Below are positions 1 through 64,000 of a stretch of 64,000 nucleotides of DNA, piece after piece. The DNA is taken from NCBI RefSeq assembly GCF_018332655.1, contig NZ_BOQL01000058.1, forward strand, positions 62,001 through 126,000, written 5' to 3'. The stretch's first letter is position 1, and each line of letters begins with the position of its first letter. The position numbers were made by a program, and so were the translations under genes. The stretch is from Actinoplanes auranticolor. GTDB taxonomy: Bacteria; Actinomycetota; Actinomycetes; Mycobacteriales; Micromonosporaceae. Below the pieces are notes generated by a model that was not told the DNA's origin, ran no database searches, and saw nothing but the letters and a program-made list of their open reading frames with translations.

Positions 1-2
1 CG

Positions 3-188
3 CACGTGCCCGCCGGCGCCCGCGCCGAGATCCTGTCCGCCCTGTACGCCGCCGGCCAGGACGACCTCGAGCTGCACGTCTACCGGGGCGGCGAGCACGC
101 GTTCATGCGCGACGTCGGCGCCCGGCACGACCCGGTCCTGACCGACCTGGCCCTGACCGAGGCGGTCTCGTTCCTGACCGCCCGGTGA
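3..188 (+). CDS. Alpha/beta-hydrolase (dienelactone hydrolase-like), C-terminal fragment
   Basis: Only the last about 61 codons lie inside the window, and the reading frame is open to the left edge. The fragment carries a short VYRGGEHAF segment. This resembles the region around the catalytic histidine of dienelactone hydrolase and related alpha/beta-hydrolases, where a GxxHxF motif precedes the final helices. The GTG at position 6 is probably internal rather than the start. The nucleophile and acid residues lie outside the window, so the family call rests on this short tail alone. The next gene on the same strand begins 67 nt downstream with its own apparent promoter, so the two need not be co-transcribed. 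Confidence 0.55.
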   Translation, partial: HVPAGARAEILSALYAAGQDDLELHVYRGGEHAFMRDVGARHDPVLTDLALTEAVSFLTAR

Positions 189-243
189 TACCCGGACGGT
201 GACACCGGCGGGGCGGAGCGCGGCGGATCCGGCCGGTTGTCCT

Positions 244-249
244 TAGGCT
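244..249 (+). promoter_or_regulatory. Candidate leaderless -10 element (TAGGCT)
   Basis: TAGGCT fits the actinobacterial -10 pattern TANNNT and ends six bases before the ATG at 256. No ribosome-binding site is visible between them, which suggests transcription starts at or next to the start codon. No clear -35 element is present. Confidence 0.45.
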
Positions 250-255
250 CGAGGC

Positions 256-1032
256 ATGCTCATCACCGTTGTGGCCGACTACGGCACCGGGGACCTCGCG
301 TTCGCCGAGGTCCGTCAGACGTTCGCGGAGCTGCTGCCCGAGGCCCGGGTCGAAGCGCTCTCCGTGCCACCGTTCGACACGGTCGGCGCCGGGTTCTGCG
401 TGGCCCAGCTGGCCTTCGGGTCCGGCCCCGCCGACCGGGTGATCTACGCCAACGTGGCGCCCCGCCAGGACGAGGAGCAGGCGCGTGCGGACAACGCCGG
501 GGAGCGGCTGGTCGCGGCGCGCCTGCCCTCCGGCGTGCTGGTCGTCGGCGTGGACTCCGGGGCCAGCCTGTCCTTCCTCGCCGACGAGGGTGTGCCGCTG
601 CACGCGGTGAAGGTGCCCGACGCCGGCTCGCAGTTCCGCTCCCGCGACGTGTTCCCGGCCGCGGTCGCGGGCCTGGTCCGCGGCGACGACGACCTGCTCG
701 GCGAGGTGGTCCCGATCGGTACGGCCCCGCAGCGCGCGGTCGTCTACACCGACGGCTACGGCAACCTCAAGACCAGCTGGTTCGAGGCGCCGGCGGAGAC
801 CGGCACGACCGTCCGGGTACGCATCGGCGGCACCGAGGCCGAGGCCGTGGTCAGCGACGGCGTGTTCGCCGTACCGGCCGGGCAGGTGTCGTTCGCGCCG
901 GGCAGCTCCGGCTGGCCCAGCGGCACCGGCGGCGGCGACCGGATGTGCTTCGAGCTGCTGGCCCGCGGCGGGAACGCGGCCGAGCTCTTCGGCTACCCGG
1001 CCGCCGGCACCCCGGTCGAGATCGTGAGCTGA
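256..1032 (+). CDS. SAM hydroxide adenosyltransferase (DUF62/SAM hydrolase) family protein
   Basis: The 258-residue protein matches the DUF62 family in layout. Enzymes of this family use water or hydroxide to split S-adenosylmethionine into adenosine and methionine; related members are fluorinases and chlorinases. Visible motifs are ADYGTGD near the N-terminus, where the family usually has TDFG.xD, then VGVDSGASLSF around residue 95, FRSRDVFPAA around 130, and DGYGNLKT around 170, where the family usually has D.FGN..TN. The C-terminal beta-barrel half is shorter than usual and ends in PVEIVS. The departures from the consensus make the exact substrate uncertain; the fold assignment is reasonably firm. 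It converges on pheT, sharing a terminator hairpin between them. Confidence 0.7.
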   Translation: MLITVVADYGTGDLAFAEVRQTFAELLPEARVEALSVPPFDTVGAGFCVAQLAFGSGPADRVIYANVAPRQDEEQARADNAGERLVAARLPSGVLVVGVDSGASLSFLADEGVPLHAVKVPDAGSQFRSRDVFPAAVAGLVRGDDDLLGEVVPIGTAPQRAVVYTDGYGNLKTSWFEAPAETGTTVRVRIGGTEAEAVVSDGVFAVPAGQVSFAPGSSGWPSGTGGGDRMCFELLARGGNAAELFGYPAAGTPVEIVS

Positions 1033-1052
1033 CGTCCCACGGACAACAGCGA

Positions 1053-1086
1053 ACGGCCGGGATCTCCCGCAGGAGCTCCCGGCCGT
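1053..1086. terminator. Bidirectional terminator hairpin between the SAM hydrolase gene and pheT
   Basis: ACGGCCGGGA at 1053-1062 pairs perfectly with TCCCGGCCGT at 1077-1086, and the loop contains a further CTCC/GGAG pairing. There is no T-run on either side, so this would be a factor-independent hairpin of the GC-rich actinobacterial kind. It lies between two convergent genes and can serve both. Confidence 0.7.
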
Positions 1087-1099
1087 CACCCCAGTTCGA

Positions 1100-3577
1100 T
1101 CAGGCGCCGCGGAGTACCGCTCCGACCCGCGACGCCGCCAGTGCCACCGCCGCGTCCCGGGCCGCCACGGCCTCCTCGACCGTCAGCGTCCGGTCCGGCG
1201 CGCGGAACGTCAGGTTGTACGCCAGGCTCTTCAGCCCCGCGCCGACCTGCTCCGAGGCGTACACGTCGAAGAGCCGGACCGCCTCCAGCAGCGGGCCCGC
1301 CCCCTCGGTCAGCGCGGCCTCGACCTCCGCCGCCGGCACCGCCTGGTCCACCACCAGCGCCACGTCGATCAGCGCCGGCGGGAACGTGGAGATCCGCTGG
1401 GCCTGGATCACCGGTACCGCCGGGATCGCGTCCAGGTCCAGCTCCATCGCGCAGGTGCGCTTCGGCAGTTCCAGGGCCGAGATCACGCCCGGGTGCAACT
1501 CGCCCGCGTACCCGATGACCGTGCCGTCGACCGCGATCGCCGCGCACCGGCCCGGATGCCACGGGGCGTACTCGGCAGCCCGTACCGTGATCCGGTCCGG
1601 GGTCATGCCCGCCGCCGACAGCGCGACGCGCGCCGCCTCGATCGCGTCCGACCAGGTCGCGGGCCGGCCCGCGCCCCACCAGCCGGCCGGCGCCGCGTCC
1701 CCGGTCAGGACCGCGGCCAGGTGCCACGGCTGCTCGGGGACGATGGCGTTCGCCGCCGCCCAGTCCTCGTCGGACGGGCCGTGCTCCACCCCGAGCACCG
1801 GCGGCGCGACGGCCGTCAGGTGCGGCAGGAAGACCGTGCCGGTCTCGTAGAGCGCGAGATCGCGCTCACCGCGGCCCAGGTTGCGCTTGAGCGTGCCGAG
1901 CAGCGGCGCCAGCAGCGAGGTGCGCAGCAGCGGCTCCTGCTCGGACATCGGGTTGGTGAGCCGCACGGCGCTGCGCCGGGGGTCGTCAGCGGCCAGGCCG
2001 AACGCGTCCGCCGCACCGGGCGCCACGAACGGGTACGACAGCACCTCGACGTAGCCGTTCTCGGCCATCGCCCGACCGACCGTGCGCCGGCGCAGCTGGC
2101 CGGGGGTGAGCCGGCCGCCGCCGCGCACCGGCGGCAGGATGCTCGGGATGGCGTCGTAGCCGCCGAGCCGGGCCACCTCCTCGACCAGGTCGATCGGCGC
2201 CACCAGGTCGGGCCGCCAGGACGGCGGGGTGACCTCGAGCGGCTCGACCCCGCGCACCGTGCAGCCGACCTGGCCGAGCAGCGCGGTGATCCGCTCGGTG
2301 TCGTAGGCCAGGCCGATCCGCCGGGTCGCCAGGGTCGTGTCGAGCAGCACCGGGGCCGGCGCGGCGACGTGGTCGATGTCCAGCACCCGCTCGTCCACGG
2401 TGCCGCCCGCGTGCTCGGTGAGCAGGGCGACCGCCCGGTCCAGGGCGACCAGCGGCAGTTGCGGGTCGACGCCGCGCTCCCAGCGCTTCGCCGCCTCGCT
2501 GAACAGCTTGTGCCGGCGCGCCGTGCGACCGACCATCACCGGGTCCCAGTGGGCGGCCTCCAGCAGCACGTCCACCGTGTCCGGCTGCACCTCGCTGGTC
2601 TCGCCGCCCATGACCGCGGCCAGCGAGATCGGCCCGGAGTCGTCGCAGATCACCATGTCCTCGGCGTCGAGCACGCGCGCGACACCGTCCAGGGTGGTCA
2701 GCTTCTCGCCCGGGCGGGCCCGGCGCACGACCAGGCCGCCGCGCAGCAGGTTCAGATCGAACGCGTGCATCGGCTGGCCCAGCTCGAGCATCAGGTAGTT
2801 GGTGATGTCGACGGCCAGCGAGATCGTCCGCACCCCGGCGGTGACCAGCCGGCGCTGCATCCACTGCGGCGACGGCGCCGACGGGTCGATGCCGCGGACC
2901 ACGCGCGCGGCGAAGCGGTCGCAGCCGACCGTGTCGTCGATCCGGACCGGGTGCGGCGGCTCGGCGGTCGCACCGGGAGCCGGCCCGGCGCCCGGGTCGG
3001 TGTACGCCGTGGCGTACGCGTACGCCAGCTCCCGGGCCACCCCGCGGATGCTCATCTCGTAACCGCGGTCCGGGGTGATCTCCACGTCGATGATCACGTC
3101 GTCGAGCCCGACGATCGGGCGCGCGTCCACCCCGGGCACGGCGGAACTCTCCGGCAGCACGATGATGCCCGAGTGGTCGCCGCTGAGCCCGAGCTCGGCG
3201 GCGGAGCAGATCATGCCGTTGGAGTTGCGCCCGTACGTCTTGCGCGCACCGATCTTGAAACCGCCGGGCAGCTCGCCGCCGGGCAGGATGACCACGACGA
3301 GGTCGCCCACGGCGAAGTTGCGGGCGCCGCAGACGATCTCCTGCGGCTCCGGGTTGCCGACGTCCACGCGGGTGAAGCGGATCGGCTTCTTGAAACCGGT
3401 CAGCTCCTCGATCTCGAGCACCCGGCCGACGACCAGGTCGCCCCGGACGGTGGCGGCCTGGTCGACGATGGACTCCACCTCGATGCCGAGGCCGACCAGC
3501 TTGCGTTCCAGCTCTTCGGCGGTGAGCACCGCCGGCAGCTGCACGTACTCGCGCAGCCAGGACAGAGACAGCTTCAT
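1100..3577 (-). CDS. pheT: Phenylalanyl-tRNA synthetase beta subunit
   Basis: At 825 residues this has the full length of bacterial PheT. It pairs with PheS in an alpha2-beta2 enzyme that charges tRNA-Phe in the cytoplasm. The domain order is visible: the start MKLSLSWLREYV, an EMAP/OB-type tRNA-binding region at about 40-150 (GDLVVVILPGG), the B3/B4 region with the editing site, the B5 domain, a catalytic-like core around 480-680 with LLRTSLLAPLLGTLKRN, and a C-terminal ferredoxin-like anticodon-binding (FDX-ACB) domain that starts near FPPALIDVALVV. The ATG follows the pheS stop by two bases, so the two subunits are co-translated. Confidence 0.97.
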   Translation of the reverse strand: MKLSLSWLREYVQLPAVLTAEELERKLVGLGIEVESIVDQAATVRGDLVVGRVLEIEELTGFKKPIRFTRVDVGNPEPQEIVCGARNFAVGDLVVVILPGGELPGGFKIGARKTYGRNSNGMICSAAELGLSGDHSGIIVLPESSAVPGVDARPIVGLDDVIIDVEITPDRGYEMSIRGVARELAYAYATAYTDPGAGPAPGATAEPPHPVRIDDTVGCDRFAARVVRGIDPSAPSPQWMQRRLVTAGVRTISLAVDITNYLMLELGQPMHAFDLNLLRGGLVVRRARPGEKLTTLDGVARVLDAEDMVICDDSGPISLAAVMGGETSEVQPDTVDVLLEAAHWDPVMVGRTARRHKLFSEAAKRWERGVDPQLPLVALDRAVALLTEHAGGTVDERVLDIDHVAAPAPVLLDTTLATRRIGLAYDTERITALLGQVGCTVRGVEPLEVTPPSWRPDLVAPIDLVEEVARLGGYDAIPSILPPVRGGGRLTPGQLRRRTVGRAMAENGYVEVLSYPFVAPGAADAFGLAADDPRRSAVRLTNPMSEQEPLLRTSLLAPLLGTLKRNLGRGERDLALYETGTVFLPHLTAVAPPVLGVEHGPSDEDWAAANAIVPEQPWHLAAVLTGDAAPAGWWGAGRPATWSDAIEAARVALSAAGMTPDRITVRAAEYAPWHPGRCAAIAVDGTVIGYAGELHPGVISALELPKRTCAMELDLDAIPAVPVIQAQRISTFPPALIDVALVVDQAVPAAEVEAALTEGAGPLLEAVRLFDVYASEQVGAGLKSLAYNLTFRAPDRTLTVEEAVAARDAAVALAASRVGAVLRGA

Positions 3578-3579
3578 GA

Positions 3580-4716
<1,137 letters not shown>

Positions 4717-4843
4717 TCAGGGGAAGTCGCGCAGGAGTGTCAGACCCGGCGCCCGCGACCAGCGGGCTGGGTAAACATCATCGGGTGCACTCGGCGCATG
4801 GGACCCAGCATACCGCCAGGGACAACCGGGTATCGCCCACTGC

Positions 4844-5446
4844 TCACAGCCAGCCGTTGTCCCGGGCCACGGCGGCGGCCTCGGTGCGGCTGCCGACGCG
4901 CAGCTTGGCCAGGATCGCGGTCTGGTGGTTGCGGACCGTCCCGGGCGACAGGTGCAGGCGGCGGGCGATCAGCGACACCGGCACGTCGGGCTCGGCGCAG
5001 CGCAACACGTCGAGCTCGCGCGGGGTCAGCGGGCACTCCGGCATGCTGAGGGCGTCCGCCGCGAGGCCGGGGTCCACGTACCGGCCACCGCCGTGCACGC
5101 GCCGGATCACGTCGGCGAGCGTGCCGCCCTTGCAACCCTTGGGCAGGAAGCCCTTCGCGCCGGCGGCCAGGGCCCGGTGCAGCTGGGCGGGCCGGGCGTG
5201 CCCGGTGAGGATGACCACCGCGCAGGACGGCAGGACGCGAGCCAGCTCGGCGGTGACCTCGATACCGTCCAGCGGCATCCGGAGGTCCACCACCGCCACG
5301 TCAGGGCGGTGCCGCAGCGCGGACTCCACCGCCTCGTGGCCGTCCGCGGCCTGGGCCACCACGTCCAGATCGGCTTCCAGGCCCAGCAGCGCGGCCAGGG
5401 CGACGCGGATCAACTCCTCGTCGTCGGCGAGCAGCAGCCGGATCAT
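4844..5446 (-). CDS. LuxR/NarL-type two-component response regulator
   Basis: The protein has 200 residues. The receiver domain has the acidic pocket at ADDEE and the phospho-acceptor Asp54 in VVDLRMP, then TGHAR and the conserved lysine in FLPKG. The C-terminal helix-turn-helix (LTPRELDVLR, then SLIARRLHLSPGTVRNH) is of the NarL/LuxR class. The ATG overlaps the stop of the histidine kinase upstream (ATGA at 5443-5446), so the pair is translationally coupled and should form one signalling system. A perfect inverted repeat at 6594-6610, between the kinase and the divergent membrane protein, is a plausible binding site. The longer upstream reading frame is rejected because it runs inside the kinase gene. 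Confidence 0.92.
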   Translation of the reverse strand: MIRLLLADDEELIRVALAALLGLEADLDVVAQAADGHEAVESALRHRPDVAVVDLRMPLDGIEVTAELARVLPSCAVVILTGHARPAQLHRALAAGAKGFLPKGCKGGTLADVIRRVHGGGRYVDPGLAADALSMPECPLTPRELDVLRCAEPDVPVSLIARRLHLSPGTVRNHQTAILAKLRVGSRTEAAAVARDNGWL

Positions 5447-6558
5447 GGCGCCGAGCGTACGACGGCCTCGACCGTGAACCGGCCGTCCGCCGCCCGGGTC
5501 CGCAGCACGCCGCCGGACTCCGCCAGCCGTTCCGCCAGGCCGTGCAGGCCCTGGCTGTGCCGGTCGGGCCCGGCGTCGCCCGCGCCGTCGTTGACGACGG
5601 TCATCATGAATTCCGGTCCGACCCGGACGAGGTCGATCGTGCACCACGCCGCCCGGCTGTGCCGCAGCACGTTCGTGGAGGCCTCGCGCAGCACGGCGGC
5701 GAGCGGCCCGGCGATCGGCGCGGGCAGCTCACCGGCGGGCGCCTGCACCGTGCAGCGCACCCCGGAAGACTGCAGGACCTGCTCGATGGCGGTCAGCTGC
5801 TCGCGCAGGTCGACCTGGCGGTGGCCGTGCACGACCTCCCGCAACTCGGTCAGCGCGGACATGGCGAGCCCGCGCACCTCCGCGGCCTCCCGGGCCGCTC
5901 GCGGCGGATCCACCGGGGCGAGACGCTCGGCGAGCTCCGCCTTGAGCGCGATCACCGACAGGTGGTGACCCAGCGAATCGTGCATGTCCCGGGCGAACCG
6001 CAGCCGTTCTTCGCCGGCGGCCAGCCGGGACTGCGCCGCCCGGCCCTGCTCCGCCTGCACCAGCAGCTCCCAGAACCAGAGCTGCAAGGCGTTGATCGCC
6101 GCGATGCCGGCGCCGACGCCGACCGTGATGATCAGGGCATCCCGGGCCGAGCCCGGCGTGGTCAGCACCGCGACCGCCGCGGTGACCGCGCTGAGCGCCG
6201 CCGCCGTCCACTTGCCCGTGATCACCGGCAGTACCCCGATGATGCAGGCGCCGAGCCAGGCCCAGCTCGGCCAGGTGCCACCGGCGGGACCGACCAACGG
6301 CACGGACGCGACGGACGCTGCGGCGAAGCCGAGCAAGGCGGCGCGGCGGGACCGGGCGCTGAGCCATGGCGTCACCAGGGCGTGCAGGACGAACCCCTGG
6401 GCGACCGAGAACAGCAGGATGCCGGCCGCGCCGAGGACGATCCGGACCGTGCCGGGCTCGCGCCAGAGCCCGATCGACGGCAGGAACAACGCCATCGAGC
6501 CGTTGGCCGCCAGCACGACCAGGGTGACGACCCGGGCCCGGCGCATCTGTCTGTGCAT
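5443..6558 (-). CDS. Membrane-bound sensor histidine kinase (HisKA_3 type)
   Basis: The kinase has 371 residues. About five or six hydrophobic segments fill residues 8-165, with no large extracytoplasmic domain. The dimerisation box is RFARDMHDSLGHHLSVI with phospho-accepting His193, typical of the HisKA_3 (NarX/DesK) class. The ATPase domain shows an N-box-like REASTNVLRHS and a G-box-like SQGLHGLAERL. The ligand is unknown; the small sensor suggests a membrane or intramembrane signal. A TAGCAT -10 element sits six bases before the ATG, so it may be leaderless. The two-gene operon runs head-to-head with a polytopic membrane protein that may be its target. Confidence 0.92.
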   Translation of the reverse strand: MHRQMRRARVVTLVVLAANGSMALFLPSIGLWREPGTVRIVLGAAGILLFSVAQGFVLHALVTPWLSARSRRAALLGFAAASVASVPLVGPAGGTWPSWAWLGACIIGVLPVITGKWTAAALSAVTAAVAVLTTPGSARDALIITVGVGAGIAAINALQLWFWELLVQAEQGRAAQSRLAAGEERLRFARDMHDSLGHHLSVIALKAELAERLAPVDPPRAAREAAEVRGLAMSALTELREVVHGHRQVDLREQLTAIEQVLQSSGVRCTVQAPAGELPAPIAGPLAAVLREASTNVLRHSRAAWCTIDLVRVGPEFMMTVVNDGAGDAGPDRHSQGLHGLAERLAESGGVLRTRAADGRFTVEAVVRSAP

Positions 6559-6564
6559 GCGCTG

Positions 6565-6570
6565 ATGCTA
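6565..6570 (-). promoter_or_regulatory. Candidate leaderless -10 element of the histidine kinase (TAGCAT)
   Basis: On the minus strand TAGCAT (TANNNT pattern) ends six bases before the kinase ATG. Its expected -35 region lies immediately beside the inverted repeat at 6594-6610. Confidence 0.45.
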
Positions 6571-6593
6571 GGCGCGGGACCCGCACGGGCGAC

Positions 6594-6610
6594 CCGTGAA
6601 AAGTTCACGG
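6594..6610. promoter_or_regulatory. Perfect inverted repeat CCGTGAA-AAG-TTCACGG, candidate operator
   Basis: This is a perfect 7-3-7 inverted repeat in the divergent region between the kinase operon (start 6558) and the membrane protein gene (start 6668). Its place, just upstream of the kinase -35 region and 58 bases before the membrane protein ATG, fits a site bound by a dimeric NarL-type regulator such as the one encoded at 4844-5446. No binding is shown; this is inference from position and symmetry. Confidence 0.55.
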
Positions 6611-6667
6611 TTGACGGGTGCGGCGGCGAGGGTGCCGGTTGCGCGCGGCGAGGCCGACGCTTCCCGC

Positions 6668-7453
6668 ATGACAGTTTCGTTGGCACACACCCGCACTCGC
6701 ACCTGGCCCTTCGTCCGGCACCTGCTGGAGATGCTCGCCGCGATGGTCGTCGGCATGGTGGCCCTGGCCCCGTTCTGGACCCCGTCGAGGGTGGACCTGT
6801 CGGCGCTGTGGATGGCCACCACGATGTCCGTCGCGATGGCGGTCTGGATGGGATACCGGGGCCACTCCCGCGCCGCGATCGCCGAGATGACCGCGGCGAT
6901 GTACGCACCCTTCCTGCTCCTGCTCGTCCCCTGGTGGGCCGGCCTGCTCCCGGACGAGGCGGTGCTGCACGGCGGGCACGTGCTGATGCTGCCCGCCATG
7001 GTCCTGGCCATGCTGCACCGCGCCGGGGAGTACACGGGCGGGCACGTCCACGAGCCGCGGACCGGTCTGCTGGCCCGCTGGCCCACCGCACTGGCCCTGC
7101 TCGTCACAGTGGACATGATCGTCGAGCCGGCCGCGGTCGCGCCGTGGAAGCTGCTGGTCCTGACGTTCGCCTATCTGACCATCGGAGCGGTGCGGCGCAC
7201 CCTGCGCCCGCGGGCCGTCCTGATCCGGCAACTGGCGGTGATGGCGGCGTACCTCGGGCTGATCCTGGCCGCGGTCCTCGCCGGGCCGGTGCTGAGCGTC
7301 CACCTGGTCGGACTGGGGTGGCTGGCCCACGCCGGCTGGGACTACTGGCACTTCCGCCGGAACGAGGTCGTCCCCCGGGCCTTCGCCGAGTGGTGCGGCG
7401 TCGTGGACGCGGTCATCGGGGTCTCGGTCCTGGTCTACGCGGTCACGCTGTGA
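6668..7453 (+). CDS. Polytopic integral membrane protein, function unknown
   Basis: The ATG at 6668 gives 262 residues (MTVSLAHTRT). The upstream in-frame start at 6596 falls inside the operator-like repeat and is not favoured. Seven or eight hydrophobic segments cover most of the length. Motifs of possible note are HGGHVLMLPAMVLAMLHR, near the middle, and HAGWDYWHFRRNEVVPR, near the C-terminus; histidine- and tryptophan-rich stretches like these could bind a metal or a quinone, but no family is recognised. It is divergent from the kinase/regulator pair, so control by that pair is likely. Its 3' end overlaps the trmH-like gene by 19 nt in convergent orientation. Confidence 0.75.
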   Translation: MTVSLAHTRTRTWPFVRHLLEMLAAMVVGMVALAPFWTPSRVDLSALWMATTMSVAMAVWMGYRGHSRAAIAEMTAAMYAPFLLLLVPWWAGLLPDEAVLHGGHVLMLPAMVLAMLHRAGEYTGGHVHEPRTGLLARWPTALALLVTVDMIVEPAAVAPWKLLVLTFAYLTIGAVRRTLRPRAVLIRQLAVMAAYLGLILAAVLAGPVLSVHLVGLGWLAHAGWDYWHFRRNEVVPRAFAEWCGVVDAVIGVSVLVYAVTL

Positions 7454-8241
7454 CCGCCGGGCGGCCGGCGGTGGGCGCGGGCCGAGGCGTAGAGGCAGAC
7501 CGCCGCGGCCGCCGCCAGATTCAGGCTCTCCGCGCCGCCGTAGATCGGGATCCGGACGCGCTTGTCGGCCGCCTTCACCAGGTCCTCGGGCAGACCGTGG
7601 GCCTCCGAACCGAACAGCCAGGCAGTCGGTCCGGCCAGCGAGCCGTCGTCCAGCAGGGTGTCCAGGTCGTCGTCGCCGTAGCCGGTCGTGGCCAGCACCT
7701 GCAGGCCGAAGTCGCGCAGGTCGTCGATCACCCGCAGCGGGGCGCGGACCACGTCGACGTGGAAGAGGCTGCCCGCGGACGCCCGGACGCACTTGCCGTT
7801 GTAGGGGTCGACCGCGTCACCGGCGAAGATCACCGTGGTGGCGCCGGCCGCGTCGGCGGTGCGCAGGATCGTGCCCGCGTTGCCGGGATCGCGGATCTCG
7901 GCGGCGACGGCCACCAGGCGCGGACCCTTGGCCAGGGCCTCGGTCAGCGGCACGTCGAGCTGGTCGCAGACGGCCACCAGGCCCTGCGGCTGGACGGTCT
8001 CGGCCAGCGCCGCGAGACCGTCGTCGGTCACCGGGGACACGACCGGCGCCTGGGCGGCCAGGTCGGCGTGCCGGGTCAGCGCCGCCTCCGTACCGAAGAG
8101 CTCCAGGACGACCCCCGCGGCCAGCGCGGAACGCACCGCCTGCGGACCTTCCGCGAGGAAGCGGCCGGTCTGGTCGCGGTCGCGGCGGCGCTGCAGGCGC
8201 CGGGCCGCGACGACCCTGGGGGTACGGGGGGTGAAGGTCAC
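7435..8241 (-). CDS. TrmH/SpoU-family rRNA/tRNA 2'-O-methyltransferase
   Basis: This is a SPOUT methyltransferase of 268 residues. An N-terminal substrate-binding domain (about 1-95) precedes the knotted catalytic domain. The three family motifs are present: RDPGNAGTILRTADAAG (motif 1), WLFGSEAHGLP (motif 2) and IPIYGGAESLNLAAAAAVCLY (motif 3). Start choice: the GTG at 8241 is preceded by a strong AGGAGG (8246-8251) with four-base spacing, whereas the upstream ATG at 8265 lies against a terminator-like stem. Placement after infC-rpmI-rplT suggests a 23S rRNA target, by analogy with similar clusters. The exact nucleotide cannot be read from sequence. Confidence 0.88.
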   Translation of the reverse strand: MTFTPRTPRVVAARRLQRRRDRDQTGRFLAEGPQAVRSALAAGVVLELFGTEAALTRHADLAAQAPVVSPVTDDGLAALAETVQPQGLVAVCDQLDVPLTEALAKGPRLVAVAAEIRDPGNAGTILRTADAAGATTVIFAGDAVDPYNGKCVRASAGSLFHVDVVRAPLRVIDDLRDFGLQVLATTGYGDDDLDTLLDDGSLAGPTAWLFGSEAHGLPEDLVKAADKRVRIPIYGGAESLNLAAAAAVCLYASARAHRRPPGGHSVTA

Positions 8242-8265
8242 GTGTCCTCCTGGAGGGAACAGCAT

Positions 8266-8299
8266 CGGGGCGCCTCCCGGTCACCCGGAAGACGCCCCG
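8266..8299 (-). terminator. Hairpin between rplT and the TrmH-family gene
   Basis: CGGGGCG (8266-8272) pairs with CGCCCCG (8293-8299), with an inner CCGG/CCGG pairing. On the minus strand the T-run precedes rather than follows the stem, so it is a GC-rich stem without a U-tract. It may partially terminate the ribosomal-protein transcript or protect its 3' end. Confidence 0.5.
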
Positions 8300-8314
8300 A
8301 AAAAGTGCTGACGA

Positions 8315-8707
8315 TCAGGCAGCCTGAGCGGCGGCGCCGCCGGTGCCCTCGGCCGCCACCGCGGCCCGCGCGATCTCGACGATCGCCGCGAACGAGGCGG
8401 CGTCGTTGACGGCCATGTCGGCCAGGATCTTGCGGTCCACCTCGACGCCGGCCAGCTTGAGGCCCTGGATCAGGCGGTTGTAGGTCAGGCCGTTGGCCCG
8501 CGCGCCCGCATTGATGCGCGTGATCCACAGCTGGCGGAAGTCGCCCTTGCGGTCACGGCGGTCGCGGTACGCGTACTGCATCGAGTGCAGCACCTGCTCC
8601 TTGGCCTTGCGGTACAGCCTCGAGCGCTGTCCGCGGTAGCCACTGGCAGTCTCCAGCAGCGTACGGCGCTTCTTCTGGGCGTTCACTGCCCGCTTGACGC
8701 GTGCCAT
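8315..8707 (-). CDS. rplT: 50S ribosomal protein L20
   Basis: The 130-residue protein starts [15 protein letters not shown] and carries the L20 signature [18 protein letters not shown] and [12 protein letters not shown]. It binds 23S rRNA and is needed for early 50S assembly. The length is a little above the usual 117-120 because of an Ala/Gly-rich tail ([10 protein letters not shown]). It is the third gene of the infC-rpmI-rplT operon, where L20 is often the autoregulator; that role is not established for this leader. Confidence 0.97.
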
Positions 8708-8746
8708 TTCTGTACTCCTAACAGGGGAACGTGTGTGGCGCGCGCG

Positions 8747-8941
8747 TCAGCGGCCCAGCATCTTCTTGACTCGCGGGGTGTCGGCCTTGGAGACCACGAC
8801 CGTACCGGTCATCCGGCGGGTGACGTGCGAGGACTTGCCCTCGAGCAGGTGGCGCTTGCCGGCCAGCTCACGCACGATCTTGCCCTTACCGGTGATCTTC
8901 ACCCGCTTGCCCATGCCGGTGTGGCTCTTCATCTTCGGCAC
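8747..8941 (-). CDS. rpmI: 50S ribosomal protein L35
   Basis: At 64 residues this is normal length. The basic sequence [21 protein letters not shown] and the [14 protein letters not shown] segment are diagnostic of L35, a small 23S rRNA-binding protein of the large subunit. It lies between infC and rplT with short gaps of 19 and 39 bases, so all three are one transcript. Confidence 0.97.
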
Positions 8942-8960
8942 TCGGAACGCCTCTTTCTGA

Positions 8961-9599
8961 TTACTCTGCGGTTACGGCGCTGGTGTCGGCAGCAGCCTCG
9001 GCCGGCGGTGCCTCGGCCTCTTCACCCTCACGCGGCTCGCGGGGCGGGCGCGCGTTGGCGGCGATGACGGCAGCGGCAGCGGCCTTGGTCGCCCGATGCG
9101 GAGCCAGGACCATGATCATGTTGCGGCCGTCCTGCTTCGGACTGGATTCGACGAAGCCCAGCTCCGAGATCTCTTCGCTGAGCCGGCGCAGGAGCCGGAA
9201 ACCCAGCTCCGGGCGACTCTGCTCGCGACCACGGAACATGATCGTCACTTTGACCTTGTCGCCCGCCTTGAGGAACCGGACCACGTGACCCTTCTTGGTC
9301 TCGTAGTCGTGCGGGTCGATCTTCGGCCGAAGCTTCATTTCCTTGATGACGGTCTGTTGCTGGTTGCGCCGGGCTTCGCGCGCCTTGAGTGCACTCTCGT
9401 ACTTGAACTTGCCGAAGTCCATGAGCTTGCACACCGGCGGGCGCGCCATCGGCGCTACCTCGACCAGGTCCAGATCGACGTCCGCGGCCAGCTGCAGGGC
9501 GCGCTCCAGCGGGACGATGCCCACCTGCTCACCCTCGGGGCCGACCAGCCGGACTTCCCTCGACCGGATCTGCTCGTTAATGCGTGGTTCGACGCTGAT
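8961..9599 (-). CDS. infC: Translation initiation factor IF-3, with an ATC start codon
   Basis: IF-3 binds the 30S subunit, discriminates initiator tRNA and start codons, and blocks early 50S joining. Starting at the ATG-like codon at 9524 (reading [10 protein letters not shown]) would remove the conserved N-terminal segment. The frame stays open upstream and encodes [20 protein letters not shown], the usual actinobacterial IF-3 N-terminus. The only start that fits is ATC at 9597-9599, four bases after a perfect AGGAGG (9604-9609). This gives 212 residues. The IF3-N domain ([11 protein letters not shown]) and IF3-C domain ([17 protein letters not shown]) follow. A rare start codon matches the known AUU start of Escherichia coli infC, which permits self-repression. 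Confidence 0.95.
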
Positions 9600-9917
9600 G
9601 GGGCCTCCTCAGAACGATCTAGTGGATGTCCTCCCCGGCACCGGTTCTCCGGCTGTGGGGAAGCACTGCCAATGTCGGTCGGCCCTCTCACGCCCACTTC
9701 AGCAGGGCGCCGAGGAAAGCAGAAGGCCCCGGCACGAATGCCAGGGCCCGCTCGACCGGTCATCGGCGTCCATGAGGACGCACACCGACACCGGGAAATC
9801 CCGGAGCGGTTGACCGGACCCAGCCACCTCGAGGGCGACAGGGTGGGAACCAGCGGGCTCCTCTTTCGCGCTCCTCATGACGAGGAGCGTGGTCGACTAC
9901 CGGGCGAGTCTACCAGC
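9600..9917 (-). promoter_or_regulatory. Structured leader upstream of infC
   Basis: These 318 bases contain no gene. Read on the minus strand, GCTCCTC (9882-9888) can pair with either of two identical GAGGAGC copies (9870-9876 or 9857-9863), giving mutually exclusive stems. Further down is an attenuator-like hairpin at 9725-9748 and then the AGGAGG of infC. The layout resembles ribosomal-protein or IF-3 leader RNAs that control infC-rpmI-rplT elsewhere, but I cannot assign it to a known RNA family. Confidence 0.55.
9712..9748 (-). terminator. Attenuator/terminator hairpin with a UUCG tetraloop in the infC leader
   Basis: On the minus strand GGCCC-U-GGCA closes on UGCC-G-GGGCC around a UUCG tetraloop, followed by the pyrimidine-rich stretch TTCTGCTTTCCT (9713-9724). 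It sits about 125 bases before the infC start. It could end the hisG/PH transcript or attenuate infC. Confidence 0.65.
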
Positions 9918-10388
9918 TCAGGAGGTCGCCGCCGAATGGAGGGCGCGAAGTGCACGAACGCCCTCCACGGCGTACTCCTTGTCGGCCGCCTGCAGCGCGT
10001 GGACCGACACGGTCTCGTCGTCGTGCAGCTCGAGCGTCGCCCAGGGTGAGTTGCGGTCGAAGCGCACCGCCCGCACCGCCGTCCAGGGCAGGTCGTAGCC
10101 GCCGATCACGTTGCGCACCTTGATGCCGTCGGCGCCGGCCACCGCCCGCGGGCGGGTGAACGCCAGGATGCCCAGCCCGACCAGGACACCCAGGCCGATC
10201 ATCGCAGCCTGGTCGCCGCGCTGGTAGGTGCCCAGGTTGTTGCCGGTCGAGCCGTGCAGGCCGAAGCTCAGCACGGTGAAGAGGATCACCACGGCAGCCG
10301 CCGAGAAGCCGGCCACCCAGCGGATGCGCCGCGGCCGGAAGACGACCGGCGCCTGGATCGAAGTCACGTTCCCCACTGTAGATGTCAC
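9918..10388 (-). CDS. PH domain-containing membrane protein
   Basis: The 156-residue protein has two hydrophobic segments (about 24-45 and 62-82). A soluble bacterial PH-like domain follows (PRAVAGADGIKVRNVIGGYDLPWTAVRAVRF), matching the bPH_6 type found in small actinobacterial membrane proteins. The frame opens with GTG at 10388 overlapping the hisG stop (GTGA); other in-frame GTG codons at 10376 and 10367 are possible starts. It is the last gene after hisE-hisG, but nothing ties it to histidine synthesis. Its role is unknown; PH-like domains usually mediate membrane or protein interaction. Confidence 0.8.
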   Translation of the reverse strand: MTSTVGNVTSIQAPVVFRPRRIRWVAGFSAAAVVILFTVLSFGLHGSTGNNLGTYQRGDQAAMIGLGVLVGLGILAFTRPRAVAGADGIKVRNVIGGYDLPWTAVRAVRFDRNSPWATLELHDDETVSVHALQAADKEYAVEGVRALRALHSAATS

Positions 10389-11230
10389 AGCCGGCAGTTG
10401 GAGATGTCGGTCACCAGGATCGCGCGGGCGCCGAGCTCATACAGCTCGTCCATGATCCGGTGCACGTCGTTGCGGCGGACCATGGCCTGCACCGCGACCC
10501 AGCCCTCGCGGTGCAGCGGCGACACGGTCGGCGACTCGATGCCCGGCGTCAGTGCGGTCGCGTTCTCCAGCAGGTCGGCCCGGACGTCGTACGCCAGCAT
10601 CACGAAGCTGCGGGCGACCAGCACGCCCTGCAGCCGCCGGATGAGCTGGGCCGCGGGGCCGGAGTCACCGGCCGGCTCGCGGCCGATCAGGATCGCGGAG
10701 CTGCGCAGCAGCGGCTCGCCCACGGTGACCAGGCCGGCCTGGCGCAATGTCGTGCCGGTCTCGACCACGTCGGCGATCAGGTCGGCGACGCCCAGCCGCA
10801 CCGCGTTCTCCACCGCGCCGTCGAGGCGGACCACCTCGGCCTTGAGCTCGTGCTCGTCGAGGTAGCGCTGGACGACCCCGGGGTACGCCGTGGCGATGCG
10901 CCGGCCGCCGATCTCGTCGGCCGAACCCAGCGCGCCGGCCGGGGCGGCCCAGCGGAAGGTGGCCCCGCCGAAGCTCAGGTCGAGCACCTCGGTCGCGGGC
11001 ACGCCGGAGTCGACCAGCAGGTCCCGGCCGGTGATACCGAGATCGAGATCACCCGAGCCCACGTACGTGGCGATGTCGCGGGGACGCAGGTAGAAGAACT
11101 CGACATTGTTGGCCTCGTCACGGCAGACGAGGTCCTTGGGGTCGGTGCGCTGGCGGTAGCCGGCGTCGCGCAGCATCTGGGCGGCCGGGGTGGACAGGGT
11201 GCCTTTGTTGGGAATGGCGATGCGCAGCAT
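10385..11230 (-). CDS. hisG: ATP phosphoribosyltransferase, long form
   Basis: HisG condenses ATP with PRPP in the first step of histidine synthesis. The start is the ATG at 11230 (MLRIAIPNKG) with AAGGAG upstream; the longer frame adds 20 unlikely residues. At 281 residues it is the long form, with an N-terminal two-lobed catalytic domain, including the LGVADLIADVVETGTTLR PRPP-binding stretch near 160, and a C-terminal ACT-like domain from about 210 that binds histidine for feedback inhibition. No separate HisZ is needed. hisE lies 76 nt upstream on the same strand. Confidence 0.95.
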   Translation of the reverse strand: MLRIAIPNKGTLSTPAAQMLRDAGYRQRTDPKDLVCRDEANNVEFFYLRPRDIATYVGSGDLDLGITGRDLLVDSGVPATEVLDLSFGGATFRWAAPAGALGSADEIGGRRIATAYPGVVQRYLDEHELKAEVVRLDGAVENAVRLGVADLIADVVETGTTLRQAGLVTVGEPLLRSSAILIGREPAGDSGPAAQLIRRLQGVLVARSFVMLAYDVRADLLENATALTPGIESPTVSPLHREGWVAVQAMVRRNDVHRIMDELYELGARAILVTDISNCRL

Positions 11231-11306
11231 CGACGTGCTCCTTCGATCGGTCTCGATTGAGGCGGAGAACGCTCGGCCTCCGGGAAACAACCCGATTCAA
11301 AACCGA

Positions 11307-11570
11307 TCAGAGATGTCGGTACACGTCCTTGAGCTCGAGCCCGGTGGCGATCATCAGGACTTGTGCCTGGTAGAGCAGCTGGGAGATCTCCTCCGCGGCC
11401 CGCTCCGGCCCCTCGTGCTCGGCGGCCATCCAGGACTCGGCCGCCTCTTCGACGACCTTCTTCCCGATGAAGTGCACGCCCTTGTCCAGCGCCACGACGG
11501 TGGACGAACCGGGGGTCCGCTGTGCCGCCTTCGCCTGCAACTCGGCGAACAACTCTTCGAACGTCTTCAC
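11307..11570 (-). CDS. hisE: Phosphoribosyl-ATP pyrophosphatase
   Basis: The 87-residue protein is a stand-alone HisE, which hydrolyses phosphoribosyl-ATP to phosphoribosyl-AMP, the second step of histidine synthesis. The all-alpha MazG-like metal site is visible as [14 protein letters not shown] and then [13 protein letters not shown]. It starts [11 protein letters not shown]. hisE-hisG is the common actinobacterial arrangement, with the remaining his genes elsewhere. Confidence 0.94.
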
Positions 11571-11593
11571 GGGAGACGATTGTGGCAGCTCAA

Positions 11594-11625
11594 CAACCGA
11601 TGGCGGCGGACGACCCCATCGGTTG
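11594..11625. promoter_or_regulatory. Perfect inverted repeat CAACCGATG-N14-CATCGGTTG between hisE and the ABC transporter
   Basis: Nine-base perfect arms lie at 11594-11602 and 11617-11625 in the 78-base divergent gap. The right arm overlaps the expected -35 region of the transporter gene. It could be an operator or a hairpin in the hisE leader. Confidence 0.45.
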
Positions 11626-11635
11626 GGACGTGGCC

Positions 11636-11641
11636 TAGGCT
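11636..11641 (+). promoter_or_regulatory. Candidate leaderless -10 element (TAGGCT) of the substrate-binding protein gene
   Basis: TAGGCT lies seven bases before the ATG at 11649, identical to the element at 244-249, and no ribosome-binding site follows it. Confidence 0.45.
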
Positions 11642-11648
11642 CGCGGTC

Positions 11649-12530
11649 ATGGTCAGCAGAAACACCTTCGCCGCGCTGAGCAGCGCGGCCGTACTCCTCG
11701 CCGCCCTCGCGGGCTGCGCGCCCGCCGACGAGGCGAGCCCCTCGGCCGGCGCGTCGGCCTCCGCCTCCGGCTCCGGTCCCGCCTGCGCCCCCGGCGGGCT
11801 CGCCACGCGGACCGCCGGCAAGCTCACCATCGGCACCGACAACCCGGCGTACGAGCCGTGGTTCAACGACAACAAGCCGGCCAACGGCAAGGGCTTCGAG
11901 TCCGCGGTCGCGTACCAGGTCGCCGAGCGCCTCGGGTATCCCGCGTCGAACGTGGTCTGGACGACCGTGACGTTCAACAACGCCATCGCGCCGGGCCCGA
12001 AGACCTTCGACTTCGACATCAACCAGTTCTCCATCACGCCCGAGCGGCGCAAGGCCGTCGACTTCTCCTCGCCGTACTACCTGGTCCGGCAGACGGTCAT
12101 CACCACCAAGGGCTCGAAGATCGCCGGGGCCAGGACGATCGCCGAGCTCAAGGCGGCCAAGCTCGGTGCGCAGGTCGGCACCACCAGCTACCAGGCGATC
12201 AACGAGCTGATCAAGCCGGCCGCCCAGGCGCAGGTCTACAACAACAACGACGACGCCAAGGCGGCCCTGGAGAACGGCCAGGTCGACGGCATCGTGGTGG
12301 ACCTGCCGACCGCGTTCTACATGACCGCGGCCGAGCTGGACAACGGCGTGATCGTCGGCCAGCTGCCGCAGGTCGGCGTACCGGAGCAGTTCGGTCTGGT
12401 GCTCGACCTCGGCTCGCCGTTGACCACCTGCGTGTCCCAGGCCGTCGACCAGCTGCGCCAGGACGGCACCCTCGCGGTGCTCGAGAAGCAGTGGCTGGCG
12501 AGCACGGGCGGGGCCCCCGAACTCTCGTGA
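11649..12530 (+). CDS. Polar amino-acid ABC transporter substrate-binding lipoprotein
   Basis: The 293-residue precursor has a lipoprotein signal: a hydrophobic stretch ending in the lipobox LAGC around residue 22, then a Ser/Ala/Gly-rich linker. The mature part follows the SBP_bac_3 fold. [16 protein letters not shown] and [17 protein letters not shown] are the first-lobe motifs, and [24 protein letters not shown] is the family signature. It would bind a polar amino acid outside the membrane and deliver it to the permease encoded next. The substrate cannot be decided from sequence. The stop overlaps the permease GTG start (GTGA), so the three transporter genes form one operon. Confidence 0.93.
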
Positions 12531-13375
12531 GCACCGAGCTCCACCAGCCCTCCGAGATCCAGCGCGGACGGATCGCCTACCGGCGACGGCAGACGATCCG
12601 GTCCGTGCTGCTCGCGGCGCTCTCCACTGCGGTCGTCGGCGTGCTGCTCATGGTCGCGGTCACCGGTGCGCCCGGCTGGGACCGCGTCAAACAGTCGTTC
12701 TTCAGCCCCGAGGTGGCGTGGCGCTGGCTGCCGCAGATCCTCGAGGGCCTCTGGCTCAACGTCCGGCTGCTGGTCGTCTGCGCGGGGCTGGCGCTCGCCC
12801 TGGGGCTGCTCATCGCCACCCTGCGCACGCTGCGGGGGCCGGTCTTCTTTCCGGTACGGGCGCTGGCCACCGGCTACACATACACGTTCCGCGGCCTGCC
12901 CCTGATCATCGTCATCTACCTGATGGCCTTCGGCGTCCCCGGCCTGCGGCTGCAGGGCACCCCGGGCGTGCTGGTGCTGGGCGGGGCCGCGCTGGTGATC
13001 ACGTACGGCGCGTACCTGGCCGAGGTGTTCCGGGCCGGCATCGAGTCGGTGCATCCCAGCCAGCTCGCCGCGGCCCGGTCGCTGGGGCTGACGTACCGGC
13101 AGACGATGCGGCACGTGGTGCTGCCGCAGGCGATCCGCCGGGTGGCGCCACCGCTGCTCAACGACACCGTGGCGCTGCAGAAGGACGTCGGGCTGGTCTC
13201 GCTGGCCGGCCCGATCGACGCCGTACGCGCGGCGCAGATCGGGGTCGCGCAGGACGCCAACTACACGCCGTACATCGTCGCGGGGGTGCTCTTCGTGCTG
13301 CTCGCGCTGCCGCTCATCGGCGTCACCGACTGGGTCACGCTGCGCGCGGCCCGCCGCCAGTCCGCGGGAGCCTGA
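12527..13375 (+). CDS. Polar amino-acid ABC transporter permease
   Basis: The permease has 282 residues and starts at the GTG that overlaps the upstream stop. A cytoplasmic N-terminus is followed by a membrane anchor (about 27-48) and the HisM/GlnP-type permease core with about five segments. The coupling EAA loop reads [25 protein letters not shown], with the expected glycine. It pairs with the ATPase that starts two bases after its stop. A single permease suggests a homodimer in the membrane. Confidence 0.93.
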
Positions 13376-13377
13376 CC

Positions 13378-14118
<741 letters not shown>

Positions 14119-14122
14119 CCCG

Positions 14123-14230
14123 CCACCAGGCCAGCGCGGGCCACCGGGTCAACGCCGACCACCGAACCAACGTCGACCACCGGGTCAGCGCAGGCCAACG
14201 GGCCGGCGCCGGCCAACGGATCAGCGACGG
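14123..14230. repeat. Six tandem copies of a degenerate 18-bp repeat
   Basis: Six units of 18 bases follow one another without gaps from 14123 to 14230, beginning CCACCAGGCCAGCGCGGG, then CCACCGGGTCAACGCCGA and so on to CCAACGGATCAGCGACGG. The first starts four bases after the transporter stop codon, and the last overlaps the final codons of the MFS gene. The units share CCAMCGG..CARCG. The period is a multiple of three, so the array can be read through in frame, but it lies outside both genes. Confidence 0.85.
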
Positions 14231-15408
14231 CTGAGGATCTCGGCGCCGGGCTCGCGGGCCGGGCGCAGCGCCCCGGCGGCCACGGCGACGAGCAGGGCCA
14301 GCAGCACGGGGATGGACAGCGCCATCGGCAGGCCGAAGACCTCCGCCGCGCCGCCGATCAGCACCGGCCCCGCGAAGAAGCCGAGCCAGCCGATGCTCGC
14401 CACCCGGGCGATGGCCTGGGCGGGCCGCTGCGGGTTGCGGTGGCCCGCGGCCGAGAAGACCTGCGGGGCGACGCAGGACAGGCCGGCGCCCAGGCAGCCG
14501 AAGCCGATCACGCCCGCCACGGGCTGCCCGATCAGCAGCGCCGTGCCGAGCCCGGCCGCCGCGAGCAGGCCGCAGCCGCGAACCAGCCGGACGGCGCCGA
14601 ACCGGGCGGCCAGCCGGTCTCCGGTCAGCCGGCCGGCCGTCATGGCGATGAAGAACGCCGCGAACGCCGCGGCCGCGAAGCCCTCGGTGCTCTCCAGGCT
14701 GTCGCGCAGATACACCGTGCTCCAGTCGGCTGCCGCGCCCTCACCGACGAGGGCGCACAGGGCCAGCGTGCCCAGCATGAGCACCCCGGAGAGCGGGACC
14801 TGCCGCGCTCCGGCCTCCCCGGCCCCGCCGGCCGGGGCGTCGCCGGGGTCGGTCAGGGCCGCGGACCATCCGCGCGACCACCAGGCGAGGGCCGCCCCGA
14901 GCACCGCCACGACGGCGAAGGTGCCCAGGGGACGCAGGCCGGCGGCCGCGGTCGCGCCGCCGAGCACCGCCCCGAGGAACCCGCCGATGCTGTAGACGGC
15001 GTGGAACGACGACATGATCGGCCGCTCGGCGGCCCGCTCGATCTCCACTGCGCGGGCGTTCATCGCGATGTTCAGCACGCCGTGGACCACGCCGAAGACG
15101 AACAGCGCCGCCGTCAGCGTCACCAGCGAGGGGGCGGCGGCGACCGGCAGCAGGAAACAGCCGTCGACCAGGGCCGCGGGGATCATGATGCGCCGGCTGC
15201 CGTACCGGTCGACCAGCCGCCCGGAGAGCTGCATGCCGGTCACGGCGCCGAGGGCCAGCCCGACCAGGGCGATGCTGAGCCGCCCGTCGCTGAGGCCCAG
15301 CTGCTGCTTCACCGCCGGGATGCGCGCCGTCCAGGTGCCGATCAGCGCGCCGTAGAGCAGGAAGAGCAAAGCGGTGGCGATCCGGCTCCTGCGCAAGGTC
15401 TCGGACAC
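14221..15408 (-). CDS. Major facilitator superfamily transporter
   Basis: This is a 395-residue membrane protein with about twelve hydrophobic segments. Family cues are the start of the first helix (ALLFLLYGALIGTWTARIPAVK) and the loop between helices 2 and 3 (GRLVDRYGSRRIM), the classical MFS motif A. A second such loop appears at GRLTGDRLAARFGAVRLVRG. It resembles fucose-permease/ynfM-like or drug-efflux MFS members; the substrate is unknown. Its end overlaps the last repeat unit. It is on the same strand as the hydrolase/MerR pair, with a 47-base gap, so it may be co-transcribed and under MerR control. Confidence 0.88.
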   Translation of the reverse strand: MSETLRRSRIATALLFLLYGALIGTWTARIPAVKQQLGLSDGRLSIALVGLALGAVTGMQLSGRLVDRYGSRRIMIPAALVDGCFLLPVAAAPSLVTLTAALFVFGVVHGVLNIAMNARAVEIERAAERPIMSSFHAVYSIGGFLGAVLGGATAAAGLRPLGTFAVVAVLGAALAWWSRGWSAALTDPGDAPAGGAGEAGARQVPLSGVLMLGTLALCALVGEGAAADWSTVYLRDSLESTEGFAAAAFAAFFIAMTAGRLTGDRLAARFGAVRLVRGCGLLAAAGLGTALLIGQPVAGVIGFGCLGAGLSCVAPQVFSAAGHRNPQRPAQAIARVASIGWLGFFAGPVLIGGAAEVFGLPMALSIPVLLALLVAVAAGALRPAREPGAEILSRR

Positions 15409-15455
15409 GGCTCCAAGCTAGACGATCGAGCAGTCGCCGCGCGGCCCCGAGGTGA

Positions 15456-16415
15456 TCAGGAATGCCGGGCGACGTGACCCGCGATGTCGCGGGCCAGCTC
15501 GGCCGGATGCTCGCCGTTGACGGCGTGCGAGGCGCCCGGATAGGTGACCACGGTGCCGTTGCGGAGCGTCCGGCCGGCCAGCTCGGCGGCCGCAGCGGCG
15601 TCATGCATGGGTGAGGCCCCGGCCATGATCACCAGCGTCGGAGTGTCGACCGCCGCGATCTTCTCCGCCGGGATGCGCCCCGGCGCCGAGAGCTTGAGCC
15701 GGTACGTCCGCATACCGGCCTCGATCATGTCGGCGACCGGCTCGTCCTCCACCGGAGCGCCCCCGGCCAGCCAACTGTTGAAGCTGTCCCGCATGCCCTT
15801 CGGCAGCCAGCTCACCGAGGCCGGGATCGAGCGCACCACGGCCTCGGCGGACAGGCCGGCGAAGACCAGGACCGGCTCGATCAGCGTGAGCGAGGCGACC
15901 TTGTCCGGCGCGTGCACGACCAGGTTCATCGCCGTCCAGCCGCCGATCGAGTAGCCGACCAGGTGCACCCGCTGCTCCGGGAGCTGGGCGAGCGTCTCGC
16001 GCAGCCACGCGGCGTGGTCCCGTTCGGTGGTGATCGGTCTGTCCTGCACGCTCAGGCCGGGCTCTCCGAGCAGGTCGACGGTGTAGACCGAGCGCACCTC
16101 GAGCAGGCCGGGGAGGTTGTCGGCCCACATCGGGCCGGCCGCGGCACGACCGGGCACCAGCACCAGCGGAGGCTGGTCGTCCTCGGCGCCGGCGAACCGG
16201 TAGAGCCGTACGATGCCGTAGCTGGTGCGCACGTCCAGCGTCCGCTCCGGTGTCGGCAGCCCGGCCATCGCCGCGCGGTAGGCGGCCAGGAAATCGTCCT
16301 TGTCCGCGGCCGAGGAGAAGTGCCCGACCGGCGCCTTGTCGCTCATCGCCCACGGGATCAGACCCAGGAGCGCGAGAACGACCACCGTGACGGCCAGGAC
16401 GCGGCGTTTTGTCAT
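15456..16415 (-). CDS. Membrane-anchored alpha/beta-hydrolase
   Basis: The ATG at 16415 overlaps the MerR stop (ATGA), giving 319 residues. A signal-anchor of about 20 hydrophobic residues (VLAVTVVVLALLGLIPWAM) suggests the enzyme domain lies outside the membrane. The nucleophile elbow is GYSIGG, and the catalytic histidine is in GASHAVNGEHP near the C-terminus. The acid is probably in PTLVIMAGASPMHD. The substrate is unknown. Coupling to a TipA-like MerR regulator suggests a drug- or stress-induced hydrolase, which is an inference. Confidence 0.85.
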   Translation of the reverse strand: MTKRRVLAVTVVVLALLGLIPWAMSDKAPVGHFSSAADKDDFLAAYRAAMAGLPTPERTLDVRTSYGIVRLYRFAGAEDDQPPLVLVPGRAAAGPMWADNLPGLLEVRSVYTVDLLGEPGLSVQDRPITTERDHAAWLRETLAQLPEQRVHLVGYSIGGWTAMNLVVHAPDKVASLTLIEPVLVFAGLSAEAVVRSIPASVSWLPKGMRDSFNSWLAGGAPVEDEPVADMIEAGMRTYRLKLSAPGRIPAEKIAAVDTPTLVIMAGASPMHDAAAAAELAGRTLRNGTVVTYPGASHAVNGEHPAELARDIAGHVARHS

Positions 16416-17161
16416 GACCGGCTCCCCCGGTACGCGCGGTGGCACGACTCCAGGTACTCGGCGGTGGTCTCGTGCAGAGCACGATCGGCCGGTGGCCAGT
16501 GCTCGTTGTTCTCCGTGACGCTGCGGTAGGCCTCGCTCAGCCCGGCGTCGGGCTCGTCGCCCAGAGCAAACCGCAGATAGGTGTCCCAGTGCTCACCCAC
16601 CAGCAGGCCGGACGGGTCGGTGGGCGGCACCGAGACACTCGACAGCAGCAACGCCTCGATGGACACGGCCTTCCACCGGAAGTAGACCTCGATGTGCCAG
16701 GCCGTGTCCCGCTCGGCGAGCGCGGCCGGCGCGGCTTCGCCGTCGGTGACGGACGCGTACCGCAGCAGCGTGTCCTCGACGTTCATCAGCGCGGTCAGCG
16801 CGGCGCTGGGCACGGCGATGTCCGGATGCCGGCGCAGCACCCAGGTGACCGACTCCAGCACGGTGCGCTGGACGCGCAGAGCCAGCTCCTGCTGCTCGCA
16901 CCAGGCGATCTGGGCGGCGTAGAGCTCGTGCGGCTCGTGCTCGGTCCCGGCGTCCAGCACCCGGCGGATCTCCGCCAGGGAAACCCCGGCCGCCGTCAGC
17001 ATCCGGATCCGTTGCAGCCGCGCGAGGTCCGCCCGGGTGTAGCAGCGCCGGCCGGCCTGGTCCCGCCCGACCGGCAGCAGCCCGATCCGGTCGTAGAACT
17101 GCAGCGCTCGCACGCTGACTCCGCTGGCGGCAGCCGCCGCACCCACTCCGAGGCCGTCCAT
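16412..17161 (-). CDS. MerR-family transcriptional regulator
   Basis: The regulator has 249 residues. An N-terminal winged helix (VGAAAAASGVSVRALQFYDRIGLL, then GRRCYTRADLARLQRIRML) is followed by a coiled coil (about 80-110) and a long C-terminal domain. This domain has tryptophans and WEHW/HWPP-like segments reminiscent of TipAS-type drug-binding domains; that likeness is weak. MerR proteins untwist long-spacer promoters when they bind a ligand. A 6-1-6 palindrome lies just upstream. The stop overlaps the hydrolase start, so regulator and hydrolase are made together. Confidence 0.88.
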   Translation of the reverse strand: MDGLGVGAAAAASGVSVRALQFYDRIGLLPVGRDQAGRRCYTRADLARLQRIRMLTAAGVSLAEIRRVLDAGTEHEPHELYAAQIAWCEQQELALRVQRTVLESVTWVLRRHPDIAVPSAALTALMNVEDTLLRYASVTDGEAAPAALAERDTAWHIEVYFRWKAVSIEALLLSSVSVPPTDPSGLLVGEHWDTYLRFALGDEPDAGLSEAYRSVTENNEHWPPADRALHETTAEYLESCHRAYRGSRS

Positions 17162-17179
17162 GGCCCCAACGAGAACACG

Positions 17180-17192
17180 TGACGTTACGTCA
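17180..17192. promoter_or_regulatory. Palindrome TGACGT-T-ACGTCA upstream of the MerR gene
   Basis: This is a perfect 6-1-6 inverted repeat 19 bases upstream of the MerR start. It fits a MerR-dimer site in its own promoter, with TAACGT inside it as a possible -10. It lies between the MerR start and the ribH stop. Confidence 0.5.
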
Positions 17193-17209
17193 TGCGCAAG
17201 CCCGCCGGG

Positions 17210-17686
17210 TCAGCCCTTGCTCAGCTCCCGGATGGCCAGGACCGCGTCCAGCACCGCGACCGTGGACTGCCAGCCCTTGTCCTCGATCGAGTCCTCCAGG
17301 CCGGCCCGGTCCTTGGCCTGGCCCAGGCTCTCCACGGTGAGCACGCCGTGCGCCACCGGGGTCTGCTCGTCCAGCGCCACCCGGGTCAGCCCGGCCGTCA
17401 CCGCGTCGTTGACGTAGTTGAAGTGCGCGGTCTCGCCGCGGATGACCACGCCCAGCGCGACCACCGCGTCGCAGCGCTTGGCCAGGGCCTGGGCCACGAC
17501 CGGCAGCTCGACCGAGCCGGCCACCCGGGCCACGACCACGTCCTGCACGCCGCACGCCTGGGCCGCCGCCTGAGCCCGCGCGACCATGTGGTCGACCAGG
17601 TCGGCGTGCCAGCGCGAGCCGACGATGCCGAGCTTGAGTCCGGCGGCGTCGACGGTGTTGAGGTGCGGATCCCCGAAACCGGCCAT
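17210..17686 (-). CDS. ribH: 6,7-dimethyl-8-ribityllumazine synthase
   Basis: The 158-residue enzyme condenses 5-amino-6-ribitylaminouracil with dihydroxybutanone phosphate to make lumazine. It shows the family motifs VGSRWHADLVDHM at the N-terminus, GSVELPVVAQAL, the GVVIRGETAHFNYV stretch with the catalytic histidine region, and TPVAHGVLTVES. Lumazine synthase forms pentamers or 60-mers. It is the last gene of the rib operon, 55 bases after ribBA. Confidence 0.96.
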   Translation of the reverse strand: MAGFGDPHLNTVDAAGLKLGIVGSRWHADLVDHMVARAQAAAQACGVQDVVVARVAGSVELPVVAQALAKRCDAVVALGVVIRGETAHFNYVNDAVTAGLTRVALDEQTPVAHGVLTVESLGQAKDRAGLEDSIEDKGWQSTVAVLDAVLAIRELSKG

Positions 17687-17741
17687 GTGTTGCCCCCTCT
17701 TTGCAGTAGTTAACTCCGGCCGGCGTACCGGCGCCGGTGAA

Positions 17742-18947
17742 TCAGCCCAGTGCCTCGAAGAGGTGGCCCATCCGGTCCCGCTTGGTCCGCAGGTAGCGCA
17801 CGTTCTCCGGGTGCGGGCGCACCGGCAGCTCCGCGCGGCCGGTGATGGTCAGGCCGTAGCCCTCCAGCCCGGCCCGCTTGGCCGGGTTGTTGGTGAGCAG
17901 CCGCATCGAGCGCACGCCCAGGTCGTAGAGGATCTGCGCGCCGGTGCCGTAGTCGCGGGCGTCGGCGGGCAGGCCCAGCTCGAGGTTCGCGTCGACGGTG
18001 TCCAGGCCGCGGTCCTGCAACTGGTACGCCTGCAGCTTGTGCAGCAGCCCGATGCCGCGTCCCTCGTGGCCCCGCATGTAGAGCACGACCCCGCGCCCGG
18101 CCTCGGCCACCCGGTCCAGGGCGGCGTCGAGCTGGGGCCCGCAGTCGCAGCGCACCGAGCCGAAGACGTCGCCGGTCAGGCACTCGGAATGCACCCGGAC
18201 CAGCACGTCCTCGCCGTCGCCGAGGTCACCGAAGACCAGCGCGACGTGCTCGGCGCCGGCCACGTCGGTGCGGTAGCCCACGGCGGTGAAGTCGCCGTGC
18301 TCGGTCGGCAGCCGGGTCTCGACGACCCGCTCGACCAGGGTCTCGTGCCGGCGGCGGTACGCGATGAGATCCGCGATGCTGATCAGCGCCAGGTCGTGCT
18401 CGGCCGCGAACCTCTCCAGGTCGGGCATCCGCATCATGGTGCCGTCGTCGTTGATCATCTCGCAGAGCACGCCGGCGGGGCGCAGCCCGGCCAGCACGGA
18501 CAGGTCGATCGCGGCCTCGGTGTGGCCCGGCCGGCGCAGCACGCCACCGGCCTTGGCCCGCAGCGGCACGACGTGTCCCGGCCGGGACAGGTCGGTGGGC
18601 TGGGTCTGCGCGGAGCCGAGCAGCCGGATGGTGTGCGCGCGGTCGGCGGCCGAGATGCCGGTGCTGATGCCCTCCCGGGCGTCGACGGTCACCGCGTACG
18701 CGGTCCCGCGCCGGTCCTGGTTGGTGTGGTACATCGGCGGCAGGTCGAGCCGGTCGGCCTCCTCCTCGGGCAGCGGCACGCAGATGTAGCCCGAGGTGTA
18801 GCGGACCATGAACGCGACCAGCTCCGGCGTGGCGTGCTCGGCGGCGAAGATCAGATCGCCCTCGTTCTCGCGGTCCTCGTCGTCGACCACGATCACCGCG
18901 CGCCCGGCCGCGATGTCCTTGATCGCCCGTTCGATGTCGGTGCTCAT
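17742..18947 (-). CDS. ribBA: Bifunctional DHBP synthase / GTP cyclohydrolase II
   Basis: This 401-residue fusion supplies both riboflavin precursors. The N-terminal RibB half (about 1-205) has [11 protein letters not shown], the acidic metal site for 3,4-dihydroxy-2-butanone-4-phosphate synthase. The C-terminal RibA half has the zinc site [18 protein letters not shown] (three cysteines), the [12 protein letters not shown] stretch, and [13 protein letters not shown]. The ATG at 18947 overlaps the ribE stop (ATGA), so the longer upstream frame is not used. Confidence 0.97.
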
Positions 18948-19543
18948 GACAACCGCTCCCCCAGCATCTTCTCGACGTACTTGGCGATGATGTCGACCTC
19001 GAGGTTGACCGGGTCGCCGACGGACTTGGCGCCCAGCACGGTGAGCTTGAGCGTGGTCGGGATCAGGCCGACGTCGAAGGTGTCCGCGGTGACCGCCATG
19101 ACGGTCAGCGACACCCCGTCCACGGTGATCGAGCCCTTCTCCACCACGTACCGCGAGAGCTCGCTCGGCAGCGAGAAGCGCAGCACCTCCCACTCGTCGG
19201 CAGGCTCGCGAGCCACCACCCGGCCGACGCCGTCGACGTGGCCCTGCACCAGATGCCCGCCGAGGCGGGAGCCGACCGTGGCGGCGCGTTCCAGGTTGAC
19301 CTGGCTGCCCGCGGTCAGCACGCCGAGCGAGGAGCGGCGCAGGCTCTCGCCCATGACGTCGGCGGTGAAGACGCCGTCGACGTTGTCGATGACGGTCAGG
19401 CAGACGCCGTTGACCGAGATCGAGTCGCCGTGCCGAGCGTCGGACGTGACGACGGGACCGCGCACGGCGATCACCGCCGAGTCGCCTCCCGCGTCGGTGA
19501 GGTAGACGACCTCACCCAGTTCTTCGACGATTCCGGTGAACAT
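18944..19543 (-). CDS. ribE: Riboflavin synthase alpha chain
   Basis: The 199-residue protein starts [10 protein letters not shown], the typical N-terminus, and contains the two tandem lumazine-binding barrels: [10 protein letters not shown] in the first half and [10 protein letters not shown] in the second. [11 protein letters not shown] carries the ligand-binding histidines. It dismutates two lumazine molecules to riboflavin. Its start overlaps the ribD stop by one base (TGATG), and its own stop overlaps ribBA. Confidence 0.96.
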
Positions 19544-20598
19544 CAGGCCTCCTTGGCTCGGAGCGATGCGGTGAAGCGCAGGTCGGGTCCGACCCGCGCG
19601 ATGTCGATCAGGTCCAGCTCGATGGCCTCGGCGATGGTGGTGACGCCCGCGCCGACCAGGGACGGCTGGCCGGCGCCGAGCATCTTCGGCGCGATGTAGC
19701 CGACCACCTTGTCGACCAGCCCGGCCGCCAGGAAACCGCCGGCCAGGGTGGGGCCGCCCTCCAGCAGCACGGCGCGCACGCCGCGGGCGTACAGCTCGGT
19801 GAGCAGGGCGGCGAGGTCGACCCGGCCGTCGGGGCCGGTGCCGACCTCGGCCGCCGTCGCGATCCAGGTGGGTGCGGCCTGGTCCCGGATCCGGGCGGTG
19901 GCCGGGGTACGCCCGGACGAGTCCACCACGACCCGCCAGGGCTGCTTGATGGCCAGGCTGCCGTCGCGCAGGTCGCGCACGGTGAGCTGGGGATCGTCGG
20001 CGATGATGGTGCCGACCCCGGCGACGATCGCGTCGACCGCGCTGCGCAGCTTGTGCACGTCGCTGCGGGCCGGCGCCGAGGTGATCCACTGACTGGTGCC
20101 GTCCGCGGCGGCCGAACGCCCGTCCAGGGTCGCGGCGTACTTCCAGGTCACGTACGGCCGGCCGCGGCGTACGGCGGTCAGCCAGGCGACGTTGCCCTCC
20201 TCGGCCGGCGCCCGGCCCACCCCGGTCTCGACCCGGACCCCGGCGTCGCGCAGGGTCGCCGCCCCGCCGGCCGCCACGGGCGTGGGGTCGTCGACGGCGA
20301 TGACCACCCGGACGATGCCGGCGTTGATCAGGGCCTGGGCGCAGGGGCCGGTGCGGCCGGTGTGGTTGCAGGGCTCGAGGGTGACGACAGCCGTTCCGCC
20401 GCGGGCGCGCTCACCGGCCTGGGCCAGCGCGACGATCTCGGCGTGCGGTCCGCCGGCGTACGCGTGGAAGCCCTCGCCGACGACCTCGCCCTCCGCGCTG
20501 AGCAGCACGCAGCCGACCACCGGGTTGGGGCTGGTCGTGCCGAGGCCGCGGGCGGCGAGCGCGATCGCGCGGCCCATCGCCTCGTCGTCGGTGACCAT
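19543..20598 (-). CDS. ribD: Bifunctional pyrimidine deaminase/reductase
   Basis: RibD deaminates and reduces the first pyrimidine intermediate of riboflavin synthesis. The deaminase half has the zinc motif HAEIVAL, then PCNHTGRTGPC. The reductase half starts near RPYVTWKYAATLDGR and has the NADPH-site segment LLEGGPTLAGGFL. I chose the ATG at 20598 (MVTDDEAM) because GAGAGGG precedes it at seven or eight bases; two upstream in-frame starts (20616, 20631) lack a clear site. The length is then 351 residues. It is the first gene after the FMN riboswitch. Confidence 0.95.
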   Translation of the reverse strand: MVTDDEAMGRAIALAARGLGTTSPNPVVGCVLLSAEGEVVGEGFHAYAGGPHAEIVALAQAGERARGGTAVVTLEPCNHTGRTGPCAQALINAGIVRVVIAVDDPTPVAAGGAATLRDAGVRVETGVGRAPAEEGNVAWLTAVRRGRPYVTWKYAATLDGRSAAADGTSQWITSAPARSDVHKLRSAVDAIVAGVGTIIADDPQLTVRDLRDGSLAIKQPWRVVVDSSGRTPATARIRDQAAPTWIATAAEVGTGPDGRVDLAALLTELYARGVRAVLLEGGPTLAGGFLAAGLVDKVVGYIAPKMLGAGQPSLVGAGVTTIAEAIELDLIDIARVGPDLRFTASLRAKEA

Positions 20599-20734
20599 CT
20601 GCGTTTCCCTCTCCATGCGCGGTGCGGTCACGCGCTGGAAAGAGAGGGAGCAGACAAGCAGAAACAGGACATGAGGGGACGCTTCGCGCCACCCCAGGTG
20701 TGAGCACGCCGCGACGAGCCCTCATCCTGCTCCC
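20599..20734 (-). promoter_or_regulatory. Expression platform between the FMN aptamer and ribD
   Basis: This 136-base stretch holds no gene. On the minus strand GGGG..GCGC and GCG..CCCC (plus strand about 20674-20694) form a stem, followed by the moderately T-rich TCATGTCCTGTTTCTGCTTG. It may be the terminator or a pausing element of the riboswitch; the U-tract is imperfect. Confidence 0.45.
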
Positions 20735-20917
20735 GCGCGCTGTCTCCCATCCGGACTGTCTGAGCAGTCGGCCCGAGGGCCGTCCGCTCAACCGTCGGCT
20801 CTGGAGTCTCACCAGATCCACCGTCCGTCTTGGTATCGACGTCCGGGTCGCGGGCTCAGCCCTGCCGGAGCAGGGCATCACCGCCGGTTCGGAATTTCAC
20901 CGAGTCCCGCCAGCGCG
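20735..20917 (-). ncRNA. FMN riboswitch (RFN element)
   Basis: On the minus strand the conserved pieces appear in order: GGACTCGGTGAAATTCCGAACCGG split over the first stems, AGCCCGCGA, GGATCTGGTGAGACTCCAG, GCCGACGGT, and AGTCCGGATGGGAGA at the 3' side. The outer arms CGCGCTG (20911-20917) and CAGCGCG (20735-20741) close helix P1. These match the RFN aptamer of riboflavin operons. It lies about 135 bases upstream of ribD, so FMN should lower rib operon expression. Confidence 0.96.
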
Positions 20918-20979
20918 TGGTGGGTCACCCATGAGTCTTGCACGCGAATCGCGGGTTGCCACCTGGTGGGCGATCCACG

Positions 20980-22014
20980 TCACAGACCCACGCCCGACGA
21001 GGGGTCCTCCGGGTCCTCCGAGTCGGCGCGGCGGCGGTCGATCGCCACGAAGGAGCCCGGCTGGCTCTTGGCGACCTTCTTCATCTCGGAGGCCACGGCG
21101 ACCACCACCCGGGCGTCCTCGAAGCGGCGGCCCTCCGCGGTGGCCTGCGCGACGCCGATCGAGAGCGTCACCAGCGCGGCGCGCTGCTTGTTGCCGCGCC
21201 GGTCGGGCACCTCGATGTAGCCCCGCTGCGCGTCCTCGGGGTCGTAGAGCCCGTCGGCGACGGTCTCGAAGTCGGTCACCGTGCGCTTGGTCAGCGGCAG
21301 GACCTGCTCCGGCGTGCAGATGAAGACGAAGTCGTCGCCGCCGATGTGGCCCAGGAAGACCGGCGGGCGCCCGGTGGCGGCCACCGCCCGGTGCAGGCTG
21401 CCGGCCAGGGCGGTGATGAACTCGTCGCCGCGGTCGAAGCCGTACACGTCGTTGACGCTCTTGAACCGGTCGATGTCGATGTAGCCGACCGCGAAGTCCT
21501 TGCCGGTCTTCATCCGGTCCACGATCTCGCGGCGCACCCGCGCGTTGCCGGGCAGGCCGGTCAGCGGGGAGACCTCGCGGAACTCCTTGTTGCGCCGCAG
21601 CGTCGAGGAGACCCGGGCGATCAGCTCGGCGGTGTCGAACGGCTTGACCAGGTAGTCGTCGACGCCGGCGGTGAGGCCGACCACCTTGTCGACGGTCATC
21701 CCCTTGGCGGTGAGCATGATCACCGGCAGCGCCGAGGTGAGCGGCTCGGCGCGCAGCCGGCGGGTCAGCTCGACGCCGTTCATGTTCGGCATCATCCAGT
21801 CGACCACGGCCAGGTCGGGGCGGCGGCTCTCCATCACCTCGAGGGCCTGCTGGCCGTCGCGGGCCCGCATCACCTCGAAGCCGTGCACCTTGAGGTTGAA
21901 CGCGACGAAGCTGGCGATGTCCTCGTCGTCGTCGACCACGAGGATCAGGTCGGGCCGCTCCTCCGGCTCGGCGGCGCTGGCATCGACCTTGTGCCGGACG
22001 ACCCCGGTGCTCAT
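20980..22014 (-). CDS. Response regulator with a diguanylate-cyclase-like (GGDEF) output domain
   Basis: The protein has 344 residues. The receiver domain (about 22-140) has DDDED, the phospho-acceptor Asp72 in VVDWMMP, and the lysine in LVKPF. The GGDEF domain (about 148-310) begins DPLTGLPGN-like with [12 protein letters not shown], and its active-site loop is GGDDF at 225-229, an allowed variant of GG[DE][DE][15 protein letters not shown] carries the second metal aspartate. No RxxD inhibitory site is seen just before GGDDF. It probably makes c-di-GMP under phosphorelay control. The ATG overlaps the rpe stop (ATGA). No kinase lies beside it. Confidence 0.9.
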
Positions 22015-22718
22015 GCGTGCACCGTCGCACGCTCGGCCAGGGCGCGCAGCTTGCGGCAGGCCTCGGCGGGGTCGTCGGCGCCGTACACCGCGGTGCCCGC
22101 GACGAACGCGTCGGCACCGGCCTCGGCGGCCTGCTCGATGGTGTCGGCGGCGATGCCACCGTCGACCTCGAGGCGTACCTCCAGGTTCTTGGCCCGGATC
22201 CGGCGGCGCACGTCACGCACCTTCTCCAGCATCTCGGGCATGAACTTCTGCCCGCCGAACCCGGCCTTGATCGTCATGATCAGCACCGTGTCCACATAGG
22301 GAAGCAGCTCGAGATACGGCTCGACCGGGGTGTCCCGGTCGATGGCCAGGCCGGCCTTGGCGCCGGCCGCGCGCAGCGTCCCGGCCAGGGCCACCGGGTT
22401 CTCGCAGGCCTCGGCGTGGAAGGTCACGTTGTACGCGCCGGCCTCGGCGTACCCGGGCGCCCAGCGCTCCGGATCGGTGATCATCAGATGCACGTCGAAC
22501 GGGATGACGGTCGCCTTGCGCAGACTCTGCACGACCGGCAGGCCGATGGTCAGATTCGGGACGAAATGGTTGTCCATGACGTCCACGTGCACCCAGTCCG
22601 CGGCGCCCTCGATGTCGTGCACCGCGGTGGCGAGGTGGGCGAAGTCCGCGGCCAGGATGCTGGGGGCGATGATCGGCGATGGATCCACCGGTGAAGTGTA
22701 TGGCCTGATTGCCGTCAC
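22011..22718 (-). CDS. rpe: Ribulose-phosphate 3-epimerase
   Basis: The 235-residue TIM-barrel enzyme interconverts ribulose-5-phosphate and xylulose-5-phosphate. It has [10 protein letters not shown], the metal site [24 protein letters not shown], and [10 protein letters not shown] near the phosphate site. The GTG at 22718 follows AGGAG at eight bases; a later GTG at 22688 would also keep the conserved core. Ribulose-5-phosphate is a riboflavin precursor, which fits its place near the rib genes. Confidence 0.95.
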
Positions 22719-22765
22719 CCGGGATACTCCTGGAGACTGCCTTCAGTCCGGTCCCGGAGGGTTTT

Positions 22766-23632
22766 ATGCGACGCACGGCGGTGCTGCTGGCGGTGCTGCT
22801 CACCGCCGGTTGCTCCGGCGCGCCGCCGGACGGCACCGACGGCGACCTGACCGACGACTGGCGCCTGCCCGCCTCCCCGGCGCCCTTCCGCCCCGCCACC
22901 GGCCAGTGCCACGAGACGCTGGCGGCGACCGCGGCCCTGGACGACTACCGGCCGGTGGACTGCGCCGAGCTGCACGTCTCGGAGACCTTCCATGTGGGCA
23001 CCGCGGCGGACGCCGACGTGGTCCCGGCCGCCGGCAGTGCGGGAGCCCGCGCGGCGTTCCAGGAGTGCTCGGAGCGGGCGGCCGGCTTCCTGGGCGGACC
23101 GTGGCGCACCGCCCGGGTGGCCGTGCAGGTGGTGTGGCCGACGAAGGCCGGCTGGTCGGGCGGCGCGCGCTGGTTCCGCTGCGACGTCACGACCGCCGAC
23201 CTCGACGGGCAGAGCCGGACCAGCCGCACCGGCAGCCTGGCCGGGGAGCTGGCCGGCGCGTCGGCGCTCGAGCTGGGCTGCTTCAACCCGACGGTGGACG
23301 GCGAGACGGTCACCACGATGCGGCCGGTGGCCTGCGACAAGCCGCACCGGGCGGAGTTCGCCGGGCTGTGGCAGGCACCGGAGATCACCTACGCGGCGCT
23401 GGAGTCCGGCACCGAGCGCAGCGCGGCCGGCTGCCGCAGCGTGATCGCCAGGTTCGCGAAGCTGCCCGACGACTCGGACATGCAGTACCGCACCGGCTGG
23501 ATCTCCTACAACCCGACCCGCACCGAATGGCTGTCCGGCGAGCGCCGGGTGCGCTGCTTCGTGTACTTCGCCAAGCGAACCTTCACTCGCTCCCTGAAGG
23601 GCGCCGGCTCCTCAATGCTGCCCGTCGACTGA
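22766..23632 (+). CDS. Septum_form-family lipoprotein
   Basis: The 288-residue precursor starts at an ATG five bases after GGAGG and has a lipobox LTAGC at about residues 14-18. The mature part repeats a pattern seen in the Septum_form family: GQCHETL..., PVDCAELHVSETF in the first half and LGCFNPT..., PVACDKPHRAEFAGLW in the second. Paired cysteines and the C...H..E motif suggest two disulphide-stabilised copies. It should be exported and lipid-anchored. The family is linked to septum formation only by homology. Confidence 0.82.
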   Translation: MRRTAVLLAVLLTAGCSGAPPDGTDGDLTDDWRLPASPAPFRPATGQCHETLAATAALDDYRPVDCAELHVSETFHVGTAADADVVPAAGSAGARAAFQECSERAAGFLGGPWRTARVAVQVVWPTKAGWSGGARWFRCDVTTADLDGQSRTSRTGSLAGELAGASALELGCFNPTVDGETVTTMRPVACDKPHRAEFAGLWQAPEITYAALESGTERSAAGCRSVIARFAKLPDDSDMQYRTGWISYNPTRTEWLSGERRVRCFVYFAKRTFTRSLKGAGSSMLPVD

Positions 23633-23635
23633 GAG

Positions 23636-24259
23636 CTAGGCCCGCTGCATGAAGTGGGCCTGGAACGACGCGCTGTCGTTGGTCCGCGGGAACGGCTCCG
23701 GCGGCACGGCCACGCCCAGGAAGTCGCAGAGCGGCTGCCAGCCCTGCGCCACCTCGAACTCGAGCAACCGCTCCGCCGGGACCTCCCGGCGCACAGCCTC
23801 GTTGTGCTCCGTGAACACCCGCACGGCGTGCTCGCGGTCGGCGAACCGGCCGCCGAAGGTGCGCGCCCAGACCACCTCGCGGGCCATCTCCAGCCCGGCC
23901 GGCGTGACCCCGTCCGCGCCGGCCGGAGTGTGCATGGCGGCCTGGAAGATCGTCCGGTGCGCGCTGTCGTACCAGCGTTGCGGGTCCCGGACGGTCAGGA
24001 GGACCTTCGCGTCCGGGTGCCGGTCGGTCAGCTCCCGCCAGAAGTACGCCCCCGGCCAGTCCACCGTGGAGCGGTGGCCCGTCAGGGCCCTGTCCAGGCT
24101 GCCCAGGTCGCCGTCGGCCGCCCGGTGGATCAGGGAAGCCCGTTCCGGATCCTCCAGCAACGGCAGCATGTGCATGCAGGGCCCGAACCCCAGCCGCTCG
24201 AGCGCGACCTTCAGGCTGAGAGTGCCCGTCCGACCGAATCCCACGCCGATGACATCCAT
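23636..24259 (-). CDS. Sulfotransferase-family protein
   Basis: The 207-residue protein begins MDVIGVGFGRTGTLSLKVALE, where GFGRTGTLSL is the 5'-phosphosulfate-binding loop of PAPS-dependent sulfotransferases, followed by LGFGPCMHM. KVLLTVRDPQRWYDS matches the 3'-phosphate-binding segment with its Arg and Ser. It groups with the short sulfotransferase-like proteins that are often misnamed as NAD-dependent epimerases in databases. The substrate is unknown. It starts downstream of an 11-bp perfect inverted repeat after rsmB and converges with the lipoprotein gene, with only three bases between the stops. Confidence 0.8.
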   Translation of the reverse strand: MDVIGVGFGRTGTLSLKVALERLGFGPCMHMLPLLEDPERASLIHRAADGDLGSLDRALTGHRSTVDWPGAYFWRELTDRHPDAKVLLTVRDPQRWYDSAHRTIFQAAMHTPAGADGVTPAGLEMAREVVWARTFGGRFADREHAVRVFTEHNEAVRREVPAERLLEFEVAQGWQPLCDFLGVAVPPEPFPRTNDSASFQAHFMQRA

Positions 24260-24276
24260 GAACTTCTCTATACCTG

Positions 24277-24305
24277 GCCTTGTCGACCTGAAACGTCGAC
24301 AAGGC
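24277..24305 (-). terminator. Perfect 11-bp hairpin between rsmB and the sulfotransferase gene
   Basis: GCCTTGTCGAC (24277-24287) and GTCGACAAGGC (24295-24305) are perfect inverted arms around a seven-base loop. It begins right after the rsmB stop codon on the minus strand and lacks a U-tract. It can end the def-fmt-rsmB transcript; an operator for the sulfotransferase gene is the alternative. Confidence 0.6.
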
Positions 24306-24307
24306 GC

Positions 24308-25816
24308 TCAGCTCGTACGGCGCAGCACGGCCAGGAACATCGCGTCGGTGCCGTGCCGGTGCGGCCACAGCTGCACGGTCGGGCCCGGACCGAGCTTCGG
24401 CATGCCCGGCGGCAGCAGCGGGCGCGCGTCCACGAAGTCGACCTCCACGCCGCTGCGGCGGGACCCCTCGGTGACCGTCACCTGGGTCTCCACCATGTGC
24501 GGCGAGCAGGTCACATACGCCACGACCCCACCGGGGCGCACGGCCCGCAACGCGGCCACGAGCAGCTCCCGCTGCAGCCGGGTCAGCGGCGGCAGATCGG
24601 CCGGGGTACGCCGCCAGCGCGACTCCGGACGCCGGCGCAGCGAGCCCAGCCCGGTGCATGGGGCGTCCACCAGCACCCGGTCGAAGCCGTCCTCGGGCAG
24701 GTCGGGGTCGCGTCCGACCGTACGGCCGTCGGTCGGCAGCACCGTGACCGGCAGCCCGGCCGTGGCCTGCTCGACCAGCCGGGCCCGGTGGTCGGCGACC
24801 TCGACCGCGGTGACCTCGGCGCCGCGCTGAGCGGCGATCGAGCCGAGCAGCCCGGCCTTACCGCCGGGGCCGGCGCACAGGTCCAGCCAGCGGTCGTCCC
24901 GGCCCTCGATCGGCGCGGCCAGCATCGCGGCCGCCACCAGCTGCGAGCCCTCGTCCTGCACGTGGGCGCGCCCCTCGCGGATGGCGGCCAGCTCGCTGGG
25001 CGAACCGCCGTTCAGGTACACCGCGTACGGCGAGAACGCGCCCGGTACACCGTCGACCTCGTCGGCCAGCTCGACCGCATCGGCCCGTCCCGGCCGCGCG
25101 CACAGGTGCACCGTCGGCGGCTGGTTGTCCTCGATCAGCAGCCGGGCGGTGTCCTCCAGGTCCCCGCCGAGCGCCTCGGCGAAGGACCGGATGATCCACT
25201 CCGGGTGGTTGTGCACGACCGCGAGATTGCCGACCGGATTCTCCGCGTAGTCCGGGGCGAGCTTGGTCAGCCAGTCGTCGAGACCGGTGTCCGAGATGGT
25301 GCGCATGACCGCATTGGCGAAGCCGTGGGCGCCGGGCGCGACCGAGCGGACCAGGTCGACGGTCTGGTTCACCGCGGCGTGCGCCGGCACCCGGGTGAAA
25401 AGCAACTGGTACGCGCCCAGGCGCAACGCGTCCCGGGCGGGCGGGTCGATGCGCGACACCTCACGGCCGGCCGCGTCCGCGATGATCAGGTCCAGGGTGC
25501 CCAGGGCGCGCAGGGTGCCGTAGGTCAGCTCGGTCGCGAACGCCGCGTCCCGGCCGTGCAGCCGCATCTCCCGCAGGATCTGGGACAGCACCAGGTTCGC
25601 GTACGCGTCATCCCGGTGCACGGCCGCGATGGCCTCGTACGCCGCCTGCCGGGCCGGGTCCGACGGCGGGCGACCCGCTCGCGGAGCCCGCCCGGAACGG
25701 CTGTCGCGGCTCTGGTCACGGCCCTGCCCGGGACCGCCGGGACGGCGCGGACCGGCATTGTGCGGCCGGTCGGCACTGTGCCGGCGCTGCTCACGCGGCT
25801 TGCTGTCGTCGGTCAT
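24308..25816 (-). CDS. rsmB: 16S rRNA (cytosine-C5) methyltransferase, RsmB/Sun family
   Basis: RsmB methylates C967 of 16S rRNA using SAM. The 502-residue protein has a disordered basic N-terminus (about 1-55), a NusB-like RNA-binding domain (about 55-190), and a C-terminal methyltransferase. The SAM-binding motif I is [12 protein letters not shown], with [17 protein letters not shown] and the second cysteine motif [11 protein letters not shown], the two catalytic cysteines of m5C enzymes. The ATG at 25816 overlaps the fmt stop (ATGA). def-fmt-rsmB (fmt/fmu) is a conserved arrangement. Confidence 0.93.
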
Positions 25817-26739
25817 AGCAGGGTCTCCCCCGGGTTGAGGCGCAGGCCACGCGCCCAGTCGGAGGCCGGCATGGGCTTCTTTCCGGCGGCCCGGACCTCG
25901 CCCAGGATCACCGGGGTGGTCGCCGTGCCGGCCAGCACCTGGCTGCGCTCGACCAGCAGCTCCCCCGGGGCGAGCGCGGCGGCGTTGGCCACCGGGCGCA
26001 CCGGTCCCAGCTTGAGCCGCTCGTCGCGCAGGGTGGTCCAGGCGCCCGGCGCCGGGGTGCACGCGCGGATGCGCCGGTCGACGGCGAACGCCGGGTCGGT
26101 CCAGCGGACCCGGGCGTCCTCGACGGTGATCTTCGGGGCCATCGACACGCCGTCGGCGGGCTGCGGGTGCGCCCGGGCGGTGCCGGCCTCGATCGCGTCC
26201 AGGACGGCGACCAGCAGGCCGGCGCCCTCGGTGGCGAGCCGGGCCAGCAGGTCACCGGAGGTGTCGGTGGCCCGGATCTGCTCGGTCAGCGTGCCGTACA
26301 CCGGGCCGGTGTCCATCCCGGCCTCCAGCTCGAACACGCTCGCGCCGGTGACCTCGTCGCCGTGCAGGACGGCGTGCTGCACCGGCGCCGCGCCACGCCA
26401 CGCGGGCAGTAGCGAGAAGTGCAGGTTGACCCAGCCGTGCTTGGGGATCTCCAGGGCGCTGGGCGGCACCAGCGCGCCGTAGGCGACCACGGGCACACAG
26501 TCCGGGGCGAGCTCGCGCAGCCGCTCCAGGAACTCCGGCTCGCGGGGACGCTGCGGGGTGAGCACCTCGATGCCGCGCTCGTCGGCCCAGGCGCCGGCCG
26601 GGGAGCGCACCAGGCGGCGGCCGCGGCCGGCCGGGGCGTCGGGGCGGGTGACGACGGCGACGATCTCGTGGCCGGAGGCGGCCAGCGCGTCGAGGGACGG
26701 CAGGGTCACCTCGGGGGTGCCGGCGAAGATCAGGCGCAC
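25813..26739 (-). CDS. fmt: Methionyl-tRNA formyltransferase
   Basis: Fmt formylates initiator Met-tRNA with 10-formyl-tetrahydrofolate. The start is the GTG at 26739 ([10 protein letters not shown]), four bases after def; the longer frame lies inside def. The 308 residues show [13 protein letters not shown], the formyl-transfer motif [21 protein letters not shown] with its catalytic Asn/His set (Asp in DTGPVY), and a C-terminal OB-like domain. Its product is the substrate on which newly made peptides later meet deformylase, so pairing with def is functional. Confidence 0.96.
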
Positions 26740-26743
26740 CCGG

Positions 26744-27295
26744 TCACCGCCCCAGGCCGAAGATGCCGTGCGGGTTGACCTTGACCTTGGGCGGGGCGCC
26801 GGCGTCGTACCACTCGGCGGCACGGATCTGCTTCATCGCGTCCTTACGTGCGGCGGCGTCCAGCCGGTCCAGGAAGAGCACCCCGTCGAGGTGGTCGGTC
26901 TCGTGCTGCACGCAGCGCGCCATCAGGCCGGTGCCGACCAGTTGCAGCGGGTCGCCGTGCTCGGTGAAGCCCTGCGCGACGACGTTCTGGCGGCGTTTGG
27001 TGTCGACGTACACGCCGGGGATGGACAGGCAGCCCTCCGGGCCGTCCTGCTCCTCCTCGTCCGGGAACGACAGCACCGGGTTGACGATGTGGCCGGTCAC
27101 GTCGTCGACGTGGAAGGTGAACACCCGTAGACCCACGCCGAGCTGGGGCGCGGCGAGGCCGGCGCCACCCTCGTCCTGCATCGTCTCGGTGAGGTCCCGG
27201 ACGAGCCGGCGCAGTTCCTTGTCGAAGTCGACCACGGCGTCGGCCGGCGAACGCAGCACCGGGTCGCCGAACAGACGGATGGGCTGGACGGTCAC
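26744..27295 (-). CDS. def: Peptide deformylase
   Basis: This 183-residue metalloenzyme removes the N-terminal formyl group. All three motifs are intact: [11 protein letters not shown] near 43-53, EGCLSIPG with the metal cysteine, and [11 protein letters not shown] with the two metal histidines and catalytic glutamate. The GTG start follows CAGGAG. It heads the def-fmt-rsmB operon. The upstream 146 bases to the divergent secreted esterase gene hold only promoter sequence. Confidence 0.96.
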
Positions 27296-27427
27296 GCGGG
27301 TGCCACTCCTGACTGCTCACAAGAATTGCTGATCGCACCTAGTCTACGGAGCCCGGGCGGGCAGCCGGCGTCGCCCGGCCGCGCCCCCGCTTCACGCCGG
27401 CGTCGATCACGGTTCATCCGGGCTCTC

Positions 27428-27433
27428 TACTGT
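27428..27433 (+). promoter_or_regulatory. Candidate leaderless -10 element (TACTGT)
   Basis: TACTGT (TANNNT) ends eight bases before the ATG at 27442, and no ribosome-binding site is visible. Confidence 0.4.
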
Positions 27434-27441
27434 CCGGCTTC

Positions 27442-28635
27442 ATGCGACTCAACGTTTCCCGGACGGCCGGTGCCGCCCTGCTCGCCCTCTCGCTCGGCCT
27501 GGTGGCGGCCCCCTCCGCGGCGCACTCGGCCGCGACCCCCACGCTGACCGGCTTCGCGTCCCTGCCGGCCCTGACGTTCGTGCCGGGCAGCGAGCCGTCC
27601 GGGGCGGCATTGGGTACGGCGCCGGTGAACGGCATCGCGGCGCCCTGGGCGGACCAGCCGGTCCAGGGCTTCTCCGGGGTGCTGCCCAACGGCGACGGCA
27701 CCTACGACGTGCTGTCCGACAACGGCTTCGGCACCAAGGCCAACAGCGCCGACTTCCTGCTGCGCATCCAGGAGATCGGCCCGGTCCCGGCGACCGGCGC
27801 GGTCGACGTGCTGGGCGGCATCAACCTGACCGACCCGGACGCGAGGATCCCGTTCCCCCTGGTACGCGCGGACCGGGTGCTGACCGGCGCCGACTTCGAC
27901 GTCGAGTCGATCGTGCGCGGCCGCGACGGCTCACTGTGGATCGGCGACGAGTTCGGTCCGTGGCTGCTGCACTTCGACCGTGGCGGCCGGCTGCTGAGCG
28001 CACCGATCCCGCTGCCGGGCGTCCGCGCCCCGGAGAACGCGGCCGGCAACCCGAACCTGGGCAGCAGCAAGGGCTTCGAGGGCATGGCCCACTCCCCCGA
28101 CGGCCGTTACCTGTACCCGCTGCTGGAGGGCACGGTCACCGGTGACACGGCCGGCGACCTGCGCTTCAACGAGTTCGACGTGCGGCGCGGCGACTACACC
28201 GGCAAGCGCTGGACGTACCGCCTGGAATCACCGTCGCACGCGATCGGCGACGCGATCCCGGTCGACGCGAACCGCTTCCTGGTGATCGAACGCGACGGCG
28301 CGCAGGGCGACGCGGCCGCGGTGAAGCGGATCTACCTGGCCGACCGCCGCGACCGCAACCACGACGGCCTGATGGACAAGACCCTGGTGGTGGACCTGCT
28401 GCGGATCGCCAACCCGCGGGGCATCGGCGGCTTCGGCAAGGTCTTCCGCTTCCCGTTCCAGACGATCGAGGACGTGGCCCTGCTGGACGGCCGGACGCTG
28501 GCCGTGCTCAACGACAACAACTTCCCGGGCTCGGCGGGCCGCACGCCGGGCGTGGCGGACAACAACGAGTTCATCACCGTACGGCTGCCGTCGTCCCTGC
28601 ACCCGGACCCGCGCCTGCTGCCGGCGGCCCGGTAA
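27442..28635 (+). CDS. Secreted esterase-like phytase-family protein
   Basis: The 397-residue precursor has a cleavable signal peptide (ALLALSLGLVAAPSAAHSAA, AxA near 27-31). The mature part matches the esterase-like activity of phytase family (PF13449): GFSGVLPNGDGTYDVLSDNGFG, FDVESIVRGRDGSLWIGDEFGPWLLHFD, and SKGFEGMAHSPDGRYLYPLLEG are typical blade motifs of its beta-propeller. TLAVLNDNNFPGS and NNEFITVRL occur near the end. It is likely an exported hydrolase for an unknown ester or phosphoester. It is divergent from def and probably leaderless. Confidence 0.82.
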   Translation: MRLNVSRTAGAALLALSLGLVAAPSAAHSAATPTLTGFASLPALTFVPGSEPSGAALGTAPVNGIAAPWADQPVQGFSGVLPNGDGTYDVLSDNGFGTKANSADFLLRIQEIGPVPATGAVDVLGGINLTDPDARIPFPLVRADRVLTGADFDVESIVRGRDGSLWIGDEFGPWLLHFDRGGRLLSAPIPLPGVRAPENAAGNPNLGSSKGFEGMAHSPDGRYLYPLLEGTVTGDTAGDLRFNEFDVRRGDYTGKRWTYRLESPSHAIGDAIPVDANRFLVIERDGAQGDAAAVKRIYLADRRDRNHDGLMDKTLVVDLLRIANPRGIGGFGKVFRFPFQTIEDVALLDGRTLAVLNDNNFPGSAGRTPGVADNNEFITVRLPSSLHPDPRLLPAAR

Positions 28636-28663
28636 CAGGGAGGCACTCGGCCGGCGGCGGGGT

Positions 28664-28669
28664 TACGGT
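28664..28669 (+). promoter_or_regulatory. Candidate leaderless -10 element (TACGGT)
   Basis: TACGGT lies six bases before the ATG of the LysE-type gene at 28676, without a ribosome-binding site. Confidence 0.4.
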
Positions 28670-28675
28670 CGGCGG

Positions 28676-29293
28676 ATGACGTGGTCGGCGTACGGATCAT
28701 TCCTGATCTTCGCGGTCGTGCTCGTCCTGGTCCCGGGCCCGGACTTCGCCGTGATCACCAAGAACACCCTGGCCGGCGGTCGCCGCCGCGGTTCGTGGAG
28801 CGCCGCGGGGGTGGCCGGTTCCAACGCGGTGCAGGGCCTGGCCGCGGCGGCCGGACTGGGCGCGCTGGTGACCCGGGCCCAGCCGGTGTTCCAGGCGATC
28901 AAGTGGGCGGGCATCGCGTACCTGGCCTACCTGGGCGTCCAGGCGCTGCGGTCGGCGCTGGCCGGTCGCTACGCGGATGCCGGGGCCGCGGACACCGGCC
29001 AGGCCGCGGCGGCGGGGTGGCGGCAGGGGTTCCTGTCCAACATCACGAACCCGAAGGTGCTGGTGTTCTACCTGGCGGTGCTGCCGCAGTTCCTGGGGCC
29101 GGAGGCACCGCTGAGTGCGCTGCTCGTGCTGGCGCTGAGCCACGCGGTGCTGTCGCTGCTGTACCTGCTGGTGGTGGTGGCGGGGCTGAACCGGGCGCGG
29201 CGGGTGCTGGCCCGCCGCCGCGTCCGGCGCGCGCTCGACGCCGCGACGGGTACGGCGCTGCTGGGCTTCAGCGCCGAACTGGCCACGGAGTGA
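28676..29293 (+). CDS. LysE/RhtB-family amino-acid exporter
   Basis: The 205-residue inner-membrane protein has about six hydrophobic segments. The family motif is plain: VLVLVPGPDFAVITKNTLAGGRRRG near residues 16-40, where LysE/RhtB proteins have PGPxxxxV..N.L..G...G. FLSNITNPKVLVFYLAVLPQFL, around 120-140, is the second conserved segment. It should export an amino acid or homoserine-like compound; which one is unknown. It converges with priA, 39 bases away. Confidence 0.9.
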   Translation: MTWSAYGSFLIFAVVLVLVPGPDFAVITKNTLAGGRRRGSWSAAGVAGSNAVQGLAAAAGLGALVTRAQPVFQAIKWAGIAYLAYLGVQALRSALAGRYADAGAADTGQAAAAGWRQGFLSNITNPKVLVFYLAVLPQFLGPEAPLSALLVLALSHAVLSLLYLLVVVAGLNRARRVLARRRVRRALDAATGTALLGFSAELATE

Positions 29294-29332
29294 CCTTCCC
29301 TACCCGGCTGACCACGTCCGGGAGGCTGCGGG

Positions 29333-31951
29333 TCAGAGGAGTTCGGCGGGGTCGATCTGGATGCGGATCGGCAGGTTGGACTTCTTCACGCTGCGGACCG
29401 CAGCCGCCTCGTGCAGGGCTCGGGCCAGCGCCGCTGCCCGCCCCCGGGAGACGCGCAGCAGCATGCGTTCCTGGTCGTCGGCGGCCGGGACCGGGCCCAG
29501 GAGTTCCACGTCCTCCGGCAGCCTGGCCCCGTCCAGGAACTCGGACACCGCCTCCGCCTTGCCGGTGACGCTGGCCATCCGGGCCGCCGGCGGGAAGCCC
29601 AGCTCGCGGCGCTCGGCGAGCTCACGGGCCGCGAACCAGGCCGGGTCCCAGCGCAGCAACGCCTGCACCGGCGCCAGCGACCCGTCGGCCACGACCACCA
29701 CCCGGCCACCCGCCGGACCGGGCCGGGCCAGGGCGGCGGCGGACAGCCAGCGCCGCATGGTCTCCTCGGCGGCCCGCAGATCGGCCCGGGACAGCAACGC
29801 CCAGGTGTCGAGCAGCAGCACCGCACCGTAGCCGCCCTCGGCGACAGGCTCGGCGCCCGGCGTGGCCACGACGACAGCGGCCGTCCCGGGCACGGTGGTG
29901 AGAATCTCGTCCCGGCCGGAGGTGCGCACCGGGAACCCCGGGAACGCCCGGCCGAGCTCCTCGGCCGTCCGCCGGGCACCGGTCACCGAGGCCCGCAGCC
30001 GCCGGCCACCACAGGCGGGGCAGGCGTAGTCGGCGGCGGCCCGGCCGCACCAGTGACAGGCCGGCACGTCCCGTGAACCGGCAAGCCCGAGCGGCCCGGA
30101 ACAGTGCGGGCACCGGGCCGGCGTGCGGCACTCGGCGCAGGCGGTGGACGGCAGGTAGCCACGCCGCGGCACCTGCACCAGCACCGGCATGCCGGCCTGC
30201 AACGCGCCCCGCGCCGCCTGCCAGGCAAGACTCGGTAGCCGCGCGGTCACCGCACCGGGATCCCGGGCCAGCTGCGGATCATCGCCGGTCGGCGCGATGG
30301 CCGGACTCCGCGCCCGCAAGGTGCCACGGTCGGCGACAATCTCCTTGGCCCACCCGGTCTCCAGCAGCAACTGCGCCTCGCCCGTGCGGGCGAAACCCCC
30401 GACCAGGGCGGCGCAGTCGGCAAGCTGCGCGCGGGTGAGCAGAACATCCCGGGCATGCGGGTACGGCGCCCGCGGCTCGGCGTGCAGGTCGTCCCCGTCG
30501 TCCCAGACGACCACCAGCCCGAGGTCAGCGACGGGCGCGAACATGGCAGCCCGCGTCCCGACGACAACAGGCACCCGATGCCGGCTGGCGGCGAGGAACC
30601 TCCGGTACCGCTCAGCCGGCCCGGCGGCGGCATTGAGCGCCACGTGCCGCCCCTCGCCCAGCACCACGGTCAGCGCCCGATCGAGCCGCTCCAGATCCCG
30701 CGCGTCCGGCACCACGATGACGACGCCCCGGCCGCCGCGCACCACTGCCCCGGCAGCCTCGGCGATCCGCGCGGGCCAGTCCTCCCCGGGCAGCGCAGAC
30801 CACACGGCCCGAGCCGCCCGCCCCTGCTCCAAGGCATGCAGGTAGGCACTGCCGGTCGGATAGATCCCCCACCCGTGCGCGACGGTCGACGGCTGCTCCA
30901 CCGGCCGGACGTCGCTGCCTGCCGCGACCTGCTGGAGGTCGGTCCCGGCGCCGGCCGCAGCCACGCTGACCGGCGTTTGCTCCGACGGACCCGGCTCACC
31001 GCCGTCCCGCCGAAGGTCGTGCCCCACGCCCGGACCAGCTGGCGTTTCCCCCGCTGGACCCGGCTCGTGGCCCGGTTGCACCACGACGACCGCGGCCGGA
31101 TGGGCCTCCGCTGCCTGCATGGGCTGCATCTCAGCAACCGCTTGGGGTTTGATCGATTGGCCGCTGGGTGAGCCGGGCCGAGAAGCCGGGTCGAGAGCCG
31201 GTGCCTTCCCGGGATGGGATTGATCCGATAAATCCGGCACGGCGGAGAAGGAAGTCGCGGCCCGCGGCCTCGCCGAAGCTACGTCTCCCGCCTCGGCCGA
31301 CTCAGAAAGGCCAGAATCCGCGCCGTCCGGTAAGCCGGCCGCCACCGCGACACCCCTGGCCTCGGACGACGAAGGAGTTGCCCTCTTGGGAAGACCGGAA
31401 ACCACCGCCGCAACACCCGCGGGCGCCGGAGACGCGGCCGCCGAGCCGGGCGGTGGGTCAAGGCGAGGCGGGGTCGCCTGCGCTTCGGCGCGGGCATGAC
31501 GGGGCGGCACAGCCAGGCGCAGAACATCCGCGAGGTTGCCGGCGTATCGGTCAGCGACAGCACGAGCCAGCCGCGCCACCTCCGGGTCCAGCACCCGCTC
31601 CGGCGAGACCACTTTGTCCAGATAAGCCAATTTGCCGCCATGCGGGCTGGTCTCGGCCCGCTCCAGCAGGAAGCCGTTCACCAGCTGCCCGGCGAAGCGG
31701 ACCTTCACCCGCACACCCGGCTGGGCAGCCTCGTCATCGGCCGCGGACACCAGGTAGTCGAACGGGCGGTCGAGATGGGCCAGCGGCACTTCGACGCTCA
31801 CCCGGGCGACCGGCAGCCGGGGTGCCGGCTCCCGGTCGGGTTTCGCTTTGGCCGCCCTCACCCGCACATTCTGGCGCGGGGGTACGACATCTTCCGGCAC
31901 AAACAGCACGGGTGCCTCGACCGGAGTCGAGGCACCCGTTCCTGGCGTCAC
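29333..31951 (-). CDS. priA: Primosomal protein N' (PriA), ATPase-deficient actinobacterial form with a long disordered insert
   Basis: PriA restarts stalled replication forks. With the GTG at 31951 (five bases after metK) the protein has 872 residues; later GTG codons (31909 to 31861) are possible. The N-terminal DNA-binding domain is recognisable (LPVARVSVEVPLAHLDRPFDYLV). Eight cysteines in CAEC, CPHC, CHWC and CPAC form the zinc domain. The helicase core is degenerate: where GxxGSGKT is expected the sequence reads SALPGEDWPARIAEAA, and the DEEH box is VVWDDGDDLH. Loss of ATP-binding residues is known for actinobacterial PriA. Residues about 152-357 are a Pro/Ala/Ser/Gly-rich insert of low complexity. 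Confidence 0.9.
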   Translation of the reverse strand: MTPGTGASTPVEAPVLFVPEDVVPPRQNVRVRAAKAKPDREPAPRLPVARVSVEVPLAHLDRPFDYLVSAADDEAAQPGVRVKVRFAGQLVNGFLLERAETSPHGGKLAYLDKVVSPERVLDPEVARLARAVADRYAGNLADVLRLAVPPRHARAEAQATPPRLDPPPGSAAASPAPAGVAAVVSGLPKRATPSSSEARGVAVAAGLPDGADSGLSESAEAGDVASARPRAATSFSAVPDLSDQSHPGKAPALDPASRPGSPSGQSIKPQAVAEMQPMQAAEAHPAAVVVVQPGHEPGPAGETPAGPGVGHDLRRDGGEPGPSEQTPVSVAAAGAGTDLQQVAAGSDVRPVEQPSTVAHGWGIYPTGSAYLHALEQGRAARAVWSALPGEDWPARIAEAAGAVVRGGRGVVIVVPDARDLERLDRALTVVLGEGRHVALNAAAGPAERYRRFLAASRHRVPVVVGTRAAMFAPVADLGLVVVWDDGDDLHAEPRAPYPHARDVLLTRAQLADCAALVGGFARTGEAQLLLETGWAKEIVADRGTLRARSPAIAPTGDDPQLARDPGAVTARLPSLAWQAARGALQAGMPVLVQVPRRGYLPSTACAECRTPARCPHCSGPLGLAGSRDVPACHWCGRAAADYACPACGGRRLRASVTGARRTAEELGRAFPGFPVRTSGRDEILTTVPGTAAVVVATPGAEPVAEGGYGAVLLLDTWALLSRADLRAAEETMRRWLSAAALARPGPAGGRVVVVADGSLAPVQALLRWDPAWFAARELAERRELGFPPAARMASVTGKAEAVSEFLDGARLPEDVELLGPVPAADDQERMLLRVSRGRAAALARALHEAAAVRSVKKSNLPIRIQIDPAELL
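31908..31939 (-). terminator. Perfect 14-bp hairpin inside the start of priA, after metK
   Basis: The arms at 31908-31921 and 31926-31939 (ACGGGTGCCTCGAC and its complement) are perfect around a four-base loop. On the minus strand it comes 18 bases after the metK stop and is followed by GCTGTTTGTG. It looks like an intrinsic terminator placed within the first codons of priA, so it would lower priA relative to metK. Confidence 0.65.
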
Positions 31952-31956
31952 CAAGC

Positions 31957-33147
<1,191 letters not shown>

Positions 33148-33222
33148 GGTGCTCCTCAGATTTGTCGAAGTTTCGTTCCGCGGCAGTGTAGTCACCGCCG
33201 CTATAGCGACGCTGGGGCGGTC

Positions 33223-34446
33223 TCAGCCCGTCCCAGGCGCGCCGACCTGCGGATCAAGACGACCGGCGACCTGATCCCATATCGCATCGGCCACATCGTC
33301 TTTCGGGAGTTCCCCTAGCTCGGCAGTGCTCCCGTCGGCGCCCAGGATCGTGACCGTGTTGTTGTCCGACCCGAAGACCAGGTCGACGCCCACCTCGTTA
33401 ACGACGATGAGGTCCGCGCGTTTCCGTACCAGTTTGCCGCGGGCGTTCTCCAGCGCGTCGTGGGTCTCCGCGGCGAAGGCGACGAGCAGCTGACCAGGGC
33501 GTTTGGCCGCGCCCAGCTCGGCGGCGATGTCCGGGTTGGTGACCAGCTCGAGGGTGGGCGCCGTACCCTCGTCGCTTTTCTTGATCTTCTGGCCGGCGAC
33601 CGCGGCCGGGCGGAAGTCGGCCGGTGCGGCCGCCATGACCACCACGTCCGCGTCCGCGGCGGCCTCGACCGTGGCCTTGCGCAGTTCCTCGGTCGTGCCG
33701 ACGCGCACCACGTCGGCGCCCGCCGGGTCGTCCAGAGTGACGTTCGCCGCGACCAGCGTGACGCGCGCGCCCCGGGCGACCGCCGCCCGGGCCAGGGCGT
33801 AGCCCTGCTTGCCCGACGAGCGGTTGCCCAGGAACCGGACCGGGTCCAACGGCTCCCGCGTGCCACCTGCGGTGACGACCACCCGGCGGCCCGCCAGGTC
33901 GGTCTCCGCGGCCGCGCCGCGACGCAGTACGCGCAGGGCGACGGCGAAGATCTGAGCCGGGTCCGGCAGGCGGCCCTTGCCGGTGTCGGCACCCGTGAGC
34001 CTGCCCACAGCCGGCTCGATGACGATCGCGCCGCGGGCCCGCAGGGTCGCGACGTTCGCCCGGGTGGCGGGGTTCTCCCACATCTCGGTGTGCATCGCCG
34101 GGGCGTAGACCACCGGGCACGTCGCGGTGAGCAGCGTGTTGGTCAGCAGGTCGTCGGCGAGGCCGTGGGCCGCCTTGGCCAGCATGTCGGCGGTCGCGGG
34201 CGCGACCACGACGAGCTCGGCGTGCCGGCCGATGCGCACGTGCGGCACCTCGTGCACGTCGTCCCACACCTCGGTGGTCACCGGACGGCCGGACAGTGCG
34301 GCCCAGGTGGGCGCGCCGACGAACCGCAGCGCGGACGCGGTGGGCACGACGCGTACGCCGTGACCCGACTCGGTGAACAGCCGCAGCAGCTCACAGGCCT
34401 TGTACGCGGCGATCCCGCCGCACACCCCGAGCACGATCTCCGGCAT
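33223..34446 (-). CDS. coaBC: Bifunctional phosphopantothenoylcysteine decarboxylase/phosphopantothenate-cysteine ligase
   Basis: The protein has 407 residues from the ATG at 34446 (MPEIVLGVCGGIAAYKA). CoaC decarboxylase part: the FMN-binding GGIAAYK motif, a PATADMLAKAAHGLADDLL stretch, and PAMHTEMWENPA with the catalytic residues. CoaB ligase part from about 190: VVVTAGGTREPLDPVRFLGNRSSGKQGYALA, and the nucleotide site AAPADFRP with KIKK. It catalyses two steps of coenzyme A synthesis. A strong terminator separates it from rpoZ. Confidence 0.96.
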   Translation of the reverse strand: MPEIVLGVCGGIAAYKACELLRLFTESGHGVRVVPTASALRFVGAPTWAALSGRPVTTEVWDDVHEVPHVRIGRHAELVVVAPATADMLAKAAHGLADDLLTNTLLTATCPVVYAPAMHTEMWENPATRANVATLRARGAIVIEPAVGRLTGADTGKGRLPDPAQIFAVALRVLRRGAAAETDLAGRRVVVTAGGTREPLDPVRFLGNRSSGKQGYALARAAVARGARVTLVAANVTLDDPAGADVVRVGTTEELRKATVEAAADADVVVMAAAPADFRPAAVAGQKIKKSDEGTAPTLELVTNPDIAAELGAAKRPGQLLVAFAAETHDALENARGKLVRKRADLIVVNEVGVDLVFGSDNNTVTILGADGSTAELGELPKDDVADAIWDQVAGRLDPQVGAPGTG

Positions 34447-34465
34447 CGGCACACTTCCCGTCAAC

Positions 34466-34499
34466 GAAAAACCCGCGCCCGCGGTCAGCGGGCGCGGGT
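34466..34499 (-). terminator. Intrinsic terminator after rpoZ
   Basis: On the minus strand ACCCGCGCCCGC pairs perfectly with GCGGGCGCGGGT (34488-34499 with 34471-34482) over a five-base loop and is followed by TTTTTCG. It is a textbook rho-independent terminator. It ends the gmk-rpoZ transcript and implies that coaBC has its own promoter or depends on readthrough. Confidence 0.92.
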
Positions 34500-34517
34500 G
34501 CACGGCGGATCAGCGGA

Positions 34518-34781
34518 TCAGGGGTTGTCGGTCGCCTCGGCGGTCAGCAGACCGGCGTTGATCTCGCGCATCGCGATCGAGAGCGGCTTCTCCTGCGGAG
34601 TGGTCTCGACCAGCGGGCCGACGTACTCCAGCAGGCCTTCGCCGAGCTGGCTGTAGTAGGCGTTGACCTGGCGGGCGCGCTTGGCCGCGAAGATCACCAG
34701 CGAGTACTTCGACGAGGTCTTGTCGAGCAGCTCGTCGATCGGCGGGTTGGTGATGCCTTCGGGGTTGGCGATGGTTCCCAC
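34518..34781 (-). CDS. rpoZ: RNA polymerase omega subunit
   Basis: The 87-residue protein binds the beta' subunit and helps assemble RNA polymerase. It carries the omega signature: [31 protein letters not shown], then [12 protein letters not shown]. The gmk-rpoZ order is standard in actinobacteria, and the 21-base gap to gmk implies co-transcription. Confidence 0.96.
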
Positions 34782-34802
34782 AGTGATGTACTTCCTTAAT
34801 TC

Positions 34803-35405
34803 TCAGCTTGACACCGGCGGCTGAGCGGGAGTCAGAAACGACGAACCGAGCAATCCTACCAGCTCGTCCGCGGCGCGCTCGACGAAGTCGTTGACCACGG
34901 TGCGGTCGAACTCCTTCTCGGCGGCGAGTTCCTCGTCGGCGTGCGCCAGGCGCCGCCGGATGGTCTCCTCGTCGTCGGTGCCGCGCCCGATCAGCCGGCG
35001 CCTGAGCTCCTCGACGCTGGGCGGGGCGAGGAAGACGAGTTGCGCGTCGGGCATCGTGGCCCGCACCTGGCGGGCGCCCTGCAGGTCGATCTTCAGCAGC
35101 ACCGGGCGGCCCTGCGCGAGCCATCCCTCGACCTGGGCCCGGGGCGTGCCGTAGAGGTTGCCGGCGAACTCAGCCCACTCCAGCAGCTGGTCGCCGTCCA
35201 CGAGGCGCTGGAACTCCTGCCGGGTGACGAAGTGGTAGTGCTCGCCGTCGGTCTCGTAGTCGCGCTTCTTGCGGGTTGTCACCGACACCGACAGCTTGAT
35301 CCATGGCGAGCGCGCCCGGATCAGCTCGATCACGCTGTCTTTGCCCACCCCCGAGGGGCCGGACAGGACGGTGAGTCGGGCTGCCGGGCGCGCGTCGTCA
35401 TCCAT
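34803..35405 (-). CDS. gmk: Guanylate kinase
   Basis: Guanylate kinase phosphorylates GMP to GDP. The P-loop is GPSGVGKDS (about 13-21), the GMP-binding region includes [22 protein letters not shown], and the lid has [22 protein letters not shown] chose the ATG at 35405 ([11 protein letters not shown]); the open frame allows GTG at 35426. The length is 200, in the normal range. It lies between mihF and rpoZ. Confidence 0.95.
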
Positions 35406-35437
35406 GCTCACAGGCTCATTCAACACGAGCCGGTGAG

Positions 35438-35755
35438 TCAGTTCGCAGCGAACTCCCCCAGGAGGGCCTTACGCTGCTGCTCGCCCAGGCCACGAAGACG
35501 GCGACTGTCGGCGATCTTGAGCTTCTCCATGATCTGGGTGGCCCGGATCTTGCCGATGCCCGGCAGCGCCTGGAGCACGGCCGAAACCTTCAGCTTGCCG
35601 ACGACGTCGTCGCCTTCCGCCCGGTCGAGCACGGCGGCGAGGGTGGTCTTGCCAGACTTGAGCTGATCCTTCAGCTCGGCCCGGGCCTTGCGAATCTCCG
35701 CGGCCTTCTCCAGCGCGGCTTTACGCTGCTCGGGGCTTAGTTGCGGGAGCGGCAC
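35438..35755 (-). CDS. mihF: Actinobacterial integration host factor (mIHF)
   Basis: The 105-residue protein matches the mycobacterial/actinobacterial IHF, which is unrelated to the alpha/beta IHF. It has a helical N-terminus ([28 protein letters not shown]) and a helix-two-turn-helix DNA-binding part with [28 protein letters not shown], where GIGKIRA is the HhH-like loop. It is an essential nucleoid protein that supports phage L5 integration in mycobacteria. The start follows GAGGAG. Gene order mihF-gmk-rpoZ is diagnostic. Confidence 0.94.
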
Positions 35756-35938
35756 CAGTTCTCCTCAGGTCCCTATCGCACCGGTAGTCCAATACCGGCA
35801 CTCTGTGAAACGTGGTGTGCCAGGGAACCAAAGGGGCATGTGGTTCCTGGCGCCGGGAAAACTAGCGGTCAGCGGCGGTTTCGGCAACGTGGGGGTACCC
35901 CCCACCCGGACCTGGGCAGGCCTGCTAGGCAGGCCGTT
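35756..35938 (-). promoter_or_regulatory. Intergenic region pyrF-mihF with stacked inverted repeats
   Basis: There is no gene in these 183 bases. They hold a hairpin GGCCTGC-TAG-GCAGGCC (35919-35935) three bases after the pyrF stop, a 12-bp palindrome GGGGGTACCCCC (35891-35902), a GGAACCA-N10-TGGTTCC stem (35824-35847), and CCGGTA-N6-TACCGG (35781-35798) 26 bases before mihF. The first is probably the pyrF terminator; the others are likely part of the mihF promoter and leader. Confidence 0.5.
35919..35935 (-). terminator. Hairpin terminator after pyrF
   Basis: Perfect 7-3-7 stem GGCCTGC-TAG-GCAGGCC directly downstream of the pyrF stop on the minus strand, without a U-tract. It marks the end of the pyrimidine operon. 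Confidence 0.6.
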
Positions 35939-36769
35939 TCACCCGATCACGGCGCTACAGGCGGTGACCGCGCGGTCCGCGGCGGCCCGCAACGCGGTCC
36001 CATCGGGGCCCGCGCCGAGGACCTCGCGTGAGTACGACGGCAGCACGTTCCGCAGGCTGTCACCGAAAATTTCGCGCAGGTCCGCGGGGCTTCCACCCTG
36101 TGCTCCGAGGCCCGGAGCGAGCAGCGGCCCGTTCACCTTGGACAGGTCGTGACCGGTCGCGCCGATGGTCGCCCCGACCACCAGCCCGAGGCTGCCGAGC
36201 GGCTCCGCACCCACGTTGACCTGCGAAATCTCGTCGATCACGGTCTGCGCGACGGTCCGGCCGCCGGCGCCGACCGCGTGCTGGACGCTCGCTCCCTCGG
36301 GGTTCGAGGTCAGCGCCAGAACGAAAACTCCGCCGCCGTGTTCGGCCGCCATGTCGAACGCGGGCTGCAATGAGCCCACTCCGAGATAGGGACTCACAGT
36401 GATCGCATCGGCACACAGCGAACTGTCCGGATTGAGGTAAGCGCTTGCGTACGCGGCCATCGTCGAGCCGATGTCACCGCGCTTCACGTCGAGAAGTACC
36501 AGCGCACCGGCCTCGCGTGACTGTCGGATAGTTGACTCAAGAACGGCGATGCCACGTGACCCAAATCTCTCGAAGAAGGCCGACTGCGGCTTGAACACGG
36601 CGACCCGATCGGCCAGTGCTTCGACGACCGTTAGGGCGAAGCGTTCCAGGCCGGCGACGTCGTCCGAGAGACCCCAGCGGGCGAGCAGAGCGGCGTGCGG
36701 ATCGATGCCGACGCACAGCGGCCCCCGCTCCCGGGTGGCACGGTGCAGGCGGCTTCCGAAGGACTCCAT
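35939..36769 (-). CDS. pyrF: Orotidine 5'-phosphate decarboxylase (type 2)
   Basis: PyrF makes UMP from OMP, the last step of the pathway. The 276-residue length and the FGSRLHRATRERGPLCVGIDPH start are of the mycobacterial-type (type 2) enzyme. The catalytic Lys/Asp tetrad is in VLLDVKRGDIGSTMAAYA near 93-110. SPYLGVGSL and TSNPEGASVQ follow. It is the last pyr gene, separated from pyrD by bioA. Confidence 0.95.
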   Translation of the reverse strand: MESFGSRLHRATRERGPLCVGIDPHAALLARWGLSDDVAGLERFALTVVEALADRVAVFKPQSAFFERFGSRGIAVLESTIRQSREAGALVLLDVKRGDIGSTMAAYASAYLNPDSSLCADAITVSPYLGVGSLQPAFDMAAEHGGGVFVLALTSNPEGASVQHAVGAGGRTVAQTVIDEISQVNVGAEPLGSLGLVVGATIGATGHDLSKVNGPLLAPGLGAQGGSPADLREIFGDSLRNVLPSYSREVLGAGPDGTALRAAADRAVTACSAVIG

Positions 36770-36790
36770 AGGGGCGTTCTCACTTCCGTG

Positions 36791-38077
36791 TCAGGTGGCG
36801 GACACCGCCGCGGCGATTCCTTGGGTAATACGGGCGACGTCGGCGTCGTCGGTGACGTACGGCGGCATCGTGTAGATCAGGTCCCGGAACGGGCGCAGCC
36901 AGACGCCGGCGGCCACGGCGGCAGCGGTCGCCTTCGCCAGGTCGACGGCGTGATCGAGCTGCACCACGCCGATGGCGCCCAGGACCCGCACGTCGGCGAC
37001 CCCGGGAAGGCCCCGCAGCGGCTCCAGACCGGCTCGCAGACCCCGTTCGATACGCCGGACCTGGCCCGGCCAGTCCTGGGCCCGCAGCAGGCCGATGGAG
37101 GCGTTGGCGACCGCGCAGGCCAGCGGGTTGCCCATGAAGGTCGGCCCGTGCGCCAGCCCGCCGGCGCTGCCGGCGGAGACGGCGTGGGCCACCGCGGCGG
37201 TGCAGAGGGTGGCCGCCAGGGTCAGATATCCCCCGGTGAGGGCCTTGCCCAGGCACATGATGTCGGGCGTCACCCCGGCGTGGCCGGCGGCGAAGAGCTC
37301 ACCGGTACGGCCGAAGCCGGTCGCGATCTCATCGAAGATCAGCAGTACGCCGTGAGCAGCGGTCACCTCGCGCAGCACCCGCAGATACCCGGGGTGATGC
37401 ATGCGCATGCCGCCGGCACCCTGCACGACCGGCTCGACGATGACAGCGGCGAGCTCATCGGCGTGCCGGGCGACGAGCTCGGTCAGCTCGGTGGCGTAAG
37501 CCTCGTCGTAACCGGCCGGGGGCGGGCCCGCGAAGATCTGGGCGGGCAGCACCCCGGTCCAGAGCTGGTGCATCCCGCCCACCGGGTCGCAGACGCTCAT
37601 CGGATGGAACGTGTCACCGTGGTAGCCGCCGCGCCAGGTGGCGAGCTTGCGCCGCCCGGGCCGGCCCCGGGCGAGCTGGGCCTGCAGGGCCATCTTGATC
37701 GCGACCTCGACCCCGACCGAACCGGAGTCACAGAGGAAGACGTGCTCGAGCCCGTCCGGAGTCAGCTCGACCAGGGTGGTGGCCAGCTCGACGGCGGGCG
37801 CGTGGGTGAGCCCGCCGAACATGACGTGGCTCATCCGGCCGGCCTGCTCGCTGAGCGCCGCGTCCAGCACGGGGTGCCGGTAGCCGTGGATGGCCGCCCA
37901 CCACGACGACATACCGTCGACCAGCTCCCGCCCGTCGGCGAGCCGCAGCCGGACGCCCTCGGCGCTCTCGACGACGTAGGGCTCGCTGCGCCCGGGCATC
38001 GGGCCGTAGGGATGCCAGACGTGCGCCCGGTCGAGCGCCAGCAGCTCCGCCTCGTCCCGCCCGCTGCCGCGGCTCAA
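36791..38077 (-). CDS. bioA: Adenosylmethionine-8-amino-7-oxononanoate aminotransferase
   Basis: BioA uses SAM as amino donor to convert KAPA to DAPA in biotin synthesis. This 428-residue fold-type I PLP enzyme shows the BioA-typical VWHPYGPM start, [54 protein letters not shown], the PLP-lysine segment [12 protein letters not shown], and [13 protein letters not shown]. It sits inside the pyr operon between pyrD and pyrF, away from any other bio gene in the window. SAM from metK in the same region is its co-substrate. Confidence 0.94.
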
Positions 38078-38216
38078 GGCCGGCCCCGCAGCCCACCGGA
38101 CGGTGCGCAGCAGGCCGGGCCGAAACGGCCGGCCGACCGGACGGCCCGGCCCAGGACCACGGCAACCTCGGAGGCCAGGCCGGCGACCCCGGCCTCCCGG
38201 ACGGCCGGGCCGGGGG
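38078..38216 (-). other. Intergenic region with two GC-rich inverted repeats between pyrD and bioA
   Basis: GGAGGCC (38170-38176) pairs with GGCCTCC (38191-38197), placed about 20 bases after the pyrD stop, and GGCCGGGCC (38113-38121) pairs with GGCCCGGCC (38143-38151). One or both may terminate or attenuate the transcript before bioA. No gene is seen. Confidence 0.5.
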
Positions 38217-39245
38217 TCACGGCGTGGCCTTCTCCCCGGCGGTCGCGTAGGCCTTGGCGGCGGCCCGGACCAGGGCCGGCCCGCGGTAGATGAAGCCGGT
38301 GTACAGCTGCACCAGGGCCGCCCCCGCGTCGAACATGCGGGTCGCGTCGTCCGGCTCCACGATGCCGCCCACGCCGATGATCGGCAGGCGGCCGCCGGTT
38401 TCCTCGTGGACGAAGTGGACGATCTTGCGGGCCCGCTCGGTCAGTGGCCGCCCGGACAGGCCGCCCGCCTCGCCCGCCCGGGGCTGGTCGGTCGCCGCCA
38501 GCCCGTCGCGGGACAGTGTCGTGTTGGTCGCGATGACGCCCGCCGCGCCGTGCGCGAGGCAGACCTCCAGCAGTTCCGCGATGGCCGGCTCGGTCAGGTC
38601 CGGGGCGATCTTCACCAGCACCGGCTTCTCACCCACCAGCGCCGCGAGCAGCGCCGCCAGCGCCGACTTGTCCTGCAGCGTGCGCAGGCCGGGCGTGTTC
38701 GGCGAGGACACGTTGACCGCGATGTAGTCCGCGTACGGGTGCAGCAGGTTGTAGGACGTCAGGTAGTCCTCCACCGCCTCCTCCAGCGGCGTCACCTTGG
38801 ACTTGCCGAGTGAGATCCCCAGCGGCACGCCCAGCGGCCCCAGCTCGGCCAGGCGGGTGGCCAGCGCCGCCGCGCCCGCGTTGTTGAAGCCCATCCGGTT
38901 GATCACGGCCTCGCTGTCGCGCAGCCGGAACAGCCGGGGCTTGTCGTTGCCGGGCTGCGGTTTGGCGGTGACCGTGCCGACCTCGACGAAGCCGAAGCCG
39001 AGCGCGGGCCAGGCCGGCAGGGCCACCCCGTTCTTGTCCATGCCGGCCGCCAGCCCCACCGGGTTGGGGAAACGCACCCCGAAGGCCTCCACCGGGGCCG
39101 GCACCGCATAGCGGCTGCTCAGCAACGCTCGCGTCCGGGCGCCCAGCGACGCCAGGCGCGAGAGCGTGAACTCGTGCGCCTTCTCCGCGTCGCCGCCGCC
39201 CAGCCGGAACAGAACCGGCCGGACGGCACCGGTGAAGGCGCTCAC
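38217..39245 (-). CDS. pyrD: Quinone-dependent dihydroorotate dehydrogenase (class 2)
   Basis: This 342-residue flavoenzyme oxidises dihydroorotate to orotate at the membrane. The N-terminal helices ([19 protein letters not shown]) are the class 2 membrane extension. The FMN barrel shows [43 protein letters not shown] (with the class 2 catalytic Ser), and [11 protein letters not shown]. It follows carB by 40 bases. Confidence 0.96.
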
Positions 39246-39285
39246 GTCAGCACCTCCGCCGGCGCTCCGGTGATCGCAAGCTCGC

Positions 39286-42596
<3,311 letters not shown>

Positions 42597-42597
<1 letters not shown>

Positions 42598-43751
42598 CAG
42601 CGGGCCTCAACCTTCTCGACGAGCTCCACGAAGCGATCGAACAGGTAGTCCGCGTCGTGCGGACCCGCTGCCGCCTCGGGGTGGTACTGGACCGTGAAGG
42701 CGGGCACTTCGAGCGCCCGCAGACCTTCGACCACGTTGTCGTTGAGGCAGACGTGCGAGACCTCGACACCACCGAACTCGGTGTCGATGACCGTGTTCAG
42801 CGGGGCGTCGACCGCGAAGCCGTGGTTGTGCGAGGTGACCTCGACCTTGCCCGTGGTCTTGTCGAACACCGGCTGGTTGATGCCGCGGTGGCCGTACCCC
42901 AGCTTGTAGGTGCCGAAGCCGAGCGCCCGGCCCAGGATCTGGCTGCCGAAGCAGATGCCGAACAGCGGCACCCGGCGGGTCAGGACCGCCCGGGCCAGTT
43001 CGACCGGTACGTCCGCGGTGGCCGGGTCGCCGGGGCCGGGTGACAGGAACACCGCGTCCGGACTGACCTCCAGCAGCTGCTCGATCGTCGAGGACGCCGG
43101 GAAGATGTGCGTGGTCACGCCGCGCTCGGCCAGCCGCCGGGAGACGTTGCGCTTGATACCCAGGTCCAGCGCGGCGACCGTGTACCGGTGCTCGCCGACC
43201 GCCTCGACCGTGTACCGCTCGGCCGTGGTGACCTCGGCGGACAGGTCGGCGCCGGTCATCTGGGGCTGGGCCAGCACCCGCGCCTTGAGCGAGGCCGGGT
43301 CGAGGTCGAGGGTCGAGATCCCCACCCGCATCGCGCCGCGTTCGCGCAGGTGGCGGGTCAGGGCCCGGGTGTCGACGCCGCTGATGCCGACGATGCCCTC
43401 GGCGGCGAGCCGCTCACCGAGGTCGCCGGTCGAGCGCCAGTTGGACGGCCGGCGGGCCGGGTCGCGGACCACGTAGCCGGCCACCCAGATCCGGTCCGAC
43501 TCGTCGTCCTCGGCGTTGACGCCGGTGTTGCCGATCTGCGGCGCGGTCTGCACGACGACCTGCCGGTGGTACGACGGGTCGGTCAGCGTCTCCTGATAGC
43601 CGGTCATACCGGTGGTGAACACGGCCTCGCCGAAGGTCTCACCCTCGGCGCCGTAGGAACTGCCCAGGAACGTGCGCCCGTCCTCGAGCACGAGGATCGC
43701 TGGGCTGCCGAAACGGCTTCGCCGTACTGCATCGAAAGAGTGGTGATTCAC
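42597..43751 (-). CDS. carA: Carbamoyl-phosphate synthase small chain
   Basis: CarA hydrolyses glutamine for CarB. The GTG at 43751 overlaps the pyrC stop (GTGA), giving 384 residues. Its N-terminal domain has [16 protein letters not shown] and [19 protein letters not shown]-type sequence. The class I glutaminase domain follows with FLSPGPGDP, the nucleophile region [22 protein letters not shown], and the YHPEAAAGP histidine/glutamate pair. The larger open frame runs inside pyrC and is rejected. Confidence 0.96.
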
Positions 43752-45010
43752 TTGACGGCCTTCCCGTCCAGGACTGTCGGCTCTCCCCGGAGGAAGGTCG
43801 CGACGATGCGACCCGGCAGGGTGGTGCCCGCGTACGGTGTGTTGCGGCTGCGGCTCGCCAGCCCGGCCGGGTCGACGACCCGGCGGGCGGACGGGTCCAC
43901 CAGCGTCAGGTTGGCCGGCGTGCCGGCCGCGAGGTCGGTGCCGTGCCCGGTGAGGCCGGCGATGCGGGCCGGGGCGCGGGACATGCGCTCGGCGATGAGC
44001 TCCCACTGCTCCCCGAGGACGGAGAGCACGACCGGCAGTGCCGTCTCGAGACCCACCATGCCCGGGCGGGCGTAGGCCCACTCACATTCTTTGTCCTCGA
44101 CCGCGTGCGGCGCATGGTCGGTGGCCACGATGTCGATCACACCGTCGACCAGGGCCTGGCGCAGCGCCTGCACGTCGGCGGCGGTGCGCAGCGGCGGATT
44201 GACCTTGTAGACCGGGTCGTAGCTGGCGGCGAGCTCGTCGGTCAGCAGCAGGTGGTGCGGCGTGACCTCGGCGGTCACCCGTACCCCCCGGGCCTTGGCA
44301 TGGCGCAGCACCTCGACCGACCCGGCGGTGGAGACGTGGCAGACGTGCAGCCGGCTGCCGACGTGCTCGGCCAGGAGCACGTCGCGGGCGATGATCGCCT
44401 CCTCGGCCACCGCGGGCCAGCCGGTCAGCCCGAGGCGGGTGGAGACCTTGCCCTCGTGCATCTGGGCGCCCTCGGTCAGCCGCGGCTCCTCCGCGTGCTG
44501 GGCGATGATGCCGTCGAACGCCTTGACGTACTCCAGCGCGCGGCGCATCAGGCGCGGGTCGGCGACGCAGTGGCCGTCGTCGGAGAAGATCCGCACCCCG
44601 GCGGCCGAGGTGGCCATCGCGCCCAGCTCGGCCAGCTGCTTGCCGGCCAGCCCGACGGTGACCGCGCCGATCGGCTGCACGTCGACCAGCCCGGCCTCGC
44701 GGCCCAGCCGCCAGACCTGCTCGACGACGCCGGCGGTGTCGGCGACCGGCGACGTGTTGGCCATCGCGAAGACCGCCGTGTAACCGCCCAGGGCCGCGGC
44801 GCGCGAGCCGGTCTCGACCGTCTCGGCGTCCTCGCGGCCCGGCTCCCGCAGGTGGGTGTGCAGGTCGACCAGGCCGGGCAGCGCGACCAGCCCTTCGGCG
44901 TCGATGACCTCGTCGGCCCGGCCGCCGGCGGCGATGACGCCGTCGCGGATCAGCAGATCGGCCGGCTCGCCGCCGAGGACCGAGACACCTTTGATCAGGT
45001 ACGAGGTCAT
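43748..45010 (-). CDS. pyrC: Dihydroorotase
   Basis: The 420-residue class I dihydroorotase cyclises carbamoyl-aspartate. The binuclear zinc site is seen in [16 protein letters not shown] (HxH), then [13 protein letters not shown], and [29 protein letters not shown] occurs near the end. The start overlaps the pyrB stop (ATGA), and its stop overlaps carA, so pyrB-pyrC-carA-carB are translationally coupled. Confidence 0.96.
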
Positions 45011-45930
45011 GCCTTGCCTCCGAGCAGCAGGTAGAGAACGGCCATCCGGGCACTGACGCCGTTGGCGACCTGTTCGACGATCGTGGAGCGGGACGAGTCG
45101 GCCACCTCGGGCGCGATCTCCATGCCCCGGTTCATCGGTCCGGGGTGCATGACGATCGCGTGCTCCGGCAGCTTCCTCATGCGGGGCACGTCGAGTCCGT
45201 AACGGCGGGAGTACTCGCGGGCCGAAGGGAAGAAGGAGTCCTGCATCCGTTCGGTCTGCACCCGCAGCATCATCACGACGTCCGCGTCGGGCAGGACGCT
45301 GTCCAGGTCGTACGACACTTCCGTGCTCGGTTCGAGCGCGGCGGCGATGTCCACCGGGACCAGGGTCGGCGGGCCGACCAGGGTGACCTTGGCGCCGAGC
45401 GTGCTGAGCAGCAGAACGTTGGAGCGGGCGACCCTGCTGTGAAGCACGTCACCCACGATGACGACCCGGAGGCCGGCGATCCGGCCGAGCCGCGAGCGCA
45501 TCGTGTACGCGTCCAGCAGCGCCTGGGTCGGATGCTCGTGGGTGCCGTCCCCCGCGTTGATCACCGAACCGTCCACCCAGGACGCCAGCCGGTGCGGCGC
45601 GCCGCTGGCCGGGTGCCGGATCACGACCGCGTCGGCGCCCATCGCCTGCAGGGTCAGCGCGGTGTCCTTGAGGCTCTCGCCCTTCGACACGCTGGAACCC
45701 TTGGCCGAGAAATTGATCACATCGGCGGAGAGCCGCTTGGCCGCCGCCTCGAAGGAGATCCGGGTGCGGGTGGAGTCCTCGTAGAAGAGGTTGACCACCG
45801 TGCGGCCGCGCAGCGTCGGCAGCTTCTTGACCTCGCGGCCGGCCAGGGCGGCCATCTCACCGGCGGTGTCCAGGATCAGGGTGGCGGTCTCGGCGTCCAG
45901 GTCGGCGGCCGAGCGCAGGTGCTTGATCAT
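45007..45930 (-). CDS. pyrB: Aspartate carbamoyltransferase catalytic chain
   Basis: PyrB joins carbamoyl phosphate and aspartate. The 307 residues carry the carbamoyl-phosphate loop [15 protein letters not shown] and the [24 protein letters not shown], and [11 protein letters not shown] motifs of the aspartate domain. No pyrI-type regulatory subunit is present; control is likely via pyrR. The start overlaps the pyrR stop (ATGA at 45927-45930). Confidence 0.97.
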
Positions 45931-46508
45931 CGCGTCTCCTCCGAGCCGGAGAGCCGTACCTCGTCCACGCCGCCGTCGGTCTCGGCCAGCGAGACCCGGA
46001 CGTTCTCCGACTGCGCGGTGGGGATGTTCTTGCCGACGTAGTCGGCACGGATCGGCAGCTCCCGGTGGCCGCGGTCGACCAGCACGGCGAGCTGCACGGA
46101 GCTGGGCCGGCCGACGTCGTTGAGCGCGTCCAGCGCGGCCCGCACGGTACGGCCGGAGAACAGCACGTCGTCGACCAGGATCACCCGGCGCCCGTCGATG
46201 CCGGCGCCCGGGATCTCGGTCTTGCCGAGCGCGCGGGTGGCGTGCAGCCGCAGGTCGTCGCGGTAGAGCGTGATGTCGAGCGCGCCGACCGGCACGTCGA
46301 TGCCCTCGAAGGCGTGGATGCGGGCGGCCAGGCGGCGGGCCAGCGGAACACCACGGGTGGGGATGCCGAGCAGCACGGTGCCGGTGGCGCCGGAGGTCTT
46401 CTCCAGGATCTGGTGCGCGATCCGGTCGACCACCCGATGCAGATCCGCCGAGGAAAGGACGGTTTTACCTTGCGCATTGCCGATGTGGGTGTCGCGTAGA
46501 GACGCCAC
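45927..46508 (-). CDS. pyrR: PyrR bifunctional regulator / uracil phosphoribosyltransferase
   Basis: PyrR binds pyr mRNA in a UMP-dependent way and often has UPRTase activity. The GTG at 46508 follows a strong AAGGAGGT, giving 193 residues. PRTase motif: [20 protein letters not shown] (about 100-119), with [17 protein letters not shown] and DITLYRDDL in the usual places. It heads the pyr operon. A promoter and hairpin lie directly upstream. In mycobacteria PyrR acts on translation rather than by attenuation; that mode may apply here. Confidence 0.95.
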
Positions 46509-46557
46509 AGCGGACCTCCTTCCCCGCCTCACGGGACGGGTCGTTAAAGGATGTCGG

Positions 46558-46586
46558 TCAAGCAGACCCCAGTGGGGGCTGCTTGA
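46558..46586 (-). promoter_or_regulatory. Hairpin in the pyrR mRNA leader, candidate PyrR binding site
   Basis: TCAAGCAG (46558-46565) pairs perfectly with CTGCTTGA (46579-46586), with an inner CCCC/GGGG pairing and three-base loop. It lies at the very 5' end of the predicted transcript (start about 46591), 50-78 bases before the GTG. Function as a PyrR binding loop is inferred from position. Confidence 0.5.
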
Positions 46587-46597
46587 TGGCTGACGCT

Positions 46598-46625
46598 ACG
46601 TTACCAGTGAGCGCGGCGTTGACCA
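46598..46625 (-). promoter_or_regulatory. Candidate pyrR promoter (TGGTCA-N16-TAACGT)
   Basis: On the minus strand TGGTCA (46620-46625) and TAACGT (46598-46603) are spaced by 16 bases. The -10 fits TANNNT; the -35 is a modest match to TTGACA. The start would fall near 46591. Confidence 0.45.
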
Positions 46626-46705
46626 TGGTGACGTGGCTGACCCGCCGACCAGACGGACGAATGCGGGCAACTCAGTCTCGGACTCGGCGACTCATCGGTC
46701 GACAC

Positions 46706-46734
46706 TTGACCAGAGGTTGCAAACTCCGTACCGT
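46706..46734 (+). promoter_or_regulatory. bldD promoter (TTGACC-N17-TACCGT)
   Basis: TTGACC (46706-46711) and TACCGT (46729-46734) are spaced by 17 bases, a good match to the principal-sigma pattern of actinobacteria. The predicted start is near 46741, about 55 bases before the bldD ATG. Confidence 0.7.
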
Positions 46735-46747
46735 CACGCAGCGTAGC
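46733..46747 (+). promoter_or_regulatory. BldD box on the bldD promoter
   Basis: GTCACGCAGCGTAGC agrees with the published BldD consensus nTnACnC(A/T)GnGTnAn at every fixed position but one (G for A at position 14). It overlaps the -10 end and the predicted start point of bldD, which fits the autorepression known for BldD in Streptomyces. Confidence 0.7.
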
Positions 46748-46795
46748 GATCCGAGGAAGAACCCTCCGGGCCAGCACAGTACTGGGAGTGTCCGA

Positions 46796-47284
46796 ATGCC
46801 GTCTGAGTACGCCAAGTCGTTGGGCGCCCGCCTGCGCTCCATCCGCCAGCAGCAGGGCCTGTCCCTGCAGGGCGTGGAAGAGAAGTCGAACGGCCGCTGG
46901 AAGGCCGTCGTCGTGGGTTCGTACGAGCGCGGCGACCGCGCCGTCACCGTGTCGCGCCTCGCCGAACTGGCCGACTTCTACCGCGTCCCCGTCTCGGAGC
47001 TGCTGCCCGACGGCAGTGGTGTCCGGCTCGAGGCCACCAACAAGATCGTGCTGGACCTGGAGAAGCTGTACGACGCCGCCGGCGAGGACCTGGCCTACGT
47101 CGCACGCTACGCCCGGGCCATACAGCAGCAGCGCGGTGACTACAACGGACGCGTGTTGTCGATCCGTGCGGACGACCTGCGCGCACTGGCCATCGTGTAC
47201 GACATCTCGCCGTCCGGCCTCATCGAGCGCCTGACCGAGCAGGGTGTGCTGGTCGCTGACCCGAGGGCGTTCTTCGCCTCCTGA
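46796..47284 (+). CDS. bldD: BldD, c-di-GMP-dependent developmental regulator
   Basis: BldD represses development and sporulation genes in streptomycetes when dimerised by c-di-GMP. This 162-residue form has an N-terminal XRE-type helix-turn-helix (SLGARLRSIRQQQGLSLQGVEEKS to VTVSRLAELADFYRVPVSEL) and a C-terminal domain with the exact c-di-GMP signature RGD-X8-RxxD: RGD at 113-115 and RADD at 124-127. The ATG at 46796 follows GGGAG; the open frame extends upstream but would remove its promoter. It sits alone on the plus strand between divergent pyrR and convergent nusB. Confidence 0.95.
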   Translation: MPSEYAKSLGARLRSIRQQQGLSLQGVEEKSNGRWKAVVVGSYERGDRAVTVSRLAELADFYRVPVSELLPDGSGVRLEATNKIVLDLEKLYDAAGEDLAYVARYARAIQQQRGDYNGRVLSIRADDLRALAIVYDISPSGLIERLTEQGVLVADPRAFFAS

Positions 47285-47294
47285 TCGCCACCAC

Positions 47295-47330
47295 CGAAGA
47301 GGGGTCCCGCACCCGCGGGCCCCCTCTTCG
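47295..47330 (+). terminator. Terminator hairpin after bldD
   Basis: CGAAGAGGGG (47295-47304) pairs perfectly with CCCCTCTTCG (47321-47330), and CCCGC/GCGGG pairs inside. It begins 10 bases after the bldD stop; there is no strong T-run. Confidence 0.85.
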
Positions 47331-47375
47331 CGTCTCCCCAACCTTCCCCACCAGCGCACCCCCCGGCCCCGCCCG

Positions 47376-47420
47376 CCCGGCCCGCCCGGCACGCCCGGCC
47401 CGCCCGGCACGCCCGGCCCG
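47376..47420. repeat. Five tandem 9-bp units CCCGGCMCG
   Basis: Units alternate CCCGGCCCG and CCCGGCACG from 47376 to 47420, so the higher-order period is 18 bases. It lies between the bldD terminator and the gene-free region. Confidence 0.8.
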
Positions 47421-47663
47421 CTCGGTCACCGCGCCGGGTGACCGCCCCGGTCAGCCTCCTCCGCCCTGGTGACCTCACCCAAAGCGATCAACCCGAACGC
47501 AGCACCAGGCACGAGATACGCAGCGTTGCCGCCCAGCCCGCCACCGCGACGTTGATCACACCCCACCGCGCGGCCGCCCACTCCACCAAACGGGCGCGCG
47601 ACACGACCGGACCCGGTCACCACCGACGCCGAAGCGTCCACCAAATCTCGCCCCACTGACCCC

Positions 47664-47680
47664 CATCGATCAGATCGATG
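47664..47680. promoter_or_regulatory. Perfect 17-bp palindrome CATCGATC-A-GATCGATG
   Basis: Eight-base perfect arms around a single A in a region without a gene. Such symmetry is typical of a dimeric repressor site, but no adjacent promoter or regulator is evident. Confidence 0.5.
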
Positions 47681-47944
47681 CTGGTCAACGGCACCCCGCG
47701 CCGGATCACCAACACACGTGAGCGCCCGCCGGCGGTCACACATATCGTGACCGCGGGTGACCGAACCACTCACCTGAAGGTCATCAGCGCAGCGTGCGGT
47801 TGACCTCGCGCGCAGCGCGGAACCGCAACCACTCACGCACATGGCAGGGAGCGCAGCGACCGGTCTCGACGGGAGTGACGGTCAGCACCATGCACCCAGG
47901 CACGACCAGACCTTGAACTTGACCTTGCTCTTGCTCTTGCCAAC

Positions 47945-47977
47945 AAAAAAACGGCCCGGACCAAAAGGCCCGGGCCG
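47945..47977 (-). terminator. Intrinsic terminator after nusB
   Basis: On the minus strand CGGCCCGGGCC and GGTCCGGGCCG (one mismatch) enclose TTTT, followed by seven T. It is 14 bases beyond the nusB stop and is the clearest U-tract terminator in the window. Confidence 0.93.
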
Positions 47978-47990
47978 CCACTACAAGAAA

Positions 47991-48425
47991 TTATCTGCTG
48001 GCGAATTCTGCGATGCGTCCGAGCAGCCCGTTGAGGAAGCGCGGACTGTCGTCCGTAGACATCTGCTTGGCCAGCTCGACCGCCTCGGAGATCGCCACCG
48101 GGTCGTCGATCTCGCCCACGTAGAGCAGCTCGAAAACCGCGATGCGCGCGAGGTTGCGGTCCACCACCGGCATGCGGTCGATGGTCCAGCCCTCGGCGTA
48201 GCTGGCGATCAGCTCGTCGATCCGGTCGAGGTTCTTCGCCACGCCCTCGACCAGGCTGACCGTGTAGTCCAGGTGGTCGGGGCGGGGCTTCTCGATGCGG
48301 TCCAGGTAGGTGACCAGGACCTGCGCCGGCGGCAGATCGCGCAGGTCGGCCTCGTAGAGGACGTCCAGCGCCCGCTTGCGCGCCTTGCGGCGCGCCGGCA
48401 TCTGGGTCTTGGGGCCCTCCGCCAT
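47991..48425 (-). CDS. nusB: Transcription antitermination factor NusB
   Basis: NusB binds boxA RNA with NusE for rRNA antitermination. The 144-residue all-helical protein has PARRKARKRALDVLYEADLRDLP at the N-terminus and PVVDRNLARIAVFELLY...VAISEAVELAKQMSTDDSPRFLNGLLG, which is the family signature. Its ATG overlaps the efp stop by one base (TGATG). efp-nusB is a standard pair. Confidence 0.95.
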   Translation of the reverse strand: MAEGPKTQMPARRKARKRALDVLYEADLRDLPPAQVLVTYLDRIEKPRPDHLDYTVSLVEGVAKNLDRIDELIASYAEGWTIDRMPVVDRNLARIAVFELLYVGEIDDPVAISEAVELAKQMSTDDSPRFLNGLLGRIAEFASR

Positions 48426-48982
48426 CAGCTACGGCCGAGGTAACGGCCGTCGCGGGTGTCGACCTTGATCTTCTCACCGGTGGTGATGAAGAGCGGGACG
48501 TTGACCGTCGCGCCGGTCTCGACGGTGGCGGGCTTGGTGCCGCCGGTGGAGCGGTCGCCCTGCAGACCGGGCTCGGTGTAGGTGACCTCGAGGAAGACGC
48601 TGGTCGGCAGCTCGATGTAGAGCGGCACGCCCTCGTGCGTCGCCACCGTGGCCTCGGCCTCGGGGAGCAGATAGTTCGCGTTGTCGCCGACGGTCGGGCC
48701 GGGCACCGTGATCTGCTCGAAGGTGTCCAGGTCCATGAAGACGAAGTCCTCACCGTCCTGGTAGAGGTACTGCATCGTGCGCTTGTCCACGGTCGCGGTC
48801 TCGACCCTGGTGCCGGCGTTGAACGTCTTGTCAACGACCTTGCCGGAGAGGACGTTCTTGAGCGTGGTGCGCACGAACGCCCCGCCCTTGCCCGGCTTGA
48901 CGTGCTGGAACTCGACGACGGCCCACAGGGCGCCTTCGAGGTTGAGCACCAGGCCGTTCTTCAGGTCGTTGGTGGAAGCCAT
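48425..48982 (-). CDS. efp: Translation elongation factor P
   Basis: EF-P rescues ribosomes stalled on polyproline. The 185 residues contain the N-terminal KOW-like domain with the loop [15 protein letters not shown], in which the lysine that is modified in many bacteria sits at the tip, and two OB domains ending [13 protein letters not shown]. It is followed by nusB. The many Pro-rich proteins here (PriA insert, the repeat protein at 61227) are the type of substrate EF-P supports. Confidence 0.96.
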
Positions 48983-49076
48983 GTCCTGCCTTGGTCTTTG
49001 AAAGCGTGATGGTCTTCAGATGCGTGAAGGTGACCGAGCGAGTTTACCGGCGTGAGTCGTGAACAGGCGAATCGGG

Positions 49077-49505
49077 TCAACGCCGGCCGGCGATGTGCCG
49101 CAGCGCCAGGCGGTAACCGTCGACGCCGAGGCCCGCGATGACCCCGGTGGCCACCGCCGAGACGACCGAGTGCTGCCGGAACTCCTCCCGGGCGTGGATG
49201 TTGCTGATGTGCACCTCGACCAGCGGGGCGCGCAGCATCGCGCAGGCGTCGCGGACCGCGTACGAGTAGTGCGACCACGCGGCCGGGTTGAGCACGACCG
49301 GGGCCTGCTCGTCGGCGGCGGCGTGCAGCCAGGCCAGCATCTCGTGCTCGGCGTCGGTCTGCCGGACCTCGACGTCGAGGCCGAGCGCCCGACCCTCCTC
49401 CTGGCACAGGGCGACCAGGTCGGCGTATGAGGTGGTGCCGTAGACGTCGACCTGGCGGGTGCCGAGCCGGCCCAGGTTCGGCCCGTTCAGGACGTAGGTC
49501 TTCAC
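49077..49505 (-). CDS. aroQ: 3-dehydroquinate dehydratase, type II
   Basis: AroQ dehydrates 3-dehydroquinate to 3-dehydroshikimate. The 142-residue type II enzyme has [18 protein letters not shown] (catalytic loop with the Tyr/Arg), [37 protein letters not shown], and [13 protein letters not shown] near the end. It overlaps the aroB stop (ATGA at 49502-49505). Folded as a dodecamer in known homologues. Confidence 0.95.
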
Positions 49506-50578
49506 GCCGACACCGCCCGGTAGGCCTCGGCCAGGGTCTGCTCGGAAGGCCCGGTGAGGATGCCCGGCCGGGCCAGACCGTCGAGCACGACGAAGCGCAG
49601 GGTGTCGGCCCGGGCCTTCTTGTCGACGCGCATGGCCGCGAGCAGATCGGGCCAGGCGGCCGGCGCGTAGCTGACCGGCAGGCCGAGCAGGGTCAGCACC
49701 TCGCGGTGCCGGGCCGCGGTGGCGTCGTCCAGGCGGCCGGACAGCCGGGACAGCTCGCCCGCGTAGATCAGGCCGACGGCGACCGCGTGGCCGTGCTTCC
49801 AGGCGTAGTGCTCGTTCTTCTCGATCGCGTGGGCCAGCGTGTGGCCGTAGTTGAGGATCTCCCGCAGGCCGGACTCGCGCAGGTCGTTGCCGACGACGTC
49901 GGCCTTGACCCGGATCGCCCGCTCGACCAGCTCGCGCAGCACGGCGCTGCGCGGGTCGGCGGCCGCGGCCGGGTCACCCTCGATGAGGTCGAGGATCACC
50001 GGGTCCGCGATGAAGCCGCACTTGGCCACCTCGGCCAGCCCGGCGACCAGGTCGTCGCCCGGGAGCGTGTCCAGCACGTCGAGGTCGCACAGCACCCCGG
50101 CGGGCGGATGGAACGCGCCGACCAGATTCTTGCCCGCGGTGGTGTTGACGCCGGTCTTGCCGCCGACAGCCGCGTCCACCATGCCCAGCAGGGAGGTGGA
50201 GACCGGCACCCAGCGCACGCCGCGCAGCCAGCTCGCCGCCACGAAGCCGGCGAGATCGGTCACGGCTCCCCCGCCGATGCCGAGGACCACGTCGGTGCGG
50301 GTGAAGCCGGCCGCACCGAGCTCGTCCCAGCAGCGCGCGGCCACGTCGATCGACTTGCCGGCCTCGGCGTCGGGGACCTCGATCGGCAGCGGCCGGATGC
50401 CCGCCGCCGACAGGGCGTCGGCGACCGCGGTCGCCCGCTCCTTGAGCGGAGGGGCGTAGAGCACGGCGGCCCGTACAGCGCCGTCGACCAGGCCGGGCAG
50501 GGCGTCGAGCAACCCCCGGCCGACGAGTACGTCGTAGGGCCGGTCACCGGGCACAGGGATTCGCGTCACGTCGTCCAT
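49502..50578 (-). CDS. aroB: 3-dehydroquinate synthase
   Basis: AroB closes the first ring of the shikimate pathway. From the ATG at 50578 ([11 protein letters not shown]) it has 358 residues. NAD- and metal-site motifs are [50 protein letters not shown], and the zinc ligands [11 protein letters not shown] and KHGHAVAVG. It has its own TAGGAT -10 element eight bases before the ATG, because the operon is interrupted upstream. An operator-like repeat overlaps the expected -35. Confidence 0.96.
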
Positions 50579-50586
50579 CGGCACCG

Positions 50587-50592
50587 ATCCTA
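50587..50592 (-). promoter_or_regulatory. Candidate leaderless -10 element of aroB (TAGGAT)
   Basis: On the minus strand TAGGAT ends eight bases before the aroB ATG. Its -35 position would fall inside the inverted repeat at 50604-50629. Confidence 0.45.
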
Positions 50593-50603
50593 GTGCGCCG
50601 AGC

Positions 50604-50639
50604 ATGGGGTTATAGACACGTAACCCCATTACGGGTTAC
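50604..50639. promoter_or_regulatory. Three-half-site operator between aroB and the RHH-ClpN gene
   Basis: A perfect nine-base inverted repeat (ATGGGGTTA at 50604-50612, TAACCCCAT at 50621-50629) overlaps a second perfect seven-base repeat (GTAACCC at 50620-50626, GGGTTAC at 50633-50639). The three GGTTA-type half-sites cover the gap between the two divergent starts. Ribbon-helix-helix proteins bind such repeated half-sites cooperatively, so the adjacent regulator is the obvious candidate. Confidence 0.75.
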
Positions 50640-50648
50640 ATATGGTCC

Positions 50649-51353
50649 ATGCCGAAAATCAACGTGTACCTGCCCGATGAGCTGGCCGAGGCCGTACGGG
50701 ACTCGGGGCTGCCCGTGTCCGCCATCTGTCAGCGGGCCCTCGAAGAGGCGGTCCGGCGGATCACCGTGATCCGCCGGACCGCCCTGGGCGACCTCGACGC
50801 CGACCAGCTCGCCGCGAGCCTGCCCTCGTTCACCCCGCGGGCCGTCACCGTCCTGTCCCTGGCGATCAATGCCGCCCGCGACGCCGGCGCGCCCAACGTC
50901 GGCACCGGCCATCTGCTGCGCGCCATGATCACCGAAGGGGAGAACCTGGCGTTGCGGGTGCTGCGCGCGATGGAGATCGAGCCCACGACGCTCACCTGGA
51001 CCGAGCAGGACGAGCCGGGCGGCGGGCCGGGGCTGCGCTACAGCACGCCGGCCGCGGTCGCGTTGGAGATGCTCGTCGCCGAGGCCGCCGCTCTCGGGCA
51101 CAACTACGTGGGCTGCGAGCACCTGCTCATCGGTCTCGCGGCCGAGCCCGACGGCGTCGCCGGGCGGGTGCTGCGCGAGGCGGGCGCCGACGGCAAGGCC
51201 GTGCGCCGGACGGTCTCCGCCGCCCTCAGCGGCTACGCCCACCTGCGGGCGACGAAGCCGCCGGTCGGACCGGAGGAGCTGAGCGCAGTGGTACGCGAGG
51301 AGCTGCGTCCCCTGGTTCAGCGGGTCGAGGCGCTCGAGGCGCGGCTGAGCTGA
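50649..51353 (+). CDS. Ribbon-helix-helix DNA-binding protein fused to Clp N-terminal domain
   Basis: Residues 1-40 (MPKINVYLPDELAEAVRDSG, then PVSAICQRALEEAV) have the strand-helix-helix pattern of CopG/RHH repressors. Residues about 61-110 and 131-195 are two Clp_N repeats (FTPRAVTVLSLAINAARDAGA, GTGHLLRAMITEGENLALRVL; ALEMLVAEAAALGHNYVGCEHLLIGLAAE), as in the N-domain of ClpC, and there is no AAA+ ATPase. The tail (209-234) may be a coiled coil. It starts 10 bases from a three-half-site operator and faces aroB. Similar stand-alone proteins occur in actinomycete genomes; I know of no defined function. Autorepression is likely. Confidence 0.85.
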   Translation: MPKINVYLPDELAEAVRDSGLPVSAICQRALEEAVRRITVIRRTALGDLDADQLAASLPSFTPRAVTVLSLAINAARDAGAPNVGTGHLLRAMITEGENLALRVLRAMEIEPTTLTWTEQDEPGGGPGLRYSTPAAVALEMLVAEAAALGHNYVGCEHLLIGLAAEPDGVAGRVLREAGADGKAVRRTVSAALSGYAHLRATKPPVGPEELSAVVREELRPLVQRVEALEARLS

Positions 51354-51370
51354 CGGGCTGCCCGGCGGTC

Positions 51371-51491
51371 GGGCGGCTGGCGCGGCTGGCGTGGCCGGGC
51401 GACCGGACGGCTGGGCGCCCGAGGCGGCTGGCGCGACCGGGCGGCTAGCGCGGCTGGCGTGGCCGGGCGACCGGGCGGCCGAGGCGGCTGG
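51371..51491. repeat. 68-bp-period imperfect direct duplication
   Basis: A GGGCGGCTGG... segment at 51371 recurs at 51439, with 36 bases matching except one (TGG/TAG) and further similarity up to the WYL gene end. It fills the gap between the convergent RHH-ClpN and WYL genes and looks like a recent local duplication. Confidence 0.75.
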
Positions 51492-51492
51492 G

Positions 51493-52614
51493 TTAACGGG
51501 CGGCGTACCTGGCGAGTTGCGCGGCGTGCTCGGCCAGCGCGGTCCGCAGTTCGTCCGGCCGCACCACCGTGAACGGCCAGCCCAGGCCGGCGAGCATCTG
51601 CGCCATCCCGGGCAGGCTCTGCGCCCGGCAGCTCAGCCGCACGCCGTCGGCGACCTCGGTGACGTCGGCGATGGCGGGCGGGACCCGGCGGCGGACCTGG
51701 GCGACGTCGGCCTCGATCAGCACCTCGACCTCCCACTTCCAGGGCAGCCCGGCCCACTGCCGGGTGACGTGCGCGACGGCGTCGAAGTTCGGCGGCGCCT
51801 CGAAGTCCTCGCCGGTGGGCACGGCGGCGGCGATCCGGTCCAGCCGGAACGACCGGATCTCGTCGGTGCGGTGATCGTGGGCGACGAGATACCAGCGCCC
51901 ACTGTGGAAGACCAGCCCGTAGGGATCGACCTGCCGCCGGCTGACCCGGAGCCCGGGCTCGGCCACCTCCGCCGCGGACCCATCCGGCTCGACCGCCGGT
52001 CTTGCGCCACCCGCGGTCGCCGTTCGCGGATCGGCCGCGTCCGCCGACGACCCATCGGCCGGCGCATCCGGCGCGTCGGCACTGGCCGGGCGGCGGCGCG
52101 GTGTGCGGTAGGTGAGCGCGAGGCGCTGCTGCGACCGTGTGGCCGTGCCCAGGGTCAGCAGCAGATCAGCGATCGACGACGCGGCGCCTGAGCGAGGCGC
52201 AGGGTCCGGCTCGCGACGGCGCAGGGTCAAACCCAGACTGGCTCGCAGCGCCGCCAGGCGGTCGGCCAGGGCCGCCGGGAGGACCCGGGTGATCTTCGCT
52301 TCGGCGGCGGCGCTCGCCGGGGCGTCGGTGGCCAGGCCGAGGTTGTCGGCGGCCACGAGGCCCAGCACCACGGCCACGGCTTCGTCGTCGGTGAGCATCA
52401 GCGGCGGGAGCTTGAAGCCGGGCAGGAGGCGGTAGCCGCCGTACCGGCCGCGCTCGGCGGTCACCGGGATGCCTAGTTCGGCCAGGGTGCCCGCGTACCG
52501 GCGTACCGTGCGCTCGTCGACCGCCAGGCGGGCGGCGAGCTCGGCGCCGCGGATGCTGCGGTGGGTCTGGAGCAGCTCCAACATGGCGAGGACGCGCGAG
52601 GCGGGATGCGGCAT
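51493..52614 (-). CDS. WYL-domain transcriptional regulator (HTH-11/DeoR-like)
   Basis: The regulator has 373 residues from the ATG at 52614. An N-terminal winged helix (SRVLAMLELLQTHRSIRGAELAARLAVDERTVRRYAGTL) precedes GRYGGYRL and a WYL domain (about 150-300) whose core reads VDPYGLVFHSGRWYLVAHDHRTDEIRSFRLDRI. A WCX-type C-terminal part follows. A Pro/Ala/Asp-rich insert (about 180-225) splits the WYL region. WYL proteins often sense nucleotides or nucleic acid and regulate defence or stress genes. It is divergent from the hydrolase gene across a perfect operator-like repeat. Confidence 0.9.
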   Translation of the reverse strand: MPHPASRVLAMLELLQTHRSIRGAELAARLAVDERTVRRYAGTLAELGIPVTAERGRYGGYRLLPGFKLPPLMLTDDEAVAVVLGLVAADNLGLATDAPASAAAEAKITRVLPAALADRLAALRASLGLTLRRREPDPAPRSGAASSIADLLLTLGTATRSQQRLALTYRTPRRRPASADAPDAPADGSSADAADPRTATAGGARPAVEPDGSAAEVAEPGLRVSRRQVDPYGLVFHSGRWYLVAHDHRTDEIRSFRLDRIAAAVPTGEDFEAPPNFDAVAHVTRQWAGLPWKWEVEVLIEADVAQVRRRVPPAIADVTEVADGVRLSCRAQSLPGMAQMLAGLGWPFTVVRPDELRTALAEHAAQLARYAAR

Positions 52615-52634
52615 GCCCAAGATTCTCCACCCTT

Positions 52635-52657
52635 TACCGGACGGGAATCGTCCGGTA
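52635..52657. promoter_or_regulatory. Perfect inverted repeat TACCGGACG-N5-CGTCCGGTA
   Basis: The nine-base perfect arms lie between the divergent WYL and hydrolase genes and overlap the expected -35 region of the hydrolase promoter. It is the likely binding site of the WYL regulator. Confidence 0.7.
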
Positions 52658-52664
52658 TCCGGTT

Positions 52665-52670
52665 TAGCGT
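52665..52670 (+). promoter_or_regulatory. Candidate leaderless -10 element of the hydrolase (TAGCGT)
   Basis: TAGCGT lies six bases before the ATG at 52677, without a ribosome-binding site. Confidence 0.45.
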
Positions 52671-52676
52671 GAGGCC

Positions 52677-53378
52677 ATGACGACATACGTTCTGGTTTCC
52701 GGCATGTGGCTCGGCGGATGGGCCTGGCGCGACGTGACGGCCACGCTGCGCGGCCACGGGCACGAGGTGTTCCCGTTGACGTTGACCGGCGTCGCCGACC
52801 GCTCGCATCTGCTCGGCCCCGGCGTGGATCTCGACACCCACACCGAGGACATAGTCCGGCTGGTCGAGACCGAGGACCTGCGTGACGTGGTGCTGGTTGG
52901 GCACAGCTACGGCGGGATGCCGGTGAGCGCCGCGGCGTTGCGGCTGCGCGAGCGGATCGCCCGGGTGATCTATGTGGACAGCGGGCCGCTGCCGGAGGGC
53001 ACCACCCAGCAGTCGATGTCCGGGGAGCCGGCCGGCCCGGGTGACGCGGTGCCGCCCCGCGAGTGGGACGCCGGCGCTGACCCGGTGCTGCTCGCCGGGC
53101 TGGACGAGGCGGCGCTGACGCTGCTGCGTACCCGCGGCACACCGCATCCCCGCGCCTCCGTGGAGCAGCCGCTCGGCGCCCGGGCCACCTCCCGGGATCT
53201 GCCCACGACGCTGGTCGCCTGCACGTTCCCGGAGGATCAGATCAAGGAGATGATGGCCGCCGGCCATCCGTTCTTCGCCGGTCTCACCGAGGCCGAGGTG
53301 GTGGTGCTGCCCACCGGCCACTGGCCGATGCTCAGCGAGCCGGTCGCGCTAGCCGGGATTCTTGAGCAGCGCGGCTAG
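52677..53378 (+). CDS. Alpha/beta-hydrolase
   Basis: This 233-residue cytoplasmic protein shows VLVSGMWLGGWAWRDV (oxyanion-hole region), GHEVFPLTLTGVADRSHL, the nucleophile elbow VGHSYGGM, and a catalytic histidine in PTGHWPM. These are typical of the esterase/salicylate-esterase-like group of alpha/beta-hydrolases. Its substrate is unknown. It is divergent from the WYL regulator, which probably controls it. The last 30 bases overlap the end of aroK on the other strand. Confidence 0.88.
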   Translation: MTTYVLVSGMWLGGWAWRDVTATLRGHGHEVFPLTLTGVADRSHLLGPGVDLDTHTEDIVRLVETEDLRDVVLVGHSYGGMPVSAAALRLRERIARVIYVDSGPLPEGTTQQSMSGEPAGPGDAVPPREWDAGADPVLLAGLDEAALTLLRTRGTPHPRASVEQPLGARATSRDLPTTLVACTFPEDQIKEMMAAGHPFFAGLTEAEVVVLPTGHWPMLSEPVALAGILEQRG

Positions 53379-53861
53379 CTCGGCGGCGATCTCCTCGGGA
53401 CTGCGGGCGTCGGTGGCGATCGTGTGCGTGGCCACCGAGGCGTAGAGCGGGCGGCGCTGCTCCATCAGGTATTTCAGGGTCGCCCGCGGGTTCACGGACA
53501 GCAGCGGGCGGCCCGCGCCGAGCCCGACCCGCTTGACCGCGTCGGACAGCTCTACCGACAGGAACACCACGGTGTGCTCGCGCAGCGACTCGCGGGTGCC
53601 CTCGTGCAGGATCGCGCCGCCGCCGAGGGCGAGCACGCCGGGGAACGAGCCGAGCGCCTCGGCGATCGTCGTGCGTTCCAGGGCCCGGAAGGCGTCCTCG
53701 CCGTCGTCGAAGAAGATCTCCGGGATCGGCTTGCCGGCGCGCTGCTCGATCAGGTGGTCGGTGTCGGCGAAGTCCACGCCGAGCAGCGCGGCCACCGCCT
53801 GCCCGACCGTGGTCTTGCCCGCGCCGGGCGGACCGACGATCACCGCGGCCGGTGCGGTCAC
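53349..53861 (-). CDS. aroK: Shikimate kinase
   Basis: AroK phosphorylates shikimate. The 170-residue protein starts at the GTG that overlaps the aroC stop (GTGA). The P-loop is GPPGAGKTT (about 10-18), then [14 protein letters not shown], the shikimate-binding FRALERTT and LALGGGAIL segments, and the lid region near RPLLSVNP. The tail (NPG) overlaps the convergent hydrolase. Downstream the operon is broken by a three-gene module before aroB. Confidence 0.95.
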
Positions 53862-55036
53862 CGGATCAGCAGACTGTCGAGGTAGCCGGCCAGGTTGCGG
53901 CGGATCTCGGCGACCGAGTCGCCGCCGAACTTCTCCGTCGCGGCCTCGGCCAGCACCAGCGCGACCATCGCCTCGGCGACCACCGCGCCGGCCGGCACCG
54001 CGCACACGTCGGAGCGCTGGTTGATCGCCGTGGTCGCCTCGCCGGTGACCACGTCGACGGTCTGCAGGGCACGGTTCAGCGAGGAGATCGGCTTCAGCGC
54101 GGCGCGGACCCGCAGGTTCTCGCCGTTGGTGATGCCGCCCTCCAGGCCGCCGGCCCGGTCGGTGATCCGCTTGACGCCGTCCGCGGTCGGGATGATCTCG
54201 TCGTGCGCGACCGAGCCGCGCGAGCGGGCCTGGGTGAAGCCGTCGCCGATCTCCACGCCCTTGACGGACTGGATGGACATCAGGGCGGTGGCCAGCCGGG
54301 CGTCCAGCTTGCGGTCCCACTGCACATGCGAGCCCAGACCCGGGGGTACGGACCAGGCCAGCACCTCCACGATGCCGCCGAGGGTGTCCGCATCCTTCTT
54401 CGCCGCGTCGACCTCGGCCACCATCCGGGCGCTCGCCTCCGGGTCGAGGCAGCGCAGCGGGTCGGCGTCGATCCGGGCGGCGTCCTCGGGCGTCGGGATG
54501 AGGCCGGCCTTGGCCGCGACCGGGCCGAGCTCGATCACGTGCGACACGATGTCGATGCCCAGCGCCTGCTTGACCAGCGCCTTGGCGACCACGCCCACAG
54601 CCACCCGGGCCGCGGTCTCCCGGGCGCTGGCGCGCTCGAGGATCGGCCGGGCGTCGGTGTGCCCGTACTTCTGCATGCCGGCCAGGTCGGCGTGCCCGGG
54701 CCGGGGCCGGGTCAGCGGCGCGTTGCGGGCCTGGGCCGCGAGCTCCTCGGGATCCACCGGGTCGGCGGCCATCACGGTGCGCCACTTGGGCCACTCCGAG
54801 TTGCCGATCCGGATCGCGACCGGGCTGCCCAGCGTGACGCCGTGCCGCACCCCGCCGATGATCTCGATCTCGTCCTGTTCGAACGCCATCCGCGCGCCCC
54901 GGCCGTAGCCGAGACGGCGGCGCGCGAGATCGCGGCCGATGTCCTCGCTCGTCACCCGCACACCGGCGGGCACCCCTTCGAGAAGGGCGACGAGCGCCGG
55001 GCCGTGGGATTCACCTGCGGTAAGCCAGCGCAACAC
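53858..55036 (-). CDS. aroC: Chorismate synthase
   Basis: AroC forms chorismate from EPSP using reduced FMN. The 392-residue protein has the signatures [74 protein letters not shown], and [20 protein letters not shown] near 280-300. The start follows a weak GGAG-like site. It is in the order aroE-aroC-aroK. Confidence 0.97.
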
Positions 55037-55126
55037 GGGTCACAGTCTGGCACGTCGTCGTCGCAGGCCGCCGCCCCGGGTTTCCCCGTCCCGCCTGCCG
55101 GACCACGGCGGCCGGGCTGAGCGGGC

Positions 55127-55978
55127 TCAGCGGACGGCGGACGCCGCCGTCAGGGCCGCCCGCATCGCCGCCTCCGGCGCGGGGCGCACGCCGGTGAACT
55201 GCTCGAACTGGCCCAGTGCCTGCGCCAGCAGCAGGTCCAGCCCGGACACCACCGGGACCCCGTGCTGGGCTGCCGCGGCGGCCAGCGGGGTGGGCCACGG
55301 GTCGTAGATCGCGTCGAACAGCACCGTGCCGGGCCGCCACTTCACGGCGGTCGCCAGGGCGTCGGCCGCTCCTTTGGGCACGGTCGAGATCACGGCGTCC
55401 GCGTCGAAGGCCGCCGGGGCGTCGGCCCACTCCACGCCGGTGATGGTGACGCCCAGGGCCGCCGCGGCGGGGGCGAGCTCCTCGCGGGCCTCCGGACGCC
55501 GGGTCACCACGGTCACGTCAACGGCACCCAGCTGCGCCGCGGCGGCCAGCGCGGCGCGGGCCGTACCGCCGCCGCCCAGCACCGTGACGCTGGGGCCACG
55601 CGCCAGACCGGCGTCGCCGAGGACCCGGACCATGCCCGGGACGTCGGTGTTGTCGGCGAACCAGGTGCCGTCGGGCCGGCGTACCAGGGTGTTGGCCGCC
55701 CCGATCGCGATCGCGACCGGCGACGCCGCCGCGGCCAGCGTCAGCGCGACCTCCTTGAGCGGCATGGTCAGCGACAGCCCGGCCCACTGCGGGCCGAGGC
55801 CCGCCACCAGGGCGGGCAGCTCGGCCTCGGCGCACTCGATCGCGGTGTAGCTCCAGGTCAGCAGGCCGGCGGCGGCGTAGCCGGCGGCATGGATGACCGG
55901 GGACAACGAGTGGCTGATCGGCTTGCCGCACACCGCGGCGTGACGGCTCGGGACGGAAGGCCGGGACGACGACTGCAC
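55127..55978 (-). CDS. aroE: Shikimate dehydrogenase
   Basis: AroE reduces 3-dehydroshikimate with NADPH. The 283-residue protein shows AVCGKPISHSLSPVIHAAGY, SLTMPLKE (catalytic Lys), ANTLVRRPDGTWFADNTDVPGMV (catalytic Asp), and VLGGGGTARAALAAA, the nucleotide loop, at about 137-151. It lies 26 bases after mltG and 90 bases before aroC. Confidence 0.94.
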   Translation of the reverse strand: MQSSSRPSVPSRHAAVCGKPISHSLSPVIHAAGYAAAGLLTWSYTAIECAEAELPALVAGLGPQWAGLSLTMPLKEVALTLAAAASPVAIAIGAANTLVRRPDGTWFADNTDVPGMVRVLGDAGLARGPSVTVLGGGGTARAALAAAAQLGAVDVTVVTRRPEAREELAPAAAALGVTITGVEWADAPAAFDADAVISTVPKGAADALATAVKWRPGTVLFDAIYDPWPTPLAAAAAQHGVPVVSGLDLLLAQALGQFEQFTGVRPAPEAAMRAALTAASAVR

Positions 55979-56003
55979 CGGGACACTCTACGTCCGGTGT
56001 CCG

Positions 56004-57200
56004 TCAGCAGAGCGGAATGCCGTTGGCGCACGCCTTCTCGATGTTCTTCTCATGCTCGGCGTTGGTGGTGGCGAACGCCGAGTTGCCGGCCTTGTCGACC
56101 GCCACGAAGAACAGCCAGGAACCGGCTGCCGGTGCCGCCGCGGCCTTCAGGGCCGCCTCGCTCGGGCTGTTGATCGGTCCCAGCGGCAGGCCGACCCGCA
56201 GCTCCGTGGTGTACGGGTTCTTCGGGTCCTCCAGCTCCTTGGTCGTCATCTTGCCGGAGTGCTTGCCGTCCTTCTCCTGCAGATCGAGCCAGTAGTTGGT
56301 GGTGACGTCGAACTGGAGCGGCATCTTTTCCTTGTACGCCCGGTTGTACGCCACCCGGGCGACCTTGGGCAGGTCACCGGGGGTGCCCGCCTCGGCCTGA
56401 CTCAGCGACGCCACGATCAGGGCCTCGTACGGCGAGACCGACAGCGTGTTCTGCACCTTGTCGACGAACTTGAGCTCCCCGGTGACCGCGAGGAACTGCT
56501 GCACCATGATGCCGAGGACCTCCTCGGCGGTCGACTTCGGCGGGAACTCGTACGTGTCCGGGAACAGGAAGCCTTCGACGCTGGTGGTCGCGGCCTTCTT
56601 GCCGTCGCGGCGGTTGAACCAGAAGTCGGGAACACCCAGCGCCTTCGGGTCCTTGGCCGCGGCCTGGAAGTCGGCCACCGGGACGCCGGTGGCCTTGGAC
56701 AGCAGTGTGAACGCCTGCCGCGCGGTCGTGCCGGGGGTGATGGTGACCCCCGAGACCACCCGGGACTTCGGGTCCAGCATCAGCGTCACGGCCTGGGCGG
56801 CCGCCATCTGCTTGCGCATGTTGTACGTGCCGGACTGGATGTTCTTGCCCTTGGGGTTGGCATCCGCGGCCTCGGTGAAGGCGGCTGTGCTCTTGACCAC
56901 ATCGGCGTCGTACAGCACGTTGCCGATCTCGGTCAGCGAGGCGTCCTTCGGGACCTTCACCTGCACCGGATCGGTGCCGGGGCCGTCGTAGTCGGCCGCC
57001 GTGAAGAAGCCCTTGATCTTCGAGTAGCCCAGGTATCCGCCGACGCCGAGCACGCCCAGCAGGATGAACACCATGAGGAAGGCGACCGCGGACTTACCGC
57101 CCTTGCCGCCGCCGCCCTTGGAACCGCGGAACCCCCGCCGGTGGCGAGGTCTGCCCTTCTCCGCCTGTTCGTCGAACGCCAGGTCCAGCTCGTCGATCAT
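56004..57200 (-). CDS. mltG: Endolytic murein transglycosylase MltG
   Basis: MltG cleaves nascent peptidoglycan glycan strands at the membrane. The 398-residue protein has a basic cytoplasmic head, one membrane helix (about 38-58) and an extracytoplasmic YceG domain. The signature EGFLFPDTYEFP and GDLPKVARVAYNRAYKEKMPLQFDVTTNYW, and the end region GPINSPSEAALKAAAAP, are all present. The catalytic motif reads ASLSQAEAG; Gln stands where the Escherichia coli motif ASIIEKET has Glu, while the second Glu is kept. Its ATG overlaps the ruvX stop (ATGA). Confidence 0.93.
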   Translation of the reverse strand: MIDELDLAFDEQAEKGRPRHRRGFRGSKGGGGKGGKSAVAFLMVFILLGVLGVGGYLGYSKIKGFFTAADYDGPGTDPVQVKVPKDASLTEIGNVLYDADVVKSTAAFTEAADANPKGKNIQSGTYNMRKQMAAAQAVTLMLDPKSRVVSGVTITPGTTARQAFTLLSKATGVPVADFQAAAKDPKALGVPDFWFNRRDGKKAATTSVEGFLFPDTYEFPPKSTAEEVLGIMVQQFLAVTGELKFVDKVQNTLSVSPYEALIVASLSQAEAGTPGDLPKVARVAYNRAYKEKMPLQFDVTTNYWLDLQEKDGKHSGKMTTKELEDPKNPYTTELRVGLPLGPINSPSEAALKAAAAPAAGSWLFFVAVDKAGNSAFATTNAEHEKNIEKACANGIPLC

Positions 57201-57658
57201 CTCGTCTGCCTCCGCTGCGCGTCCAGCCAGCTCTGCAGGATCTCCACCGCGGCCGCCTGGTCGACGACCGCCCGTTGACGCTTACCCCGTACGCCACGTT
57301 CGGCCAGCCTACGGGTTGCGACCACAGTCGACATCCTCTCGTCCGCCAGGACGATCGGAACAGACCCTACCGCCCGTTCCAGTCGCCCAGCGTACGCACG
57401 TATGTCGATGGCGGCAGGCCCCTCCTCACCGTTGAGGCGCACGGGGAGGCCCACCACGATCTGCACCACCTCGTGCTCCCCCACGAGGCGGACGAGCTGA
57501 GCTATGTCGCCGGGGACGGCGTCGGGCGCCGCACCCATGTCACGGGGCACCGTGACCAGGGGGGTGGCCAGGATCCCGTCAGGGTCACTGAGTGCGACCC
57601 CGACGCGGACCTTACCCACATCCACACCCAGCCGCCTACCCCGCGGCACCGGCAACAT
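57197..57658 (-). CDS. ruvX: RuvX/YqgF-family Holliday-junction-resolvase-like nuclease
   Basis: The 153-residue protein (ATG at 57658, GGGAGG upstream) has the RNase H-like fold motifs RRLGVDVGKVRVGVALSDPDG, IVVGLPVRLNGEEGP, LADERMSTVVA, and VDQAAAVEILQSWL with the acidic residues in place. YqgF proteins are involved in 16S rRNA 5'-end processing and possibly recombination. The alaS-ruvX-mltG-aroE order is conserved in actinobacteria. Confidence 0.93.
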   Translation of the reverse strand: MLPVPRGRRLGVDVGKVRVGVALSDPDGILATPLVTVPRDMGAAPDAVPGDIAQLVRLVGEHEVVQIVVGLPVRLNGEEGPAAIDIRAYAGRLERAVGSVPIVLADERMSTVVATRRLAERGVRGKRQRAVVDQAAAVEILQSWLDAQRRQTR

Positions 57659-57674
57659 GTCGACGGCCTCCCTC

Positions 57675-60359
57675 TCAGACGGCCTCGCCGACCGCCTTCT
57701 CCACCGCTGCCAGCAAGACATTCACCTGGTCAGCGGGCACTCCACCGCCCTGCGCGAGGTCGGCGTTGCCGCCGCCCCGGCCGGAGAGCGCGCCCTTGAC
57801 CAGATCGGCCGCGGACAGACCCCGACTCTTGGCTGTGCCGTTGATCGCTACGATCAGTGACGCCTTGCCGTTGGACCGGGCCGCGACCGCGACCACCGCC
57901 GGTCGCCCGGCGTCGATCTTGCCGCGAATCTCCTGGGCCAGGGTACGCACGTCGTTGGTCGCCGCACCCTCGGGTGCCTCGGTCCCGACGTACGCCACGC
58001 CCCGCAGATCACGGGCCTGCGCCGCCAGCGCACCGGCACCGCCGAGCACCAGCTGGGCGCGCATCTTCTCGAGCTCCTTCTCGGCGTCGCGCAGCGCCGT
58101 GACGGTCTGCTCTACCCGCTCCGCGACCTGGTCACCGGGCACCCGGAAGAGCTCCGCGAGCCGCGAGACCAGCAGGTGCTCCTTGGCCAGGAAGCCGAAC
58201 GCGTCGATGCCGACGAGCGCCTCGACCCGGCGGACCCCGGCGCCGATCGACGACTCGTTGAGGATCTTCACCAGACCCAGCTGGCCCGAGCGGGCCACGT
58301 GCGTACCACCGCAGAGTTCACGCGCGTAGTCGCCGACTTCAACCACTCGGACCTCGTCGCCGTACTTCTCCCCGAACAGGGCCATCGCGCCGAGCCGGCG
58401 CGCCTCCTCCTGCGAGGTGATGAACGCATGCACTTCGAGGTCACGCAGCAGCACCTCGTTGACCTGCTGCTCGACGTCGTGCAGCACCGCCGGCGAGACG
58501 GCCCCGGGGGTGTTGAAGTCGAAGCGCAGCCGGCCGGGCGCGTTCAGCGAGCCCGCCTGGGTCGCCGACTCGCCCAGGAACGCCCGCATGGTCTGGTGGA
58601 CCAGGTGCGTCGCCGTGTGCGACCGCGAGATCGCCTTGCGGCGGGTCACGTCGATCTCGGCGAAGCCGGCCTCACCCGCGCGCACCTCGCCGCGGACGAC
58701 CCGCGCCTTGTGCACGATCAGGCCGGGCAGCGGCTGCTGGACGTCGACGACCTCCACCTGGCCGCCGCCGACGTTGATCAGGCCGGTGTCGGCCTGCTGG
58801 CCACCGCCCTCGGCGTAGAACGGGGTGGTGTCGAGCACCAGCTCGACGTAGTCACCCTCGCCCGCCGCCGCGACACTGGCGCCGCCGCTGCCGAGCAGCG
58901 CGCGCACCCGGGACTCCCGGGAGACCTCCGCATAGCCGGTGAACTGCACCGGGCCGCCGTCCTCGAGCACCGAGCGGTACGCCGACAGGTCGGCGTGACC
59001 CGTCTTGCGCGCGGCCGCATCCGCCTTCGCGCGGGACCGCTGGTCGGCCATCAACCGGCGGAAGCCGTCCTGGTCGACGTCGAGGCCCTGCTCGGAGGCG
59101 ATCTCCAGGGTCAGGTCGATCGGGAAGCCGTACGTGTCGTGCAGCTGGAACGCCTGGGCGCCGCTGAGCTTCGCCCCGCCCGACTTCTTGGTCTCGGTGA
59201 TCGCCGTGTCGAGGATCGTCGTGCCCGCCCGCAGAGTGGCCAGGAACGCCTCCTCCTCCGCGTACGCGTACGTGGAGATCCGGCCGAACTCCTCCGCCAG
59301 CTCCGGGTACGACGGCGCCATGCAGTCGCGCGCCACCGGCAGCAGCTCGGGGAACGTGGCGCCCTGCCAGCCGAGCAGGCGCATCGCCCGGATCGCCCGG
59401 CGCATGATGCGGCGCAGCACGTAACCGCGGCCCTCGTTGGACGGGGTGACCCCGTCGCCGATCAGCATCAGCGCGGTACGGACGTGGTCGGCGATCACGC
59501 GCAGCCGGACGTCGTCAGGGTGCGACAGGCCGGCCTCGTGACCGGAGTGCGCGCCGTACTCCTTGCCGGCCAGCTCCGCCGCCCGGGCCAGGATCGGCTT
59601 GACCTCGTCGATCTCGTACAGGTTGTCGACGCCCTGCAGGATCGACGCGACCCGCTCCAGGCCCATGCCGGTGTCGATGTTCTTCTTGGGGAGATCGCTG
59701 ACGATCGTGAAGTTCTCCTTGCTCTTCACGTCGGTGATCTCGTACTGCATGAAGACGAGGTTCCAGAACTCCATGTAGCGGTCCTCGTCGACCTCCGGAC
59801 CGCCCTCCTTGCCGTACTCGGGGCCACGGTCGTAGAAGAGCTCGGAGCAGGTGCCGCCGGGGCCGGGGATGCCCATGTGCCACCAGTTGTCCTTCTTGCC
59901 CCGGCGCACGATCCGCTCGGCGGGCACGCCGGTCGCGCGCCACATCTCGAACGCCTCGTCGTCGTCGAGGTAGACGGTCGCCCAGACCCGCTCCGGGTCG
60001 AGCCCGAAGCCGCCCTTGTCGACCGGCTTGGTGGACAGCTCCCAGGCGAGCCGGATGGCGTCCGCCTTGAAGTAGTCACCGAACGAGAAGTTGCCGTTCA
60101 TCTGGAAGAACGTGCCGTGCCGGCTGGTCTTGCCGACCTCGTCGATGTCCGGGGTACGGATGCACTTCTGCACGCTGACCGCCCGCTGGTACGGCGGGGT
60201 GCGCTGGCCCAGGAAGAACGGCACGAACTGCACCATGCCGGCGTTGATGAACAGCAGGTTCGGGTCGTCGATGGCCGGCAGCGGGGCACTCGGCACGACC
60301 GTGTGCCCGTTCGCCTCGAAGTGCGCCAGAAAGCGCCGCTTGATCTCCGCCGTCTTCAT
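57675..60359 (-). CDS. alaS: Alanyl-tRNA synthetase
   Basis: The 894-residue class II enzyme starts [19 protein letters not shown]. Aminoacylation core: [14 protein letters not shown], and [10 protein letters not shown]; tRNA-recognition region around 240-460; editing domain with [15 protein letters not shown] and the second zinc-site motif [14 protein letters not shown]-terminal coiled coil and C-Ala domain ending at AVGEAV. These are all the expected parts. The ATG overlaps the stop of the small upstream gene (ATGA). Confidence 0.97.
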
Positions 60360-60649
60360 CGCTGGTCCTCACTCGCGTGCCGCCCCTGCGTGCCGTCACG
60401 CAGCTCGGCGAATTGGTCGTCGTAGAGCTCACCCGCGGCGAAGGCCTCGTGGATCTCCTGCTCGCGCTCGGCCATCCCCTCGCGGACGTCATCCACGAAG
60501 CTACGCAGCGACTCGACCAGACCGCCAGCGGATTGCGACAGCGAGGTGGCGATGCCGGTAGGGGTGAACTCGTTGGCCTTACGGGTGACCTTGCGCACGA
60601 CGATGGCGCCGACGGCCAGGCCGACACCCAGCCAGAGCAGCCGCTTCAT
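60356..60649 (-). CDS. DUF6167-like small membrane-anchored protein
   Basis: The 97-residue protein has one N-terminal hydrophobic helix ([15 protein letters not shown]) and a charged, amphipathic remainder ([34 protein letters not shown]), likely cytoplasmic and helical. Short proteins like this lie between the DUF948 gene and alaS in many actinobacteria (DUF6167). Function is unknown. It overlaps alaS by four bases. Confidence 0.82.
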
Positions 60650-60686
60650 GGCGGTGTTCCTTCCGAGCTAGAAAAGCTGGTGATGG

Positions 60687-61151
60687 TCAGCGGGCCGCGC
60701 GGGCGGCCTTGCGGCGCTGCTTGAGGGAGGCGCGGACCTCGCGCTCGTCCTCGGCGTGCCGGCGGGCGGCGGCGGCCTTGCGCAGGCCGTAGCCGAACGA
60801 CGCGACCTTGATCAGGGGGTTCGCGGCGGCGGCGGCCACGACGGTGGTCAGGTTGGCCACGCTGGCCGTGACGTTCTGCGCGTGCTCGGTCATGGTGTCG
60901 ACCTTGGCGAGCTGCACGTTGACACCGTCCAAAGAGACCTGGACCTGGCCCAGGGCGGTGTTCACGTTGCCCACCGTCTCGGTGACGTTGCCGAGCAGCG
61001 GCCCGGTGCGGTCGTTCAGGTCGTTGATCGCCTGGGTGGCGGCGTCGACCGTGTGGCGCAGCTTGAGAATCGGGACCGCGAGCACCAGCACGAGCATCAA
61101 AAACGCGCCCGCCGCGATCAGGCCTGCGATTTCTCCGGCGGTAACGTCCAT
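60687..61151 (-). CDS. DUF948-family membrane protein
   Basis: The 154-residue protein has an N-terminal hydrophobic helix (IAGLIAAGAFLMLVLVLAVPIL) followed by a long helix with hydrophobic heptads (DAATQAINDLNDRTGPLLGNVTETVGNVNTALGQVQ), a layout of DUF948 proteins, which resemble phage tape-measure or chemotaxis-type coiled coils. The C-terminus is very basic. It is 37 bases upstream of the DUF6167-like gene. Function is unknown. Confidence 0.85.
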   Translation of the reverse strand: MDVTAGEIAGLIAAGAFLMLVLVLAVPILKLRHTVDAATQAINDLNDRTGPLLGNVTETVGNVNTALGQVQVSLDGVNVQLAKVDTMTEHAQNVTASVANLTTVVAAAAANPLIKVASFGYGLRKAAAARRHAEDEREVRASLKQRRKAARAAR

Positions 61152-61226
61152 CTACGCGTCTCCTCTACTGACGTGCCTCACAGTGTGACAACGTGCAGAC
61201 CCTACCGTCAGTGACCGGTGGACGCT

Positions 61227-63998
61227 TCACGACGCCGTCGGTGTCGGCTCCAGCAGTGGATCGGGTGTCAGCACCGGGTCGGGCGTCTCGCCGATCAACG
61301 AGGGATCCACGGCGGGCTGCGGCTTGCCCCGCTGGTCGGTGACGGCGTTCTGCACCTTGATGCTCACGGTCGACCCGGTGCAGGTGGACGGGTCGGGAGT
61401 GGGCACGAGCCCGTCGGGCCCGACGGACGGCTGAGTGGCCGGATCCTGGGCGGCGACGGCGTCGACGGCGCACTCGGGCAGCCGCACCCACAGGTCCAGA
61501 GTGAACTCGTCCCTGGTCCAGCAGGTGTACTTGCCGGAGGTGGTGGGCTGGTCGGAACACTCGCCGCTGCGGGCCTTCCAGCCGGCCTCGGTGAGGGCGG
61601 TCGCGTACGCCTTGTCGGTCTCCTCGAACGGCCGCTCGGACTGCGCGGTGCGCTCCCGGAACCGGCAGTCGAAGAAGCACCAGATGCTGCCGCTGGTGCG
61701 GTCGTCGACCTGCTTGTCGGCCCAGGTGGGCACGCTGAGCGCATCGAGCGAGTTGAAGACCGGGTCCCGCGTGGCGGACCGGATGCCGAACAGCAGCGGC
61801 AGCAGCAGGAGCACGACGACGCTGAGCGTGACCAGGGTGATGACCCGGAGGCGGCGCTCGGTGCGCAGGCGGGTGCGCAGCTCAGCGCCCTTGCCGAGCA
61901 GGCCGCCGGGTGACTCGCGCTCGTCGTCGGCCGGGCTTTCGTCCGCATCGGGTACGCCGCCGGCGCCGACAACCGCAACAGCGCCAACCCGCCCGGGAGG
62001 CGTGACGGTGCCGGTCCCCCGTACGGGTGAAACTTCGGCCGTGCCCCGCCCGGGCACCTCGCCCTTACCACGACCGGGACCGCCCACGGCCGCCCGGCCG
62101 GGAGCATCCACGGCCGCCCGGCCGGGAGCATCCACCGCGCCACGACCGGTTACGTCGGCGGTGCCCCGACCGGGAACCGGCGCCGCGCCGCGACCGGGGA
62201 CTTCAGCCGCGCCTCGGCCCGAGACCTCGGCGGTTCCCCGGCCGGGGACGTCAGCGGCTCCTCGGCCGGGCGCCTCAGCAGCGCCACGACCCGGTACTGC
62301 GGCGGCACCGTGTCCGGGTACTGCGGCGGCACCGTGACCGGAGACCGCGGCGGCACCGCGTCCGGGCACTGCGGCGGCACCATGGCCGGAGACCGCGGCG
62401 GCACCGCGTCCGGGAGCGCCCGGAGAACCACCATCGGGAAGACCGGGCGTCCCCCGGGTGGGCACCTCGCCGGTTCCCCGGCCGGGTGCTGCGGCGGCCC
62501 GGCCGGGCAGGACCTCCGCGGCACCACGGCTCTGCGGAAGTTCGGGAGTGCCACCCCCGGGCGTCGCCGGACCCGCGCCACGACCCGGCGTGACCTGGCC
62601 CGTGCCGCGGGGTGGCGTGACCGGGCCCGTGCCATGACCCGGCGTGGCATGACCTGGCGTTGTGGGGCCTGCGCCGGGGCCCGGGGGGACTGCGGCGGCG
62701 CCTCGGCCGGGCGGCGTCGAGCCGGTCCCGCGCACCGGCCGGCCGGGATCGTTCAGGCTGGCCGGACGCGCACCGGTGCCGGTGTGTTCGTCACCGTGCG
62801 GGCCGGCGAAGTCGCTGCGTTGCCCGGGGCCGGCAAGGCCTCCCGGCCGACCCGGGCCCCGGATCTCGCCGGACTGGCCGAAACCGCCGGGCTGACCGGG
62901 AACACCGGACTGACCCGGACCGCCGGGCTGACCCGGACCGCCAGGCTGACCCGGACCGCCAGGCTGACCGGGACGGCCAGGCTGACCCGGACCGCCAGGC
63001 TGACCGGGGCGCGGCAGACCGCTGGGCTGACCCGGACCGCTGGGCTGACCCGGACCGCCAGGCTGACCGGGGCGCGGCAGACCGCTGGGCTGACCCGGAC
63101 CTGCCGGTCCCCCGCGGCGCAGCGGCCCGGTCGACCCGCCGGGCTGGCCGGGTGTGCCGGGCTGGTTCGGGGCACCCGGCAGGCCGCTGGGCCGGCCGGG
63201 TGCGGAAAGACCCTGAGCCGGGCCGCCCGGTGCCGGGCTGCCCGGACGGATCGGCAGCCCGCTCGGCTCGGCGGGGCTGACCGGGCTGCTGGCATCGCGA
63301 CCCGGCCGGCCCGGAGCGTTCGGCTGCTGGCCCGCCGCGCCCTGACCGGGCGCCGACCGGCCGGGGCCACGAACGACCCCGGCACTGTGCTGACCGCTCT
63401 CGACGGGACCCGACACCCGCTGTCCAGGACCGGAGAAAGTTCCCGGCTGCCCGGGACCACCGTGCTGACCAGGACCGACCGGCTGACCGGGTGCGCCGGC
63501 GAGACCGCTGGGCTGCTGGTCGGGTACGACCCGGCCGCCGGGGCGCCCGGGCACTGCGCGACCGGCGCCGGGCTGGCCGGGCGCCGGCGGCTGGACACGA
63601 CCGGGTGCGGGCGGGCGGGCGCCCGGCTGGCCCGGTCCGGGACGGCCGGTCCCCGGCTGCGCGCGGCCGCCGGGAGGCGCGTTGCCCGGCACACCACGGC
63701 CGGGCTGACCGGCCGCCGGCGAACCGGGCACGGGGGCACCGGGCACCTGCGGACCCGTGCCGGGTGCCTGCGGACCTGCGCCGGGAACGGGACGTCCCTG
63801 CTGACCGGGCCGGGGAACCCGCCCGGTGCCACGACCAGCCGCGCGGGCGGCCGCCTCACCGGCGCGGGCGATCTGTCCGGTCGTGCCGATGACGCCGGAC
63901 GTGCTTCCGGCCATCGCTCCGGCGCGACCGGGGACGGCGGGGGTGCGCACACCTTCGCGGCCGGGCACGACGGGCGGTACGACGGCCGACGCGCGCAC
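61227..63998 (-). CDS. Large Pro/Gly-rich repeat protein with one membrane helix, possibly incomplete at its N-terminus
   Basis: The open frame reaches within two bases of the window edge; a GTG at 63998 could be the start or internal. The 923 residues split into a Pro/Gly/Ala/Arg-rich N-terminal part of about 715 residues, one membrane helix (VITLVTLSVVVLLLLPLLFG), and a C-terminal domain of about 184 residues with six cysteines (CFFDC, SGECS, YTCW, LPEC, STC). The N-terminal part has collagen-like GQPGGPG repeats and an octapeptide array (AAxVPGRG). No family is recognised. Topology suggests a disordered cytoplasmic side and a disulphide-bearing outer domain. Confidence 0.75.
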   Translation of the reverse strand: MRASAVVPPVVPGREGVRTPAVPGRAGAMAGSTSGVIGTTGQIARAGEAAARAAGRGTGRVPRPGQQGRPVPGAGPQAPGTGPQVPGAPVPGSPAAGQPGRGVPGNAPPGGRAQPGTGRPGPGQPGARPPAPGRVQPPAPGQPGAGRAVPGRPGGRVVPDQQPSGLAGAPGQPVGPGQHGGPGQPGTFSGPGQRVSGPVESGQHSAGVVRGPGRSAPGQGAAGQQPNAPGRPGRDASSPVSPAEPSGLPIRPGSPAPGGPAQGLSAPGRPSGLPGAPNQPGTPGQPGGSTGPLRRGGPAGPGQPSGLPRPGQPGGPGQPSGPGQPSGLPRPGQPGGPGQPGRPGQPGGPGQPGGPGQPGGPGQSGVPGQPGGFGQSGEIRGPGRPGGLAGPGQRSDFAGPHGDEHTGTGARPASLNDPGRPVRGTGSTPPGRGAAAVPPGPGAGPTTPGHATPGHGTGPVTPPRGTGQVTPGRGAGPATPGGGTPELPQSRGAAEVLPGRAAAAPGRGTGEVPTRGTPGLPDGGSPGAPGRGAAAVSGHGAAAVPGRGAAAVSGHGAAAVPGHGAAAVPGRGAAEAPGRGAADVPGRGTAEVSGRGAAEVPGRGAAPVPGRGTADVTGRGAVDAPGRAAVDAPGRAAVGGPGRGKGEVPGRGTAEVSPVRGTGTVTPPGRVGAVAVVGAGGVPDADESPADDERESPGGLLGKGAELRTRLRTERRLRVITLVTLSVVVLLLLPLLFGIRSATRDPVFNSLDALSVPTWADKQVDDRTSGSIWCFFDCRFRERTAQSERPFEETDKAYATALTEAGWKARSGECSDQPTTSGKYTCWTRDEFTLDLWVRLPECAVDAVAAQDPATQPSVGPDGLVPTPDPSTCTGSTVSIKVQNAVTDQRGKPQPAVDPSLIGETPDPVLTPDPLLEPTPTAS
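62041..62430 (-). repeat. 24-bp repeat array coding for AAxVPGRG octapeptides
   Basis: About 14 imperfect copies of a 24-base unit on the minus strand encode GAAxVPGRG and variants (SGHG, PGHG). It lies within the repeat protein. Near-identical neighbouring units (for example two copies of GRAAVDAP) point to replication slippage. Confidence 0.8.
62889..63105 (-). repeat. 18-bp repeat array coding for collagen-like GPGQPG repeats
   Basis: Repeated 18-base units such as CCGCCAGGCTGACCCGGA on the plus strand encode PGQPGG on the minus strand. GQPSGLPRPGQPG occurs twice as a larger unit. The GxY-like periodicity resembles bacterial collagen-like proteins. Confidence 0.8.
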
Positions 63999-64000
63999 TG

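Follow-up and report, generated by a model that had tools for sequence, protein, structure and literature searches.

The 64,000-nucleotide stretch of Actinoplanes auranticolor DNA analysed here (the window) carries a gene for a protein that joins a likely ribbon-helix-helix (RHH) head to two Clp_N stretches. Our computations established the domain make-up of this protein, an operator that recurs before the gene throughout its family, the fixed placement of that operator in aroB-type loci, and its near-uniqueness in the genome. We consider it reasonably likely that the protein is a self-regulated Clp_N decoy and sensor that works like mycobacterial ClpC2, with a different DNA-binding head.

In this proposal, the binding to DNA, the repression, the release by ligand, and the protective effect are inferred. 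RHH dimers would occupy the TAACCCC/GGGGTTA half-sites that lie over the gene's own promoter and thereby keep the gene off. If exposed hydrophobic stretches of protein, or a compound that targets ClpC1, filled the Clp_N groove, the protein would leave the DNA. The gene would then be induced, and the accumulated Clp_N domains would compete with ClpC1 for the ligand. Autorepression at the TAACCCC/GGGGTTA operator, for which comparative sequence argues, is highly probable. Release by ligands of the Clp_N groove has about an even chance of being correct, and we rate the decoy (sponge) role slightly below that.

The features on which the analysis draws are given below. Counts out of 81 refer to the window plus the best 80 of 208 relatives from one contig scan, and N-terminal conservation in this 80-locus set is partly selected because the scan patterns included the peptide MPKINVYL.

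50649-51353, plus strand: gene for the RHH-Clp_N protein, 234 amino acids, ATG start
50649-50786, plus strand: RHH-like segment, residues 1-46, putatively DNA-binding (weak CcdA/RHH_5 matches and predicted helices)
50820-51248, plus strand: double Clp_N domain, residues ~58-200 (Pfam, Foldseek)
51270-51347, plus strand: predicted C-terminal helix, residues 208-233 (R225 and E230 invariant in 81/81)
50604-50612, plus strand: operator half-site 1, ATGGGGTTA, exact inverted repeat with 50621-50629
50620-50629, plus strand: operator half-site 2, GTAACCCCAT, reverse orientation, with the TAACCCC arm conserved in the family
50633-50639, plus strand: operator half-site 3, GGGTTAC, exact inverted repeat with 50620-50626
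50613-50618, plus strand: putative -35 of the RHH-Clp_N gene, TAGACA, 17-nt spacing to TTACAT
50636-50641, plus strand: putative -10 of the RHH-Clp_N gene, TTACAT, overlapping half-site 3
49502-50578, minus strand: aroB, divergent, 3-dehydroquinate synthase (Pfam DHQ_synthase)
50587-50592, minus strand: putative -10 of aroB, TAGGAT, as read from the sequence

Pfam recognizes Clp_N as two stretches in the 234-amino-acid protein (E 4.1e-24), and the same scan found neither an AAA family nor AAA+ modules in it. The full-length model, computed with AlphaFold2 from 56 aligned sequences, has a mean pLDDT of 87.8. A preliminary description had proposed an RHH domain fused to two Clp_N repeats without an ATPase; the open reading frame, the Pfam match to Clp_N, and the absence of AAA domains agree with it, and the RHH head is probable. 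The C-terminal helix, with its invariant arginine and glutamate, is perhaps a second dimer contact.

The evidence for the RHH call consists of helix prediction and of Pfam scores that fall short of the threshold. CcdA is an RHH antitoxin family, and its profile matches residues 3-38 at 19.7 bits when the whole protein is searched and at 21.8 bits when residues 1-60 are searched alone, both below the curated cut-off of 22.4. At E<=1, all 31 N-termini supplied to the search match both CcdA and RHH_5 (best values 5.7e-6 and 1.7e-4, respectively), and a profile of these 31 N-termini has the VapB26 antitoxin as its top match in the PDB, with an E value of only 0.012. A model of residues 1-60 predicts helices at 10-19 and 23-46 preceded by extended residues 1-9, like an RHH monomer. 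With the RHH segment as the sole query, Foldseek and VIA-align returned no significant structural match. Residues 1-5 have pLDDT values below 50 in the full-length model. RHH strands arise only on dimerization, which weakens this low score as a counter-argument. An RHH fold is likely for the head, and the segment probably binds DNA.

Two cysteines, Cys27 in the RHH segment (50727-50729) and Cys156 in Clp_N, are each invariant in all 81 sequences (window plus best 80 of 208). Such conservation would suit a repressor that senses thiol or redox state, with Cys27 as the switch and Cys156 as an optional second part of it, and L172, L173, and L174, three divergent copies, still have Cys27. However, Cys156 is replaced by Gly or Ser in these three copies, which makes a conserved Cys27-Cys156 disulfide pair unlikely, and Cys27 could instead be structural. 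We regard a redox switch as improbable.

Three half-sites precede the gene: GGGGTTA, TAACCCC, and GGGTTAC. They form two overlapping repeats, ATGGGGTTA (50604-50612) with TAACCCCAT (50621-50629) and GTAACCC (50620-50626) with GGGTTAC (50633-50639). Both are exact, as first described, and 9 nt separate the end of the last repeat from the ATG. The pattern GTAACCC-n4-8-GGGTTAC occurs a single time in the 9,876,020-base genome, the reversed control pattern does not occur in it, and TAACCCC-n2-5-GGGTTA is likewise found once in these 9.88 Mb.

When at most one mismatch per arm is allowed, TAACCCC-n2-4-GGGGTTA lies no more than 110 nt upstream of 70 of the 81 genes (window plus best 80 of 208), although these loci are related and hence are not independent events. 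The corresponding counts are 0/81 far upstream and 0/81 downstream, and 100 mononucleotide shuffles gave a mean of 0.07/81 and a maximum of 1. At least one half-site with no more than one mismatch is present in 81/81. The single genome occurrence and the recurrence upstream of family members show that the inverted repeats are not due to chance. Conservation of the half-sites before homologues, which the preliminary description had proposed as a check, is thus evident from the difference between 70/81 and 0/81 in each control region, and the operator half of the earlier hypothesis is well supported.

The arrangement persists in more distant copies. In L173 (52% or 45% identity in two comparisons), AACCCCAATGGGGTTA is still present 10 nt upstream of the ATG, and in L172 (48% or 45%) the sequence is altered with the operator layout unchanged. 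The sequence TAACCCCNNNGGGGTTA is present in two of the 394 class genomes. In one of them (L121), it lies ~50 nt before an RHH-Clp_N gene; the other locus (L120) has no MPKINVYL start within its 3,017 bases.

The predicted promoter of the RHH-Clp_N gene is embedded in these repeats. The TAGACA-n17-TTACAT element stops 7 nt short of the ATG, so the transcript is likely leaderless or near-leaderless. Among loci without aroB, the 12 with a 4-nt gap share a >=50% consensus of TTGACT-n17-TATAnAT, and the operator spans its spacer and -10 element. Promoter support is weaker across all 55 non-aroB loci than in this subset: TANNNT stands at the expected -10 in only 25, and only 11 have a -35 that differs from TTGACA at no more than one position.

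The preliminary description had also suggested that the repressor ties the shikimate pathway, by way of aroB, to protein damage or to the phosphorylation of arginine. In the window, the RHH-Clp_N gene has aroB and a WYL regulator (Pfam) as its neighbours. Divergent aroB was found by tblastn in only 25 of the best 80 of 208 loci, and by record title these belong to Actinoplanes and relatives such as Paractinoplanes, Winogradskya, and Spirilliplanes. Half-site 1 is 41-43 nt from the start of the RHH-Clp_N gene in 25/25 of these loci, whereas its distance to the aroB start, estimated from tblastn, ranges from 27 to 86 nt; a repeat of the half-site scan covered the last 200 nt. The spacing of the half-sites thus tracks the RHH-Clp_N gene rather than aroB. 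The distance from the end of the last repeat to the ATG is 9-11 nt in 25/26 aroB-type regions and 2 to 56 nt in the 55 non-aroB loci, 16 of which have 10-11 nt. Furthermore, a Microbispora locus without an AroB match (L098) has the identical three-half-site layout.

The idea that the repeats cover the aroB -35 is geometrically possible, but the hexamer found 17 nt upstream of TAGGAT, CTATAA, which lies partly within the left arm, agrees with TTGACA at 2/6 positions only. Half-site 1 lies 27-30 nt from the estimated start of aroB in the window and in 11/25 aroB-type loci, so occupancy could hinder aroB there, perhaps incidentally. Upstream of 50578, the aroB frame stays open as far as an ATG within the operator (50578-50629, minus strand); 50578 is the likelier start. 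aroB is probably not the main target. We rejected co-regulation of aroB as the main function on the basis of context (25/80) and the spacing tied to the RHH-Clp_N gene.

The arginine phosphate half of the suggestion turns on the two glutamates of the phosphoarginine (pArg) sites in the ClpC N-terminal domain (NTD), E32 and E106 (PMC12583610). The second-repeat glutamate, E106 of the pArg1 site, corresponds to Glu157, which is invariant in 81/81 (window plus best 80 of 208), a point in favour of the reading. The first-repeat glutamate of the pArg2 site is Gly87 in the window protein, with G in 36/81 and E in 35/81 of the family, which leaves the reading weak. No match to the arginine-kinase family was found in the same genome, nor was one found in 14 control genomes. 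With Gly87 at the pArg2 site, a poor -35 match, and a variable aroB context, regulation of the shikimate pathway in response to damaged proteins or phosphorylated arginine is very improbable.

We also searched for the operator elsewhere in 71 of the 97 same-family genomes with matches to the whole protein. AACCCC-n3-5-GGGTTA occurs at 44 places in 37/71 genomes, and at 26 of these places a copy of the gene lies no more than 120 bp away. The strict pattern, which allows no mismatch in its arms, had no match in the other 34/71. The remaining 18 places, some of which are full palindromes, correspond to 19 strand rows, compared to 11 strand rows for the reversed control. Because this excess is small, we do not claim a wide regulon. 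The protein is not evidently a broad regulator judging from these counts, and single additional targets may exist.

The Clp_N part of the protein has ClpC1-NTD structures as its best Foldseek matches, including those with ecumicin, cyclomarin, rufomycin, or lassomycin, and ClpC2-CTD is also among them. The top match is ClpC1-NTD with ecumicin (E 2.5e-9). Groove residues were aligned to ClpC1 of the same genome and counted over the 81 sequences (window plus best 80 of 208). ClpC1 E89 corresponds to E140, which is present in 81/81, and ClpC1 K85 corresponds to A136, with A in 79/81. ClpC1 F80 is Y131 in the window protein (family F 69/81, Y 3/81), and a structure of ClpC1 F80Y with cyclomarin exists (3wde). 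ClpC1 F2 is L58 (family L 67/81, F 11/81). The ligand groove of ClpC1 is thus partly retained. Phe2, which is critical for cyclomarin, is Leu here and in 67/81, so the ligand may be something other than cyclomarin.

These features also bear on a different role for Clp_N, in which proteolysis by ClpC1P1P2 or another protease sets the level of an autorepressor and Clp_N does not sense a ligand but serves as an anti-adaptor or a degradation tag. A fold that matches ClpC1-NTD, the absence of an ATPase from the window protein, and a ClpC1-type N-domain (L003) encoded in the same genome would all fit this role. The ClpC2 precedent, however, works by ligand binding (PMC10030653), and we consider control by proteolysis unlikely.

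The family occurs in several actinomycete families. A search with the whole protein, which is free of the MPKINVYL restriction, matched 97 of 354 same-family genomes at E<=1e-20. By row count, the match begins at residue 1 or 3 in 95 of the 354; G094, with a MerR fusion, and G329, with a ClpC1-like fragment (L178), account for the remaining two. In the class sample, a profile of the N-terminus matched 28/394 genomes at E<=1e-5, and in 16 of these the match reaches E<=1e-19. Labelled members of the tree belong to Micromonosporaceae, Streptosporangiaceae, Pseudonocardiaceae, Thermomonosporaceae, and Streptomycetaceae, and the nearest named relative among those fetched is Amorphoplanes nipponensis (83%).

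In 17 of the 80 loci (best 80 of 208), none of which is of the aroB type, the RHH-Clp_N gene is followed by an asparaginase gene in the same orientation. One example, identified by Pfam, follows the RHH-Clp_N gene at 3858-4832 (plus strand) of L094. The asparaginase is a possible operon partner, and this neighbour is not accounted for by the Clp_N decoy model. It would be compatible with an antitoxin-like RHH protein that has a Clp_N tail, or with a metabolic regulator of a neighbour such as asparaginase, neither of which would sense Clp ligands. The 234-amino-acid protein does share its N-terminal RHH sequence pattern with the CcdA and RHH_5 antitoxins. Unlike them, it has a Clp_N C-terminus and no toxin neighbour was seen: in the window the adjacent genes are aroB and the WYL regulator, and no toxin family was recognized among the 10 neighbours scanned in seven relatives, of which 3/10 matched no family. 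Moreover, no asparaginase match was found within the fetched flanks of the other 63/80 loci, and the groove residue E140 is invariant. An antitoxin or metabolic regulator of this kind is scarcely probable.

One divergent copy of the gene (L183, 8361-9062, minus strand, on contig C2 of genome G018) sits amid genes for condensation-domain, MbtH-like, KASIII, and aminotransferase proteins and further genes typical of specialised metabolism. It retains the operator layout in an altered version, ATAGGGG...CCCCTAT. A nonribosomal peptide synthetase (NRPS) adjoining siderophore-type genes lies ~22 kb further on, and at the other end of the contig, no specialised-metabolism genes were found in 5/6 ORFs. 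Two other second copies showed no such biosynthetic genes in 7/13 and 5/15 ORFs scanned. Three NRPS, condensation, and KASIII query proteins gave no tblastn match in any of the 80 loci (flanks <=3 kb, shorter for L060 and L090). We therefore rejected a general association with biosynthetic clusters, and the copy in G018 is a single case that serves as a lead.

ClpC1 is an antituberculosis drug target. The ClpC2 sense-and-sponge circuit blunts the action of cyclomarin (PMC10030653), and a second ClpC2-like circuit would mean that Clp_N decoys have been used repeatedly to counter ClpC-directed peptides or unfolded protein. The RHH-Clp_N family and its operator are conserved across several actinomycete families, and its promoter would serve as a reporter for the discovery of ClpC ligands. 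A review mentions ClpC3 (PMC10864484). Within the open-licence PMC literature, we found no paper on the RHH plus Clp_N architecture, on MerR-Clp_N fusion regulators, on ClpC1 self-resistance in ecumicin-type clusters, on a ClpC2 operator in Actinoplanes, or on Streptomyces repressors with a Clp N-terminal domain. The preliminary description knew of no described function for this architecture, and our searches agree for RHH plus Clp_N itself, but it overlooked ClpC2 as a close functional precedent.

Mycobacterial ClpC2 (Rv2667; structures 8ADA and 8AD9) uses CGTCAAC-n5-GTTGACG palindromes to repress its own promoter, which is described as leaderless; cyclomarin releases ClpC2, which also serves as a sponge (PMC10030653). 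Desoxycyclomarin raised ClpC2, whereas an ecumicin analogue and ilamycin did not (PMC12913811). Like the window protein, ClpC2 is the product of a short actinomycete gene, lacks an ATPase, and carries an N-terminal head before a double Clp_N domain that resembles ClpC1-NTD. Palindromic operators over the gene's own promoter near the start codon are published for ClpC2 and are predicted from sequence for the window gene. The two differ in their heads (a four-helix bundle in ClpC2, RHH-like here) and in their operators (CGTCAAC-n5-GTTGACG and TAACCCC/GGGGTTA). In agreement with this, the N-domain of ClpC2 (8ada) is absent from the matches of the window protein at E<=1, and the ClpC2-type operator is absent upstream of its gene. 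Besides the change of the cyclomarin-contact Phe2 to Leu, the window protein lacks the arginines that are proposed to touch DNA: the positions of ClpC2 R185 and R189 (ClpC1 93 and 97 by the offset of the other named residues) are A144 and A148. The release mechanism of ClpC2 is thus not simply transferable.

The same genome has a true ClpC2 besides (L007, 1285-2103, minus strand, G000:C21), which matches 8ADA at E 1.5e-30 and has GTCAAC-n5-GTTGAC twice within 50 nt upstream of its ATG, as well as a Clp_N-only protein (L004). The window protein is therefore not ClpC2 but a second, differently built Clp_N regulator. Heads of the ClpC2 type are themselves reused: the RelI antitoxin has a DNA-binding head related to that of ClpC2, unlike the RHH head here, and is described without a Clp_N part in the available text of PMC13284704. 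Its structure (9sdc) matches ClpC2 of the same genome at E 4e-4.

The converse arrangement, a similar Clp_N on another head, occurs in MerR-Clp_N proteins of two same-family genomes (L176, 819-2195, minus strand; L177, 29-1318, plus strand). They also combine a DNA-binding head with Clp_N, and their Clp_N is 48% and 51% identical to that of the window protein over the matched stretch, whereas their head is MerR and a long stretch intervenes. A tree of 29 Clp_N domains, which includes 20 of the 81 RHH members, places the MerR-Clp_N group with the RHH family and away from ClpC1, ClpC2, and the Clp_N-only protein, with modest supports (81/86 and 92/85), an unsettled bootstrap, and several long branches. 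The presence of similar Clp_N domains on MerR heads in two relatives suggests that Clp_N is a reusable sensor, and such fusions favour our model because they are expected if Clp_N is the sensing part. We tentatively suggest that Clp_N is a portable sensor carried on at least three actinomycete heads (the ClpC2 four-helix bundle, RHH, and MerR) in decoys that sense peptides aimed at ClpC1 and soak them up. If so, the RHH-headed proteins, which have a TAACCCC operator of their own, would form a second, widespread branch, found in groups some of whose members produce these peptides, and the copy amid biosynthetic genes in G018 would be placed as a self-protection gene would be.
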